Assembly: GCA_021811485.1 (NCBI GenBank)
Contig: JAJZOO010000002.1
Location: 1-55,273 of the forward strand
Length of the DNA: 55,273 nt
Source of the DNA: an archaeon
GTDB taxonomy: Archaea; Thermoproteota; Nitrososphaeria; Nitrososphaerales; Gagatemarchaeaceae
Reading direction: 5' to 3'
This document shows, in pieces, positions 1 to 55,273 of the stretch. The position numbers were made by a program, and so were the translations under genes. Each line of letters starts with the position of its first letter. Positions within the stretch are counted from its first letter, which is position 1. The notes below the pieces were generated by a model that searched no databases, had not been told where the DNA came from, and saw only the letters and a program-made list of their open reading frames with translations.

Positions 1-291
1 GAAGTGCTGGTTCGCGAAGGTCACCGTGAGTGTGCTCAGGTTGCCTATGCTGCTCAGCGGGATGCCGATCGCTGGGAGTAACAGGTCAGACACCAGGGCC
101 TGGACCAGGCCCCCCAGATAGACGCCTAGGATGAAGGCGACGGCGAGCCCGAGTACCTTGTAGTTGATGAGGAACGCCTTGAACTCCGCGGAGATGCCCT
201 TGGGAGGAGGCGGGGCGGGCGGGGCTGGCTTTGGTGTGAGGAGCTCTCTTATCTTCTGAAGCTCGGTGATGATCTCCTTGTCGGAGGACAT
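1..291 (-). CDS. mscL: MscL-like large-conductance mechanosensitive channel (partial)
   Basis: The gene runs off the left edge; 97 N-terminal codons are visible from the ATG at 291. A charged head of about 20 residues and a Pro/Ala-rich linker are followed by a segment reading FKAFLINYKVLGLAVAFILG and then a stretch ending LLLPAIGIPL. This matches the first transmembrane helix and following loop of MscL, a homopentameric membrane channel that opens under osmotic downshock. The proline-rich N-terminal extension is longer than in bacterial MscL. The call rests on helix 1 only, because the second helix lies outside the window. Confidence 0.6.
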   Translation of the reverse strand, partial: MSSDKEIITELQKIRELLTPKPAPPAPPPPKGISAEFKAFLINYKVLGLAVAFILGVYLGGLVQALVSDLLLPAIGIPLSSIGNLSTLTVTFANQHF

Positions 292-429
292 CGCAGGGCC
301 AGGGCTGCCCGCCGAACTTAAGTGTTGATTCCCTAAGCGTCCACGACCGAACTCCCGCCAAGGGCGGCCGCGGTCGGTGGCGCCCTCACGGTTAACTCCC
401 GAACATCCCTGCCCTGGTACCGAGAACGG

Positions 430-1362
430 TTGGAACGGAGCGGCAGGGATTCGGAGACCAGGCGGGGCTACCTCTACGCGATATTGGGGTCCATCTGCGC
501 CGGTTCGGTGTCGGCCCTGACAAAAATCTCGCTCGTGACGAACGGGCCCCTCGTGGTCACCGGCGTCACGTTCCTCCTTTCGGGGCTCATCCTGCTGCTG
601 TATCAGCCCAGGAGGAGGCCCGAGCCCGGGAGCTACCGGTACCTCGTGTTCTTCGGCCTCGTGGGCGCGGGCCTCGCTCCTCTGATGTACACCCTGGGAC
701 TCGACCAGACCACCGTCGTGAACGCCTCCCTCCTCGCCAACGGAGAGGTGCTGTTCACGACAGTGATCGCCTTCGCTGTATTCGGGGAGAGGCTCCGCCG
801 TGGACAGGCAGCCAGGGGGCTCTTCATCGTGGCTGGCCTGTTGGTAGTCTCCACCAACCTGGATCTCTCCCACATCGCGTTCTTCCAGGGGCTGACCGGG
901 AATCTTCTGATCCTCGGCTCCGTGGCTGGGTGGGCCGTAGAGAACAACATAATCGTCCTCGCCACGAAGAGGTTCGACACCACGCTCCTGAGCAAGTTCC
1001 GTAACCTCATCGGAGGCTGCGTCCTGACCGCCCTCTTCCTCGTCGGGCGGTTCCCCTTCGGATTCTCTGCATACTCTTCGGCCATCATGGTCCTCCTGGC
1101 GCTCGCTGTCTCGGGGGCGACGATTATGTTCATTGCCGCGGTCAAGCGGCTGGGAGCGATCAGGATGCTCCTCGTGTGGTCCACCTCCACTTTGTTCGGG
1201 GCGTTCTTCGGGCTCGCAGCCCTGGGGGAGCAGATTACCGTGGCTCAGGTCTTCGGCGGGGTGCTCATCTTGTTCGGGGTGTATCTGTTCAGTAGGGGGG
1301 ATAGGGCCCCAGAAGCCGAGCCATTCGTGGCGCCCGCGGGGGGGCCCGCGAAGCGTCCCTAG
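430..1362 (+). CDS. EamA/DMT-family transporter
   Basis: The 310-residue protein has about ten hydrophobic segments in two similar halves, the usual layout of EamA (drug/metabolite transporter) permeases. The first half contains a segment ending GEVLFTTVIAFAVFGERL, and the end of the second half repeats the pattern with GEQITVAQVFGGVLILFGVY. These are the paired signatures of the family. The start is a TTG; no ATG lies close by in frame. The substrate cannot be predicted. It stands alone, transcribed away from the partial mscL and convergent with the nuo operon. A short basic C-terminal tail follows the last helix. Confidence 0.85.
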   Translation: MERSGRDSETRRGYLYAILGSICAGSVSALTKISLVTNGPLVVTGVTFLLSGLILLLYQPRRRPEPGSYRYLVFFGLVGAGLAPLMYTLGLDQTTVVNASLLANGEVLFTTVIAFAVFGERLRRGQAARGLFIVAGLLVVSTNLDLSHIAFFQGLTGNLLILGSVAGWAVENNIIVLATKRFDTTLLSKFRNLIGGCVLTALFLVGRFPFGFSAYSSAIMVLLALAVSGATIMFIAAVKRLGAIRMLLVWSTSTLFGAFFGLAALGEQITVAQVFGGVLILFGVYLFSRGDRAPEAEPFVAPAGGPAKRP

Positions 1363-1467
1363 AGAGCCCCGGGCGGTTGACCCGGTTGTGGACGGTCAGG
1401 TTGGACGATGGGTGCCCTTGTAACACCCTGAACCTGTCTGCGTCTCAAAAGCAGAGCTCAGAGTGAG

Positions 1468-2586
1468 CTAGCGGTCTGCCTCTACGGGCCAATAGTTCAG
1501 GCCCCAGTATATCACCGGGATGTCTGCCACGTGGACCCCTTTCAGAAGGTGCGGCAAGACCCTGAGGTTCTTCGCAGAGGGCACCCCGATCTTCAGCCTG
1601 TAGGGGCGCGGCGAGCCGTCGCTGATTATGTGGTACGACATCTCTCCCCTGGCGGCCTCTGTTCGAGCGTACACTTCCCCCGCCGGGACCCTGGGCTGGG
1701 GTCCGAGCTTGAGACGCACCGGCCCCTGTGGGAGCCCCTTGAGCGCCTGCCTGATTATCTTGACCGACTCGCGCATGTCAAGCAGCGCGACGTAGGCACG
1801 GGCCCAGGAGTCCCCCTGGGTAAGCACCGGCGTCTTGAACTCGAAGTCGGAGTAGGAGCTGTAGGGCTCGTCCTTCCTCACGTCGAAAGTGAGGCCGGAG
1901 GCCCGAGCGACGGTCCCGGTGGCGCCGAAGGCGACGGCGTCGTCCCCGGTCAGGACACCCACGCGGTCTGACCTCTGGTGGACCATAGGGTTTTCGAAGA
2001 ATATTTTCTCGTACTCATCCATGCGTTTCTCGAACCAGTCGCAGGTGTTGAGCCCCTTCTCTATGGCGAACTCCGGGATATCGTTCCTCACCCCTCCTGG
2101 AATGATGTAGGCGAAGGTCACCCTCGCGCCTGCTATCCTTTCGGCGAGGTCGATCCAGAAGTCCCTGTCACCCATGCACCAGGTGATCATCGTGGTGTGG
2201 CCCAGGAAGAGCCCCTGGATGGCAACGAAGTACATGTGTGAGATGATGCGGTTGATCTCGGACATTATGACCCTGAGGTACTGGGCCCGAGGGGGGACCT
2301 TGCTGCTCATGAGCTCGTCGACCGCCAGCGAGTAGGCGAAGAGTATGTTCGAGCTGTCGAGTATCACCGGCCGCTCGAGGTGCGGGACGTTCTGGGTGTA
2401 GTTCCTGTACTCCGCCATCTTCTCCTCCCCCCGGTGAACGTACCCGGGGTCGGGCAAAGCCTTGACCACGTAGTCTCCATCCAGCCAGAGCCTGATGCGG
2501 AAATGACCGGCCCCAGGATGCTGCGGGCCGAGCGAAACGGCCATGATCCTGTCGGCGTCGGGCGAGTACTCCGCTTCGAGGGTCAT
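1468..2586 (-). CDS. nuoD: NADH-quinone oxidoreductase subunit D (49 kDa)
   Basis: The 372-residue protein is the 49-kDa subunit of complex I. Together with NuoB it forms the quinone-binding cavity in the peripheral arm. Diagnostic segments are LGPQHPGAGHFR near the N terminus, PGYVHRGEEKMAE, and the run around residues 120-180 ending in IPGGVRNDIP. The hydrogenase-type cysteines are absent, as expected for a Nuo/Fpo-type D subunit rather than an NiFe hydrogenase. It is the last gene of the nuoA-B-C-D operon, starting 4 nt after nuoC stops. The usual neighbours nuoH and nuoI do not follow it. The complex probably uses a ferredoxin-type or other donor, because no NuoEFG module is seen. Confidence 0.96.
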   Translation of the reverse strand: MTLEAEYSPDADRIMAVSLGPQHPGAGHFRIRLWLDGDYVVKALPDPGYVHRGEEKMAEYRNYTQNVPHLERPVILDSSNILFAYSLAVDELMSSKVPPRAQYLRVIMSEINRIISHMYFVAIQGLFLGHTTMITWCMGDRDFWIDLAERIAGARVTFAYIIPGGVRNDIPEFAIEKGLNTCDWFEKRMDEYEKIFFENPMVHQRSDRVGVLTGDDAVAFGATGTVARASGLTFDVRKDEPYSSYSDFEFKTPVLTQGDSWARAYVALLDMRESVKIIRQALKGLPQGPVRLKLGPQPRVPAGEVYARTEAARGEMSYHIISDGSPRPYRLKIGVPSAKNLRVLPHLLKGVHVADIPVIYWGLNYWPVEADR

Positions 2587-2590
2587 CGGC

Positions 2591-3187
2591 TCATCTCCCC
2601 GGCGATACGTAGTCCTTGCGGAGGGGAGGGAGGTCGTTCCAGTCTTCGGGGAGGAAGAGGTGGCTCTGGTCGGGGTGCCCCTGGAAGTTTATCCCGAACA
2701 TCTCGTGCGTCTCCCTCTCCTGGTACTCCGCGCCCTTCCATACCCCGATCAGGGTCGGGACTACGGGGTTGTCCCGGGGGATCCTCTCGGAAACGGCAAG
2801 GACGAAGTCCTCCTGACCGTGGGTCGTGGATCCCACGAAGTAGATCACTTCCAGCTCATTCTTCGCGATCCAGTCGACTCCGCTGACCGCGCTGATGTGA
2901 TTGAATCCGAGCGAGTCCCGGGCGAAGAGGGCCACGTCCTTGATCGTGTTCGGAGAGGCGGAGACCTTCAGGCGCCGTGGCTTCATCCACTCGACCTTCG
3001 CTGTGGGTTGACTCGACGTTATCCTTGTGGCGAGGGCCTTCGCCCTGTCCAGATCCGGACTCGGCGCGGGGGCGGAAGCCGCAGCGGGGGGAGACGGGGT
3101 CGCAGGCTTAGCCGGCTGCGTGGGGGCGGAGAGCGGAGGTGAAGCTGGCTTGGCAGGCTCGCTCTCTTTGCTCATTTTGTGCTTCAC
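2591..3187 (-). CDS. nuoC: NADH-quinone oxidoreductase subunit C (30 kDa)
   Basis: The 198-residue subunit supports the quinone module of complex I at the membrane interface. Its C-terminal third carries the family signature: [19 protein letters not shown], then LFLPEDW and PPLRKDY. The first about 50 residues are a low-complexity Pro/Ala/Ser segment (many PAKPA-like units) that bacterial NuoC lacks and that is probably disordered. The start ATG overlaps the nuoB stop as ATGA, so translation is likely coupled. The NuoC core is standard; only the N-terminal tail is unusual. Confidence 0.95.
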
Positions 3188-4938
3188 CGGCCGCCAAGGG
3201 TCGGCATCCGTCTGATCTTCTCTTGCAAAAGCACTATCCCCTGAATCAGTGCCTCGGCCCTCGGAGGGCAGCCTGGGACGTACACGTCTACCGGTATGAT
3301 GTCGTCGATGCCCCTGAGGACGTTGTAGGAGTCGAAGTAGAGTCCGCCGGTGATCGAGCAGTTGTGGACCAGCTCACCGTTGGCGAAGTAGTTGTGGTGG
3401 CCCTCCACCTCGATGTCGTAGACCTGCTCTCTTCCTCGGGGGATGATAGAGGTGACCCTCTGGAGGGCGATTCCTGGGTGATTGGTCTTGAGGAGAGATC
3501 TGCCGTCGAATGAACGGGAGCCACGCTTTGTCCGACTTTGGTAACCAGGTCTGTGCAGTGGGAGCTTCGCCACAGTTTCGGCGGGGAATGAAACTGCGTA
3601 TTCTTTCGCTTCGAGGTACCTTTCTTTCAGGATATCCCCTTTCTCCTTCTCGAAGACGCCGCCGACGCGTATGCCGCGGTAGTGGCAGAGTTCGACGACG
3701 TCACGCATCAGATCGTAGTTGTCTGAGCTTAGTTGGGCGGAACCCTGCTCCTCCACGCTGCCATCGGATTCAATCAGGCCGGCGAGGAAGCCGTAGACAG
3801 AAGTCGAGGGCAGGGGGTAGACCCAACCGGGGACGCGCTTGGAACGGACACCGCCGCGAGGGAGAAGCGACTGCTCGGACGCTCCAGAGGCCGCCTCGGG
3901 CTGAGTCTCGGCCTGGCGAGTCGCCCAGGCACCCACTGCAAACGACCCGTTCGCTCCCTGAGAGAGATGCCGCCTTGACAAGTCTTCCCCCGTTTGGGAG
4001 GAGGCTCCTCGTGGCCCCGCGCTCCAGCCGTCTCCAGGGTGGAGGCCCGCAAGCCACGCGAGATTATCGTCCGCGGACCGTGAGACTCTGACCTTGTTCC
4101 TCAGCCCTCCATCGTGTGAGCGATTGATATTGTAGGGCGTATCTATGACGGGCGCGGCGAATGTTCCCAGCAAATCGCCTTCCTTCACCTGATTGAAGCG
4201 CTTCCACACTATATCCAGCCCGAATTGGGCTGGGGGATGCCGTCTCCAATTGGAGAGAGTCTTGGCACTTTCTCCCACCAACGGAGCGATTTCTCGCAGT
4301 GTGAATCCCTCTTCGAGCAATCCGAGTACAGACTGGTAGGTGATCCACCTCCGCGAGAGCGTCCGCTCGTAAACCGCGAAGGGATGGTCCTCCGTGGCCA
4401 CCAACTCATAGGCACCTGCGCGGAGCCTCCACACGTCCTTACTCCCCTGGTCCTTGTTGGCCACCACCTGGCCGGTGATCACCCTCTTGCGTTGCTCGTC
4501 GTAGGTAAGAACGAGCTCCCCGGGACCCACGCCGTCGATTCGTTTGACGCCGTTGGGTGTGTAGACCAGCGAATCGCCCCGAAGACAAGCGCCCATGGCA
4601 ATGGTCCACTTCGGCTCCGCCATCTGGTCGTAGATGAGCTTCAGTCTCGGGGCCAGCTTCCTCGTCACGGTCCCCATGACTATGATGAGGTCGCAGGCGC
4701 GGAGCGAGCCGAACGCCTCCAGCGTGCCGAAGCGCTCTATGTCGAATCTCGAACCGGCGGCCGCCCCGACCTCGACTGAGCAGCAGGCCGTTTCGAGGTG
4801 CACGGGCCAGAGGGAATAGAGGCGTCCCCAGTTGGCAAGGTAGCGCAGCGGGTCTCCGATGGCGTACTGGAGTACGTCGTCTATCTTGCCTACGAGGACC
4901 TGGAAGCTCCCGGTCTTCTGTTGCTGCGCGGCTACCAA
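3184..4938 (-). CDS. nuoB: NADH-quinone oxidoreductase subunit B interrupted by an intein
   Basis: The reading frame is 584 residues long, but NuoB proteins are about 160-180. Residues 1-117 and 527-584 are the two exteins; joined they make a 175-residue NuoB that binds the [4Fe-4S] cluster N2 next to quinone. The ligands are the CC pair (52-53), the cysteine restored by splicing (527, in MGA-CSITGG) and the cysteine of VPGCPP (557). Residues 118-526 are the intein, inserted directly before the third ligand. Without splicing the subunit could not assemble cluster N2. The start overlaps the nuoA end by 7 nt and the stop overlaps the nuoC start. Extein sequence and codon use look like the rest of the operon. 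Confidence 0.95.
3361..4587 (-). mobile_element. Intein with LAGLIDADG-type endonuclease region inside nuoB
   Basis: This 409-residue Hint-type intein begins with Cys ([13 protein letters not shown], block A) and ends GELVHN before extein Cys+1, so the splice junctions are canonical. Block B is VATEDHPF, with the TxxH motif around intein residue 68. Block F is [17 protein letters not shown]. Two LAGLIDADG-like motifs remain: [10 protein letters not shown] (NuoB residues 296-305) and [12 protein letters not shown] (384-395), both with their acidic residue. An extra helix-turn-helix-like segment (about 203-232, [20 protein letters not shown]) sits between block B and the first motif. The part between the two endonuclease motifs (about 306-365) is low-complexity and looks degenerate. 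Splicing residues appear intact; endonuclease activity is uncertain. Confidence 0.93.
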
Positions 4939-5303
4939 AGCTCCCTCTTCCCCGCGAGTACGAGGGCGAAACCCATGGGGATGAAGAGCATACCCATGAA
5001 GAGCGTCACTGTCCAGTCGGACGTCAGTCCAAGGGCGAGCGGCTTGTAGGCCGACGCCCAGGCATAGAGGAACATCGAAAGGACGTCGAACACTATGAAC
5101 ATGAGTAAGTAGGCGTAGTACTGCATCATGAAGTGCATCTTCCCGGCGCCCTGGGGGACCTGACCAGCCTCAAAGGGGAGGCTCTTGATGGGGTTGGGCC
5201 GCCTAGGCGCGAAGAGGCGCGGGAGGATTATGACCATCCCCGTGAGCCCTACGGCGACGAGGGCCATGACGAAGATTGTCCCGATGTCCCCGAAGAGAGC
5301 CAT
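4932..5303 (-). CDS. nuoA: NADH-quinone oxidoreductase subunit A
   Basis: This small three-helix membrane subunit of complex I sits beside NuoH/J at the quinone channel. The family signature is the polar loop after helix 1 ([16 protein letters not shown]), followed by [24 protein letters not shown] place the start at the ATG at 5303 (123 residues) rather than the GTG at 5315, because a TATA box at 5328-5335 lies about 28 nt upstream, the spacing seen at other leaderless genes here. It is the first gene of nuoA-B-C-D and overlaps nuoB by 7 nt. Confidence 0.94.
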
Positions 5304-5327
5304 TTCAGGGTTCACGACCTCTTTACG

Positions 5328-5335
5328 TTATTTAA
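5328..5335 (-). promoter_or_regulatory. TATA box of the nuoABCD operon
   Basis: Reading the minus strand, CTTAAATAAC supplies a good archaeal TATA box (TTAAATAA) centred 28.5 nt before the ATG at 5303. This predicts a leaderless or nearly leaderless nuoA transcript. No Shine-Dalgarno sequence precedes the start. Confidence 0.6.
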
Positions 5336-5849
5336 GATTGGTGGGGTGGCGGAGACATCTCCGGGGCGCCCAATGGAAATGCATGCCCGAAGACGTCTCT
5401 CCTGGTTGCGCAAGCCATAGAGGCTCAGTCTCTTGCCAAGGCGTACGGGGGACGGAGGCGGTCAGCGACGGGTGTCTCATGGTCGAGAAGTGGGAGGTCT
5501 TCGGACCCCTCTCGCCGAACGGTGCGTGAAAGGCGACCTCTTCGGCATACCGACCACGGCGATCCAACCTACGCGTGGAGGGATCCGAGTGCTGGGATTC
5601 GACTCCCTCCATGTCTGGTGGAGGTCCCGGCTCTCGCGGTCGAGGCGGCTGTTGCCTTCGCCCTCGCCCTTACATCCATCAGGGGGGTCAGCCTCAGCGG
5701 CCCTGGGCGCGCTGAAGGTCTTCTCGCGGGCTCGGGCTCACCTGCCCTGGCTCCCCTGACGAAGGAACTGGACGCCGCAGGCTCCCTCGGCCTTCCGGGG
5801 AATCTCCCTTGGACTCCCTGCGGCGGAAGAACCATGCCCGCCCTGGGGC
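5336..5849. other. Gene-free stretch upstream of nuoA, possible gene remnant
   Basis: About 510 nt lie between the nuoA promoter and the end of the CBS-protein gene. No intact gene, tRNA, SRP RNA or RNase P RNA signature was recognised. On the plus strand three consecutive short frames look protein-like and have GC-rich third positions: one ends MVEKWEVFGPLSPNGA at 5529, the next gives KGDLFGIPTTAIQPTRGG (from about 5530), and the third gives VEVPALAVEAAVAFALALTS (from about 5620). They could be a frameshifted, decayed gene, but no family was recognised. Confidence 0.3.
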
Positions 5850-6275
5850 CTAGTCGACGCCGTGGACCTCTTCGTCTTCTTCCTTGAGAAACGCGTTGAT
5901 GAGCTTGTTTTCGCGGAAGAAGTCCTTGATGGACAGCACACCAAACAGGGTCCCATCGTCGTTCTCCACCACGAGATGCCTTATCCCGTTGTCCGTCATC
6001 AGTCTCACTGCGGTCGATGGCCTGTCCGAGCGTTTGACGCTGATTAGCTTCTTCGTCGACACGGCGTCCAGTCGCCCCGAGAGGGCGACCCCCTTGGCGA
6101 CCGCCCTGACCACGTCCCTTTCTGAGAGGACGGCCTGGGCTCGGACCGGGCTGACCGAAGACGCGACGACCAGCAGGCCGATCTTCTCCCTGGCGAACAC
6201 TTCTGCAGCCTGCTTTATGGTGGCGCCGGGGCTTATGGTCACCGGACTGCGCTTGACCAGGGCCTCGACCCTCAA
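5850..6275 (-). CDS. CBS-domain pair protein
   Basis: This protein of about 141 residues consists of two CBS domains: VKRSPVTISPGATIKQAAEVFA...SERDVVRAVAKG and VKRSDRPSTAVRLMTDNGIRHLVVE...GVLSIKDFFREN. Such pairs (Bateman modules) bind adenosine nucleotides and act as energy sensors. I choose the TTG at 6275, which overlaps the citrate synthase stop as TTGA, so the two genes are probably translationally coupled. Upstream in-frame sequence is only the shadow of citrate synthase. The pairing suggests that the CBS protein reports adenylate state to carbon metabolism, but this is inferred from position only. It ends with an acidic tail. Confidence 0.85.
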   Translation of the reverse strand: MRVEALVKRSPVTISPGATIKQAAEVFAREKIGLLVVASSVSPVRAQAVLSERDVVRAVAKGVALSGRLDAVSTKKLISVKRSDRPSTAVRLMTDNGIRHLVVENDDGTLFGVLSIKDFFRENKLINAFLKEEDEEVHGVD

Positions 6276-7513
6276 GTTCTCGACCTCTTGGGGCTTCGGG
6301 TCTCGATGGGGGCGTAGGCCGTGAGCTGCGGCCCGACGTAGTCCGAGATCGGCCTGATTATCCTGTTGTCGGCGTACTGCTCCAAGACGTGTGCGAGCCA
6401 ACCGGGGGCACGGCCCACGGCGAACACGGGGGTGAACAGATATGCGGGCACCCCTACATGGTTCAGCGCCAAGCCCGAGAAGAGGTCGACGTTGGGGTGG
6501 AGGTTCTTCTCCTTCAGAAGTATGGCCTCGGTCCCCTTGATAATCTCCAGCGACTCCTTCTCCTTCTGTGTCCTGACGAAGTGCGCCGCCATGTCGCTGA
6601 GTATCTTCGCCCTCGGGTCCATGGTCTTGTAGACCCTGTGGCCGAAGCCGTTGATCTTCACCTTGCTCGCAAGCTTTCCGCGGATGTACGCGTCTACGTT
6701 GGCCGGGGAGCCGATCTCGGCGGTCATCTCGACCACCTTCTCATTGGCGCCCCCGTGGAGCGGGCCCTTGAGCGCCCCCACCGCGCCGGTGACGGCAGAG
6801 TAGATGTCTGAAAGAGTCGAAGCGATTATCCTTGCGGTGAAGGTCGACGCGTTGAACTCGTGGTCGGCGTGGAGTATCAAGAGTACGTCCATCAGCCTCG
6901 CATCCTCCTCAGACGGGACCTTGCCCGACACCATGTAGAGGAAATTGGTCGCGAAGGAGAGGTCTTCGCGGGGCGCGACCACCGCCTGCCCGTGCTTATG
7001 CCTGTGGATCGCCGCCACTATGGTCCCCATCTTGGCCGCTATCGACATAGCCCTCTCCTGCTGCGAGTACATCGGGTCGTCGAAGACTCCCAGGGCGGCT
7101 ACCCCGACCCTCAGCGCGTCCATCGTGTCGCAGTTCTGCGGTAGGGTGGTGAGGATCGAGACCAGCTCGCGCGGTATCTCGCGCTTCGCGCCGAGCTCCT
7201 CGCTGAACGACTTCAGGTCGTTCACGGTCGGGAGGTGGCCGTTCCAGAGCAGGTACGTCGTCTCCTCGTAGTTGGAGTGGGCCGTGAGGTCCGCGATGTC
7301 ATAGCCGCGGTAGAGCAGTCGCCCTTCGTGGCCGTCGATGAAGGTGATCGAGCTCTTCCCGGCGACGACGTCTTCAAGCCCCTTCGCCTGAGTCGCCAGC
7401 CGGGCTATGACGTTATCCATGGTCTCCTGGTACTTCGCCATTGCCTTCAGCTTCCCGTGTGTTTCTTCAGAGACCTTTACCATCTTAGTTTCCTTGGGGT
7501 TTGCCTGTGACAT
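6272..7513 (-). CDS. gltA: Citrate synthase with N-terminal ribbon-helix-helix extension
   Basis: The protein has 413 residues. From about residue 45 it is a citrate synthase (acetyl-CoA + oxaloacetate to citrate): GLEDVVAGKSSITFIDG, LLYRGYDI, the histidine segments ILHADHEFNAST and KGPLHGGAN, and GFGHRVYKTMDPRA, which supply the catalytic His/His and substrate arginines. Residues 10-42 are an extra segment, VKVSEETHGKLKAMAKY then ETMDNVIARL, that reads as a strand, helix, turn, helix of the ribbon-helix-helix (CopG/VapB-like) fold. A perfect palindrome lies just before the start codon. The ATG is about 28 nt from a TATA box, so the mRNA is probably leaderless. The C-terminal tail is basic and overlaps the CBS gene. 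The enzyme call is firm; the DNA-binding role is inferred. Confidence 0.95.
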   Translation of the reverse strand: MSQANPKETKMVKVSEETHGKLKAMAKYQETMDNVIARLATQAKGLEDVVAGKSSITFIDGHEGRLLYRGYDIADLTAHSNYEETTYLLWNGHLPTVNDLKSFSEELGAKREIPRELVSILTTLPQNCDTMDALRVGVAALGVFDDPMYSQQERAMSIAAKMGTIVAAIHRHKHGQAVVAPREDLSFATNFLYMVSGKVPSEEDARLMDVLLILHADHEFNASTFTARIIASTLSDIYSAVTGAVGALKGPLHGGANEKVVEMTAEIGSPANVDAYIRGKLASKVKINGFGHRVYKTMDPRAKILSDMAAHFVRTQKEKESLEIIKGTEAILLKEKNLHPNVDLFSGLALNHVGVPAYLFTPVFAVGRAPGWLAHVLEQYADNRIIRPISDYVGPQLTAYAPIETRSPKRSRT

Positions 7514-7515
7514 TC

Positions 7516-7532
7516 GGTAAACCTGGTTTACC
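7516..7532. promoter_or_regulatory. Perfect palindrome at the citrate synthase promoter (candidate operator)
   Basis: GGTAAACC-T-GGTTTACC is an inverted repeat with two 8-bp arms and a 1-nt centre. It lies between the TATA box (7537-7544) and the citrate synthase ATG (7513), where a bound protein would block transcription initiation. No second copy was noticed in the window. The RHH-like N terminus of citrate synthase makes that enzyme itself a candidate binder. Confidence 0.75.
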
Positions 7533-7536
7533 AGGC

Positions 7537-7544
7537 ATATTTAG
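7537..7544 (-). promoter_or_regulatory. TATA box of citrate synthase
   Basis: On the minus strand CTAAATAT is centred 27.5 nt before the ATG at 7513, indicating a leaderless transcript. The palindrome 7516-7532 fills the gap between this box and the start. The rest of the interval 7545-7834, up to the reductase gene, shows no further gene; a weak AT-rich stretch near 7790-7800 may be the promoter of the plus-strand gene. Confidence 0.65.
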
Positions 7545-7834
7545 TATTTACCATGACGTGTAGCTTCTGCGGCTGACGGACCAAGCACGGCCCAGGCGCT
7601 GGCGGTTGAACCGCTTTGTTCACGAATTAATCGCCCTGCCATCCCTCCATCCATCCCCCGGTTCGCCTATGAGTGGTCAAATGGGCCCCATGACTTTCGC
7701 CGACGAGCAAACAGCGTCCTATTTCGGGAGCGGACGGACTTTGGCCAATTCATGGGAGAGAAGAAGGCTGCCACACCCCGCCTGGGCGATAGGTAGAAAA
7801 GCGCCGAACTTGTCGGTGAGGTCAAGGGTCAGAA

Positions 7835-8845
7835 TTGAGACTTGCCGTGGTCGGCACAGGGGTGGCAGGTGCGTATCTGCTCAACCGCCTCCCAGGGGAC
7901 GTGGAAGCCGAGGCGTACGAAATGCGGACGCAGAAGAACTGGTACACGGTCTGCGCCTGGGGGACGAGCCAGCCCTTCATCACAGACCTGGTGAAGCAGG
8001 CGGGGTTCAACTTCGACGACTACGTCCTCCACAAGGGGAAGAGCATGCGCGTCGACCTCGGCACCGAGGAAATCAGCATCCCCCTCAGGGGGCTGGTCAC
8101 CTACGACAAGCACAGGCTCACCGAGGACATGTTGAAGGGGAAGAAGGTGCACTGGGGTGCCCAGATCAAGGAGGCCAACGGGAATTTCCAGGGCTTCGAT
8201 AGCGTGGTGGACGCCACTGGGTTGCACAGGTCGCTCCTCCCGAAGGTCTCAGAGGACCTGGTGATCCCGTCGCTCGAGTACCAGGTGAAGTCCAAGGAGC
8301 TCCCCTACGACGACTTTGTGATCAAGCCCTACCCCGGGCTCACGGGATACTGGTGGTACTTCCCCCTGGGCGACGGGTTGGCCCATGTGGGAGCCGGCGA
8401 CCTTCATCACAGATACCAAGGAGATCTCGATGAGTTCGTGAAGAAGTACCACTGCGAGGTCGTCAGGAAGATTGGGAGGCCAGTCAGGGTGACCCCGCCC
8501 AAGCTCATGGAGCCATTCTTCGATGGGAAGGTCACGGGGGTGGGCGAGTCCATCGGCACCGTTTATCCGATGCTGGGGGAAGGTATAATCCCGAGCATGC
8601 AGTGCGTCAACATCTTCGTGGACCACCTGGGCGACAGAGAGGGGTACAGAAAGGCGGTCCTGGATCACTACGCGGCCTACGCCAAGGTCTACGAGTTCAT
8701 CAAAGCCAAGGCGGAGGACAGGTTCAGCCTGATGAAGATGTGGCCCACGCTCCTGTCTGTCTTCTTCTACATGAGGGGGAACGAGAGACGCTTCGGCCTG
8801 CAGACGAGGCTGAACGACTTCTTCAAGGTAGTCATGAGGCTCTAG
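7835..8845 (+). CDS. Geranylgeranyl-reductase-like FAD-dependent oxidoreductase
   Basis: The 336-residue flavoprotein begins at a TTG with the dinucleotide-binding motif RLAVVGTGVAGAYLLNRL. It has the second family segment VVDATGLHRSLL, then YWWYFPLGDGLAHVGAGD and VYPMLGEGIIPSM, which resemble the FAD-binding and substrate regions of the geranylgeranyl reductase/FixC group. In archaea these enzymes saturate the isoprenoid chains of membrane lipids, though some paralogues act on quinones or other polyprenyls. The AlaX-like gene starts on the base after its stop. The family call is good; the exact substrate is not set by the sequence. Confidence 0.8.
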   Translation: MRLAVVGTGVAGAYLLNRLPGDVEAEAYEMRTQKNWYTVCAWGTSQPFITDLVKQAGFNFDDYVLHKGKSMRVDLGTEEISIPLRGLVTYDKHRLTEDMLKGKKVHWGAQIKEANGNFQGFDSVVDATGLHRSLLPKVSEDLVIPSLEYQVKSKELPYDDFVIKPYPGLTGYWWYFPLGDGLAHVGAGDLHHRYQGDLDEFVKKYHCEVVRKIGRPVRVTPPKLMEPFFDGKVTGVGESIGTVYPMLGEGIIPSMQCVNIFVDHLGDREGYRKAVLDHYAAYAKVYEFIKAKAEDRFSLMKMWPTLLSVFFYMRGNERRFGLQTRLNDFFKVVMRL

Positions 8846-9298
8846 TTGAGCGCAGAAGAGCTCAAGACCCACTCCGCCGTTCACGTCCTCAAGGGGGCGG
8901 TCCAGAGGGTGCTGGGCGCGAAGTGGACGGCGTCGGTGCACGTCTCGGAGAGGCACGGGAGGCTGACGGTCAAGTTCGACAGGGAGCCTACCGGCGAGGA
9001 GCTGTCAGCGATAGAACGGCTCGCCAACGAGGAGATTGCCGCAGGGGCCGAGGTGCTGGAGTTCGAGATGGAGCGCCAGGAAGCTGAGGGGCACTTCGGG
9101 GACGCGATCTACGACCTCTTCCCCGTCCCACCTGAGGTGACGCTGCTGAAGATAGTGAGGATACCTGACTGGAACATCAACTGCTGCAACGAGCCCCACG
9201 TCGACAGCACCCTGCGGATTGGGGGGATCAGCCTCGGTAAGCCCAGGTTCAGGCACTCCCGGGGAGAGCTTGAGCTGGAGTTCGACCTGGCAGAGTGA
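8846..9298 (+). CDS. AlaX-like trans-editing domain protein (tRNA-Ala deacylase family)
   Basis: The 150-residue protein resembles the second-additional (SAD) editing domain of threonyl/alanyl-tRNA synthetases. The zinc ligands are visible: H9 and H13 in HSAVH, and C114 and H118 in CCNEPHVDST. Stand-alone proteins of this type hydrolyse mischarged Ser- or Gly-tRNA(Ala). It lacks the N-terminal beta-barrel domain of the longer AlaX forms. The TTG start follows the reductase stop (TAG) directly, so the two are co-transcribed. A tRNA gene follows 40 nt downstream. Confidence 0.75.
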   Translation: MSAEELKTHSAVHVLKGAVQRVLGAKWTASVHVSERHGRLTVKFDREPTGEELSAIERLANEEIAAGAEVLEFEMERQEAEGHFGDAIYDLFPVPPEVTLLKIVRIPDWNINCCNEPHVDSTLRIGGISLGKPRFRHSRGELELEFDLAE

Positions 9299-9339
9299 AC
9301 AGGAACAGGTAATATCATGGTTCTTTTCGGGCCCTGGCT

Positions 9340-9428
9340 GGGCCCGTAGCGCAGTACGGATAGCGCGGCAGCCTCCTACACGCCGTGGAGCGAGCTGTAG
9401 GTCGTGCGTTCAAATCGCACCGGGCCCG
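9340..9428 (+). tRNA. tRNA-Arg (CCT) with a 14-nt intron
   Basis: Acceptor GGGCCCG pairs with CGGGCCC (9421-9427), followed by discriminator G. The D stem is GCGC/GCGC and the T arm is GTGCG-TTCAAAT-CGCAC. The anticodon stem is GCAGC/GCTGT and the loop reads CT-CCT-A before the intron. The intron is 9379-9392, at the canonical position 37/38. A bulge-helix-bulge is easy to draw: central helix CTCC/GGAG, with 3-nt bulges TAC and CGA. The mature RNA is 75 nt. A TATA-like TAATATCA is centred about 27 nt upstream. Confidence 0.93.
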
Positions 9429-9500
9429 TCTTCAACCGATTTTCTGGTGCCGTTCAACAACATAGGTTTATTTCGTCAGCGAAGAACGCAGCCTTGCGAA

Positions 9501-10289
9501 TTGAATAAAGTCATAGCGGTTTCGACTCTGGCGTTGTTGGCGATCATCGGGTTGTCGGCATATGCGTACACGGTCTACCTTCCGAGCCTTTCGAACAGCT
9601 CACAGGCCGGGCCTGGATCTGGGACTTTGAACATCTACCTCTCGGACCCCCCGCCCGCCAGCCCCAGCCTCAAGTATCTCCTCGTCAACGTGACGAGCGT
9701 CACCATCAAGTATTCTTCGAACGTCACGGCGGCCACCACCGCCCAGGCGACCACAGACACCTCCAGCTCCAGCAGCACAAGTACGACTACGAGCACTGCC
9801 ACGTCTGTCAGCTCTGCCTCATCGGTATCGAGCTCCGCGTCGTCCGCCACCAGCTCCTCCACCGCGGCCGCGTTCGTGAACAGATATGTCTACAACGTGT
9901 CTGCGAGCGTCGGGACCAACGTCAACCTCACGAAGCTCCAGGGCAGTTCGATCCTACTCGGGACCACCAAGGTGCCCTCTGGGAACGTGACAGGCATCAT
10001 CTTCCACATCACAGGAGCCAAGGCTTTCTGGACCAACGGGACGTCGACCCAGCTCAGGGTAGTAGCCAGCGGGAAGCTGATGGTCAATGTGCGCTTCACC
10101 ATCCAATCCAGCGGAGCGACGGACCTCACCCTGAACATCTCGCCAGGGACTATCCACGTCAGCCCCGGACAGGCGGCTGTCCTCAGGCCCGTGATTCAAG
10201 TGACCGCAGTCAGCTCAGGGGCCAAGAGCACCCAGACCGTGGAGACCACGGTAACGGAGTCCGAGAGCTCGTCTTCGAACACATCCTAG
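9501..10289 (+). CDS. Secreted or membrane-anchored DUF4382-like protein, Ser/Thr-rich
   Basis: The protein of about 262 residues starts at the TTG at 9501, just after tRNA-Arg, with a TATA-like GGTTTATTT about 30 nt upstream. Residues 1-25 form a signal peptide or anchor (MNKVIAVSTLALLAIIGLSA). The segment LNIYLSDPPPASPSLKYLLV and the later IIFHITGAKAFW fit the DUF4382 beta-sandwich family of extracytoplasmic proteins. A 45-residue insert of almost pure Ser/Thr/Ala (about 9745-9865) splits the domain and probably forms a glycosylated linker; many NxS/T sequons are present. The C-terminal tail is again Ser-rich. The function is unknown and surface location is inferred. Confidence 0.7.
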   Translation: MNKVIAVSTLALLAIIGLSAYAYTVYLPSLSNSSQAGPGSGTLNIYLSDPPPASPSLKYLLVNVTSVTIKYSSNVTAATTAQATTDTSSSSSTSTTTSTATSVSSASSVSSSASSATSSSTAAAFVNRYVYNVSASVGTNVNLTKLQGSSILLGTTKVPSGNVTGIIFHITGAKAFWTNGTSTQLRVVASGKLMVNVRFTIQSSGATDLTLNISPGTIHVSPGQAAVLRPVIQVTAVSSGAKSTQTVETTVTESESSSSNTS

Positions 10290-10337
10290 AGCCAAGATTC
10301 AGCCCACCCTCGACCTTCTTCTTGTAGCTCGGGACGT

Positions 10338-11846
10338 CTAGAACCCAGCGGGTGTGCCGTCTCCGCGGACGTCGCACACGGCCTTCCTGTACCCTTCTGA
10401 CACCTCGACCGCCTGGCAGACGCCGGTCCGCCCTGGCATGGGAAGGCTCTCGATGTCGTAGTCGCTGCCCGGGGGGAGCTCGTAGCCGGCCTCGACCAGC
10501 AGGTTCCGCCCGCCTCCCCAGAGGAACCTCGGATGCGCTACGTTCTTTTCGGCTGGCATGGAGTAGTCCACGGAGTTCGTCACGAAGAGCGCGTGCTGCA
10601 GCGGACGGTAGTCCGCGCCGCTGGCGCCGATGGCGAGGTAAGGGCGCCCCTGCCGCTCGAGGATGAGTGAGGAGAGGGTGTGCAGCGGCCGCTTGCGCGG
10701 TTCGACCTTGTTCGGCCCCTCGGTGCGGAAGGCCGACGCCCTGTTGTTCAGCGCTATGCCGCACTCCTTGACGAACACTCTAGACCCGAAGTGGTGGAAC
10801 AGGCTCTGGATCCCGGAGACGATGTTGCCCTCGGGGTCTGCTATCGAGAAGGCAGTGGTGTCACCCTTCCTCACTGTCCCTCCTGTAGGGTGCGTCCCGC
10901 TCCTGGTCGACATGAACGCCTCCATGTCGATGGCCCCGAAGCGCGGGTCGCCGAGCATCTCGTCGCGCCGGGCGTAGGCGACGAGGACCGCCCGCATGGT
11001 CTTATCGATCCTCTCCCGCGAGAGCGGGCCAACAGCAGAGAGGTCGGACTCGGTTAGTTGCTTCAGGATCAGCAGGCTGGTGGCGCCCATGCTGTTGGGA
11101 GGGACCTCGTAGACCGTGGTGCCTCGGTAGTCCAGCTTCAGTGGGTCGACCCACTCGGGCCTGAAGTCTGAGAAGTCGCTCTTGCTGCAGGGGACGCCGA
11201 GGGACACCAGGGTCGAGGCGATCTCCTCTGCGGGCCGGCCGGAGTAGAACGCGGATGGACCGCCTTCAGCCACCTCCGCTATCACCCTCGCGAGCGCTCC
11301 CTGCCTGACGCGCTCGCCCGGGACCGGTACCCTGCCGCCTGGGGCGAACACCTCCTTCGCGTCATCAGTGAGACCGGAGTAGGTCCCCTCTATGGACCTG
11401 CACATGGCTCCGCCTATCGGGAACCCTTCGGCGGCGAGCCTGACGGCGGGCTCGAGAAGCTCCTTGAACTCGAGGGACCCGAATCTCCTGTGCATCTCCC
11501 AAACTCCCGCGGCCAGCCCAGGAACGACGCAAGTCAGAGGGCCGTAGAGGGGGACCTTCCCGCCCGCCTTCTCCCTGATCAGTTCGAGCGTGAGCCCTGA
11601 AGGAGACCAGCCGCTGGCATTCAGGCAGTGCACCTTGCCTGTCTTCGCCTCGTAGAGCATGCCGAAGTAGTCGCCTCCCAGCCCTCCAGCAGGATGGAAG
11701 GTCACGGCGAGGGCGAAACTCGTCGCTGCGGCGGCGTCGAAGGCGTTCCCGCCCTTGCGGAGCACGTCGTAGCCCACCATCGACGCGAGGGGCTGCTCGC
11801 TCGCGACGGCCGCGCGCTCGCCTATCAGGGTCCTGCTTAGCGCCAT
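10338..11846 (-). CDS. ggt: Gamma-glutamyltransferase-family Ntn hydrolase
   Basis: From the ATG at 11846 the protein has 502 residues. It shows the family order: AAVASEQPLASMVGYDVLRKGG, NAFDAAAATSFALAV, HPAGGLGGDYFGMLY, and the autoprocessing site GDTTAFSIADPEGNIVS, where Thr330 would be the new N-terminal nucleophile. Residues that bind the gamma-glutamyl group in classical enzymes are changed (LNNRASAF instead of an NRMDDF-like motif, GASGADYR instead of a GSSGG-like motif), so it may act on other amides. There is no signal peptide, so it is probably cytoplasmic. It is divergent from an ArsR-type regulator. An alternative ATG lies at 11867. Confidence 0.85.
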   Translation of the reverse strand: MALSRTLIGERAAVASEQPLASMVGYDVLRKGGNAFDAAAATSFALAVTFHPAGGLGGDYFGMLYEAKTGKVHCLNASGWSPSGLTLELIREKAGGKVPLYGPLTCVVPGLAAGVWEMHRRFGSLEFKELLEPAVRLAAEGFPIGGAMCRSIEGTYSGLTDDAKEVFAPGGRVPVPGERVRQGALARVIAEVAEGGPSAFYSGRPAEEIASTLVSLGVPCSKSDFSDFRPEWVDPLKLDYRGTTVYEVPPNSMGATSLLILKQLTESDLSAVGPLSRERIDKTMRAVLVAYARRDEMLGDPRFGAIDMEAFMSTRSGTHPTGGTVRKGDTTAFSIADPEGNIVSGIQSLFHHFGSRVFVKECGIALNNRASAFRTEGPNKVEPRKRPLHTLSSLILERQGRPYLAIGASGADYRPLQHALFVTNSVDYSMPAEKNVAHPRFLWGGGRNLLVEAGYELPPGSDYDIESLPMPGRTGVCQAVEVSEGYRKAVCDVRGDGTPAGF

Positions 11847-11915
11847 ACCGACTCCTCGACGCCCCATGTCCGAGCCCCAGCGGACAAGCTCAACGCAAGG
11901 GAGTGTGCGGGAACC

Positions 11916-11923
11916 TATTTATA
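11916..11923. promoter_or_regulatory. TATA box between ggt-like and ArsR genes
   Basis: TATTTATA reads as TATAAATA on the minus strand and is the best TATA box for the gamma-glutamyltransferase-like gene, leaving a 5' leader of roughly 25-45 nt. On the plus strand it could also serve the ArsR gene (ATG 11962). A second weak candidate for that gene is GTATAC at 11938-11943. Confidence 0.4.
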
Positions 11924-11961
11924 GAACAAACAGGGCGTATACAACCGTTGGTCGATAACCG

Positions 11962-12630
11962 ATGAGTCAGGCCGAACTCGATGCCGTCCTTGGGACCATG
12001 GAGAACCCGATTCGCAGGAGGATAATATCCAGGATCAGCGAAGAGCCCAACTACCAGCTCCAGCTGTCGAAGGAGTTGAAGATCAGCCAGCAGCTCGTGG
12101 CGAAGCACCTGACTACGATGGAGAAGGCTGGCCTGGTGAGGAACGTCTCGCAGGACAGCCCCAGGGGCCCGCAGAGAAAGGAATACCTGCTGAAGAGCAG
12201 TTTCTCGGTCACCGTAGACCTGGCCCCCAACTTGTTCAGGACGAGGATCTTCTCATTCGGGGCGCTGCCGGGGGTCGATGAGGCCGATGACCACGCCCAG
12301 GTGATGACTCAGATCAGTGAGGTTCTGCGATACCCCGACGGCGCGTCGCGCATTCGCCCGCTCACCCATGTGGTGGCAGAAGTTGACAGGAAGCTGAAAG
12401 AGATGGAGGAGGAGAGGGCGGTCCTGCTCTACATCCGGAGCCTTGCCCTGAGGGAGGCCGCGCGGATAGGCACTTCGCTCTCCATGGCCGACCGAAAGAG
12501 GGTCCTCAGGTACCTCGTGAGGGAGGAGGGGGACGGAGTTGGAACCATATGCGCCTCGCTTGGCTTGCAGAAGCAGGTGGTCGGCGGCATACTGGAAGAG
12601 ATGGAAAGAGAAATAGGAGCCACTGACTAA
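11962..12630 (+). CDS. ArsR-type winged-helix transcriptional regulator
   Basis: The 222-residue protein has a winged helix-turn-helix in residues 1-80: MENPIRRRIISRISEEPNYQ, LQLSKELKISQQLVAKHLTT (recognition helix), MEKAGLVRN and a wing ending RKEYLLK. The second half is helical and includes a coiled-coil-prone stretch (VAEVDRKLKEMEEERAVLLY) and a possible second helical bundle, an arrangement common in archaeal regulators. There are no clustered metal-binding cysteines, so metal sensing is not indicated. It is divergent from the gamma-glutamyltransferase-like gene, which is therefore its most likely target. Confidence 0.82.
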   Translation: MSQAELDAVLGTMENPIRRRIISRISEEPNYQLQLSKELKISQQLVAKHLTTMEKAGLVRNVSQDSPRGPQRKEYLLKSSFSVTVDLAPNLFRTRIFSFGALPGVDEADDHAQVMTQISEVLRYPDGASRIRPLTHVVAEVDRKLKEMEEERAVLLYIRSLALREAARIGTSLSMADRKRVLRYLVREEGDGVGTICASLGLQKQVVGGILEEMEREIGATD

Positions 12631-12631
12631 G

Positions 12632-12661
12632 TAAAAAAGGAAAGAGGAGCAGAGCTCCTCT
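12632..12661 (-). terminator. Hairpin plus T-tract terminator of the 58-residue ORF
   Basis: On the minus strand AGAGGAGC-TCT-GCTCCTCT makes a perfect 8-bp stem with a 3-nt loop, followed by TTCCTTTTTT. The hairpin overlaps the stop codon of the small gene. It also lies one base beyond the ArsR stop on the other strand, so it may separate the convergent transcripts. Confidence 0.6.
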
Positions 12662-12836
12662 ATATTCCGAGGTTCGGAAAGCTCGCCTGAGGGACGCCGA
12701 GCTGGCCCTGGAGGGTCTTGATGCGCGTGGCATACTCCCTCATCCGGGCGTTGTCGCCCTGGACCTTAGCTATGCGGTAGCCCTTCCACGCCTTGCGGAG
12801 GGCTCCCCAGACTTGCCCCTTTTGATATTCGGCCAT
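12660..12836 (-). CDS. Small conserved-looking hypothetical protein (58 aa)
   Basis: The ATG at 12836 opens a 58-residue frame. It begins MAEYQKGQVWGALRKAWKGY and ends QLGVPQASFPNLGI. It is basic and helical, with third codon positions rich in G/C like real genes here. It has no membrane segment and no recognised family. The stop lies within a hairpin terminator. A weak TATA-like AAAATACC lies about 37 nt upstream. It stands alone between the ArsR and proline dehydrogenase genes. I believe it is a real gene, but its function is unknown. Confidence 0.6.
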   Translation of the reverse strand: MAEYQKGQVWGALRKAWKGYRIAKVQGDNARMREYATRIKTLQGQLGVPQASFPNLGI

Positions 12837-12936
12837 TTTGTCTGACCTGCCGTGTTCAGGCCCCGTCCGGTATTTTGCGGGCGTAGTCTATGTTAGTTGA
12901 GCCAGTAATCAAAGGAGGCTACCGCCGAAGCGGGCC

Positions 12937-13809
12937 CTAGAGCACGGAGCGGAGGATGAGCCAGATGTTGCTCGGGTGCTCCCGTATCCTCCGCTTTGAG
13001 TAGGCCCACCACCTGTCCCCATAGGGGAGGTATTCGGAGACCACGTATCCTGATTTCACGAGGTCGCCCTTGAGATCGTCCCTGATGCCCTTGAGGAACT
13101 CAAAACGGAACTTCGCGTGGCTGGACTCTGCCAGGGCCTTGGCGCGCTCTACGAGAGCCCCGTCGTGGGTGGCGATGGCGAACCCGTCCCCCCTCTCGAA
13201 GAGAGACGCCATCAGTTTCTCGAAGTTCTTGTTTATCTCCGGCTTGGTGGGGAAGACGAAGTCTGGGCCCTCCCTGTAGGCCCCCTTGACCAGCCTCACC
13301 ATCCCTCCTTGGTCCAGTATCGCATTCACGTCTGACTCGCTGCGCCTGGCATAGGCCTGGATTGCCACGCCGAGTCTCGGATGGCGACCGTGGGCGTCGA
13401 GGTAGGCGGCGACCGTCTTCTCCGTGAACGCGGAACCTTCCATGTCTACCCAAAGGAGCTGCGACAACTTCTCCGCGTTGGCCATTATCCTGTCGAACCT
13501 CCTCCGCATCGCCTCGTCGTCCGCTCCCATCCCCAGCTGCGTCAGCTTGACCGAGGCGAACCCTCTGACCCCGCCGTCGGCCAACGCCTGCTGAAGCCTG
13601 AGATACTCTTCAACCTGGGCGTCAGCTGTCGCCGGGTCCATGATCTCCTCTCCGAGGAAGTTTACGACCACCCCCATCCCCCTGGAGTTCGCCCCCTTTG
13701 CGTCGTCCATCGCAGCGCTCAGGTCTGCCCCTGAAATCCACCTCTTCGCCATCGGCAGGACGACCTTCTCCTTCACCCCCAAGGCGTCCCTGCGCCTAAG
13801 GAACCACAT
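12937..13809 (-). CDS. Proline dehydrogenase
   Basis: The flavoenzyme of about 290 residues oxidises L-proline to delta-1-pyrroline-5-carboxylate and passes electrons to the quinone pool. The TIM-barrel signatures are GMGVVVNFLGEE, SVKLTQLG, WVDMEGSAFTEKT, GVAIQAYARRSESDV, RLVKGAYRE (the family hallmark), IATHDGALVERA, FEFLKGIRDD and the C-terminal YLPYGDRWWAYSKRRIRE, which carries the substrate-binding Arg pair. I take the ATG at 13809; longer GTG/ATG starts at 13830/13824 fall inside a palindrome. It is divergent from a prolidase-like gene. No pyrroline-5-carboxylate dehydrogenase is seen in the window. Confidence 0.93.
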   Translation of the reverse strand: MWFLRRRDALGVKEKVVLPMAKRWISGADLSAAMDDAKGANSRGMGVVVNFLGEEIMDPATADAQVEEYLRLQQALADGGVRGFASVKLTQLGMGADDEAMRRRFDRIMANAEKLSQLLWVDMEGSAFTEKTVAAYLDAHGRHPRLGVAIQAYARRSESDVNAILDQGGMVRLVKGAYREGPDFVFPTKPEINKNFEKLMASLFERGDGFAIATHDGALVERAKALAESSHAKFRFEFLKGIRDDLKGDLVKSGYVVSEYLPYGDRWWAYSKRRIREHPSNIWLILRSVL

Positions 13810-13814
13810 ATTAA

Positions 13815-13832
13815 CGGTGCACATGTGCACCG
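13815..13832. promoter_or_regulatory. Perfect 18-bp palindrome in the proline dehydrogenase/prolidase divergon
   Basis: CGGTGCACATGTGCACCG equals its own reverse complement over 18 bp. It fills the space between a TATA-like ATATTAA (13808-13814) and the first prolidase ATG (13833), and lies just upstream of the proline dehydrogenase start. It is well placed to control both genes at once. Confidence 0.75.
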
Positions 13833-14942
13833 ATGCCGAGTATGAGACCTGAAGCCCTCTACGCAGCCAGGATGAAGCGGCTCAGGGAGGGGCTCGCCAA
13901 GCGAGGGCTGAAGGGAGCGGTCGTAGTACCCGGGCCGAACATGCGCTACCTGACCAGTGGCACATCCCTCATGCTGGAGCGCCCGTTCGTGCTGCTCATC
14001 CCTTTGTCAGGCGAGCCGCAGCTGGTGGCGCCAGCCCTGGAGTCTGGGCCATACCGGAGCTTGCCGGTCGCCATCGGGGTCCATGCGTGGACAGACTCGG
14101 AGGGGCCCGGGGGGGCCATCAGCCAGGCGGTGAGGAGCGCCGGGGTGGAGGGAACCTGGGGCGTAGAGGGCAGGGCGCCGTTCCAGTACGTGAACAGGCT
14201 GGCGAAGGTCGCACGCCTGAAGCTCGCCGACGCCGAGCCCGTCCTCCAGGGGATGAGGGAGTCCAAGGACGAGGTTGAAGTCAGGCTCCTGAAGAAGTCA
14301 GGGGAAACGTTGAGCAAGGCGTTCAGGAGGTTCCCTGAGCTCATCAAAGAGGGGACCACTGAGCTCGAGCTGTCCAGGGCGATGACGGATGCGATCTACG
14401 CCGAGGGAGCCGAGAGGGTCGACGACATGCTTGTCCAGGCTGGCCGGACGGCGGCGGACCCGCATCACCTCCCCTCTGGCAGGAAGGTCCAACGGGGAGA
14501 GAGCATAGTGGTGGACGTGGGTTCGACCTACGGCGGATACTACGCTGACATCACCAGGACGTTCTGCATTGGACGATCATTGGACGTCGAGAAGGTGTAC
14601 TCCAAGGTCCTCGAAGCCCAGGAGGCTGCCGTGGCCGAGTCGAGGGCGGGCGCGAAGGTCGGGGATGTCGACGCTGCCGCCAGGGGGGTGCTCGAGGGGG
14701 CAGGGTTGGGAAGGTATTTCTTCCACAGGACGGGGCATGGGCTAGGGCTGGAGATCCACGAAGCGCCCTACATAGTCGAGGGTGGGGGGGAGAGGCTGGG
14801 CCCTGGCATGTGCTTCACGATAGAGCCTGGAGCCTACATCAGGGGGAAGCTCGGGGTCAGGATAGAGGACGACCTCCTGATTGAGGGCAGGACAGGAGTG
14901 GGAATCACCGACGTCCCCAAGGAATACGGCTGGTGGAGCTAG
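13833..14942 (+). CDS. M24-family Xaa-Pro peptidase (prolidase/aminopeptidase P type)
   Basis: The 369-residue metallopeptidase has a creatinase-like N-terminal domain and a pita-bread catalytic domain. The metal ligands are visible in order: the two Asp of VVDVGSTYGGYYADITRTF, His in TGHGLGLEIHEAPY, Glu in FTIEPGAY and Glu in GVRIEDD. Such enzymes release or cleave before proline in short peptides. Pairing with a divergent proline dehydrogenase suggests a proline-scavenging unit. An alternative start is the ATG at 13842, about 31 nt from the TATA-like element. Its 3' end overlaps the next convergent gene by 4 nt. Confidence 0.9.
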   Translation: MPSMRPEALYAARMKRLREGLAKRGLKGAVVVPGPNMRYLTSGTSLMLERPFVLLIPLSGEPQLVAPALESGPYRSLPVAIGVHAWTDSEGPGGAISQAVRSAGVEGTWGVEGRAPFQYVNRLAKVARLKLADAEPVLQGMRESKDEVEVRLLKKSGETLSKAFRRFPELIKEGTTELELSRAMTDAIYAEGAERVDDMLVQAGRTAADPHHLPSGRKVQRGESIVVDVGSTYGGYYADITRTFCIGRSLDVEKVYSKVLEAQEAAVAESRAGAKVGDVDAAARGVLEGAGLGRYFFHRTGHGLGLEIHEAPYIVEGGGERLGPGMCFTIEPGAYIRGKLGVRIEDDLLIEGRTGVGITDVPKEYGWWS

Positions 14943-15214
14943 ACCTTCTTGATTCGCGAGAACTGAGACACCATCGTGTTCGTGTCTTCGATGTGCTTGA
15001 CCTTCTGTATCTTGCTCATGACAAGCCTGTACACCTTCTCGTCGCTTGGGACGAGGACCTCCTTCTGGGCGTTGAGAACGACCAGGATGTCCCAGTCGCC
15101 GGGGACGATGTGGGTCTCTACGATTTCTGGGACCTTCATCAGCTCGTCTATGACTTCTTCCTCGTGACCGGGGGTGACCTTGAGCAGGACGAAGGCCCTC
15201 TGATATACTGGCAA
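14939..15214 (-). CDS. Lrp/AsnC ligand-binding (RAM) domain protein
   Basis: This stand-alone RAM domain has 91 residues: AFVLLKVTPGHEEEVIDEL, then VPEIVETHIVPGDWDILVVL and a final strand. It is the small-molecule-binding, oligomerising half of Lrp/AsnC regulators without the DNA-binding half. In archaea such small proteins modulate full-length Lrp relatives or act in sensing. I start at the TTG at 15214, about 30 nt from a palindromic TATA box, because the longer frame is the shadow of the polymerase gene. It is divergent from polX. Confidence 0.8.
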   Translation of the reverse strand: MPVYQRAFVLLKVTPGHEEEVIDELMKVPEIVETHIVPGDWDILVVLNAQKEVLVPSDEKVYRLVMSKIQKVKHIEDTNTMVSQFSRIKKV

Positions 15215-15240
15215 CCGCTTCAGGTGGCCGGCCGTACTGC

Positions 15241-15248
15241 TTTTAAAA
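15241..15248. promoter_or_regulatory. Palindromic TATA box shared by the RAM-domain gene and polX
   Basis: TTTTAAAA is centred at 15244.5. The minus-strand TTG (15214) lies 30.5 nt away and the plus-strand TTG (15273) 28.5 nt away, so one symmetric box could start leaderless transcription both ways. Confidence 0.6.
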
Positions 15249-15272
15249 ACGAATCGCCGCCAAATGACCATA

Positions 15273-16961
15273 TTGAGGAATGCCGAGGTCGCCGAGCTCC
15301 TAGACAGGCTTGGGGAGCTCGTGGAGGCCGCCGGAGAGGACAGGTTCAAGGTGATTGCCTACCACAGGGCGGCTGCCAGCTTGAGGAACATGGACGAAGA
15401 CGTCGAGCAAGCCTGGAAGGAGAGGCGACTGGAGGACATCCGGTATGTGGGGGAAGGCATAGCCAGGAAGATCGACGAGTACCTCAGGACAGGGAGGCTC
15501 GAGCTCCTGGAGCGGATGAAGGCGAAGGTTCCTCCGGGGGTGCCGAAGCTCATGAAGATCCAGGGGATAGGGCCGAGGACCGCGTACCACCTCTCCCACG
15601 ACCTTGGGATAGCGAGCGTCGAAGATCTGAAGTCAGCCCTGGAGTCAGGGAGACTCGACTCAGAGTTTGGGCCCACGGCCAGGGGGTCGTTCGCGGTTGG
15701 AATCGAGAAGCTCGCAAGCTTCGAGAAGCGGATGCTCATCCCCGAGGCCGAGGGGGAGTTCCAGAAGCTGGCATCCTACTTTGGGGCCCTGGGAATCGAA
15801 GTGAGGATGGCCGGGAGCCTGAGGCGAGGGAAGAGCACGGTCGGGGACATAGACCTGCTCTCCACCGACCAGAGGGCGGTCGACGCCTTGGCCGAGTGCC
15901 CGGGCGCGGACCAGGTCCTTGAGAGGGGCCCAAAGAGGACGAGCGTGAAGCTCGGGAGCGGGGTGCAGGTGGACGTCAGGCTGTTCGCGCCTGAAGAGTA
16001 CGGCGCTGCGCTGGTCTACTTCACCGGCTCGAAGGACCACAACATAGCGCTCAGGAGCCTGGCGATGGGCAAAGGGTGGAAGCTGAACGAATACGGCCTC
16101 TTCGACAAGGATGGGAAAAGGCTGGCGGGCGGCACCGAGGAGGAGGTATACAGCAAGCTCGGGATGCGGTACATACCCCCTGAGATGAGAGAGAACAGGG
16201 GGGAGGTGGAGGCCTCGCTCAGGGACGAGCTCCCTGACCTCGTCGCCTTCGACGACATCAAGGGGGACCTGCAGATGCACACGACCTGGAGCGATGGGTC
16301 GGTCGACCTGGGAGGGATGGCGAAGGCGGCAAAGGAGAGGGGGTACGAGTACATCGCTGTCACCGACCACTCGATGTCGGTGAGGGTGGCAAACGGGCTG
16401 TCCGAAGAGCGGTTCCGTAGGCAGTGGAAGGAGATTGACAGGCTGAATGGCGAGCTGGCGCCCTTCAGGATACTCAAGGGCGTCGAGGTGGAGATCAAGA
16501 GCGACGGGTCCCTCGACTTTGACAGGAGCTTCCTCGACGGGTTCGACATCGTCGGGGCGTCCCTGCACCAGAACTTCAGCCAGAGCCCCGACAAGCTGAC
16601 CGCGAGGGCGCTCAGCGCCCTGAGCCACCCCTCCGTGGACTTCCTGTGCCACCCCACCAACAGGCTCATCGGGAGGAGGGAAGGGAACCCCATTGACCTC
16701 CGCAAGGTCTTAGCGGCGGCGAAGGAGAATGGAAAGATGCTCGAGGTGGACGGGCAACCTAAGAGGCTGGACCTCGACGACGTCTGGGCGAGGAGGGCCA
16801 TGGAAGAAGGGGTCCCCGTGCTCGTGGATTCGGACGCCCACTCCGTGGGGGAGCTGGACAACATCGGGTACGGGGTGACGGTGGCGAGGAGGGCCTGGAT
16901 GAAGGCGGGGGACGTCGCGAACACGAGGAAACTGAAGGGCTTCCTGAGATACCTCAGCTGA
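15273..16961 (+). CDS. polX: Family X DNA polymerase with PHP domain
   Basis: This repair polymerase has about 562 residues. It carries a helix-hairpin-helix 8-kDa-like domain (EDRFKVIAYHRAAASL...RYVGEGIARKIDEYL), a second HhH (KLMKIQGIGPRTAYHL) and the nucleotidyltransferase site AGSLRRGKSTVGDIDLL, with GD-x-D as catalytic acids. The C-terminal PHP domain, from DLQMHTTWSDGS, contains HTTWSDG, TDHS, KGVEVEI, LHQNF, HPTNR and DSDAHS, typical of a 3'-5' exonuclease/AP-endonuclease. The TTG at 15273 gives MRNAEVAELL, which matches the usual N terminus and the TATA spacing better than the ATG at 15264. A role in base-excision repair is expected. Confidence 0.95.
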   Translation: MRNAEVAELLDRLGELVEAAGEDRFKVIAYHRAAASLRNMDEDVEQAWKERRLEDIRYVGEGIARKIDEYLRTGRLELLERMKAKVPPGVPKLMKIQGIGPRTAYHLSHDLGIASVEDLKSALESGRLDSEFGPTARGSFAVGIEKLASFEKRMLIPEAEGEFQKLASYFGALGIEVRMAGSLRRGKSTVGDIDLLSTDQRAVDALAECPGADQVLERGPKRTSVKLGSGVQVDVRLFAPEEYGAALVYFTGSKDHNIALRSLAMGKGWKLNEYGLFDKDGKRLAGGTEEEVYSKLGMRYIPPEMRENRGEVEASLRDELPDLVAFDDIKGDLQMHTTWSDGSVDLGGMAKAAKERGYEYIAVTDHSMSVRVANGLSEERFRRQWKEIDRLNGELAPFRILKGVEVEIKSDGSLDFDRSFLDGFDIVGASLHQNFSQSPDKLTARALSALSHPSVDFLCHPTNRLIGRREGNPIDLRKVLAAAKENGKMLEVDGQPKRLDLDDVWARRAMEEGVPVLVDSDAHSVGELDNIGYGVTVARRAWMKAGDVANTRKLKGFLRYLS

Positions 16962-17004
16962 CTCCATTCCAACGTTAATAACTCAAGCCTGATGCGCGGG
17001 CCGT

Positions 17005-17104
17005 GCGGGGGTAGCTAAGCCTGGCCAACAGCAGGGGACTTAAGCGACCTTTCGTGGAGATCCCCTCCCTCAGGGGTTCGTGGGTTCGAATCCCATCCCC
17101 CGCA
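17005..17104 (+). tRNA. tRNA-Leu (TAA) with a 15-nt intron
   Basis: Acceptor GCGGGGG pairs with CCCCCGC (17097-17103), with discriminator A. The T arm is GTGGG-TTCGAAT-CCCAT. The anticodon stem is GGGGA/TCCCC and the loop begins CT-TAA-G. A CCC-TCA-GGG variable arm makes it a type II tRNA, and the discriminator A favours Leu over Ser. The intron is about 17045-17059, at the canonical 37/38 site, with an internal CGA/TCG hairpin. The bulge-helix-bulge is less regular than in tRNA-Arg. A TATA-like GTTAATAA is centred about 27 nt upstream. Confidence 0.9.
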
Positions 17105-17240
17105 TCCACAGCGTGAGCCCAGGGGTGATGGCACTTCGTGTTTGGGGGCCTGAAGAGCGCGAACCGAGGCCGGGTCTGAGCAGCGTCTGGACCGCCCAAC
17201 CAATCTTAAATCGCCAGAGGATGCTGCTCCAAGAGGAGCC

Positions 17241-19271
17241 ATGACTGACTCGCGGTCAGACGTCGCTGGTGGGCACATAGCGGTACACTGGAAGGAAGAG
17301 CCGCTCCTGGACCCGCCCGCTTCCTTCGTCGCCCAGGCGAACATGAGAGACAGGAGCATCCTGGAGCGCTTCTCTGAGAGGAACTTCCCCGAGTGCTTCA
17401 GGGAGTACGCGGACCTTCTGACATGGGACCAGGGCTGGCACACCACACTGGACGCGTCCGACCCCCCATTCTGGAAATGGTTCGTCGGCGGGAGGCTCAA
17501 CGCATCGTACAATTGTGTAGACAGGCACCTGCCGAAGTACGGGAACAAGGCGGCCATAATCTGGGTCCCAGAGCCCGAGGACGAGGCGCACCGGGTTGTC
17601 ACATACCAGGAGCTATACAGGAGGGTCAACGAGTTCGCCCTCGTACTTCATGGCCTGGGACTCCGGGCGGGCGACAGGGTCACCTTTCACCTCCCCATGG
17701 TCCCCGAGCTCCCCGTCTCCATGCTCGCCTGCGCCAGGCTCGGCGTCATCCACAACCAGGTCTTCGGAGGGTTCAGCGCCAGGGCTTGCGCGGAGCGGAT
17801 TGAGGACTCGAAGAGCACCGTCCTGGTGACCATTGACGGCTACCACAGGAACGGGGGAGTCATCGACAAGAAGAAGGAGGCCGACATCGCGGTGGAAGAG
17901 GCGGCGAAGCTCGGAGCGCAGGTCGAGAAGGTCCTCGTCTGGCGACGTCACGCGGGGAGGTATCTCTCGAATTCGCCCATGATCGAGGGCCGTGACTTCT
18001 TCGTCGACGAGCTGTCGACACGGTTCCAAGGCAAGACGATTTCTCCCGTCTCCATGGACTCGGAGGCGCCACTCTTCCTGATGTACACCAGCGGCTCCAC
18101 CGGGAGGCCAAAGGGGGCCCAGCACAGGACCGGTGGGTATCTGGCTTACGTCGCCGCCACTTCGAAGTACGTCCAGGACATCCACCCGGAGGACGTCTAC
18201 TGGTGCTTCGCAGACATAGGGTGGATCACGGGCCACTCCTACATCGTATACGGCCCCCTCGCCCTGGCGGCGACCACCGTGATGTATGAAGGGGTGCCGC
18301 TCTACCCGGACGCCGGGAGGCCCTGGAGGATCGCGGAAAGGCTCGGGGTGAACATATTCCACACGGCGCCTACCACCATCAGGATGCTCAGGAAGTCCGG
18401 GCCTGGTGAGCCCGAGAAGTACGACTATCACTTCAAGGCGATGACGACGGTGGGCGAACCCATAGAGCCGGAGACCTGGAGGTGGTTCCACGAAGTGGTC
18501 GGGAAGAGGGAGGCGGTGATCACCGACACCTGGTGGCAGACGGAGACCGGGGGGTTCCTCTGCTCGACCCTCCCGGCGGTCAGCCCCATGAAGCCCGGGA
18601 GCGCCGGGCCAGGGATGCCGGGCATCTACCCGGTGATTCTCGATGAGGACGGCGCCGCAATCCCTGCAGGCGAGAACAGGGCCGGGAACCTCTGCATCCG
18701 CAACCCCTGGCCTGGCATAATGCAGACCGTCTGGGGAGACCCAGACAGGTTCGTCAGGACGTACTACTCGAAGTACAACAGGGACAAGGAGAGCAAGGAC
18801 TGGCGGGACTGGCCTTACTTCGCTGGTGACGGAGCGGTGCTTGCTTCTGACGGGTACCTCCGCATACTCGGCAGGGTGGACGATGTGATCAAGGTCGCAG
18901 GCCACAGGCTCGGGACGAAGGAGCTGGAGAACGCGGTCCTGACCACCCCGGACGTGGCCGAAGCCGCGGCCATAGCTATGTCCGATGAGCTCCGCGGCCA
19001 CGTCCCGGTAGTCTACGTTGCGCTGAAGCCAGGGAGCTCCCCCGCCAAGGGAATTGAGGATCTCGTCAAAGAGAACGTGGTGAAGCAGCTGGGGCCCATC
19101 GCGAGGCCGAGGTTCGTCTACATCGTCCCCGACCTCCCGAAGACGAGGTCGGGAAAGATCATGAGGCGCGTCCTGGTCGCTATCTCGGACCGGAAGGACT
19201 ACGGGGACATCACCACCCTGGCGAACCCGGACGTCGTCGATGCCATCAGGAAGCAGGTGCAGTCAGCCTAG
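17241..19271 (+). CDS. acsA: Acetyl-CoA synthetase
   Basis: The 676-residue enzyme makes acetyl-CoA from acetate, ATP and CoA through acetyl-AMP. It has the ANL-superfamily motifs in order: the P-loop LMYTSGSTGRPKG, TDTWWQTETGG (typical of acetyl/propionyl-CoA synthetases), GDGAVLASDGYLRILGR, DDVIKVAGHRLGTKELE and KTRSGKIMRRVL, whose lysine is the regulated adenylation Lys. The Trp of TWWQTETGG is the residue that restricts the acyl pocket to acetate. TTAAAT (17206-17211) is the likely TATA box. A small hairpin, GCTCC-AAGA-GGAGC, immediately precedes the ATG. Its product would feed the citrate synthase encoded at 6.3-7.5 kb. Confidence 0.95.
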   Translation: MTDSRSDVAGGHIAVHWKEEPLLDPPASFVAQANMRDRSILERFSERNFPECFREYADLLTWDQGWHTTLDASDPPFWKWFVGGRLNASYNCVDRHLPKYGNKAAIIWVPEPEDEAHRVVTYQELYRRVNEFALVLHGLGLRAGDRVTFHLPMVPELPVSMLACARLGVIHNQVFGGFSARACAERIEDSKSTVLVTIDGYHRNGGVIDKKKEADIAVEEAAKLGAQVEKVLVWRRHAGRYLSNSPMIEGRDFFVDELSTRFQGKTISPVSMDSEAPLFLMYTSGSTGRPKGAQHRTGGYLAYVAATSKYVQDIHPEDVYWCFADIGWITGHSYIVYGPLALAATTVMYEGVPLYPDAGRPWRIAERLGVNIFHTAPTTIRMLRKSGPGEPEKYDYHFKAMTTVGEPIEPETWRWFHEVVGKREAVITDTWWQTETGGFLCSTLPAVSPMKPGSAGPGMPGIYPVILDEDGAAIPAGENRAGNLCIRNPWPGIMQTVWGDPDRFVRTYYSKYNRDKESKDWRDWPYFAGDGAVLASDGYLRILGRVDDVIKVAGHRLGTKELENAVLTTPDVAEAAAIAMSDELRGHVPVVYVALKPGSSPAKGIEDLVKENVVKQLGPIARPRFVYIVPDLPKTRSGKIMRRVLVAISDRKDYGDITTLANPDVVDAIRKQVQSA

Positions 19272-19481
19272 ACCCAGGGGGAGCTGGGCTGAGGATATGC
19301 ACGGCATCCGAGTGAAGGCAGGACGACCGCCCTCCCGCGTCCCGTCTGCAAGGGCCGAGCCCGGGGGGACGAGAGACAATGAGGTAGAGAGTCATGGCAG
19401 CGGCCCCTCGGGAAGACCGAAGCGAGATGCAGAAATCACGGACGTCGATTCCTTTTATCCATCCCCCTCGGCGTGCTCCCC

Positions 19482-20672
19482 ATGGACTTCCTAGCCGAAG
19501 CTAAGAAGATCGAGCCCGAGATTATCAGGACCAGGAGGGCGCTTCACCAGCACCCGGAGCTGTCGTACCACGAGGTCTGGACATCGAAGTTCGTCTCCGA
19601 CAGGTTGGAGGCGCTGGGCATCCATGTGCGGAGAGGGGTAGGAGGCAACGGAGTGGTAGGCACCCTGAAGGGGGGCGTTGACGGGAAGGTTGTCGCCCTA
19701 AGGGCCGACATGGACGCTCTCCCCATCACCGAGGCTGCCGACGTGGGCTTCAGGTCGAAGATCGACGGGGTGATGCACGCCTGCGGCCACGACACGCACA
19801 TGGCGATGCTGCTTGGGGCCGCAGAGATCTTGGCCCGGGCCCAGGCGGAGCTGCACGGAACCGTGAAGTTCCTTTTCCAACCTGCCGAGGAGCACGGAGG
19901 GAGGGGCGGCGCGCTCCCCATGATAGAGGACGGGGCCATGCTCGACCCGAAGGTAGACTACGTCTTCGGGCTGCACATCGATGGAGACAGGAAGGCGGGA
20001 GAGTTTGGGGTAAGAGGGGGACCGGTGATGGCTGCCCCGGACACCTTCAAGATCAGGATCGAGGGCAGGGGAGGCCACGGGTCTGCCCCCCACAAGACCA
20101 TAGACCCCGTCTACATCGCGGCCAACGTCATCCTCGGCTTGCAGGGTATATCTTCAAGGATGATGGACCCGGTCCGCCCCTTTGTCATCACAGTCGGATC
20201 AGTCCACGCAGGGACGAAGGAGAACATCATCCCCGACTACGCTGAGCTCGAGGGTACCATCAGGACCCTAGATGAGGCGACCAGGAAGTCGGCCAAGAGG
20301 AAAGTGGCCGGGGTCGTCGGCGGGCTCTGCAGGTCATTCGGAGGTTCGGCCCACGTCGAGTTCGAGGCCGACGCCTATCCTGTGACAGTGAACGACCCCA
20401 AGACAACGGAACGGGCCGTCAAGGTCCTTCAGAGGATACGCGGGACAAGGGTGAAGAGGATGGAGCCCATCCTCGGGGGGGAAGACTTCTCCAGGTTCCT
20501 GCAGAAGTCGCCCGGGACGTTCTACTTCCTGGGGGCGGCGAACCCGGCGAAGGGATGCGTCTATCCGAACCACAGCTCGAAGTTCAAGGCCGACGAGGAC
20601 GTGCTGAAGTATGGCGCCGCGTCCCTCGCGATGCTCGCCTTCGAGTTCGGCAGCCAAGGCACGCCCAGGTGA
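19482..20672 (+). CDS. M20-family amidohydrolase (N-acyl-amino acid/hippurate hydrolase type)
   Basis: The protein of about 396 residues belongs to the M20D group of metal-dependent amidohydrolases. The signatures are RRALHQHPELSYHE, ALRADMDALPI, HACGHDTHMAMLLGAA, FLFQPAEEHGGRGG, a dimerisation segment with GGHGSAPH, and the final LGGEDFSRFLQKSPGTFYFLG. They cleave N-acylated amino acids or aminoacyl conjugates. I choose the ATG at 19482, about 27 nt after CTTTTATC, over the GTG at 19473. The metallo-beta-lactamase gene begins directly at its stop codon, so the two form an operon. Confidence 0.9.
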   Translation: MDFLAEAKKIEPEIIRTRRALHQHPELSYHEVWTSKFVSDRLEALGIHVRRGVGGNGVVGTLKGGVDGKVVALRADMDALPITEAADVGFRSKIDGVMHACGHDTHMAMLLGAAEILARAQAELHGTVKFLFQPAEEHGGRGGALPMIEDGAMLDPKVDYVFGLHIDGDRKAGEFGVRGGPVMAAPDTFKIRIEGRGGHGSAPHKTIDPVYIAANVILGLQGISSRMMDPVRPFVITVGSVHAGTKENIIPDYAELEGTIRTLDEATRKSAKRKVAGVVGGLCRSFGGSAHVEFEADAYPVTVNDPKTTERAVKVLQRIRGTRVKRMEPILGGEDFSRFLQKSPGTFYFLGAANPAKGCVYPNHSSKFKADEDVLKYGAASLAMLAFEFGSQGTPR

Positions 20673-21581
20673 ATTGGCGCGTACGCAAAGAAGGTCTCCG
20701 AACGAGTCTACCTGCTTGACACCTACGCGCTTGGGATACCAGGGACGGTAGGAGCTTACCTGCTGAAGGGTCAGAAGCCTGCGCTCATCGACTGTGGCTA
20801 CGCTACCTCCCACGAGAGCGTCCTGAAGGGGTTGGCCGAGGTCGGGGTCATGCCCTCGGACGTGAGGTATGTCATCCCGACCCATGTACACCTGGACCAC
20901 GCGGGTGCCGCGGGGAGGCTCCTGAGGGAGATGCCCAACGCAGAGGTGATAGCCCATGAGAGGGGGGTCCCCCACCTGGTCGACCCCGCGAAGCTCATCG
21001 AGAGCTCCACCAGGGTCTTCGGTGAGTCCATCATGGCCCTATACGGCCGCCCTGACCCGGTCCCCGCAGAAAGGGTGAGGGGGGTCGGGGAGGAGGAGCA
21101 CCTCGACCTCGGGGCCGGCCTCAGCGTCACCATAATACACGCCCCCGGACACGCGCCCCACCAGGTGTCCGTCCTCGTGGACGGCAGCCGCTCCCTTCTG
21201 ACTGCTGACGCGGTCGGGATCGTGTACCCGGGGCTCAGCGCGCTGATACCAACCACGCCCCCTCCCAGCTTCAACCCGTCGCAGCTGGTGGCCACCATAG
21301 GCGCGCTGAGGCAGATGTCCCCCGGGGAGCTGCTCGTCCCGCACTTCGGCGCCAGGAGCGATGTCGACTGGGTGTTCGACCGGACGGCGGAGCTGGTGGA
21401 GTCCTGGGTGGACCAGGTGAGCCGCATGCGGAAGCTGAAGATGGGCCTCGACCAGGCAGCCGAGTCCATGGAGAAGGCGGTGGCCAGTGACGCGGGGGTA
21501 GGAGATCTCCCCATCTATGCGAAGGTGTCGGTGAGGACCTCAGTGATGGGGATCATGCATTATCTCGACAAGAACCCTTGA
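20673..21581 (+). CDS. Metallo-beta-lactamase fold hydrolase, probable ATT start
   Basis: Homology-like sequence runs from directly after the TGA of the upstream gene (20670-20672): AYAKKVSERVYLLDTYALGI, then AYLLKGQKPALIDCGYATSH and the metal site THVHLDHAG (H71, H73, D75, H76), and later HAPGHAPHQVSVL. The first strands of the fold lie before the first conventional start (TTG at 20832). No ATG, GTG or TTG exists in frame upstream of that. I therefore give the full 302-codon frame, starting at ATT (20673) or possibly CTG (20709). The substrate is unknown; glyoxalase II-like thioesters are one option. It follows the amidohydrolase. Confidence 0.75.
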   Translation: MGAYAKKVSERVYLLDTYALGIPGTVGAYLLKGQKPALIDCGYATSHESVLKGLAEVGVMPSDVRYVIPTHVHLDHAGAAGRLLREMPNAEVIAHERGVPHLVDPAKLIESSTRVFGESIMALYGRPDPVPAERVRGVGEEEHLDLGAGLSVTIIHAPGHAPHQVSVLVDGSRSLLTADAVGIVYPGLSALIPTTPPPSFNPSQLVATIGALRQMSPGELLVPHFGARSDVDWVFDRTAELVESWVDQVSRMRKLKMGLDQAAESMEKAVASDAGVGDLPIYAKVSVRTSVMGIMHYLDKNP

Positions 21582-21606
21582 ATAACGTGGGCGGCCGCCG
21601 CGCGTT

Positions 21607-22434
21607 GTGCCTCTGGTCTACGCGTGCATAGCACCCCACGGAGGAGAGACGGTCCCTGCCCTCGCGGGCAGGAAGCTCCGGTTGTTCCGACCGACCAGGG
21701 ACGGCATGAAGTCGCTTGCATCGAGGATGGAGCGGTCAAAGCCCGACACCATAGTGATTGCCAGCCCCCACAACCTCAGGCTCCACAGGCATGTCGGGGT
21801 GGTGACGGCAGAGAATTCCTCCGGGTCCGTTACGGAAGGGAGGAAGACCATCAGGCTCAGGGCCAAGTGCGATGTAGCGTTCGCTCGGACGCTGGTCGAG
21901 GAGGCCGAGAGGGCAGGGCTCCCTGTCGCCGGAGCCACCTATGGGGTAAGCGAAGGTCCCCTCTCTGACCTGGCGATGGACTGGGGGACGCTCATCCCCC
22001 TCTGGTTCTTCCTCAGAGGGACAGGGCTGAAGAGCAAGATCGTGATAGTCGCTCCATCGAGGGGACTGCCCCTCCGCCTGAATTTCGAGTTCGGCAGGGT
22101 GATGGCGCGCGCAGCAGAGGCCGGGAGCAAGCGCGTAGCCTTCGTCGCCAGCGCGGACCAAGCTCACGCCCACAGGAGGAGCGGACCCTACGGCTACAGC
22201 CCCAGCGCGGCGCGGTATGACGAATTCGTGGTCGCTGCGGTCAATGGGGGAAGGCTCAGCTCGATTCTCGACCTGGAGCCCGGCTTCATAGACGAGGCGA
22301 AGCCCGACAGCCCCTGGCAGATGTCCATGCTCGCCGGAGCCCTTTCAGAGGTCCCGATGAAAGGGGAGGTGATCTCATACCAGGCACCCACCTACTACGG
22401 GATGCTCTGTGCGAGCTACTCCAGGAAGTCGTAG
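21607..22434 (+). CDS. LigB-type class III extradiol dioxygenase family protein
   Basis: The 275-residue protein resembles the catalytic LigB subunit family. It begins with YACIAPHGGE (metal-binding His), contains VIASPHNLRLHRHVGVV (second conserved His), DWGTLIPLWFF and VAFVASADQAHAHRRSGPYG, and ends with the APTYYGMLCASY stretch. Classical members cleave aromatic rings, but related archaeal proteins have other or unknown roles. The GTG start lies about 26 nt from a TATA-like TTGAATAA that overlaps the end of the metallo-beta-lactamase gene. Its last 19 nt overlap the convergent HAD gene. The function is not certain. Confidence 0.75.
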   Translation: MPLVYACIAPHGGETVPALAGRKLRLFRPTRDGMKSLASRMERSKPDTIVIASPHNLRLHRHVGVVTAENSSGSVTEGRKTIRLRAKCDVAFARTLVEEAERAGLPVAGATYGVSEGPLSDLAMDWGTLIPLWFFLRGTGLKSKIVIVAPSRGLPLRLNFEFGRVMARAAEAGSKRVAFVASADQAHAHRRSGPYGYSPSAARYDEFVVAAVNGGRLSSILDLEPGFIDEAKPDSPWQMSMLAGALSEVPMKGEVISYQAPTYYGMLCASYSRKS

Positions 22435-23117
22435 ATCCCTTCGAGGCCGCTGATCTTCGGGCAACCCATGTCCCCGTAGCTACCGTACCTGTCGAGGAGG
22501 ATCCCTGTCACGCCAGCGTTCCTCGCCCCCTTCACGTCGGCGTCATAGAGGTCCCCTATGTGTACCGCTTCGCCCGGTTCGGCGCCGGTCCCATGGAGCG
22601 CTATCCGGAATATGTCAGGGTTGGGCTTCGAGACGCCGACCACCCCTGAGACAACTACCACTGGGAAGTACTTCTCGAGGCCCAGGTCGGACACCGTGCC
22701 AGCCACGTCAGGGGGCGCGTTCGAGACGAGGGCCAGCTTGAAGCCGGCGTCGCTAAGTCGGCGGAGGGTCGGCTCGGCGTCGGGGTAGAGCTCCAGCGGT
22801 ATTGACTCCTGGACTTCGGGCCACATCTTACGCATCAGATGGGAGAGCCGTTCAGCCTCGGCGTCGGACGACCCGGGGAAGAGGTGCCTGAAGACCAAGG
22901 CGTCGAGCTGGCGGTAGGACTCCTCCGACTCCTCTGGGGTGAACCTCCTGTGCCCGTAGGCGAGGAGCCAGCCTGGCTCGACGGCGAAGTAGGCTGAGCG
23001 CACCTCGTCGGCGGTGGCAGAGTAGCCGCTGCCTGTAAGTATCCTGCTTATGATCCGGTCTCTCCTCATTACAAGGAGCGTCCCTCCTAGGTCGAAGAAG
23101 ACGGCCCTTTTCTTCAA
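22416..23117 (-). CDS. HAD-superfamily hydrolase
   Basis: The 233-residue phosphatase-like protein has motif I FFDLGGTLL. The nucleophile Asp is kept, while the usual second Asp is Gly, as in several HAD subgroups. It also has a helical cap (residues about 20-110), motif II LALVSNAPPDV, the lysine of VSKPNPDIF and the acidic motif HIGDLYDADVKGARNAG. The TTG start lies 28.5 nt from CTAAATAC on the minus strand, consistent with a leaderless mRNA. The substrate is unknown; loss of the motif I second Asp can alter phosphatase chemistry. Confidence 0.85.
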   Translation of the reverse strand: MKKRAVFFDLGGTLLVMRRDRIISRILTGSGYSATADEVRSAYFAVEPGWLLAYGHRRFTPEESEESYRQLDALVFRHLFPGSSDAEAERLSHLMRKMWPEVQESIPLELYPDAEPTLRRLSDAGFKLALVSNAPPDVAGTVSDLGLEKYFPVVVVSGVVGVSKPNPDIFRIALHGTGAEPGEAVHIGDLYDADVKGARNAGVTGILLDRYGSYGDMGCPKISGLEGIYDFLE

Positions 23118-23172
23118 TCTGAAGCTTGATGCGCCAGGCGGCTAAATACTTTCGGCGGGAACCAGCGCCGTG

Positions 23173-23583
23173 CTACCCCCCGAAGATGGGGATGTAGGGG
23201 GTCACAAGCATGCTGAACAGGAGGAGCGCGAGGACGGTCAGCGTGATGTAGACGTAGGTCCTGTTGTGCTCGGCCGCGAAGAGGAAGATGGAGAAGAGCA
23301 CCCTCGAGACGGGAGTCGCAAGAAGGAGCAGCACTCCCAGCTCTATTATCGCCATCGGCGCACCCGAGGCGAGGCCGGCAGTGAGGCTGTTGAAGGTGAC
23401 CGGGAAGGAGCCGTGGGGCACCTGATTGGGGTTGTAAGTGAGGAAAGAGCCAGACTGTGAGAAGGCCGCGTGGGCTGCGAGAAGGGCTGTTCCGACCACG
23501 ATGACTGCGCCAGAGAGCAACACGCCATACCTTAGCACCTTGCTGATGACGGTGTTCATCGAGTCAGGGTCGCTCAGGTTCAT
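23173..23583 (-). CDS. DUF1634-family membrane protein
   Basis: The 136-residue protein has three hydrophobic helices: VLRYGVLLSGAVIVVGTALL, MAIIELGVLLLLATPVSRVL and a C-terminal helix YVYITLTVLALLLFSML. The segment ATPVSRVLFSIFLF is typical of the DUF1634 family, whose members are usually encoded beside TauE/SafE exporters, as here. It starts 30 nt after the exporter gene ends and is probably an accessory subunit, though its biochemical role is not known. Confidence 0.8.
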   Translation of the reverse strand: MNLSDPDSMNTVISKVLRYGVLLSGAVIVVGTALLAAHAAFSQSGSFLTYNPNQVPHGSFPVTFNSLTAGLASGAPMAIIELGVLLLLATPVSRVLFSIFLFAAEHNRTYVYITLTVLALLLFSMLVTPYIPIFGG

Positions 23584-23613
23584 GGCCGCACCCTCCGCGG
23601 GGCACCGAGCAGC

Positions 23614-24450
23614 TCAGATGCCAAGGGCCCTCAACACCATCTCCAGCCCCGCTATGGCGAGGACTAGGGCGAATATCTTCCTGACGGTCGGGTTCCTTGC
23701 CCTGGTGAGCACCCGGGCCCCCATGGAGGCGCCGATGAGTATCCCAATGGCGACGGGCGCCACTATGATCGGGTTGACGTCTCCCCTGACGAAGTAAATC
23801 CCGGCGCTGGCGGCAGCGGTGACTCCGATCATGAAGTTAGAGGTCGTGGTCGACACCTTCATGGGGAGCTTCATCGCCAGATCCATGGAGAGGACCTTGA
23901 ATGTCCCACTCCCTATGCCCAGGAGCCCAGAAATCAGCCCGGCCACCACCATGCCGGCGAGCCCCTCGGCTGGGCGGGTGGCGTTGTAGTTCACCGTCGA
24001 GCCGTCCGTCTCCACGTATGAGCCTGTGAGCTTGAGCTTCTTCGAGAGCCCCGTCAGCTCGGGGGGGACGGGGATGTCCTCGCCAATCTTGCGGACCAGC
24101 GGGAGGAGGGAGACGAGGAGGATGACGCCGAAAATGAGCTCAAGGGCGACGGAGTTTACGTAGGTGGCGATCAGCGCGCCTGTGATGGCCCCCGCCGTCG
24201 TCCCCAGCTCGAGGAACATCCCGACCCTCAGGTTGGTCATTTTGTCCTTGACGTAGGTAGCCGCGGCGCCGCTGGAGGTCGCTATCACAGACACGATGCT
24301 CGCGCCTATCGCGTAGTGGATGTTCACTCCCAGCCCGATGGTCAGCATTGGGATGACGACGACGCCCCCTCCGAGCCCCACGAGGGAGCCGATGACCCCG
24401 GCGACGATAGAAGCCAGGAATAATATGACCATGAGTTCTAGGACAAGCAA
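23614..24450 (-). CDS. TauE/SafE-family exporter (sulfite/sulfonate type)
   Basis: The 278-residue protein has about eight membrane helices in two repeats, each with the family motif: VIGSLVGLGGGVVVIPMLTI and GLISGLLGIGSGTFKVLSM. Members export sulfite, sulfoacetate or other organosulfur anions. The TTG start at 24450 is preceded by GGGAGGAG, one of the few clear Shine-Dalgarno sequences in this window. Another possible start is the ATG at 24432. It forms an operon with the DUF1634 gene. The substrate is not determined. Confidence 0.88.
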   Translation of the reverse strand: MLVLELMVILFLASIVAGVIGSLVGLGGGVVVIPMLTIGLGVNIHYAIGASIVSVIATSSGAAATYVKDKMTNLRVGMFLELGTTAGAITGALIATYVNSVALELIFGVILLVSLLPLVRKIGEDIPVPPELTGLSKKLKLTGSYVETDGSTVNYNATRPAEGLAGMVVAGLISGLLGIGSGTFKVLSMDLAMKLPMKVSTTTSNFMIGVTAAASAGIYFVRGDVNPIIVAPVAIGILIGASMGARVLTRARNPTVRKIFALVLAIAGLEMVLRALGI

Positions 24451-24520
24451 GCTTGCTCCTCCCCTTTTGCGAAGGTAGTTACGCGTTTTTCTCGGTCACA
24501 AAAGGTGACATGAGGGCAGG

Positions 24521-25714
24521 CTACCGGCCCTCAAGGGCGGCTACAATCCTCTCGTGGCTCGCATCTATCCCTTCAACCCCTGTGTTCAGTATTATGCATG
24601 GGATCTTCCACTTCTCGAACATGAGTCTGAAGTAATGGGCCTGCCGTTCGCTGTCTGGCTCGAGCAGGTATGGGTTGTACCATGGTTCGTAGGACGTCGA
24701 TCCCCACTTCTCCTTGGGTCCTGCCCCCGGGAGTACCATGTACTCCCCCCTCTGGAGTATGCTGATGGCATCGTCAGGCGTCAGTCTGACCTCTGCGGGG
24801 CTGTGGTCGTCCCTGCGCAGGAGGACGACGAGGTTGATTGGGACCTCATCGACGACCTTGTCCGGTCCGAGGATGCCCTCCCTCCTGACCAGAACCCTAG
24901 AGTTGCCGAAGGCGTAGTAGCACCACCCCTTGCCGTCGTTGAAGACGCACCTCCGGTGGGTTACGGAGCACCCCGCGGCCCCTTCGGTGAGCTCGCAGTC
25001 CTCCTTGCTGGTGGTGATGTTTTCGCTCAAGGACCGGTCGAAGACGGCGCGGAGCCACTCCTGCTCCTTCTGTGACTCGGACCGCATGTAGAGGGCCTTC
25101 TCGGGCTGCCTGGCGATCAGAGGGGTTGAAGGGATGTCAGGGACGGGGTTGGGGAAGCGGACGTAGGCCCAGTCGTCGCCGCATATCTTTCCGTACTCGC
25201 TGGTGAACATCTGGAAGGACTGGGTCGTCTTCCCGGTCCCGGTGGGTGCGACTATGACCACCCCCTTGCCCCTGTAGAGAGCAGTTGCGCCATGGATCGA
25301 AAGCGTGTTTGACTCGCGCTCGAGTATGGCCGCGGCGATTCCGAGGGCCCAAGACTTGCACTGGCCGTAGTACTCGGTGTTCACGAACAGAGCCGTACGC
25401 AGTTCAGGACAGTAGTAGGCGGAGGGCTCGAGTCCCTCGACCCCAATCGCCGAATAGATCCTAGCCCTCGGGGCCGCCCCTGCGTCAGCCTGAGTCCAGT
25501 TGTTCGCCCAGAACTCCGCTTGGTGCGGACTGTTAGTCTCGAGCTCGATGATGATGCCGTTCAGGTTCGCCTTCAGGGAGCGCACGCCAGGCCCTGAGAG
25601 GGCAGGCCGAGCCATGACGAGGAGGCGCTGGAATTCTGAGGCTGGAGTCTTCTTGTCTCCGTTGACCCTTGCCCGCGACTTCGTCGAGTAGGTGTTCAGT
25701 GTTTCTGTGGTCAA
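24521..25714 (-). CDS. P-loop protein resembling HPr kinase/PEP-carboxykinase-type ATPases
   Basis: The 397-residue protein has a Walker A motif APTGTGKTT (residues 156-164). It is preceded by the strand LSIHGATALYRGKGVVIV and followed by an acidic pair in KICGDDWAYVRF (D180, D181). This order, with a His-containing strand before the P-loop, resembles HprK and PEPCK-like kinases. The N-terminal 120 residues form a separate domain of unknown type, and several cysteines (around 240-265) are clustered. The TTG start lies about 29.5 nt after a TTTTAAGC TATA box. It may phosphorylate a protein or small molecule; no partner is adjacent. Family assignment is tentative. Confidence 0.55.
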   Translation of the reverse strand: MTTETLNTYSTKSRARVNGDKKTPASEFQRLLVMARPALSGPGVRSLKANLNGIIIELETNSPHQAEFWANNWTQADAGAAPRARIYSAIGVEGLEPSAYYCPELRTALFVNTEYYGQCKSWALGIAAAILERESNTLSIHGATALYRGKGVVIVAPTGTGKTTQSFQMFTSEYGKICGDDWAYVRFPNPVPDIPSTPLIARQPEKALYMRSESQKEQEWLRAVFDRSLSENITTSKEDCELTEGAAGCSVTHRRCVFNDGKGWCYYAFGNSRVLVRREGILGPDKVVDEVPINLVVLLRRDDHSPAEVRLTPDDAISILQRGEYMVLPGAGPKEKWGSTSYEPWYNPYLLEPDSERQAHYFRLMFEKWKIPCIILNTGVEGIDASHERIVAALEGR

Positions 25715-25833
25715 GTCCGATTCGGCGCCGATTCCGAGCGCTTAAAACCGTTGGTCACAACGAAGTGAAGTTATTCAAATGTCGAAGCAAGCTCGACCCA
25801 TCGCGGCAGGCCGTCGGCTCCGGGCGCTCGTCG

Positions 25834-27510
25834 TCAGCGGGTGACCAGGAGGGAGGGGGTGGAGCGTCGCTCCGAGAGACCGTGTGTCGCGGCCTTCTCG
25901 AGGTCCAGGCCGCCCTTCTTGCAGATGGCCTTCACCTGATGGAACATCACCCAGCCCCCCAGACCGATCATGGCCCCCGTGGCATACCTCGAAACCGGAT
26001 TCGCATCGCCGGAGGCTCGTGTCGCGTCCCTGACGGCTATCTTCGCCAGGTGCCTGTAGGATGCGAAGTACACCGCCAGCTGCGACTGGTCCAGCTTGAG
26101 CGAAGTGAAGTCCCTGCTCTTGAGGAGACCGAGGGGGACGTGTTGCATCGGCGTCACCGTGAACTCGAAGGGGAGGCCGGTCTCGAGGGTCGAATTGCTC
26201 ATCCTATTGATCAGGGCCACAGTATCCCAGTTGTCTTCTGGCGTCTCTCCGGCCTGCCCCACCTGGACAGTGAAGGCTGGCCTCCAGTAGTTCTTGTTCA
26301 TGACATAGGTGCCTCGCCAGACGATGTCGGACCATGACCCGTCGGGGCCGACTTTGAGAGGGAGAGTCTTGTTGGGCATGTGCTCTGCGGCGAGGCGGTC
26401 GCTCCCCGTCTCGATGCCCACCTGCAAGCCGATCCAGTTGTTGGGCCCCGCTCTCATGATCGAGGAGACCTTCCGCATCAAGTCCGGGTAGGCGGCAGGG
26501 ATCGAGATCCTGCCGTGGGTGGGATTGGAGTGGGTGATCCCCGGCGTGCCCATGACCCCCTTCATCAGGTCGATGAGTGCGTCTTCGTTGGGGACGTAGT
26601 TCCGTCCGTGCTGGTATGCGAAAAACTCGTCGGTGTGGAGCCAGGCGTTGTGCTGTCCGGAGCGGACGTTCACCTCGAGCTCCCGCCGCACCCTTTCGGG
26701 GGTGTAGTATCTGAGCGGCCTGAGGGTGACCTCGCAGAAGTCGCAGCCTATCCCGCACCCGCGCATGACCTCCACCATCCCCTTCACCGAGGGGTTGACG
26801 ATGTCAGGTATCCCTTCCAGGGTCGGGAACTGCCTCGAGAACTGATAGCGACTGATGAACTTGGGGTTCGGCTCCCACTCCTTCCTGAAGTCCGCGTTGA
26901 ATGTCTGATACCCCCTGAAGAACCCGGTCTTCTCGCCAGAGTCGTCCGAGACGTACCGGAACAGGTCGCCGGCGATGTCGTCTGCCTCTCCCTGGAAGGC
27001 GAAGTCGATCTTGTTCCTTTCGAGCTCCTCGGGGCGGACGGTAAGCTCCCACACCCCTGGGCCCCCTACTAGGAGCTTCGCCTTCTTTCCAGCCCGCGCC
27101 TTGTTGATCCTGCCGAGGAGGGACTCGAACTCCCTCTGTACGTAGGCGGACGCCCTCGTCTCGAAGAACACGGCGTATGACATGGTCAGCGGCCCCAGGC
27201 CGAGCGGGTCCATGGTCGAGACGCCGATCACTTCGGTGTCATCATCGACGAACTTGGAGATGTGGTCCTCGTGGGCTACGACCACTTCATCCCTGGCGGA
27301 GTCCCTGAGCAGGGCGGCCTCCAGTTTCCTGATGGCATAGGGGGCGAGCGCCGCCCTCCCTTCCGTGTCCGGCGGAGGCGGACCCTTCAGGAAGGAGTAG
27401 ATGGCACCAGGGAGGGCGTCAGTGGGCGCGCTGGCTAGGAAGTCGAGCAGGGGGACGCTTCTGTAGGTGCGAGAGAGGGTCGTGTCCGACACAAGTACGA
27501 TCCGGGCCAT
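25834..27510 (-). CDS. B12-binding-type radical SAM protein
   Basis: The 558-residue protein has an N-terminal Rossmann-like region (about 1-180, with GVSTMDPLGLGPLT and AKLLVGGPGVWEL) of the kind seen in cobalamin-binding radical SAM enzymes. The radical SAM core begins with EVMRGCGIGCDFCEV, where C252, C256 and C259 would hold the [4Fe-4S] cluster that cleaves S-adenosylmethionine. No DxHxxG cobalamin signature is evident, so cobalamin binding is uncertain. The C terminus (LGGWVMFHQVKAICKKGGLD) is a small helical domain. The reaction is unknown. A TATA-like TTAAAAAA lies about 34 nt before the ATG. Confidence 0.8.
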   Translation of the reverse strand: MARIVLVSDTTLSRTYRSVPLLDFLASAPTDALPGAIYSFLKGPPPPDTEGRAALAPYAIRKLEAALLRDSARDEVVVAHEDHISKFVDDDTEVIGVSTMDPLGLGPLTMSYAVFFETRASAYVQREFESLLGRINKARAGKKAKLLVGGPGVWELTVRPEELERNKIDFAFQGEADDIAGDLFRYVSDDSGEKTGFFRGYQTFNADFRKEWEPNPKFISRYQFSRQFPTLEGIPDIVNPSVKGMVEVMRGCGIGCDFCEVTLRPLRYYTPERVRRELEVNVRSGQHNAWLHTDEFFAYQHGRNYVPNEDALIDLMKGVMGTPGITHSNPTHGRISIPAAYPDLMRKVSSIMRAGPNNWIGLQVGIETGSDRLAAEHMPNKTLPLKVGPDGSWSDIVWRGTYVMNKNYWRPAFTVQVGQAGETPEDNWDTVALINRMSNSTLETGLPFEFTVTPMQHVPLGLLKSRDFTSLKLDQSQLAVYFASYRHLAKIAVRDATRASGDANPVSRYATGAMIGLGGWVMFHQVKAICKKGGLDLEKAATHGLSERRSTPSLLVTR

Positions 27511-27651
27511 ATCCGCACATCAGGAAAGTGGTGACGGTGGTTAAAAAATCCTACAGGTAGTTGCGCTCTCAGAGAGGTCCCTTGGCGGCATGCGTCCCTG
27601 CGCTTGTGCACTACGAAGAGCACTGGGCCTGGCGCGAATCCCCCGACCGGC

Positions 27652-28509
27652 TTAGCCCGCAGTGTCCCGCCAGCTGTGTTCGGGAACGAAACCAAGCACC
27701 CTCCTCGCCTTCTCGATCGAGAGGAGGGTCTCGTTCCCCTCAAGCCTCTTCTTCCTGGGGACGTTGGGGAAGACCTTGCCCAGCAGTTCATCGTCGCCAG
27801 AAGTCATCACCGTGTCAGCGTTTGCGATTATGAAAACTTCCGCGCCCCGGATTTTCGCCTCGAGGGCCCTGCGTACCGCCTGGGCGGCATCCCTGACGTC
27901 GATGTACCCCCAGAGGTTCCACTTGCGGAGCGCCGGGTCGCCCTGGAAGTCCCTGAAGAGCTCGTAGTCCCCGGGCTCGATTATGTTCGAGAAGCGGAGG
28001 CCCACTATCTTCAGCTCAGGGTCCCACCTGCAGTACTGCTCGGCGATTCTTTCGCCCACAATCTTGCTCAGCGAGTAGGCGCTCTCGGGCCTCCCGGCGT
28101 ACTCCTCGTCCACAGGCACATAGGGAGGCGGGACATCGAATGGGAGGCCCAGGACTGTCTCACTGGATGCCCACACCAGGTTCTTGATTCCGAGCCTGGC
28201 CGAGGCCTCGAACACGTTGTAGGTGCTCATCACGTTGTTCTCGAAGGTCACGGAGTTGGTGAACAGCCTGGAGTCAGGGATGGCAGCCAGGTGCACCACG
28301 CCCTCCACCCCGTGGGGGCCACGCTCAACCGCAGCGAGGGCGTCCAGGGCCTGGCCGTAGTCAGCGAGGTCGGCCTGTATGGAGGGGCAGAGCTCTTCGG
28401 CCGGCCTCGTCCTGTCCACACTGAAGGCTTCGTACCCATGCGCCTTGAGGTCCCTTATGCAGGCCCTGCCCGCCTTCCCGCTCCCCCCGGTGACCACGAC
28501 CTTTGCCAT
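27652..28509 (-). CDS. NAD-dependent epimerase/dehydratase (extended SDR)
   Basis: This 285-residue SDR protein begins with the Rossmann motif MAKVVVTGGSGKAGRACI. It has VVHLAAIPD, a catalytic Ser in LVWASSETVLG and the YSLSK dyad (Tyr-x3-Lys), then LRFSNIIEPGDY for the sugar-nucleotide side. Relatives act on nucleotide sugars or on sugar lactones (uronate dehydrogenase-like). The ATG at 28509 lies 4 nt after the stop of the serine-hydrolase gene, so they share a transcript; the longer frame is a shadow of that gene. Confidence 0.85.
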   Translation of the reverse strand: MAKVVVTGGSGKAGRACIRDLKAHGYEAFSVDRTRPAEELCPSIQADLADYGQALDALAAVERGPHGVEGVVHLAAIPDSRLFTNSVTFENNVMSTYNVFEASARLGIKNLVWASSETVLGLPFDVPPPYVPVDEEYAGRPESAYSLSKIVGERIAEQYCRWDPELKIVGLRFSNIIEPGDYELFRDFQGDPALRKWNLWGYIDVRDAAQAVRRALEAKIRGAEVFIIANADTVMTSGDDELLGKVFPNVPRKKRLEGNETLLSIEKARRVLGFVPEHSWRDTAG

Positions 28510-28513
28510 GCCA

Positions 28514-29905
28514 TCAGCTCGGCCACGTGGTCTCAGCGCGCGGCGCCACGGGACCAGACCTCCGGTACCTGTACCTCTCGAAGAATAGCTCCACACCGTG
28601 CTGGTCGAGCTTGAAGACTACCTCCATCCTCGCGGCCCCTTCGAGGGTGAAGAACCGCGCCTCGTCCCCCTCTTCGCCCTCCGGGACCAGTATGATGTTG
28701 TTGCCTATGTCCTCCCCCGAAAGCATGAGGAAGCTCCCGACCCTCTTCACCTCGGCTACGAGCGTGTCCTTGTATGTCCTGTACTGCCCCTCCAGCTTCT
28801 TGAGCAGCCCTTCCAGCTTGACTGCCCTAAGCTCGCCCGGGTCGACCCCTAGTAGTAGGGACACCGCGGACATCCCAAGAAGACCCATGCTGTAGCCGGT
28901 GCCGTTCGACAGGAGGACGACTCCTGACCCGATGTCCCGGACATACTCCATGTCTGAGGTGTAGACGTCCAACGAGCCCCCGTGTCGGACGACCTTGTGC
29001 CCGTGGAAGTCTGGGATCACCTGGAACCCGTAGCCATAGGAGTCCCCCCCATAGTTTTCGATGGGCCACTTCGCGTAGGGCGCCTCCATCTTCGAGAGGG
29101 TGTCCATGGAGACCACCCTCTTCCCCCTGAACTCGCCCCCGTTGATTAGCATGGACACGTAGTTCGAAAGGTCGGCGGCGCAGCTCATGATCCCCCCTGC
29201 CGCGTCGCTCCCGTAGGGGACAGGGGTGGGCGTCATCTTCGCGCCTCTTATGGCGTAGGGGGTGGCTACATCGATGTCTGCCGAGATGTCCGACTTGTGG
29301 AGGAAGGTCCTCTTCATTTCCAGCGGCGCCAGGATTTCGGACCTGAGGTAGTCGAACCAGTGGCGGCCGCTGGCCTTCGAGACTATCTCGCCAAGGAGGA
29401 CGAACCCCTCGTTGAGGTAGTGCACCTTCTCCCCGGGCCTAGACACGACCCAGCCGTCGACGCCGTCCAGGAACGAGGCCATGTCGTCGAGGCTGGCTAT
29501 GGGGAGCCAGTGGTGGTACTCCCTGAACGCGCTGAACAGGATGACCTCCAGGGAGCCTAATCCCGGGATCCCGCTTGTGTGGGAGAGCAGGTGGTGGACC
29601 TCGACTCCTTCGAAGGCCCTTTGTTTGAGCGGGATGAACTTGGTGACCGGGTCGTGGAAGCTCACCTTGCCTGACTCGACGAGCTTGCCGACGGCGAGGG
29701 CGACGAACGACTTTGTGACTGAGCCTATGCCGTAGAGGGTCTGCGGGGTCGCCGGGGTGGCGCCTGCCGCGTCTTTCCACCCGAACCCCCTGGCGTGCAC
29801 TACCCTCCCGTCCTCCACCACGGCCGCGGACATGCTGGGAATCTTGGTCTCGCTCATCTTCGCGAAGACTAGGTCGTCGAACCTTCTGGCGTCGAAAGCT
29901 ACCAC
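28514..29905 (-). CDS. Serine beta-lactamase-like hydrolase (class C/DD-peptidase fold)
   Basis: The protein of about 463 residues has all three active-site motifs of the beta-lactamase-like fold: SVTK (Ser62 to Lys65 from the chosen start), a Tyr-Leu-Asn motif in VHYLNEGFVLLGEIV, and HGG in KVVRHGGSLDVY. An extra C-terminal domain of about 120 residues follows. Archaea lack murein, so likely substrates are esters, D-amino acid peptides or foreign peptides. The GTG at 29905 is about 25 nt from a minus-strand CTTTTAAC element and removes 17 doubtful residues. It lies between an M19 dipeptidase and an epimerase, probably in one operon. Confidence 0.85.
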   Translation of the reverse strand: MVAFDARRFDDLVFAKMSETKIPSMSAAVVEDGRVVHARGFGWKDAAGATPATPQTLYGIGSVTKSFVALAVGKLVESGKVSFHDPVTKFIPLKQRAFEGVEVHHLLSHTSGIPGLGSLEVILFSAFREYHHWLPIASLDDMASFLDGVDGWVVSRPGEKVHYLNEGFVLLGEIVSKASGRHWFDYLRSEILAPLEMKRTFLHKSDISADIDVATPYAIRGAKMTPTPVPYGSDAAGGIMSCAADLSNYVSMLINGGEFRGKRVVSMDTLSKMEAPYAKWPIENYGGDSYGYGFQVIPDFHGHKVVRHGGSLDVYTSDMEYVRDIGSGVVLLSNGTGYSMGLLGMSAVSLLLGVDPGELRAVKLEGLLKKLEGQYRTYKDTLVAEVKRVGSFLMLSGEDIGNNIILVPEGEEGDEARFFTLEGAARMEVVFKLDQHGVELFFERYRYRRSGPVAPRAETTWPS

Positions 29906-29952
29906 GGGAGATGCCAGAGGCCTCAGGTTAAAAGAGGTGCCGCGGTCGCGCT

Positions 29953-30945
29953 TCACCAGCGAGACGAGCGCTCGAGGATAAACCTGTAGGCATTGCCGTG
30001 CATGATCCCATCAGCCTGGTCTGTAGGCACGCCTGCTCCGACCAGGGCTTTCCTGAACTTCCCCACCCTGGATATGTCGCCCATCCCCTCGGGGGCGCTC
30101 GACATGCCCAGGAAGTCGGTCCCCAGGGCTGGCGCGGCAGGGCCGCCGAGCCTGACGAAGCGCTTGGCATGGTCCACGAGCCGGGCGGCGGTAAATGGGC
30201 GGCCTATGCAGCTCCGGATGAAAGTGAGGCCCACAATCCCCCCCCTCCTCCCGGTCTCGCGTATCAGGTCGTCCGAAATGTTCCTCCGATTGGACTGCAC
30301 GGCTGCCGAGTCAGAGTGGCTGAAGAAGGGGGAGAGGGCGGCTGCATTCAGCACGTCGGACGACGTCCTCGGCGAAGCGTGCGAAAGATCGAGCATCACG
30401 CCCAGCTTGTCCGCAAGCGCGACCAGAGCTTCGCCTTCGCCGGTGAGCCCGTAGTCCTTGGACGAGAGGCACGAGGCCGCGAACTTATTGTCGTAGTTCC
30501 AGGTCAGCCCGATGGAGCGGACCCCGAGGTTGAAGAAGACTTCGAGATCTTCGGGCTCCCCGAGCGCTTCGCACCCCTCGATGTGGAGGACGATTCCGAC
30601 CCGATTTCCGAGCGACTCGATGTCCTCCCTGGTCCTGACTATCTTGAGGTCCTTCGGGTGCATCTTCTCAAGGGCGTAGTATATCTTGATTAGCTCGATG
30701 GCGACGTCGCGGGGGGACACGAGGGCGGAAGAGGAGGACCAGTGCCCGTACATCTCCTCCATCGCGGCTATCTTCCTCAGGTTGAGGCTCCCGAGGAGCG
30801 GGAATACGGAGCCCAGGACAAGGGTCATGTCAGCCTTCTTGTACTTTGGAATGTCCGCCTGGCGGCCCGGCGCATCTTCGGAGAATGGGGTTGCTCCGCC
30901 CATCAGATAGTAGTAGCCGATGTCTTCGTGAAGATCCACTACCAT
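29953..30945 (-). CDS. Membrane-dipeptidase family protein (peptidase M19)
   Basis: The 330-residue zinc dipeptidase of the amidohydrolase type begins DLHEDIGYY (first metal pair, with DLH-x-D-like geometry). It contains VLHIEGCEAL (bridging Glu), IGLTWNYDNKFAASC, GVMLDLSHAS, FFSHSDSAAV and ALGTDFLGM, the ordered signatures of M19. Members hydrolyse dipeptides, including ones with a D-residue at the second position. The ATG lies 27 nt from a TATATAA-type element (30967-30976). With the adjacent beta-lactamase-like gene it suggests uptake or recycling of D-amino-acid-containing peptides; this is inferred from context. Confidence 0.88.
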   Translation of the reverse strand: MVVDLHEDIGYYYLMGGATPFSEDAPGRQADIPKYKKADMTLVLGSVFPLLGSLNLRKIAAMEEMYGHWSSSSALVSPRDVAIELIKIYYALEKMHPKDLKIVRTREDIESLGNRVGIVLHIEGCEALGEPEDLEVFFNLGVRSIGLTWNYDNKFAASCLSSKDYGLTGEGEALVALADKLGVMLDLSHASPRTSSDVLNAAALSPFFSHSDSAAVQSNRRNISDDLIRETGRRGGIVGLTFIRSCIGRPFTAARLVDHAKRFVRLGGPAAPALGTDFLGMSSAPEGMGDISRVGKFRKALVGAGVPTDQADGIMHGNAYRFILERSSRW

Positions 30946-31133
30946 GGCTCCAACGGATTTGCCAGCCGATATAACTGTCTCTGGCGTTCAGTTGCTTGCG
31001 CTTGACGCGCATCCGGGCCCTCCTTGAGGGACGGAACGCGCTTCGTGGGGCGGCCCCCTGCCCGGCCGGCTGGACGAAGACGAAGGCGACCCGATGAGGG
31101 AGCCCCTTGGACCCGTCTAGACGGACGCCCGGG

Positions 31134-32981
31134 CTACCTGCCCCTGAGGCGGTGCTTCCTTCTGGGGCCCAGTGCGACCACGTCGAAGAGTATCTTCCGG
31201 AAGTTGACAGTCACCCCTCGGGCGTAGAACCTGTCTTCGATGATGAGGTTCCTAAGGTCGTATCCACCCTTCTCGCTGAAGTCGTACCTCTCGAAGGAAA
31301 GGGAGTCCGACAGATAGGACTCGAGGAAGGCCGGGTCCGGGTCCGCGATGACATCAGGCGGAATCGGGTCTTTCTTCGAGGCGATGAGCAGGTCGTTGAG
31401 AGAGTCTCTTGCGGCCCCATAGTTCTTCCAAGCCTCCTCCACAAAGCGGGGGAAGATGCCGTTGACAGTCATCCTCTCCTTGAATGAGCCGTCAGCGTCT
31501 TCTGAGTATCGCTTCAAGAGATGCGCCTTGATGTTGAGCTCGTTGGATCGGTCCATCCTGTAGAGGAACTGTCGGGCAGAGTGTTCGTAGTCGACCCTGT
31601 AGGCGTGGTTGAGCGAGTCGCCGAAGGCCCCGCAAGCCAGAAAGAACCCCGCCATCTCGTAGTCGTTCGAGATGAGGGCGTCCGAGATCAGGTGCGCGAA
31701 GTCAGGGTCGTAGGGGATTTCGCTCATCAGCAGGCCCTTCCTGGTGATGCCGCGCGGGCTGAGCCTTATCGCCCCGATGTCTGCCAGCCAATCCTCGGCG
31801 AACCCCACCTCCTTGTGGTTCACCCTCGACATGAACTCCAGGCTGGAGAGGCCGAGGCCGTACTTGGACATCAGGAGGACCAGGTCGAACGGGGTCTCGG
31901 TTTCAAGGTCCTTGTGGACAGGCGCCGGGTCGATTCTCTTCGGGACGGGGGTGCTGGTGAGAATGACCGCCCGGCCTGGCTTGAACCGGCCGATCCTCCC
32001 CATCATCTGGAGGAGCGAGTTGTTGTCCAGCTTGCCGTATTTGAGGGTCTTCCGGCCCAGGTTGTCTTTGCTGCTGATGATGTCGTTGAATATCAGCGCG
32101 TTGTCCACGTAGATGTTGACGGACGAGGCGATGACATTGGTGGCGAAGATCCTCAGGTTCCTGTCGCGCTCCGCCCTCCGCTGGATCTTGTTCACTTCGG
32201 ACCCCTCCAGCCCCCCGTGGATGTACACGCCCCCGTAACTGCCCGCGTACTTCTCGACCAGCCGCCTCGTGGGTAGGAAGACGAGCCAGGACTCGTCTTT
32301 GGGCTGGGCGTACAGGTACCTTGAGAGGGTTTCGAACATGGCGTCGAGGCTGCGGACCAGCTCCACCTCGAGGCGCACCGGGTACCTCCTGCCGCTGACC
32401 GAGTGCAGCTTTGAAATCCCGAGGAAGCGCAGGAACTCCCCTGGGTCGATGGTGGCGCTCATCACCCTGAACAGGTTCTTCGCCTCCTTCTCGCCCTTCT
32501 TCGCAAGGGACATGCAGAGCTCCAGTTGGGAGGTCATCTGATGGCTTTCGTCGAAGTAGATGGAGGTATCTGTGAGAGAGCGGTCAGCCAGCATCCTGAT
32601 GAGGACGCCGTCGGTGACAATCTTGATCTTCCCCTCTACGTTGACCTTCGTGTCCTTCGTTATGATCGCCAAGTCCCCCTTGACCTCCGGGTGCAGCGCC
32701 TCGAGGGAGTAGTACAGCGCGTTGCACGAGGCTCTAGACGGTTCCCTGATGATGACCTGTCGTGACCTCCCCGACCTCTCGAACTCGTGGATTGGGACCA
32801 CCGTGCTCTTCCCTGTCCCCACCTCCCCAAGGAGTACGAAGTGATCCGAGAAGTCGATGGAGTCGAGCACCGAGAAGATGGGCAGGTCCGGTGCGGCCTT
32901 TGGATCCCGGAGCCCGCTGCTCCCGTCTGACTCTTCTGGGATAACCTGCTCGAATGTATCGTCCACGCCAGACTCGCTCAA
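31134..32981 (-). CDS. DEAH-like superfamily 2 helicase
   Basis: The 615-residue ATPase has Walker A GEVGTGKST (52-60), motif Ia around IIREPSRASC, motif II YFDESH (D144-H147, a DESH variant), motif III VMSATI, motif IV WLVFLPTRR, motif V IFATNVIASSVNI and motif VI QMMGRIGRFKPG. This is the layout of HrpA/NS3-like RNA helicases. The C-terminal part has winged-helix and helical segments but no OB fold that I recognise. It stands alone, with a TTG start. A 6-bp inverted repeat lies upstream at 33004-33025. The substrate is unknown. Confidence 0.82.
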   Translation of the reverse strand: MSESGVDDTFEQVIPEESDGSSGLRDPKAAPDLPIFSVLDSIDFSDHFVLLGEVGTGKSTVVPIHEFERSGRSRQVIIREPSRASCNALYYSLEALHPEVKGDLAIITKDTKVNVEGKIKIVTDGVLIRMLADRSLTDTSIYFDESHQMTSQLELCMSLAKKGEKEAKNLFRVMSATIDPGEFLRFLGISKLHSVSGRRYPVRLEVELVRSLDAMFETLSRYLYAQPKDESWLVFLPTRRLVEKYAGSYGGVYIHGGLEGSEVNKIQRRAERDRNLRIFATNVIASSVNIYVDNALIFNDIISSKDNLGRKTLKYGKLDNNSLLQMMGRIGRFKPGRAVILTSTPVPKRIDPAPVHKDLETETPFDLVLLMSKYGLGLSSLEFMSRVNHKEVGFAEDWLADIGAIRLSPRGITRKGLLMSEIPYDPDFAHLISDALISNDYEMAGFFLACGAFGDSLNHAYRVDYEHSARQFLYRMDRSNELNIKAHLLKRYSEDADGSFKERMTVNGIFPRFVEEAWKNYGAARDSLNDLLIASKKDPIPPDVIADPDPAFLESYLSDSLSFERYDFSEKGGYDLRNLIIEDRFYARGVTVNFRKILFDVVALGPRRKHRLRGR

Positions 32982-33375
32982 TGCGCTTCTGACTGACCGT
33001 CCACTTAGGCCGATTTGAACCTAAGGCAGGGGCCGCCCACTGGCAGGCTCTTCGCGCTCAGCAGGGCTTCCGGAGGTTGCGCTACCGGGCTCCCCCTGGC
33101 CGCGTTGAGCCTGTTCGTTCCTCCGGTCGACTCTGCCTCTTCCGATGCTCAGATAAGCAGAGGCTGGCATCGGGTCGGATTGCCTCTTGGCACCCATGGT
33201 ATTCCACGTACGAGCTTTTGTCGAAGACCAGGAGGGCTTGGGGTCCGCCCCGGGGGGCCCGGTGGGCACCATTGGGACCTCGTAACCCGCTCGGCGCACC
33301 GGTCTCGTGTCTTCTGCAGAACCTCCGGACATGTGCTTAGGGACCGGCGACTGACCCGTGCCGAGCAACGGAAGG
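32982..33375. other. Gene-free stretch with an inverted repeat near the helicase start
   Basis: No convincing gene was found in these about 390 nt; frames on both strands have arbitrary composition. CTTAGG (33004-33009) and CCTAAG (33020-33025) form an inverted repeat around an AT-rich core about 30 nt before the helicase TTG, so it may be promoter or operator sequence. The core contains a tRNA T-loop-like string on the minus strand, but no tRNA can be folded from it. Confidence 0.35.
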
Positions 33376-34086
33376 TTATCCCAGGCTTCCAATCTCCCTA
33401 TATGACTCGGCTCCTTCCCTTACTACAAAGACGAGGATTACCGCGGTGGCGAGGTAGTCAGCCCACCACAGCCCGAGGAGGTACTCTGCAAGAAGGCCCG
33501 CGAGCAGAGCTAACGACATGAAGAAGCACGTCGCCGAGGCAACGGCGTCGATGGAGAGAGGGAGGCATCTTGTCTCCCGTCCGATTTTTCTTTTTTCCAG
33601 CCAAAGGTATGGCATGACCAGAACCGCCCCTGCAGCTATCGCCACCCCGAACAGCGAGCCTTCAGGTCTGAGCCCCGACGCGTAGGAGTAGACCGCGCCG
33701 ATGCTTACCGCAGGTACCAAAGCGAAGAGCAGGGCGGTGGCTGTCAGCGCTGTCCTTCTTCCTAGCCCAGCTGAGCCGGCCATGTCCCCTTTTAGGTGGC
33801 TGTACACGACGAACGCAGACAAGAGCTCTACCACGCTGTCCCCCCCAAAGGCGAGGAGCGCGAAGCTCCCTGAGACGACGCCCACCCCGATAGAGCCAGC
33901 GACTTCGGCCACCATCCAAAGCGAACTGAAGTATTCGATGGAGAGGGCCCGGCTGAGCCTCCCCCTCCTCCACTCCACGTGGCTCGCCGGGCAGCAGCAT
34001 CCGACGCAGTTTGTACACTGGTCCGGCGTGGAACAGCCCTGGCATGAATCCTCCGCGCAGCCACAGGAGCTGCAAGGTATGGCCAT
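33376..34086 (-). CDS. Cation-diffusion-facilitator-like membrane protein with Cys-rich head
   Basis: From the ATG at 34086 the protein has 236 residues. The first 35 hold about ten cysteines (CSSCGCAEDSCQGC, CTNCVGCCCP), a likely metal-binding head. Six hydrophobic helices follow. Helix 2 ends AFGGDSVVELLSAFVVY, and helix 5 carries SIDAVASATCFF with WWADYL after it, comparable with the paired acidic metal sites of CDF transporters. The usual HxxxD is not intact, so metal specificity and even family membership need caution. It is the first gene of the accessory stretch. Confidence 0.6.
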   Translation of the reverse strand: MAIPCSSCGCAEDSCQGCSTPDQCTNCVGCCCPASHVEWRRGRLSRALSIEYFSSLWMVAEVAGSIGVGVVSGSFALLAFGGDSVVELLSAFVVYSHLKGDMAGSAGLGRRTALTATALLFALVPAVSIGAVYSYASGLRPEGSLFGVAIAAGAVLVMPYLWLEKRKIGRETRCLPLSIDAVASATCFFMSLALLAGLLAEYLLGLWWADYLATAVILVFVVREGAESYREIGSLG

Positions 34087-34400
34087 CGCTGCCAAAAATG
34101 AACGCCTACCCGCAGACCGGGCGGCGCGCCTTATCAAGCTGGTTCACGATCGGGCTCATAAGGTCCAAGGTTGTTGAAACTAATCCGCTCTTGGGATTGA
34201 ATCGAGGTTGAGCGCATCCATGGCAAGACAAGCGGTGGGGCACGCCTGCCCCCTGCCGGGACTCGGGCACCCGTTTGGTTGCTTAAGCACGCATGGTTGG
34301 CGTTCTGTTGAGCACGGTACACCAGGCATCGAATGAAGTTCAGATGGCGCGAGACGCGCGGGACTCGAGGGCCTATACTCCGCAAGTTCTGGAGCTGCTG
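34087..34400. other. Gene-free stretch upstream of the Cys-rich transporter
   Basis: About 314 nt between the transporter start and the end of the truncated acetyltransferase. No gene-like frame, tRNA or clear promoter was recognised. The transporter frame can be extended to 34137, but the extra residues look unlike coding sequence. Confidence 0.3.
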
Positions 34401-35097
34401 TCAGGGGGACGATGCCAGCAGTTTCTCACCGCGGATTGTCGTCCGCTCAACATGGAAGCCGAGAGCTTGGTTAACCTTCACAATCGGCTCGTTCAGGGAG
34501 TCGTTATCGGTCGTGAGATACCGATAGCCCCGGGATTTTGCATATTCGATCGCCCTACGCTTGAGCTCCGTGGCAAGACCCTGCCCCCTGAATTCCCGCA
34601 ATGTACCGGTATAGCTGACGTGGAGGGTGTCACGTTTTCCGTTCACCGTTTCGAGGGATGTCGTCGCGACGTAGCGGTCCCCGACTCGCGCGACGTAGGT
34701 TGCCTCGGGAAGAAAGCCAGAGTGCCTGAAAGTGGCATCGAGGAACTGCTCGAATGTGTACCCGCTAGGCGTCCCCATGGAAGGGGCGTCCCTGCCGGAT
34801 TCGTTCCGAAGTCGATAGAGCCGGTCGCGGACCTCAGGTCGTTCCGGCCCTTCTTCGGCGAGCGAAGTTAGGAAGACCCCCTGGGGAAGCGACGACGCCA
34901 AGCCGTGTGCGGGGGAAGCCTCGACCAGGTCCAGGCGGGAAGCCCAGCTCCGGTGTCGCTCTACGAACCCAGATTTGTCGAAGAAGCGGACGCTTCTTCG
35001 GTCTTCGGCCCGCACCGAAGCCCAAAGCACCGTAGCTCTCCTCCCCAGCGCAGCAGCTTCTAGGGTCGCGAAGAGGAGTCGACCCAGGCCCCGACCC
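34401..35097 (-). pseudogene. 5'-truncated tandem GNAT acetyltransferase
   Basis: The frame contains the end of one GNAT domain (QGRGLGRLLFATLEAAAL, then RSVRFFDKSGFVERHRSW) and a complete second GNAT domain. The second domain has its acetyl-CoA loop EFRGQGLATELKRRAIEYA and TTDNDSLNEPIVKVNQALGF. The beginning of the first domain is missing: upstream of about 35100 the same frame is antisense noise, while a different frame encodes the start of an SRPBCC protein. It looks like the remains of a double-domain N-acetyltransferase cut by a deletion. The intact C-terminal domain could still be expressed, but no start is evident. Confidence 0.7.
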
Positions 35098-35317
35098 TGA
35101 CGATGTCCCAGACGACCCTCTCCCCTGGTACGAGCTCCGTCACCTTCTGCCTGGAGCGATGGAAGTCTCCGTATTGGTAGGTGAACACGCCGCCGACCTT
35201 GTCCGTGCTCCTTTCGATCTGTCCTTTCCACCACGCCCGGACGTTGTTGATTGCTGTGAAGGCGTCCTCGGGTGTGCTGTCTACAATGAAGGAAACGGCA
35301 TAGTCTTGGTTGCCCAT
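35060..35317 (-). pseudogene. 3'-truncated AHSA1/SRPBCC-domain protein
   Basis: The ATG at 35317 has a clear Shine-Dalgarno sequence (GAGGAG, 5-10 nt upstream). Translation gives the first half of an AHSA1-type START fold: YAVSFIVDSTPEDAFTAINN, VRAWWKGQIERSTDKVGG, FTYQYGDFHRS and VTELVPGERVVWDIV. The full domain is about 140-150 residues; similarity stops near residue 73 (about 35098), exactly where acetyltransferase sequence begins in another frame. The residual frame ends at 35060. The two genes were evidently joined by a deletion. Confidence 0.75.
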
Positions 35318-35363
35318 GGTTCTCCTCTAGCTGGGGTGCTGTCGCAGGCAGGGTCCGAGCGCT

Positions 35364-36575
35364 TCATCGTATATTCACCATGACGTCGGGGCAGCCTAGA
35401 AAGGCTCCAAGTTCCTCTGCCTCTTCGCGAGCTAGGGTTGAGACCTGCGCCAGAAGCCTTGAGAACGGTTTGATTTCCACTTCGAGGCGGCCCTTCCGTC
35501 TGACATGGGACCACACTCCTGCCGCCCGGCCGTCCACGAGTAGCACGGGCGAGACCCATCCCTGCGGCCTGTAGACCTGCCTGTGTTCAACTGGCCCGAC
35601 AATATTGCGGTGTGATTTATGTCCCAGCAGAAAGGAATCGAAGAAAGGCAATAGCTTTACCACTGTTCCGCTCAAATGCGCTTTCACCAGTTCCGGAAGG
35701 TCGCTCCGGAGCACCGCGGCGTTCCAACCTTCGACGTCCACCGGGACGATGCCATCCTCACCGAGGGACCAGATCCTTCTCGCGTCTCCGGCGGTCATCC
35801 CGGTCCAGATGGCGAAGTCCGAAACGGTAGAAGGCCCGAAGGCCATGAGGTATCTCCTCAGCAACTCCCTCTCCGCCTTGGCCTGTGAGACGTCTTTCCA
35901 GTGCGGGACCCACCTGTCCGCACGTACGAAGGTCGATTCGTTACCTTCACTCGGACCAGAACAATAGACCCCTCTGGATCCGGCGAGATGCAGGAGGTAG
36001 TTAGCCGGGAGGGCGAGCTCGCCGAAGTCCACCCATGGAACCTTCTTTCTGTTCCCCCACCCCACGCCGCCGGCTTTGTACCTGACGTTGCAGCGCATCG
36101 ACTTCGACACCTTAACGGCAAGGGCAGCTTGAGTGGTAGGGTCGTCCAGGGCGTTCAGGACTGCCCCTACGAGGCGCTCGAGCTTCTCTTTCGGAACTCC
36201 TCTCCCCAGGACCCAACGCATCTCACGCTCGGCTCGCAGGGCGCTCCCCCGTACAAAGGTCGCCAGTTCGTCCGAAGGGAGAATGAACATGGTCCTTCTC
36301 ATGCACCAAGCTTTCGCCAAGCTACGTTTGCTCCAAAGGGCGGCCTCCAAGTCGGGAAGCTTCACGCCTCGGACGCGGGCCCAAATCGACAGTTGGCCAG
36401 CCAGAAGCAGCTGCGCCTGCGCTCCGCAGATCTCTCCCGGAAGGGAAGTCAGCGAGCTCGGAGGTGCCCTCCGGGTGAGATGTTGCCTGGCGAGTCTGAA
36501 AGCCTCGACCTGCTTCCAGGTAACCCGCTGGACGCCATCGCCATTTGAGGAGCGCCTAACAGCGTCCCGGCTCAA
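35364..36575 (-). CDS. Winged-helix DNA-binding protein of the AlkZ-like (HTH_42) family
   Basis: The protein of about 403 residues has the features of the winged helix DNA-binding domain family that includes AlkZ/YcaQ DNA glycosylases. These are VEAFRLARQHLTRR near the start, GAQAQLLLAGQLSIWAR, LAKAWCMRRTMFILPSDEL, the wH segment FGPSTVSDFAIWTGMTAGDAR, and LLPFFDSFLLGHKSHRNIVG with QGWVSPVLLVDGRAAGVWSH. AlkZ unhooks interstrand crosslinks using a QxQ-type motif; here GAQAQ occupies the equivalent position. The TTG at 36575 is the most upstream start that fits; the true start may be nearer VTWKQVEAF. It lies in the accessory stretch. Confidence 0.75.
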   Translation of the reverse strand: MSRDAVRRSSNGDGVQRVTWKQVEAFRLARQHLTRRAPPSSLTSLPGEICGAQAQLLLAGQLSIWARVRGVKLPDLEAALWSKRSLAKAWCMRRTMFILPSDELATFVRGSALRAEREMRWVLGRGVPKEKLERLVGAVLNALDDPTTQAALAVKVSKSMRCNVRYKAGGVGWGNRKKVPWVDFGELALPANYLLHLAGSRGVYCSGPSEGNESTFVRADRWVPHWKDVSQAKAERELLRRYLMAFGPSTVSDFAIWTGMTAGDARRIWSLGEDGIVPVDVEGWNAAVLRSDLPELVKAHLSGTVVKLLPFFDSFLLGHKSHRNIVGPVEHRQVYRPQGWVSPVLLVDGRAAGVWSHVRRKGRLEVEIKPFSRLLAQVSTLAREEAEELGAFLGCPDVMVNIR

Positions 36576-36890
36576 CTGATTCCCTTCGTATCTTATCGTC
36601 AAAAAACTTCCCTGAGTCGGGTGAACGGACCCGGCGCTGCCGACCATGCCGGGACTGGCGCCTCCCCCTGGAGTCTAATTCCTCCCACCCGGCTCCAAGA
36701 GCACGCTGGCTGCCCACACACTTCCGCCAGCCGTTGCCATGTGAACGCAATTGATTAACGCATAGCTTTCGGCCACGAAGCGCGGCTTGGGCCCGGAAAA
36801 GCATGCCCAGGCCTCAGGTCTCTCTAGCAGGAGCCAGGCGACCGCACAGCAGTCAGTCTTTTCTAGTCCGTCCAAGAGTTCACTGAGTTC
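36576..36890. other. Gene-free stretch between AlkZ-like and methyltransferase genes
   Basis: About 315 nt without a convincing gene. It must hold the promoters of the two divergent flanking genes. AT-rich segments near 36590-36605 (minus-strand GATAAGATAC) and 36745-36765 are candidates, but neither has the 27-30 nt spacing expected of a leaderless start. Confidence 0.3.
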
Positions 36891-37466
36891 ATGGAAAGGG
36901 ACGAGTTCGCACGCATCCTCATGTCTGAGGAAAGAAGGAAGCGGCAGGACCCGCTGAAGCTCATGGAGGCCGCGGGAATCAGACCCGGAATGACCGTTGC
37001 CGACCTGGGGTGTGGGCCGGGCTTCTTCACCCTCCCCTTGGCGTCCCGTGTCGGCAGCAGAGGTCTGGTATACGCAGTCGACGCAGACCCAGTTATGCTG
37101 AAACACCTGCGCAACAACATCGAGGAATCGAAAGCGGATTTGGGAAGAATCAAGATCTTGGAGGCGGACGTCTCAGAGACTGGAATTCCCGCCAGGTCTG
37201 TGGACGCAGTGCTGTTCGCCAATGTCTTGCACGACATCGACGACAAGAAGGCGTTTCTTGGCGAGGTGACCCGGATCTGCAAAGCGCGAGCTATGGTCAT
37301 CGACGTAGACTGGAAGAAGATCAAGCAAGAGATAGGCCCGCCTTTCGGAATGCGCCTTGCGGAGGCCGAAACGAAGAAAATAATGTCGGAAGCGGGTCTT
37401 GAGGTTACGAAGGCCTTGGACGCCGGCCCGCATCATTATGGCCTGGTTTCCGTCTTCGCTGTATAG
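36891..37466 (+). CDS. Class I SAM-dependent methyltransferase
   Basis: The 191-residue protein has the Rossmann methyltransferase core. Motif I is TVADLGCGPGFFTLPLA, the acidic end of strand 2 is VYAVDADPVMLKHL, motif II is IKILEADVSETGIPARSVDAV, followed by LFANVLHDIDDKKAFLGEV and the post-strand segment AMVIDVDW. It resembles the UbiE/Methyltransf_25 group acting on small molecules. The accepting substrate is unknown. The start ATG begins MERDEFARILMSEERR. It is the last gene of the accessory stretch before tRNA-Glu. Confidence 0.85.
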   Translation: MERDEFARILMSEERRKRQDPLKLMEAAGIRPGMTVADLGCGPGFFTLPLASRVGSRGLVYAVDADPVMLKHLRNNIEESKADLGRIKILEADVSETGIPARSVDAVLFANVLHDIDDKKAFLGEVTRICKARAMVIDVDWKKIKQEIGPPFGMRLAEAETKKIMSEAGLEVTKALDAGPHHYGLVSVFAV

Positions 37467-37601
37467 ACTGGCGGTCAGGGGTCTGTGAAGTCCCGGCGAC
37501 CGCAGACTTCCACGTTCGTAGTCGGAAATCCGGGGGCCAATGGAAATAGCTTTCGACGGAAAACCTGAATCAGCCTCATTTTACTAATCTGAGCTTAGAA
37601 T

Positions 37602-37711
37602 TGCCCCGGCCGGGATTCGAACCCGGGTCGCCGACTCGAAAGGCCGGCATACTCTCGACACTTTGGGTTTGACCGGGCTTTACGCCCTTGCGGACTCTAT
37701 ACTACCGGGGC
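37602..37711 (-). tRNA. tRNA-Glu (TTC) with about 35 extra nt in the D arm
   Basis: On the minus strand the acceptor GCCCCGG pairs with CCGGGGC, with A73 encoded at 37602. The T arm is CCGGG-TTCGAAT-CCCGG. The anticodon arm is CCGGC-CT-TTC-GA-GTCGG, so Glu (UUC). The gene spans 110 nt against an expected 75. The D stem GTAT/GTAT and a D loop of the form AG-CCCGGTC-AA can be recovered only by removing about 19 nt (AGTCCGCAAGGGCGTAAAG or a register shift) and about 16 nt (AACCCAAAGTGTCGAG or a shift) on either side of CCCGGTC. These are best read as two non-canonical introns. Confidence 0.88.
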
Positions 37712-37747
37712 TGGCCGAGGCCAGGCGGGTCTGCAATTAGAGCTTTC

Positions 37748-38458
37748 TCATGCCGCCGGCTCAAAGAAGCACCACTCTCCAGCCTCCTCGGCGAGTTCTG
37801 TAGCGCACTTCGTCGCGAGGGAGGGGGTGAAGCTCGTGAACACGCCGTCCTTTGGGACGTAGCAGTTCCTGGGCCTTCTCCCCCCTACTTCCCTGAGCGT
37901 CGACCCCGCCTCTGTCCCGGACATGATCGACTGGAAATACATCCTCCGCCCTAGGATCAGGGGAGACGATCCGTCAGTGGGGAAGTCCGCCACCACCGGC
38001 CCGGCAACATCGGCTGAGCCCATTAGCATGGCCGCTGTCAGGCGCTCGTCCGGGGTCAGACCACAGTCGCCGGACGCTCTGAGCCGCTCCCAGTTCGAAG
38101 CCGCTTCCAGCCGCGGTCGTAGCTTGACAGATGGGACGCCCTCGGCGAGGAATTCCGCGAAGTACATCTGGGCGAGCGACTCGGCTGAGACTCTCTCCCG
38201 GGAGAAAGCGAGGAGGTCTGGGACGAGCGGGACCACCAGATCCACGGGGTCCTTCGAGCACCAGCAATACCCCGCCTGCTCGATGTGCACCCTGAAATCC
38301 CTCGACGTCGCTGTTAAAGCCCCTACCCGCTCACTCACCGCAAAGCCTCTCTTCCCTATCTCGGCAGCCAGAAATCTAAGCTGGGAGGCGTTGAGCTTGG
38401 GGAGGGGCAAGACGTGCCTGTTTCCGACCAGCAGCCGATGCACCTTGAAAGGAGTCAA
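37748..38458 (-). CDS. Hypothetical protein divergent from GGPP synthase
   Basis: The 236-residue protein is not recognised. It begins MTPFKVHRLLVGNRHVLPLP, then KLNASQLRFLAAEIGKRGFA. The middle has VHIEQAGYCWCSKDPVDLVV, and the C terminus holds CYVPKDGVFTSFTPSLATKC. It is soluble, with six cysteines and no membrane helix. The TTG at 38458 is 29.5 nt from the palindromic TATA box it shares with the GGPP synthase gene, so it is very likely expressed. Composition matches neighbouring genes. Confidence 0.65.
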   Translation of the reverse strand: MTPFKVHRLLVGNRHVLPLPKLNASQLRFLAAEIGKRGFAVSERVGALTATSRDFRVHIEQAGYCWCSKDPVDLVVPLVPDLLAFSRERVSAESLAQMYFAEFLAEGVPSVKLRPRLEAASNWERLRASGDCGLTPDERLTAAMLMGSADVAGPVVADFPTDGSSPLILGRRMYFQSIMSGTEAGSTLREVGGRRPRNCYVPKDGVFTSFTPSLATKCATELAEEAGEWCFFEPAA

Positions 38459-38483
38459 CGCCCTGAGCGATTAGGAGAACTCA

Positions 38484-38491
38484 TTATATAA
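38484..38491. promoter_or_regulatory. Palindromic TATA box for divergent leaderless genes
   Basis: TTATATAA is a perfect palindrome centred at 38487.5. The minus-strand TTG (38458) and the plus-strand ATG (38517) are both exactly 29.5 nt from its centre, so one box can serve both genes. GATTAGG (38469-38475) and CCTAATC (38496-38502) flank it as an inverted repeat. Confidence 0.75.
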
Positions 38492-38516
38492 CGAGCCTAA
38501 TCCATTCATCACTATC

Positions 38517-39383
38517 ATGGGGGGAGGGAGGGAGGATAGGGCTTTGTCGCTCGAGTCGCTTGAAGAGCGCATGAAGTCGTACGCCGTACGCGTCGACTCT
38601 GCGCTGGCCCGCGAGCTCAAGCTCTACGCCCATTCTAGGTTCCACGACCCGCTGGCGTATGCCACGGAGGGAGGGAAGCGCGTCAGGCCCGTGATGCTGA
38701 TGCTGTCGGCGGAAGCTCTCGGGTGCAAGGACGACAGGGTCCTCGGCGCGGCTGTCGCGGTTGAACTCCTCCATACCGAATCGATCATACATGACGATGT
38801 CATCGACGAAGAGAAGGCGAGAAGGGCGAAGGTCCCCTTCCATCTGAAGTATGGCTACAGCGCTTCACTACTCAGCGCCGACTTCGTCTTCGCCATGATA
38901 CTCGCCATCGCGGCTAGATATGACGACAAGAGGATCGCCGAGGAGGTCAGTAGCGCGGCGCTTCAGATGTCCGAAGGAGAGTATTCAGAGCTCACCATCG
39001 ACCCCCAGATCTACAAGCTCACCTGGGATGAATACATCAGGATAGTCACCGAGAAGACAGCGTCGTTGTTCGAGACGTCTGCTAAGCTGGGGGCCCTGAT
39101 CGCCGGGGGCGACGAGAAGGAGGTCCAGGCGCTGGCCGACTATGGCAGATGTATTGGGATCGCGTACCAGCTCAAGGACGACCTGCTGGACTGGAGGTCC
39201 AGGGACAAGGTGTCGCTCGGCCTTCTGAAGACCCATAGCGAGAGCGAGGTAGTTGGGAAGATGGCGGCCCAGGCGCAATCCTACGCAGAGGAGGCTAAGC
39301 GAATGCTCATACACATCCCACGGAACGAAGCCACGGTCCTGCTGGAAGACATTTCGGACTTCTCAATCTTGCGTCAGCGCTGA
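38517..39383 (+). CDS. Geranylgeranyl (polyprenyl) diphosphate synthase
   Basis: The 288-residue prenyltransferase condenses isopentenyl diphosphate with allylic diphosphates to make the C20 precursor of archaeal membrane lipids. Motifs in order: GGKRVRPVM (IPP binding), IHDDVIDEE (first Asp-rich motif, D93-D94-x2-D97), the KTASLFETSAKLGALIAG stretch and YQLKDDLLDW (second Asp-rich motif). The region before the first Asp-rich motif, which sets chain length, has no bulky pair obvious enough to name the product with certainty; C15-C25 is possible. It is leaderless and divergent from a hypothetical gene. Confidence 0.92.
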   Translation: MGGGREDRALSLESLEERMKSYAVRVDSALARELKLYAHSRFHDPLAYATEGGKRVRPVMLMLSAEALGCKDDRVLGAAVAVELLHTESIIHDDVIDEEKARRAKVPFHLKYGYSASLLSADFVFAMILAIAARYDDKRIAEEVSSAALQMSEGEYSELTIDPQIYKLTWDEYIRIVTEKTASLFETSAKLGALIAGGDEKEVQALADYGRCIGIAYQLKDDLLDWRSRDKVSLGLLKTHSESEVVGKMAAQAQSYAEEAKRMLIHIPRNEATVLLEDISDFSILRQR

Positions 39384-39394
39384 GCCCAAGCGGA

Positions 39395-41449
39395 CTAGGT
39401 CCCGCGCTCCGCGACCGCCTTCGCGCTCCTGGTTCCCGTGGTGTAGAACCTTGGCCCCTTGAAAGGAGTGAACTGCCTGCCCCCTCCGTGGAGATACTTG
39501 GAGAAGTGCTCCACGAAGATGAGCCTTGCCCCCTGGATGCCTGGTTCGAGGATGCTCAGGATCACGTTGAAGACGTGCACCGTGACAAGGAGGACCACCC
39601 CAAGTATCACGTAGGCGACCCCTCCGTATAATATACCGGGAGACCCGGTGGAAGTAGGACCAACGACCACGCTGTCGATGAGGTACGCCAGCACGAAGGT
39701 CGCGAGGAGGATGCCAAGGAGCCTGGTGTACGAGATTATGTTGCTGACTATGGACGGGAGCTCGATGAGAGCCTGGCCACCCTCTCCGTATATCACCAGT
39801 CCGATCCCGACTACGATGAGGATGATCAGTGGGTTTGAGAGCGGGTTCAACAGGCTGGATAGGCTCTCGTGATGCAGGAGTGCCAGCCCCGTAAGGGCGA
39901 TGCCCAGGGCTCCGCAGAGCCAGCCAAACTTCCCAATCGCGTGCTTCACGCTGCGCATCCAGTAGGCGTTGACCATGCCCAGCACTAGGCCGAAGGAGAC
40001 CATGAAGAGCCCTATGTACCCTGAGTAGAGCAGGAGCGTCTTGAGCCCCAACGTCGATATCGGGTCCAGGAAGGTCCCGTTGGCCGGGAGGCCTGCATGG
40101 AGGTTAGAGTTGAGGTACGAGAACAGATACTGGTTCGCGTGGAATCCGAAGTACGAGTTCAGGATCACCCCCATGACCACCCCCACCATGGAACCCAGAA
40201 TCATCGCCTTCGCGAGCTTCCTGTACTGGACAGGCTGCAGGATTCTCCCCCCGAAGGATCGCAGGGCCTTCGGCATCACGCTCTTCCTCTCAGGGTGGTT
40301 GACTCTGCGTATGATCCATATCGATATCAGCAGGACGATCAAGGAGTAGCCGACGTCCCCGATCATCAGCCCGAAGAAGAGCGGGAAGGCAACGGCGAAG
40401 ATCATGCTCGGGTCCACCTCGTTGGATAGCGGAACCGAATAGAAGCGGATGAACGACTCGAAGAATCGGAGCCTCCTGGGGGTCTCCAACAGAGTCGGGG
40501 GGCCGCCGTGAGGATCCTGAGAATCTGCGTCTATCTTGAATACCTTGGCGGAGCTGGAGGACTCCGCTATGGCTTGGCTGACGCTCCCCAGCCACTTTGA
40601 CGGGACCCATCCCTCGACCGCGAAGCTGGTGTCGGTGAACCCGAAGCTGCCTGACACCTCCATCTTCCTCGCCTCGATGGAGAGCTGCTCCTCGACCTGG
40701 GCTATGGCTTTGTAGTGCTCCTGTGAGATTGCAGCGAGCCGGGCGTTGGCGCCGTCGAGTCCAGTCTGCATCGAGCGGGACTCGGCCTCAAGGCCCGCGA
40801 GGATCTCCTCTGCAGTCCCCTTAAGCGGCGGTATCCGCCGTAGCTTGAGATCGAGCTTCTGAATCGCCGACCCGAACTTCTCGAGGCCTTCCCTAGGGAC
40901 AGTCACTATCAGCGTGACTGGGTCATCCCCAGAGGAGTGCGTGACCACGGCCCCGCTGGGCCCGAGACCCTCTCTCAGTTCGGCGTCAACGCCGGCGGGA
41001 ACGATCCCAAGGAAGGAGACGGCGCTTTCGAGGTCGAATATGTTCAGGTCGTGGCTCACGAATCGGAGGCTGCGGACGAGGTCTGTCATCTCCCTCTGCT
41101 CTTCGAGACGAGAGCTCAGCTTTTCGACCGTCTCTCTGAGCTGGGAGACCTCCTGGTCGATGTTGATCGACTTCGAAGCCTCGAGCACCTCCTCCAGCGA
41201 CGAAAATCCTCTCTTTTCCCTGATTGGGACGGGCGGGAGAGCCGCCTTCAGGGACCTGATCCTAAGGAGCTGCTCGGTGGCCTCTTTCGTTCCGTCGACA
41301 AGCGGCTCGGCCCTGAGTAGGCCGGCGGCCGAAGCCGAGAGTGGCTCTATCTGGACCGCGCCGAGGTCGTAGAGGGCGGAGACCACCTTCGCGCGGTCCT
41401 CCTTGAGCCCAACCACCCCCACCTTCTGCATCGCAGCGGGCTTGAGCAA
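39395..41449 (-). CDS. atpI: A-type ATP synthase subunit I (a subunit, stator)
   Basis: The 684-residue subunit forms the ion half-channels against the K ring. The N-terminal about 330 residues are cytoplasmic with coiled-coil stretches (VSQLRETVEKLSSRLEEQRE). The C-terminal half has about eight membrane helices, beginning FAVAFPLFFGLMIGDVGYSL and including VSNIISYTRLLGILLATFVL, which carries the essential arginine region, and ILEPGIQGARLIFVEHFSKY near the end. The TTG start (MLKPAAMQKV) fits the family; an ATG lies at 41431. It is the last gene of the operon. Confidence 0.95.
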   Translation of the reverse strand: MLKPAAMQKVGVVGLKEDRAKVVSALYDLGAVQIEPLSASAAGLLRAEPLVDGTKEATEQLLRIRSLKAALPPVPIREKRGFSSLEEVLEASKSINIDQEVSQLRETVEKLSSRLEEQREMTDLVRSLRFVSHDLNIFDLESAVSFLGIVPAGVDAELREGLGPSGAVVTHSSGDDPVTLIVTVPREGLEKFGSAIQKLDLKLRRIPPLKGTAEEILAGLEAESRSMQTGLDGANARLAAISQEHYKAIAQVEEQLSIEARKMEVSGSFGFTDTSFAVEGWVPSKWLGSVSQAIAESSSSAKVFKIDADSQDPHGGPPTLLETPRRLRFFESFIRFYSVPLSNEVDPSMIFAVAFPLFFGLMIGDVGYSLIVLLISIWIIRRVNHPERKSVMPKALRSFGGRILQPVQYRKLAKAMILGSMVGVVMGVILNSYFGFHANQYLFSYLNSNLHAGLPANGTFLDPISTLGLKTLLLYSGYIGLFMVSFGLVLGMVNAYWMRSVKHAIGKFGWLCGALGIALTGLALLHHESLSSLLNPLSNPLIILIVVGIGLVIYGEGGQALIELPSIVSNIISYTRLLGILLATFVLAYLIDSVVVGPTSTGSPGILYGGVAYVILGVVLLVTVHVFNVILSILEPGIQGARLIFVEHFSKYLHGGGRQFTPFKGPRFYTTGTRSAKAVAERGT

Positions 41450-41458
41450 CCGCTTCTC

Positions 41459-41791
41459 TCACTCGAACTCCGAGAAGAGGACGTCGTCGATGACCTTCTT
41501 CAACTCCTTCTTGCCGAGTTTCTTCGAAGCCATGGCTCCGGCTTCTTTTTCTGCCACTGAAGAGATTTCGCCGGCTTCCTTGTTTGCCGACTCGCGCGCC
41601 TGTCCGACCCTCTCAGAGATCAAACCCTCTGCCTTCTTCTTGGCGTCGTTGATAGAGTCTGCCGACTCCGCCTCCAGCTGGCGGAGCTGCTCCTCCAAGG
41701 CTCTGCGCCTTTCCGCCAACGTCTTGTTGGAGGCGTCCTCCAGCTCCTTGATCTTCTTCAGCGTCTCGGTGTAGTCTGCGGTCATGGTCAT
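41459..41791 (-). CDS. atpH: A-type ATP synthase subunit H (peripheral stalk coiled coil)
   Basis: The 110-residue protein is almost entirely heptad-repeat helix (LKKIKELEDASNKTLAERRR, ALEEQLRQLEAESADSINDA) and rich in Glu, Lys and Ala. This is the make-up of AhaH/subunit H, which pairs with subunit E as the peripheral stalk. Its ATG overlaps the stop of the 69-residue gene upstream by one base, and subunit I follows 9 nt after its stop. Assignment is by composition and operon position. Confidence 0.8.
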   Translation of the reverse strand: MTMTADYTETLKKIKELEDASNKTLAERRRALEEQLRQLEAESADSINDAKKKAEGLISERVGQARESANKEAGEISSVAEKEAGAMASKKLGKKELKKVIDDVLFSEFE

Positions 41792-42000
41792 CAGCTCAAC
41801 ATGTTGAAGTAGATGAAGAGCACCGTCAGGATGGCCGCAACCTGGGCCGCCCGAAAGGCTAACTGGACGACATAGAACTTCTTCTGCTGGGTGTTGATGA
41901 ACTTGGTTTGCATCTTCTTCGGTTTCGGCGGTGACTTCGCCCAGTAGTAGTACTTTGGGACGCCCGGCCTCCGCTCCTCTTCCTCCCTCTCTTCCCCCAA
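41791..42000 (-). CDS. Small single-span membrane protein within the ATP synthase operon
   Basis: The 69-residue protein has a charged N terminus (MGEEREEEERRPGVPKYYYW), a basic linker (SPPKPKKMQTKF) and one C-terminal membrane helix (LAFRAAQVAAILTVLFIYFN). It matches no standard A-type ATPase subunit that I know. It lies between subunits D and H with 4-nt spacing upstream and a 1-nt overlap downstream, so it is certainly part of the operon. It may be an accessory subunit or assembly factor that anchors the complex. Confidence 0.75.
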   Translation of the reverse strand: MGEEREEEERRPGVPKYYYWAKSPPKPKKMQTKFINTQQKKFYVVQLAFRAAQVAAILTVLFIYFNMLS

Positions 42001-42004
42001 AGCG

Positions 42005-42640
42005 CTAGGCCGCCTCCCTCTGGGCCATCTTTCTCTTCACGGTCTTCAGCTTGGTGAAGCTCTCTCTTTCCATCTCGTCGAACCTGAACTTGATGAAGCG
42101 CGCGTTGGCCTGGAGCCGCGGGATGAGAACGTTCTCAATGGCGTTGGACCTCCGCTTCGTCTTCTCGATCTCGACGAGCAGCTTCCGTAGAGCTGTTTCC
42201 TTCTCGGCGACGTCGAGGACCATCTGGTGCACGGCCTCGAAGGACTTTATCGCCTGATTTATCGAGGTGGGGACCTCGAGGAGGTATTCGGGTCCAGCGC
42301 TCCCCCGCGCCTCCGAGGTGAGCTCTGGAATCTTCACCCCCATGATGTTCTTGCTACTGAGGGTCAGCTCGTGCATCCTGGGGATGCGCATCGACTCGTA
42401 CTCGAGCCTGAGGGTCCCGACGAACATCTCGGTGCTGTGGATGCTGTCGTAGCCGCTTGAGAGCTTGGCTTGCAGGCCGCTCCTCAGCGCCGCGATTTTC
42501 TTGCTCACAGCGAAGAACTCGAAGATGAGTGCCGACCTCTTGAGCTTGAGGAGCTTGAGGCCCTTGCGGGACATAGCTATCCTGCGGACCGTCCTCAGGT
42601 ATTCCATCCTCGTGGGCCGTACGTTGGTGGAGATTGGCAA
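42005..42640 (-). CDS. atpD: A-type ATP synthase subunit D (central stalk)
   Basis: The 211-residue rotor shaft subunit has two long helices with the family segments VRPTRMEYLRTVRRIAMSRK and GLKLLKLKRSALIFEFFAV at the N terminus, and RSNAIENVLIPRLQANARFI then FRFDEMERESFTKLKTVKRK at the C terminus. The hairpin between them rotates within the A3B3 head. It starts 13 nt after subunit B ends. Length is normal for the family. Confidence 0.94.
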   Translation of the reverse strand: MPISTNVRPTRMEYLRTVRRIAMSRKGLKLLKLKRSALIFEFFAVSKKIAALRSGLQAKLSSGYDSIHSTEMFVGTLRLEYESMRIPRMHELTLSSKNIMGVKIPELTSEARGSAGPEYLLEVPTSINQAIKSFEAVHQMVLDVAEKETALRKLLVEIEKTKRRSNAIENVLIPRLQANARFIKFRFDEMERESFTKLKTVKRKMAQREAA

Positions 42641-42653
42641 GGATTGCAGCCCC

Positions 42654-44042
42654 CTACTTGGCCTTGGATCTCCGCCTGTACTTCTCTATGAGCTCGGGCT
42701 TTATCCTCTTGATCTCAGAATCCGACAAGGGGTCGATTACTTCCCACCCTATGTTCAGGGTCTGCTCGATGCTCCTGTCCTCGCTGGCGCCTTGCCTGAC
42801 GAACATCTTCTCGAACCGGTCCGCCACCTTGAGGAACTTCCTGTCGCTCTCGCTCAGCGCCTCTTCTCCGACGATCGCCGAGAGGGCGCGCATGTCCTTC
42901 CCCTGCGCGTAGGAGGCGTAGAGCTGGTCTGCAAGCCCCCTGTGGTCCTCCCTCGTACGCCCCTGGCCGATGCCCTGGTTCATGAGCCGCGACAGGCTCT
43001 CCAGGACGTCGATGGGCGGATAGATGCCGGTCCTCTCCAGCTCGCGGCTCACGTAGACCTGCCCCTCCGTGATGTAGCCGGTGAGGTCAGGGATGGGGTG
43101 CGTCTTGTCGTCAGCCGGCATCGTGAGGATCGGGAGCTGGGTGATGGAGCCCTTCCTCCCCTTGATCTTCCCCGCCCTTTCATAGATGGTGGCGAGGTCG
43201 GTGTAGGTATAGCCCGGATAACCCCTCCTCCCCGGAACCTCGTCCCTGGCCGCAGAGATTTCCCTCAGGGCCTCGCAGTAGTTGGTCATGTCGGTGAGGA
43301 TTACGAGCACGTGCATCTCGCGCTCATATGCAAGGAATTCGGCCGTGGTCAGGGCCAGCCTGGGCGTGAGGATCCTCTCCATGGACGGGTCAGAGGAGAG
43401 GTTGAGGAAGAGCGCCGTGCGTTCCAGCGCGCCGGTCTCTTCGAACTGGCGGATGAAGAAGTTCGCCTCCTCGCTGGTTATACCCATGGCTGCGAAGACG
43501 ACGGAGAAGCTCTCCGAGCTGCCGAGGACCTTCGCCTGTCTTGCGATCTGGGCGGCCAGCAGATTATGTGGCAGGCCGGCGGCGGAAAAGATAGGGAGCT
43601 TCTGCCCTCTGACCAGCGTGTTCATGCCGTCTATGCTAGAAATGCCGGTCTGGATGAACTCGGAAGGCTCCTCCCTGCTGTATGGGTTGATACCTGACCC
43701 TACTATCTCGACCTTCTCCTTTGACACCAGGGCCGGTCCGCCGTCCCTTGGATTGCCCAGGCCGTCGAACACCCGACCCAGCATCTCGTCCGAGACGGCT
43801 ATCCTCGCGGTCTCGCCCAGGAACCGCACCGATGTATCCCCCACGTTGAGCCCCATGGTGGCGCCGAACACCTGGACCACCGAGAGCCCCGCGCGGGTGT
43901 CGAGGACCTGGCCCCGTATCCGCTCCCCCATAGCATTGGTGATCTCCACCATCTCCCCGTAGGCCGCGTTCTCGACCTTGCTGACGAAGATAAGAGGACC
44001 CGCGACCTGGTCGACAGTCTTGTATGAGACAGGTTGCACCAA
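42654..44042 (-). CDS. atpB: A-type ATP synthase subunit B (non-catalytic)
   Basis: The 462-residue regulatory subunit alternates with subunit A in the head. It has the family segments [80 protein letters not shown] (degenerate P-loop, as expected), [20 protein letters not shown] and [20 protein letters not shown]. No catalytic Walker lysine is present, which fits its non-catalytic role. It starts 2 nt after the subunit A stop. Confidence 0.97.
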
Positions 44043-44044
44043 GG

Positions 44045-45811
44045 CTATGCCCTGACCTCCTGGGCTAGCGAGCCGAACTGAGCGTCCATGTCCCCCTCTA
44101 TCTCTTTCACCATGGAAGTGACCTGGTCTTCAGGCGTCCACTTTACCTTTGATATCTTGGACTTTACAGGCATGGCCGCGACCTGAGAGGCCTGGGCGCC
44201 GGTCTTGAGGGACTCCGCCTCCCTGCGCCCGAAAGTCAGGATGGTCTTCAGCATGAGATATTGCTTACCTATGGACGCGTAGGTGTCCACAGGGTCGTAG
44301 GCTGACTGCTGGAGGTAGTCTTCCCTGATCATCTTAGCCACATCCATCACGCCCTTCTCTGACTCCGGGAGGGCGTCGTATCCCACCAACTGGACGATGT
44401 CCTGCAGCTCCGCCTCCTTCTGGAGGATTTCCAGGGCCTCGGCGCGCAGGTCAGGCCACTCCTTGGCCACGTTGCTCTGGTACCAAGAGCGGAGGTCTTC
44501 AGAGTAGAGCGAGTAGCTGTTGAGCCAGTTGATGGACGGGAAGTGCCTGCGCGCCGCCAGGGACGCGTCCAACGCCCAGAAGACTCTGGTCACGCGGAGC
44601 GTGTTCTGAGAGACAGGCTCGGAGAAATCCCCGCCCGGGGGCGAGACGGCACCGACGACCGTGACTGAACCCACCCTCCCCTCGGGGCCCAGGGCCACGC
44701 TCTTGCCCGCCCTCTCGTAGAACTCCGCCAGCCGGCGCCCGAGGTACGCGGGGTATCCTTCCTCGCCGGGCATCTCTTCCAGCCTCCCTGAAATCTCCCT
44801 CAGAGCTTCGGCCCACCTTGAGGTGCTGTCGGCCATCAGGGCGACGTCATAGCCCATGTCTCTGTAGTATTCGGCTATGGTGATGCCGGTGTAGATGCTG
44901 GCCTCTCTGGCCGCGACGGGCATGTTGGAGGTGTTAGCTACCAGGATCGTCCTCTCCATCAGGGGCCTCTTGGAACGCGGGTCCTCGAGCTCCGGGAAGG
45001 TCGCCAGGACTTCAGTCATCTCGTTCCCTCGCTCTCCGCACCCCACGTAGACTATGATCTTGCTGTCGCTCCACTTCGCCAGTTGCTGCTGCGACACCGT
45101 CTTGCCGCTGCCGAAGGGTCCTGGAATCGCTGCTGTCCCCCCCTTGGCGACCGGGAAGAAAGTGTCGAAGACCCTCTGGCCTGTGAGCAGCGGTGTATCA
45201 GGGGCCAATTTCTTGGCGATGGGCCGGGGGGTCTTGACCCTCCACTTCGTCGCGAGGAATACGGGGACGTCCCCTTCGAGGGTCTTGACGGTAGCCACCC
45301 TCTCCCTGATGTTGTAGCTCCCCGCCTTCACGTCCTTGAGCGTCCCCTCCATCCCTGGAGGGACCATGATCTTGTGAGAAACGAGCGGCGTTTCCTGGAC
45401 CTCGCCTATTATCTCTCCCTGGACCACCTTGTCACCGTTCTTCTTGATGGGTTTGAACTCCCACTCCCGCTTCTCGTCGAGGGCCGGTATAACGAGACCC
45501 CTGCTGATGAAGTCCCCGCTCTGTTCCTTCAGCACGTTGAGCGGTCGCTGGATGCCGTCGTAGATGGAGGTGAGCAGTCCTGGACCTAACTCGACGGAGA
45601 GCGCTTGGCCTGTGTTGACCACCTTGTCCCCTGGCCTGAGCCCTGTGGTGTCCTCGTAGATCTGGAGCGTCGCGGTCCCTCCCTGCAGGCGGATGACTTC
45701 GCCGACCAACCCCTGCTCCCCGACTCTGACTACGTCGAACATCTTGGCCCTTTCGAGGCCGAGGGCAGCCACGACCGGACCGCTTACCCTGACGACCTTC
45801 CCGTCGGCCAT
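44045..45811 (-). CDS. atpA: A-type ATP synthase subunit A (catalytic)
   Basis: The 588-residue catalytic subunit has a P-loop GPFGSGKTV (residues 231-239), the arginine/Walker B region [20 protein letters not shown] and the following [20 protein letters not shown]. The bulge or non-homologous region of about 90 residues ([20 protein letters not shown] onward) is typical of A/V-type A subunits. The P-loop, a frequent intein site in archaeal A subunits, is uninterrupted here. It is preceded by subunit F with a 1-nt gap. Confidence 0.97.
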
Positions 45812-45812
45812 T

Positions 45813-46154
45813 TCAGGAACCCCCCTTCAGGTCTACGCCCAGGACCCTCTTGGCCAGCTTGGCGAGCGACTCCTCCGCCACGGCCGAGTCGGTGGAGGGC
45901 ATGAACACGACGAGAGGTACTATGGAGGACTCGAGCTTCTCCCTTGTCGCTGGCGAGAGCCCCTTTCTGGCCTCGCTCCCGACTATGATCAGGCCGTACT
46001 CCCCTGAGTTGAAATAATCCAGCACGACGCTTTGGGCATCCTCTTTCGTCACGGCTATGGCGTCCTCCACCCCAAGGAGGCGGTACCCAAGGACCAGCTC
46101 CTTCTCGCCTAACACCGCTATCTTGCCGGTCTGGGCGGCCTGTTTCAAGCTCAT
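45813..46154 (-). CDS. atpF: A-type ATP synthase subunit F
   Basis: The 113-residue central-stalk subunit has a Rossmann-like fold: KIAVLGEKELVLGYRLLGVE, then YGLIIVGSEARKGL and IVPLVVFMPS. It contacts subunit D and helps couple rotation. It starts 4 nt after subunit C ends and is followed directly by subunit A. Length and motifs are normal. Confidence 0.92.
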   Translation of the reverse strand: MSLKQAAQTGKIAVLGEKELVLGYRLLGVEDAIAVTKEDAQSVVLDYFNSGEYGLIIVGSEARKGLSPATREKLESSIVPLVVFMPSTDSAVAEESLAKLAKRVLGVDLKGGS

Positions 46155-46158
46155 TTTT

Positions 46159-47223
46159 TTACCCTGCTAGGATTACAGTCTTTATGTGTTGTTCCGTCAT
46201 CCCGTACTGCTTGCCATAGACTATCCTCCTGATGTTCTGCCTTTCGAACTCCGCCTGTATGACGAACCCGAAGACTGCCGTCACTGAGATCGGGAGGCTC
46301 CGGAACCTCGGTAGGAACCGAGCGACCGCCATCCTGTCGATGGCGACCTCGAACTCGGTCAGGTTTCCCGACTGGGCATACTTCTCGAACGGGGCGGAGA
46401 GGTCGAACCAGGGCTCAAGGCGCTTCACGACGTCCCCCGGGTCGGCAGACGAGTAGGCGTCGAGGAACTCCGACTTCCCGAGCAGCCCCCCCTCGATCAG
46501 GTGCTTCGAGAAGACTTCCTTGTTCAGCTTGGACTCGCGAGACTTCAGGACGTTGAGTAGGTTCCTCTTCGTGATTTCTGTCCTTACGTACTCCCGAAGG
46601 ACTCCCTCGTCGCCGCGGATGAAGCGCAGCTCCCATAACAGCCTCGAGTAGTAGAGATCCTGCAGGGCCCCTGTGAACACCCCCAGGTCGTTGGACTTGT
46701 GGAACTCACCAAGCTGCTGGAGGAGAACCGCCCCGTAGCCGTACTTCACCAGATAGTTGATCACCCCCTCGACGTCGGGCTCCTGGAGCAAGACCTGCAG
46801 GTCTGTGAGCGGGATGTTCATGAGGGAGAGGCCCACGGGGACGTTGCGGGACGACACCAAGAAGGCTGCAGTCTCCTCTAGCCCCCTCCCCAGGCTCTTA
46901 GCCGCCAGGATGAGCTCGATGTTCTCGATGTCCCACTTCGAGAGATAGGAGGTCAGCGCCCTCTTTCCCATGAGAGGCACTGCCTGCATGGCAATCCGGT
47001 TGACCTGCACGAGGTGGCGGTTGACCGCGACCTCGATGAGCTCCGGAGGCTTGTGGGTAGAGGCGGCTGCTTCTATCTCGGGGCCGTACCACGTTGCTTC
47101 GAGCTGCTGCGCTATCTCCGCGATGTCCTTGGCGCGGGCGAGTTCATAGAGCTTCTCCGTGCCAAGAAAGGAGAGTGAGAGAGCGCGAAGCCTCCCGAGT
47201 CCCCCGAACTGCGACATGCTCAA
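46159..47223 (-). CDS. atpC: A-type ATP synthase subunit C (d-type rotor coupler)
   Basis: The 354-residue subunit joins the central stalk to the K ring. Features include a first repeat, RLRALSLSFLGTEKLYELAR, paired with LLLGKSE-type repeats later, WDIENIELILAAKSLGR (a family signature) and a C-terminal VTAVFGFVIQAEFERQNIRR leading to the conserved VYGKQYGM. The three-fold helical repeats are visible. It starts 11 nt after subunit E stops. Confidence 0.92.
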   Translation of the reverse strand: MSMSQFGGLGRLRALSLSFLGTEKLYELARAKDIAEIAQQLEATWYGPEIEAAASTHKPPELIEVAVNRHLVQVNRIAMQAVPLMGKRALTSYLSKWDIENIELILAAKSLGRGLEETAAFLVSSRNVPVGLSLMNIPLTDLQVLLQEPDVEGVINYLVKYGYGAVLLQQLGEFHKSNDLGVFTGALQDLYYSRLLWELRFIRGDEGVLREYVRTEITKRNLLNVLKSRESKLNKEVFSKHLIEGGLLGKSEFLDAYSSADPGDVVKRLEPWFDLSAPFEKYAQSGNLTEFEVAIDRMAVARFLPRFRSLPISVTAVFGFVIQAEFERQNIRRIVYGKQYGMTEQHIKTVILAG

Positions 47224-47234
47224 ACTCCCGGTGC

Positions 47235-47795
47235 CTACTCCTTCCCGAGGATGGCCGAGCGGACCTCGTCTTCGCGGCTGCGGAGGATCTCTTCGAAGGT
47301 GAGGTCCATCTCGAGAGTCCCGTCAGAGCTCTCTGCCCTGAACCCCCCTATCGAATTGAGGTCAGAAGATGCTATCTTAACCCCTGCTGCCTTTAGCGCC
47401 ACCGCATCCTCCTCTCGGCACACCACGACCACCTTCCCTCCAAGCCTCTTGGCAGCATAGGCCGCCATCTTAGACAGGAGCTGCTTGTAGGCAGGGGACT
47501 CGGCGTAGTTCGCCAGCTCCTCCTTCAGGAGGGAGATGTTGTTCTCCAAGAGGGCCTCGGTCGCGTCGAACATGGCCTTCTTCGCCTGGAGCTTCGCCGC
47601 TCCCAGCACCCTCGTGGTCTCCTTCTGGGAAAGATCGCCCGCTTCCTTCATAGCGGCCTCCGCGATGTAAGACGACTCAGAAGCTGTCCTCTTCCCAATC
47701 TCTTCCCGCTTGGCCTTGAACTCCTCTTCGAGGGCGTCAAGGGCCCTGCTTCGCTTCTCTTCGACCTCTTTGAGCAGAGAGTCTACGCCCATCAA
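47235..47795 (-). CDS. atpE: A-type ATP synthase subunit E (peripheral stalk)
   Basis: The 186-residue protein has a long N-terminal coiled coil (LLKEVEEKRSRALDALEEEF, KETTRVLGAAKLQAKKAMFD) and a small C-terminal alpha/beta head containing GKVVVVCREEDAVAL and GGFRAESSDGTLEMDLTFEE. The latter is the subunit E head signature. It pairs with subunit H as the stator stalk. It is the second gene of the operon, 15 nt after subunit K. Confidence 0.93.
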   Translation of the reverse strand: MMGVDSLLKEVEEKRSRALDALEEEFKAKREEIGKRTASESSYIAEAAMKEAGDLSQKETTRVLGAAKLQAKKAMFDATEALLENNISLLKEELANYAESPAYKQLLSKMAAYAAKRLGGKVVVVCREEDAVALKAAGVKIASSDLNSIGGFRAESSDGTLEMDLTFEEILRSREDEVRSAILGKE

Positions 47796-47810
47796 GGGTG
47801 CCAGACCCCG

Positions 47811-48035
47811 CTAGAGGATGTTGAGGAGTAGGATTACTCCGAGTACGAAACCGATTATCCACAGCGTCTCTGGAATCACGAAGAAGAACAGGACCTGGCC
47901 GAACTTCTCCGGCTTCTCTGCGATGATCCCCATCCCGGCAGCTCCAATCCCCTGCTGCGCGATTCCGGTCCCTATGAGACCACCGGCCATCACTATTGCG
48001 GCCGCAAGCGCTAGTTCAGGACTGACTACTGCCAT
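47811..48035 (-). CDS. atpK: A-type ATP synthase subunit K (proteolipid, c-type ring)
   Basis: The 74-residue hairpin has two membrane helices: AAAIVMAGGLIGTGIAQQGI and QVLFFFVIPETLWIIGFVLG. Glu56 in IPETLW is the ion-carrying carboxylate. A Thr follows it and two Gln occur in helix 1, features that also occur in Na+-binding rings, so H+ versus Na+ coupling cannot be settled from sequence alone. It lacks the duplicated four-helix form. It is the first gene of the operon. Confidence 0.94.
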   Translation of the reverse strand: MAVVSPELALAAAIVMAGGLIGTGIAQQGIGAAGMGIIAEKPEKFGQVLFFFVIPETLWIIGFVLGVILLLNIL

Positions 48036-48070
48036 GCTGGAAAACTTGGATTTGACTCCGTCGGATTACC

Positions 48071-48078
48071 ATATATAT
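48071..48078 (-). promoter_or_regulatory. TATA box of the ATP synthase operon
   Basis: ATATATAT, in GCATATATATGG on the minus strand, is centred 39.5 nt before the atpK ATG. This predicts a short leader of about 10-12 nt, in contrast to the strictly leaderless genes elsewhere in the window. It lies in the 97-nt gap behind nuoN. Confidence 0.6.
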
Positions 48079-48132
48079 GCGTATCTAAGAATATTACAGG
48101 CGTCCTATCCCCGGGGACCGATTCTCCGCCGG

Positions 48133-49605
48133 CTATGGGAAGAGCCCAGATGCGGCGCTTGAGGCGAAGCTGATGAACTGCTGTGGGAAGAGACCTATCC
48201 CTATCATGAGGCCGACCAGTATCGCGAAGATCACCACGAAACCGAGCGGCTCGTGGACCCTCTCTGTGCTCTCCCCGGAGTCCAAGTACATCCGCTTTAT
48301 GACCCAGAAGTAGTACCCGAGGCTGAAAGCGCTGTTCAGTATCGCCGCGACGGCCACCCACGCCAGGGGAGTGTTGATGACTGAGACGAAGATGAGGAGT
48401 TTGCTCCAGAATCCGTTGAGCGGGGGGATCCCTCCCAGGGCTAGGAAGGAGATCGCGATGGTGAAGGCGGTCACAGGCATCCTCTTGGCGAGGCCGCTGT
48501 AGACACCAAGATCTCCCCTCTTCAGCTGCAGAATTACGAGCGTGGCGGCCAGGAAGGCGGCCCCCTTCATTATCGCGTGGTTGATTATGTGGAAGAGGGA
48601 GCCGGTCATCCCGAGCATCGCGTTGTAGGAGTACAGTCCCGTCTGCTGGCTGTAGGCAAAGATCGCAAAGCCCACCAGGATGTAGCCTGCCTGGGCGATG
48701 CTGGAATAGGCGAGCAGCCGGGTCATGGTCTTCTGCGTCAGCGCCGCGACGTTCCCCAGGGTCATCGTGATGACCGCGAGGACGGCCAGGACGTTCGCCA
48801 GTGTGAAGGCCGAATTCGGGGCGAGGGCGTAGACCGTGGCGACTGCCAGGACCACCCGGATCGCCGCCACGAAGCCTGCCTTCTTGGTCGCTGTCGCGAA
48901 GAGGGTGGCGATGGCCGGAGGGGACCCTTCGTAGGCGTCAGGGACCCACATGTGGAACGGGACTATGGACATCTTGAAGCCGAACCCTACGACGAAGAGG
49001 AGGATGGCGACGCTGACGAGCGGGTTGAACGGCTCGGAGGCCAGCTTGGCCACCACCCCCGATATCTGGGTGGTCCCTGCGACGCCGTAGGTCAGGCTCA
49101 TGGCGTAGAGTATGATCGCGGAAGACAGGGCGCCGAGGATTGCGTACTTGGCAGCTGCCTCGTTAGACTGGACCCTCTTCTTGTCGAAGCCGGCAAGGGC
49201 GTAGGTCGGGAGGCTCATTAGCTCCCAGGCGACGAAGAGCATCAGCAGGTCGGCCGAGTATGAGAGGATGAGCATCCCCAGGGCCGAGAACATCAGGAGG
49301 GAGTAGTACGAGGGGAGGCTCGGTCCGCTTGGAGAGGTGTAGATTGAAGCCACAGCAACGGCGAGGGTCACCGAAAGGACGACGAGGGCGAACAGGTCCC
49401 CGAGGGGGTCGGACACCAGCAGAGCCCCGAAGCCCGCAGAGGTGACCCCGAAGGCGGTGTTGGCCGCTATCAGAGCGATGGAGGCCGCGATGGCCGCGAT
49501 CGAAAGATAGGCCTCTAGCTTGACCCTCCATCCGAATAACTGGAGTATGGGGGTGCCGAGGGCGGCCGCGCTGAGGATTACTACCGCTGCGAGTATGTAG
49601 TCCAT
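48133..49605 (-). CDS. nuoN: NADH-quinone oxidoreductase subunit N
   Basis: The 490-residue antiporter-like proton-pumping subunit has about 14 helices. The TM5 glutamate is kept in MLFVAWELMSLPTYALAG. Conserved Lys/His helix regions include FKMSIVPFHMWVPDAYEGSP and LLAYSSIAQAGYILVG, with FHIINHAIMKGAAFL in TM12. It starts 1 nt after the NuoM stop and is the last gene of the membrane-arm operon. Confidence 0.95.
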   Translation of the reverse strand: MDYILAAVVILSAAALGTPILQLFGWRVKLEAYLSIAAIAASIALIAANTAFGVTSAGFGALLVSDPLGDLFALVVLSVTLAVAVASIYTSPSGPSLPSYYSLLMFSALGMLILSYSADLLMLFVAWELMSLPTYALAGFDKKRVQSNEAAAKYAILGALSSAIILYAMSLTYGVAGTTQISGVVAKLASEPFNPLVSVAILLFVVGFGFKMSIVPFHMWVPDAYEGSPPAIATLFATATKKAGFVAAIRVVLAVATVYALAPNSAFTLANVLAVLAVITMTLGNVAALTQKTMTRLLAYSSIAQAGYILVGFAIFAYSQQTGLYSYNAMLGMTGSLFHIINHAIMKGAAFLAATLVILQLKRGDLGVYSGLAKRMPVTAFTIAISFLALGGIPPLNGFWSKLLIFVSVINTPLAWVAVAAILNSAFSLGYYFWVIKRMYLDSGESTERVHEPLGFVVIFAILVGLMIGIGLFPQQFISFASSAASGLFP

Positions 49606-49606
49606 C

Positions 49607-51103
49607 CTATCTTACCACCAACCCGAGTATGTGCTGGACCACCGGGGCGGCTGGTCCGAGGACCAGGACGGAGAAGAACATCATTATGATGAGGGGGACG
49701 AGATAGAGAACCAGGACGCCGAAGTCCACCCCCTGCACGTCGACACCGCTGGCTCCCGCTTCGGCCGGCGAGAGGACCACTTTCCTGATCATCCAGAGCA
49801 TGTATCCCCCGACCATGACAGGGACGAGTATGGCTACGGCGCTGTAGGGGGTGGCGTCTATCCCTCCGATTATCACCAGCACCTCCGCCACGAAGCTCCC
49901 GAAGGGCGGGAGGGCCATGGCACCCGCGCAGGCGAACACGAGAAGGGTCCCCGCCCTGGGGACCAGGTTCCTCAGGCCCTTCAGAGCAGAGATCTCCGTG
50001 GTCCCGAGCCCCTTCTGGATGTATCCCGCCAGCATGAAAAGCGAACCTGCGGTGAAGGCGTGAACGAACATCTCCAGTATGGACCCCTCCATGCCCAGCG
50101 GGCTGCCCGACGCCGCCGAGGAGAACGCGCCGAAGACCACGAAGCCCATCCCTGCGATGCTGGTGTAGGCGAACATGGACTTCAGGTCCTTCGAGAGTAT
50201 GGCGACGAAGGCGCCATAGAACATCGTGACCAGGCCGACGGCCATGAACGCCCAGGCCCACTGGTAGGACGCCTGAGGGAAGAGGCCTATGCTTATCCTG
50301 ATTATCCCGTAGCCGCCCATGGCTGACTGCACCCCCGCGAGCAGGACGGTCACAGGAGCAGGAGCTTGGGTGTAGGCGTCTGGGAGCCAGCTGTGGAACG
50401 GGAAGACAGGGAGCTTTATCCCGAAGCCGATGAAGGATGCGAGGAGCGGAAGGTACTGGATGGAGGCCGGGATCCTTCCTGCGAGGCTGGGGATGTCGAA
50501 GGTCGCGGGGCTTACCCCTAGATACGCCGCCATCAGCGCCAGGAGCAGTATCATGCTCCCAGTGAAAATGAAAATCATGAACTTCATCGCGGAATACTTC
50601 CGCCTGTCCCCTCCCCACAGCCCGATTAGGAAGAACATGGGGAGCATCACCAGGTCCCAGAAGAAGTAGAACAGAACGAGGTTCAGTGAGACGAAGACTC
50701 CGATGATCGCCCCCTCGAAGAGGAGGACGAGGGCATAGTAGCTCGGCTCGGAGCGGTCTATCAGCGTTCTCGAGCCGACCACCGCGAACAGGGTCAGGAT
50801 GGCGGTGGCGAGGACCAGCGGAGAGCTGAGGCCGTCCACACCGACGAGGTAGTTGACCCCAAAGGAGGAGATGCTCACCCACGAGTACTGTTCAGTCAGG
50901 GCGTACTGCCCGATGCCTGAGGAGGCAAGGCCGGAGGAGCCCGTGTAGACGTAGTAGAACACGTACAGCGCAATGAGGAGCACCGCCCCGGTGATCCCCA
51001 TGGTGAACCACTGCCCGACCTTCTTGTTGCGCCTGAGTATCAGATAGGCGGGACCCGAGGCCGCCATGGGGAGCAGCAGGAGGATCGAGAGGATTGGGAT
51101 CAT
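49607..51103 (-). CDS. nuoM: NADH-quinone oxidoreductase subunit M (first copy)
   Basis: The 498-residue antiporter-like pump subunit has TM5 LVLFYFFWDLVMLPMFFLIG with Asp150 where NuoM normally has a Glu that is essential for pumping. The rest of the signature (FGIKLPVFPFHSWLPDAYTQ, then SKDLKSMFAYTSIAGMGFVV and LFMLAGYIQKGLGT) is standard. Its ATG overlaps the NuoL stop as ATGA. A second NuoM-like gene lies upstream of nuoL. The Asp substitution keeps a carboxylate, so function may be preserved. Confidence 0.94.
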   Translation of the reverse strand: MIPILSILLLLPMAASGPAYLILRRNKKVGQWFTMGITGAVLLIALYVFYYVYTGSSGLASSGIGQYALTEQYSWVSISSFGVNYLVGVDGLSSPLVLATAILTLFAVVGSRTLIDRSEPSYYALVLLFEGAIIGVFVSLNLVLFYFFWDLVMLPMFFLIGLWGGDRRKYSAMKFMIFIFTGSMILLLALMAAYLGVSPATFDIPSLAGRIPASIQYLPLLASFIGFGIKLPVFPFHSWLPDAYTQAPAPVTVLLAGVQSAMGGYGIIRISIGLFPQASYQWAWAFMAVGLVTMFYGAFVAILSKDLKSMFAYTSIAGMGFVVFGAFSSAASGSPLGMEGSILEMFVHAFTAGSLFMLAGYIQKGLGTTEISALKGLRNLVPRAGTLLVFACAGAMALPPFGSFVAEVLVIIGGIDATPYSAVAILVPVMVGGYMLWMIRKVVLSPAEAGASGVDVQGVDFGVLVLYLVPLIIMMFFSVLVLGPAAPVVQHILGLVVR

Positions 51104-53241
51104 ATCGCTGTGTACACCCCAGTCACGAACAGGAAGAAGAGCAGCAGGAGGATGAGGCCGATGGCGAACACCAGAGCGTACTCTTCGAGGATGCCGGTCT
51201 GCAGCCTCCGGAAGACCTTCGAGAGGCCCTGGCCGGCCCTGGCGAAGCCGTCAGAGGCGACGTCCACGACGTGCCGGTCAAACCAGTTCCCGACTGCAGA
51301 GACCCCGATGGCCAGGTTGGCCCCGCCTCCGTGGACCCTCTGGAGGACGCCCAGCTCGAAGTTGTCCAAGGTCCAATATGAAGCTCGCAGAGGCGCGTCG
51401 ACGAACACCCTGTAGTAGATGGCGTTGATGTACCAGCGGTTCTCGAGGAAGCGGTAGAGGCCGTGGGCCAGGCCGGACTCTTTGACCAGGGCGGAGGGAG
51501 CCGTCTTCCTCCGCACGTAGAGCTGGACAGCCAGGAGCAAACCGGTCAGGGCGAACGCCAGGGTGATCCCCGACGAGACGAAGTTGAATGAGGAGGTCGA
51601 GTTCAGGCTGCTGAAGCTGGCACCCTTGAACAGGCTGTAGATGTATGCGACAGAGGCACCCTGCAGGTCCCCCTGGAAGTTGAAGATGCCGAGGACGCCG
51701 ATCAGGACGGTCCCCGCAGCGAGGACCGAGTATGGGATCCAGCTGATGGGCGATGGCTCCTTGAGCTCGTGGCCGGTCCCCTCCCCGGCGTGCTTCTCCC
51801 TCACCCCGTAGAAGACGAGGCCGACCATCCTGAACGCATAGAATGCGGTCAGTCCTGCGGTCGCCGACCCCAGGAGGAAAAGGCCGTACTGCCCAGACCC
51901 CCACGCCGTCGCCAGGATGGCGTCCTTCGCGAAGAAGCCGCTGAGCGGGGGGATTCCCGAGAGGGAAGCTGCGGCGATGAGAAAGACTGCGAAGGTGATC
52001 TTCAGCTTCTCCTTCAGCCCGCCCATCTCGTTGACGTACTTGGTCCCTGTGAGATGAATCAGTACCCCGGCCGTCATGAACAGCGCTGCCTTGAATATGG
52101 CATGACTCAACAGTTGGTAAAGGCCGGCCGACAGCCCCTCCGCGAAGTTGGTCGAGAGGCCCGCGAGGCCGAGGCCCAGCATCATGTAACCTATCTGTGA
52201 TATGGTGGAATAGGCGAGGAGCTTCTTCAGCTCGAAGCCCACCATCGCCTGGGTGGCCGCCAAGAAGGCGGTGATGGCACCGATCCACGCTACCACCATG
52301 AAGAAGGGCTGGATCAGGGCAGGGTTGGACTGAAGGGCGAAGTAGAATATGGGCCCTATGCGCGCGACGAGTACCACACCCGCGTTGACCATGGTGGCCG
52401 CGTGGATCAGGGCGGAGACGGGGGCGGGCCCCGCCATGGCGTCAGGGAGCCACTCCTGGAGCGGGAACTGGGCGGACTTCCCCACTGCACCTCCGAATAT
52501 CAGCAGGGCGACTGGGACCAGCAGCCCTCCGGCGGCCAGAGACGTCGCCCAGCCTGTGGACGACGCCAGCTGTTGATAGTTGAAAGTCCCTGAGTAGATG
52601 AACAGGATCAGTATCCCAGCCAACATCGCCATGTCCCCTATCCTCGTCATGAAGAACGCCTTCATCCCGGCGTGAGAAGGCGGGTAGGCCTGCTCCATCC
52701 CCAGGGCCTTGGAGCCGGGGGTTCCGACCCAGTTCTCCTTCTCGTCGTGGTAGTAGTAGCCTATCAGGGCGTAGCTGCAAAGGCCGACCCCCTCCCAGCC
52801 GATGAAGAGCGAGAGGAGGTTGTTGGATAGGACGATGAGCTGCATGCTCCCGATGAAGAAGCTCATGAAGAACCAGTATCTTGTGAGCCCGCTGTCCCCT
52901 TTCATGTAGTCGACGCTGTACAGCATGACGAGGAAGCTGATCCAGGCGACCAGGTTCGCTATGATCACGGTGTACGGGTCCGAGAGCACCCCGAAGCTGA
53001 TTCCGAGCTCGGGGATCCACGGGACAGAGGCAGGGATCAGCGAGTTGACCAGGGAGATGGTATTGCCTTCGATCACGGGTACGAGGAGGACGAGAGCGAA
53101 GATGGCGGAGAGGAAGGAGAAGAGGACGGCCGCTACGTCTCGGATCCGCCCCCTGCCGGTGAGAGGCGCGGCCAGCGTCCCCGCATAGGGGAGGAGGAAG
53201 ATGAGCCAGACGAAGTAAGATGGGATCGGGACCGCTGTCAT
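51100..53241 (-). CDS. nuoL: NADH-quinone oxidoreductase subunit L, extended C terminus
   Basis: The 713-residue distal pump subunit has TM5 Glu in LFIGWEGVGLCSYALIGYYY, FGGAVGKSAQFPLQEWLPDA, PVSALIHAATMVNAGVVLVA, LLAYSTISQIGYMMLG and LSHAIFKAALFMTAGVL. The long lateral helix and final anchor follow about residue 610. In that region the part between YYRVFVDAPLRA and GNWFDRHVVD looks about 20-30 residues longer than usual (includes LGVLQRVHGGGANLAIGVSA). Such a stretch would let NuoL span an additional NuoM, which is also present. Confidence 0.95.
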   Translation of the reverse strand: MTAVPIPSYFVWLIFLLPYAGTLAAPLTGRGRIRDVAAVLFSFLSAIFALVLLVPVIEGNTISLVNSLIPASVPWIPELGISFGVLSDPYTVIIANLVAWISFLVMLYSVDYMKGDSGLTRYWFFMSFFIGSMQLIVLSNNLLSLFIGWEGVGLCSYALIGYYYHDEKENWVGTPGSKALGMEQAYPPSHAGMKAFFMTRIGDMAMLAGILILFIYSGTFNYQQLASSTGWATSLAAGGLLVPVALLIFGGAVGKSAQFPLQEWLPDAMAGPAPVSALIHAATMVNAGVVLVARIGPIFYFALQSNPALIQPFFMVVAWIGAITAFLAATQAMVGFELKKLLAYSTISQIGYMMLGLGLAGLSTNFAEGLSAGLYQLLSHAIFKAALFMTAGVLIHLTGTKYVNEMGGLKEKLKITFAVFLIAAASLSGIPPLSGFFAKDAILATAWGSGQYGLFLLGSATAGLTAFYAFRMVGLVFYGVREKHAGEGTGHELKEPSPISWIPYSVLAAGTVLIGVLGIFNFQGDLQGASVAYIYSLFKGASFSSLNSTSSFNFVSSGITLAFALTGLLLAVQLYVRRKTAPSALVKESGLAHGLYRFLENRWYINAIYYRVFVDAPLRASYWTLDNFELGVLQRVHGGGANLAIGVSAVGNWFDRHVVDVASDGFARAGQGLSKVFRRLQTGILEEYALVFAIGLILLLLFFLFVTGVYTAI

Positions 53242-53244
53242 TTC

Positions 53245-54747
53245 CTATCTACCTGACAATCCTATCGTGCTCGCGAAGTGGTAGAGGGACCTGAAGAAGA
53301 GGTCAGGATAGATGCCGATCACTATGGACAGGGCGGCGAGGAAGATTAGCGGAGCGGTCATGATGAGCGGGGCCTCCTTCACCCCCATCAGGTCGTCTGA
53401 CAGGGGGCCGAAGAATATCTTACGCATCGGCCAGAATGTGTAGGCTACGGTGAGCGCGGTCGCAGCCAGACCCATTATCGCCACGACGAAGTTCCAGGCC
53501 AGCCCCCCCGCGATCCCGCGCGTGAAGACGCCTTCGAACAGCAGCCACTCTGCCTGGAAGCCCCCGGTCGGAGGGACCGCAGAGAGTATCATGGAGCCGA
53601 TCAGGGCGACCGCTGCGGTGAGGGGCATCTTCCCAGCCAGCCCGCCCATCTTGCGCATGTCCCTTGTCCCCACCTGGGTGATCATGATGCCGGCTACGCA
53701 GAATAGGATCGTCTTGCCGATGATGTGGTTCAGGAAGTAGAAGAGCCCGCCCGACACCCCCAACACGCTCAGGCTCCCGATGCCGAGGAGGGAGTAGGCG
53801 TTCTGGCTGATGGTGGACCAGGCGTAGAGGTACTTCACGTCGTTCTGCACCATCGTCATCGCCCCTCCGTAGACCATGGTGATCACCGCCATGATCATGA
53901 GTGGGAAGGCGAAGGGGATGAAGGCTGACCGCATCCCCTCCACCAGCAGCCTCACCACCACGTAGTTGCCCACGCCGACTATGGTGACGATGAACGGGGC
54001 GAAGGAGGTGGGGTGCTCTGCGTGGGCCGTAGGTAGCCAGAGGTGCACCCCGAAGATGGCCATCTTGATTAGCCAGCCGACGAGGATGAGCCCAACGGCC
54101 CAGTAGGCCACGGTCCCCAGCGGGATGGTCGACAGGGAGGATATCTGGAAGCTCCCGGTGGCTGAGTAGGCCACGACGATTCCAGCGAGGAAGATGAACG
54201 CGCCGAGGTGGTTCCAGAGGAAGTACATCATGGCCGTCCTCTCCCTGTTGGTGTACCCGAAGAGGGCGACCATGAATGTCGAAGGTATCAACATTAGCTC
54301 CAGGAACATGTACAGCTCGAGGAGGTTGGTCGCAAGCGAGACGCCGATCAGCCCGGCGTCAAGGAGCATGAAGTTGAGGAAGTAGATGGCGTACTGGCCC
54401 TTCCTCTCCTCGCCGTACATGACCTCCAGCCTGTGCTTCATGTATCCCATCGAGTAGACGGCCGTCGCCATCACGACGATGTTCATCATCAGCGCCACAG
54501 GGACGCTGAGGTTGTCGCCGAGGAACCCGAAGGTCAGCCCGGAGACTGGCGCCCAGGCGTAGGACTCGGTCACGTTCGGACCCCCGTTGAAGAGCGAGGT
54601 CCCGAGGTAGGCGAGGAGGAGGGTCGTATAGAGCAGGGAGGCGAAGGCTATCCAGCCCACATGGCGCCCCAGCTTCTTCCCGAGGAGGAGGACGACGGGG
54701 GCGACCGCGAGTGGGACAGCCACCGTCTGAAGAAGGATGTATTCCAT
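53245..54747 (-). CDS. nuoM: NADH-quinone oxidoreductase subunit M (second copy, M2)
   Basis: The antiporter-like subunit of about 500 residues is of NuoM rather than NuoL type. TM5 Glu is present in LLELYMFLELMLIPSTFMVA, followed by LIKMAIFGVHLWLPTAHAEH (conserved Lys), VKYLYAWSTISQNAYSLLG and LNHIIGKTILFCVAG. It is clearly different in sequence from the 49607-51103 copy, so the duplication is old. It lies between nuoK and nuoL. The start is the ATG at 54747, with a TTG two codons upstream. Confidence 0.93.
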   Translation of the reverse strand: MEYILLQTVAVPLAVAPVVLLLGKKLGRHVGWIAFASLLYTTLLLAYLGTSLFNGGPNVTESYAWAPVSGLTFGFLGDNLSVPVALMMNIVVMATAVYSMGYMKHRLEVMYGEERKGQYAIYFLNFMLLDAGLIGVSLATNLLELYMFLELMLIPSTFMVALFGYTNRERTAMMYFLWNHLGAFIFLAGIVVAYSATGSFQISSLSTIPLGTVAYWAVGLILVGWLIKMAIFGVHLWLPTAHAEHPTSFAPFIVTIVGVGNYVVVRLLVEGMRSAFIPFAFPLMIMAVITMVYGGAMTMVQNDVKYLYAWSTISQNAYSLLGIGSLSVLGVSGGLFYFLNHIIGKTILFCVAGIMITQVGTRDMRKMGGLAGKMPLTAAVALIGSMILSAVPPTGGFQAEWLLFEGVFTRGIAGGLAWNFVVAIMGLAATALTVAYTFWPMRKIFFGPLSDDLMGVKEAPLIMTAPLIFLAALSIVIGIYPDLFFRSLYHFASTIGLSGR

Positions 54748-54818
54748 GGGCAACCCTTGCTATCGGAGCTTGGACCCGGGGGCCCGGCCGGTGGGGTCGA
54801 TGTTGAGTTGTGGCACTT

Positions 54819-55136
54819 CTATCCCTCCAGGGTTTTCATCTCACTCACGTCTATGTCGTTGCGGAGCCTATAGGCGACTACGACTATTGCCAGAATGACC
54901 GCGGCCTCGGCGGCTGCCAGGGCGATGGAGAAGAGCACGACCGTCTGGCCCAGGGCGTTGCTCGCCTCCTGATAGGGCAGGTACTGGTTGAAGGCGACGA
55001 AGTTAAGGTTCGCTGCGTTGATCATGAACTCGATTGAGAAGAGGAGCCGCAGGGCGTTCCTCTTGGTCACCAGCCCGTAGACCCCTACGCCGAAGAGGCA
55101 GGCGGAGACAATGACGAAGTCCGCAAGGCTGGTCAG
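54819..55136 (-). CDS. nuoK: NADH-quinone oxidoreductase subunit K, probable CTG start
   Basis: The three-helix membrane subunit has conserved RNALRLLFSIEFMINAANLN and VVLFSIALAAAEAAVILAIV, with the buried glutamates of the family. A start at the GTG at 55070 would give 83 residues and remove helix 1. In frame upstream, DFVIVSACLFGVGVYGLVTK completes the first helix, and the only possible start is the CTG at 55136, which overlaps the NuoJ stop as CTGA. This gives 105 residues, the normal length. No ATG, GTG or TTG lies between. Confidence 0.88.
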   Translation of the reverse strand: MTSLADFVIVSACLFGVGVYGLVTKRNALRLLFSIEFMINAANLNFVAFNQYLPYQEASNALGQTVVLFSIALAAAEAAVILAIVVVAYRLRNDIDVSEMKTLEG

Positions 55137-55273
55137 TGCGCACCCCCTCCTCTGTCGACCCTAGACAGGGCCAGGGCGCCCACGATGGATGCCGCCAGGA
55201 CCAAGGCGAGCACTTCCAGGACCGGCGCGTCGCCGGTTGAGATGAGCTTGCCTATGTCTATGTAGGTAGCCGT
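55133..55273 (-). CDS. nuoJ: NADH-quinone oxidoreductase subunit J (C-terminal part)
   Basis: The gene enters from the right edge; 46 C-terminal residues are visible. They read TATYIDIGKLISTG, a helix VLEVLALVLAASIVGALALS and the tail RVDRGGGAH. Hydrophobic pattern and position directly before nuoK identify it as NuoJ. Its stop overlaps the nuoK start. nuoH and nuoI would be expected further to the right. Confidence 0.8.
   Translation of the reverse strand, partial: TATYIDIGKLISTGDAPVLEVLALVLAASIVGALALSRVDRGGGAH

Follow-up and report, generated by a model that had tools for sequence, protein, structure and literature searches.

Does the citrate synthase encoded in this 55,273-nt stretch of archaeal DNA (hereafter, the window) act as the repressor of its own gene? 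The question was raised by a first-pass annotation, which read the open reading frame as a citrate synthase with an extra N-terminal segment of ribbon-helix-helix (RHH) type and placed a perfect palindrome in its promoter. We compared the enzyme, the segment and the promoter with those of relatives, and found that the promoter feature is better described as an array of 9-bp boxes that accompanies the N-terminal extension; the comparison points to autogenous repression.

The RHH-citrate synthase and its locus

Profile searches bear out the reading of the gene as a citrate synthase with an additional N-terminal segment (Table 1). PF00285 matches residues 45-388 (E = 1.2e-132; 442.7 bits vs. a cut-off of 27) and TIGR01800 scores 461.7 bits, which exceeds its cut-off of 421.3, while residues 10-42 are additional to the citrate synthase family. 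Residues H253, H292 and D343, which we take to be the catalytic His, His and Asp of citrate synthase, are invariant across 18 relatives. TIGR01800 spans citrate and 2-methylcitrate synthases alike, and the product may be either citrate or 2-methylcitrate; a second, distant citrate synthase homolog (37% identity) that lacks the extension, encoded in a related genome (G008:C11:237308-238390) and with counterparts in several other relatives, bears on this choice.

In most of the relatives examined, the CBS-domain gene retains its place next to the extended synthase gene, and it is probably the second gene of the synthase operon. A divergent gene (7835-8845, + strand) is weakly similar to geranylgeranyl reductase and has the intergenic region in common with the synthase gene. 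Elsewhere in the window, a NuoB gene (Oxidored_q6; 3184-4938, - strand) is split, next to a Cys, by an intein-like insert with weak matches to LAGLIDADG endonucleases; the NuoB gene downstream of the synthase in a relative without the RHH extension (L031) seemingly also carries an insert, in a different place (after ...LETACC).

Table 1. Features of the RHH-citrate synthase locus (positions are those of the window).
Feature	Position	Strand	Basis or remark
CBS-domain protein	5850..6275	-	PF00571, E = 5e-18; TTG start overlaps the TGA stop of the synthase
RHH-citrate synthase, whole gene	6272..7513	-	413 aa, ATG at 7513
Citrate synthase domain, residues 45-406	6296..7381	-	PF00285, TIGR01800, invariant H253/H292/D343
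RHH-like N-terminal domain, residues 10-42	7388..7486	-	DUF7557/VAPB_antitox matches, AF2 helices, dN/dS
Non-aligning segment (RHH 5' end, promoter, start of divergent gene)	7403..7850		blastn vs. sister species
9-bp box 3, AGGTTTACC	7516..7524	-	sequence, class comparison
9-bp box 2, TGGTAAACC	7525..7533	-	pairs with box 3 into the palindrome at 7516-7532
9-bp box 1, AAATATGCC, weaker	7534..7542	-	position-specific comparison, 10 same-class genes
TATA-like box TAAATAT (predicted)	7538..7544	-	sequence; same place as CTAATATAC / CTAAATAAAC in relatives

The extension comprises approximately 42 residues and is joined to the synthase by a linker of only a few residues. Residues 10-42 follow the pattern M-V-K-V-S-..-T-H-..-K-L-..-M-D-..-V-I-..-R-L, in which we assigned a ribbon (approximately residues 11-15), helix A (16-27) and helix B (32-44). 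The window's segment alone matches DUF7557 at E = 6e-4 (19.6 bits, under the Pfam cut-off of 25), as do the extensions of 17 of the 18 relatives (best 1.2e-5, all below the Pfam cut-off); VAPB_antitox is matched by five of the 18 (best 8.8e-4). In a profile search of solved structures, the antitoxin MazE7 aligned in the right register (E = 0.04) as the sole RHH-type chain, together with one unrelated, weaker match. A relationship of the extension to DUF7557/VapB-type antitoxin domains, of RHH type, is supported by these family matches. The CopG/VapB kinship that had been proposed is supported for VapB/DUF7557, which is the nearest family, but not for CopG membership as such; neither CopG nor MetJ gave a detectable sequence match in the extension.

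From the sequence family and the predicted helices, we infer an RHH fold for the extension. AF2 modeling of the segment as a monomer (15 sequences) gave two helices (16-27 and 32-46; pLDDT 73) but did not produce a strand; because an RHH strand arises only on dimerization, such a model fits the fold without being proof of it or of the ribbon. Foldseek with the 48-residue model returned a single weak and uninformative match, to the plasmid regulator Reg576 (E = 6.1).

The two stand-alone DUF7557 members examined also match VAPB_antitox and adjoin ParE or PIN toxin genes (one at L158:1130-1638); DUF7557 (Pfam PF24434, "unknown function") is probably an antitoxin family of RHH type. The window's genome also encodes a VapBC-like pair (VAPB_antitox and PIN; L159:982-1599, in G000:C17), and the antitoxin of this pair is related to the synthase extension.

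The box array upstream of extended synthases

The 17-bp sequence GGTAAACCTGGTTTACC occurs once in the window, where it follows shortly after the TATA-like element and leaves 2 bp before the ATG. The palindrome noted in the first-pass annotation is thus present between the TATA box and the ATG, but the site does not generally take this form: a better reading of the stretch is a pair of GGTWWACC boxes at a 9-bp spacing plus a third, weaker 9-mer. Since GGTAAACC is the reverse complement of GGTTTACC, two tandem boxes resemble one palindrome. The palindrome by itself was rejected as evidence, with palindromes of 8-bp arms and 0-3 bp spacers giving 10 matches in the 55-kb window; it rises above chance because the corresponding position in relatives is occupied by 9-bp boxes in tandem and because the genomes contain hardly any other matching pairs.

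Across 22 distinct extended genes, self-similarity of the 32-bp upstream region at a lag of 9 bp was 0.54 vs. 0.27 (z = 14 against shuffles, which overstate the significance for genes of shared ancestry). No other lag from 4 to 15 was raised, and each of the two box classes described below gave the signal alone (z = 11.4 and 8.7). There was no lag-9 signal in 11 non-extended genes (z = -0.7), and the upstream regions of 155 other ORFs of the same loci averaged 0.28. The extended genes therefore share an array of approximately three 9-bp boxes between the TATA box and the ATG that non-extended orthologs lack; the register of the 9-mers was set by eye, and the test is the lag statistic rather than the layout. 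It is the 9-bp boxes that track the extension among relatives, whereas the palindrome, whose co-occurrence with the extension had been put forward for checking, is not itself general.

Two box classes can be distinguished, each associated with its own class of RHH strand: class V, with the layout TAATAWACC-AAGTAWACC-AAGTATACC, and class T, which is roughly AATATACNR-AAGATATTG-AWTATATTN. Intermediates exist, as two class-T genes (L013 and L018) carry class-V-like boxes; with these intermediates, a one-residue recognition code is unsupported, and box specificity seems to drift gradually.

The array could instead be a promoter or leader feature, in the form of repeated TATA-like elements or an RNA hairpin before the start codon, that involves no dedicated DNA-binding protein. 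The first box does overlap the TATA-like element, and a short hairpin could form from the copy in the window; however, GTWWACC boxes are not TATA-like, the 9-bp period is missing from other upstream regions in the same genomes, and the boxes of relatives are direct or mixed repeats that make no good hairpin (e.g., L020, L021, L025). The TATA-like box lies approximately 30 bp upstream of the ATG and the synthase transcript is probably leaderless or nearly so, in which case a hairpin would be untranscribed. We regard a promoter or leader feature as improbable.

In every within-class pair of relatives with an estimable dS, dN is well below dS in the extension, which is often better conserved than the enzyme body; by this measure, the extension is under strong purifying selection. 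Such selection, and the strict co-occurrence of the periodic boxes with the extension, are at odds with the extension being a relic, in which a former RHH gene was fused by chance and now serves as a structural cap, with the repeats coincidental. Although the weak family scores of the extension would suit a relic, we consider this highly improbable.

The sites are also scarce outside the synthase promoters. In eight genomes, all perfect matches to the class-V pair GTWWACCNNGTWWACC (in G000, G008, G025, and G033) are located at the synthase promoter, against a chance expectation of approximately 0.08 perfect sites per Mb; when up to one mismatch is allowed, the synthase promoter is the sole site in four of the eight (G000, G008, G005, and G002). 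The class-T site RATATTGAWTATA behaves likewise in seven class-T genomes: its perfect matches are confined to the synthase promoter, and allowing one mismatch adds just two off-target sites. As these promoters served to define both patterns, matches there arise by construction, and the evidence lies in the scarcity of the patterns elsewhere, which is consistent with a regulator that has a single target. The conserved, near-unique array is a putative operator in the synthase's own promoter.

Distribution of the fusion and apparent joint replacement of domain and boxes

The extension is found in most of one family of soil and acid-water archaea within the Nitrososphaerales (family f1): it is present in five genera (g1-g5), whereas the synthases of two others (g6 and g7), including Candidatus Gagatemarchaeum (L074), are without it. 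No extension was identified in other families among 398 genomes of the phylum. A match in Methylomirabilota (L106) was rejected as a further fusion, having no RHH-like extension, and a profile search revealed no other obvious enzyme that carries the same domain. In open-licence full-text literature, we found no description of a fusion of citrate synthase to an RHH or other DNA-binding domain, and the main text of the Gagatemarchaeaceae genome paper makes no mention of citrate synthase (PMC10640624). Thus, citrate synthase as the enzyme of an autorepressing RHH fusion appears to be undescribed.

In approximately ten genomes of the family, the extension is the only protein that matches its own profile, so that a separate regulator of this type is not obvious in these genomes. 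This bears on the possibility that the boxes are a real operator for another regulator (for example a separately encoded RHH protein resembling VapB, or some unrelated factor), with the extension serving only in oligomerization or stability of the enzyme. Stand-alone relatives of the domain do occur in several genomes, among them the VapB beside the PIN toxin in the window's genome, and RHH domains also dimerize, with the RHH domain of PutA mediating dimerization (PMC5293562). Nevertheless, near-unique boxes suit a one-target regulator, namely the gene's own product, non-extended orthologs have no boxes, and several family genomes encode no further protein that matches the profile; we consider control by another regulator unlikely.

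The window's gene itself combines parts of both classes. In the tree of enzyme bodies it lies within the class-T clade (support 99/97 for the six-row group), but its RHH domain and its boxes are those of class V; identity to the sister gene L005 is 93% for the body but 52% for the RHH core. Alignment by blastn against a sister species (L055) gave blocks at 5850-7402 and 7862-9433, with flanks of the gap 85-87% identical, and L057 was similar. Apparently, the promoter and the RHH coding end were swapped together as one unit in the window's lineage. Taken alone, the joint swap is no proof of functional coupling, as promoter and 5' end are adjacent and one recombination tract would carry both even if they were uncoupled. 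A search for the donor of the swapped segment gave no close match, the best being 71% over 107 bp in a class-V genome (G025).

A second RHH-citrate synthase, of class T, is present on a short contig in the window's bin (G000:C79; L002, L034) and also in bin YP3.bin16 (L076). True paralogs in the window's genome were rejected: the C79 DNA is nearly identical to G012, and the fuller genome G008 has, apart from the distant homolog, only the class-V copy. The C79 copy is probably misbinned.

Proposed autogenous repression and comparison with known systems

On the strength of sequence comparison and of the analogy with PutA, we consider it probable that this citrate synthase, with its antitoxin-type (VapB/DUF7557-like) RHH domain, functions as an autogenous repressor on a PutA-like principle. 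The earlier proposal that the enzyme represses its own gene is upheld by comparison as far as autoregulation is concerned: the boxes co-occur with the extension, are near-unique, lie between the TATA box and the start codon, and changed together with the RHH domain. Autoregulation of the synthase gene is in this comparative sense well supported.

Dimers of the RHH domain would bind adjacent 9-bp boxes, as suggested by the position of the sites and by PutA; at one dimer per box, two or three dimers could fill the stretch from TATA box to start codon. Bound dimers would block TBP/TFB or RNA polymerase, which would limit production of both the synthase and the CBS-domain protein that is probably encoded on the same transcript, by presumed repression rather than activation. 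RHH dimers of MetJ and CopG occupy adjacent short boxes 8-9 bp apart, and MetJ boxes are tandem 8-bp palindromes, comparable to the tandem palindromic GGTWWACC boxes of the synthase, although MetJ and CopG are stand-alone regulators rather than enzyme-fused RHH proteins.

The trifunctional PutA, in which an RHH domain is joined to proline dehydrogenase (PRODH) and P5C dehydrogenase (P5CDH), is the autogenous repressor of the put regulon (PMC5293562). As in PutA, an N-terminal RHH-type domain of approximately 50 residues is carried by a metabolic enzyme; autogenous repression is known for PutA and proposed here for the synthase. PRODH and P5CDH catalytic domains are absent from the 413-aa protein, in which citrate synthase was the only enzyme domain matched by profile searches. 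The protein is not a PutA, though it may work like one. Whereas PutA is a flavoenzyme, here the enzyme is an archaeal citrate synthase with an antitoxin-type RHH domain and a very short linker, and its operator would be a tandem 9-bp array that extends from TATA box to start codon; no redox or membrane switch is known for the synthase.

The complexes formed by type II toxin-antitoxin systems bind to operators within the promoters of their own genes (PMC4803016). The synthase extension resembles the VapB/DUF7557 antitoxins in sequence, but the toxin-binding tail is replaced by citrate synthase and there is no adjoining toxin gene. CitA of Caulobacter is described as a citrate synthase that controls the cell cycle independent of its enzymatic activity (PMC7083601); on that account a citrate synthase likewise takes on regulation in addition to catalysis, although in the form of a cell-cycle checkpoint.

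More speculatively, the substrate or oligomer state of the enzyme could set its affinity for DNA, with oxaloacetate, acetyl-CoA or citrate as conjectural ligands. The synthase might then sense its substrate or product state and signal this to its own promoter via the RHH domain, which would make it a feedback switch, contained in a single protein, at the point of entry into the citric acid cycle, with a domain-operator unit that is exchangeable between species; we offer this extension of the model tentatively, and hold it to be less probable than autogenous repression as such.

Few enzymes act directly as repressors, the classic case with an RHH domain being PutA. If the proposed autogenous repression is correct, the RHH-citrate synthase would be a second, independent RHH enzyme-repressor, archaeal and probably derived from a toxin-antitoxin part. 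With its two classes of operator and a swap that occurred naturally, the family would provide a ready test set for the evolution of RHH specificity, and the fusion would indicate that central metabolism can co-opt the DNA-binding domains of antitoxins as modules for autoregulation.
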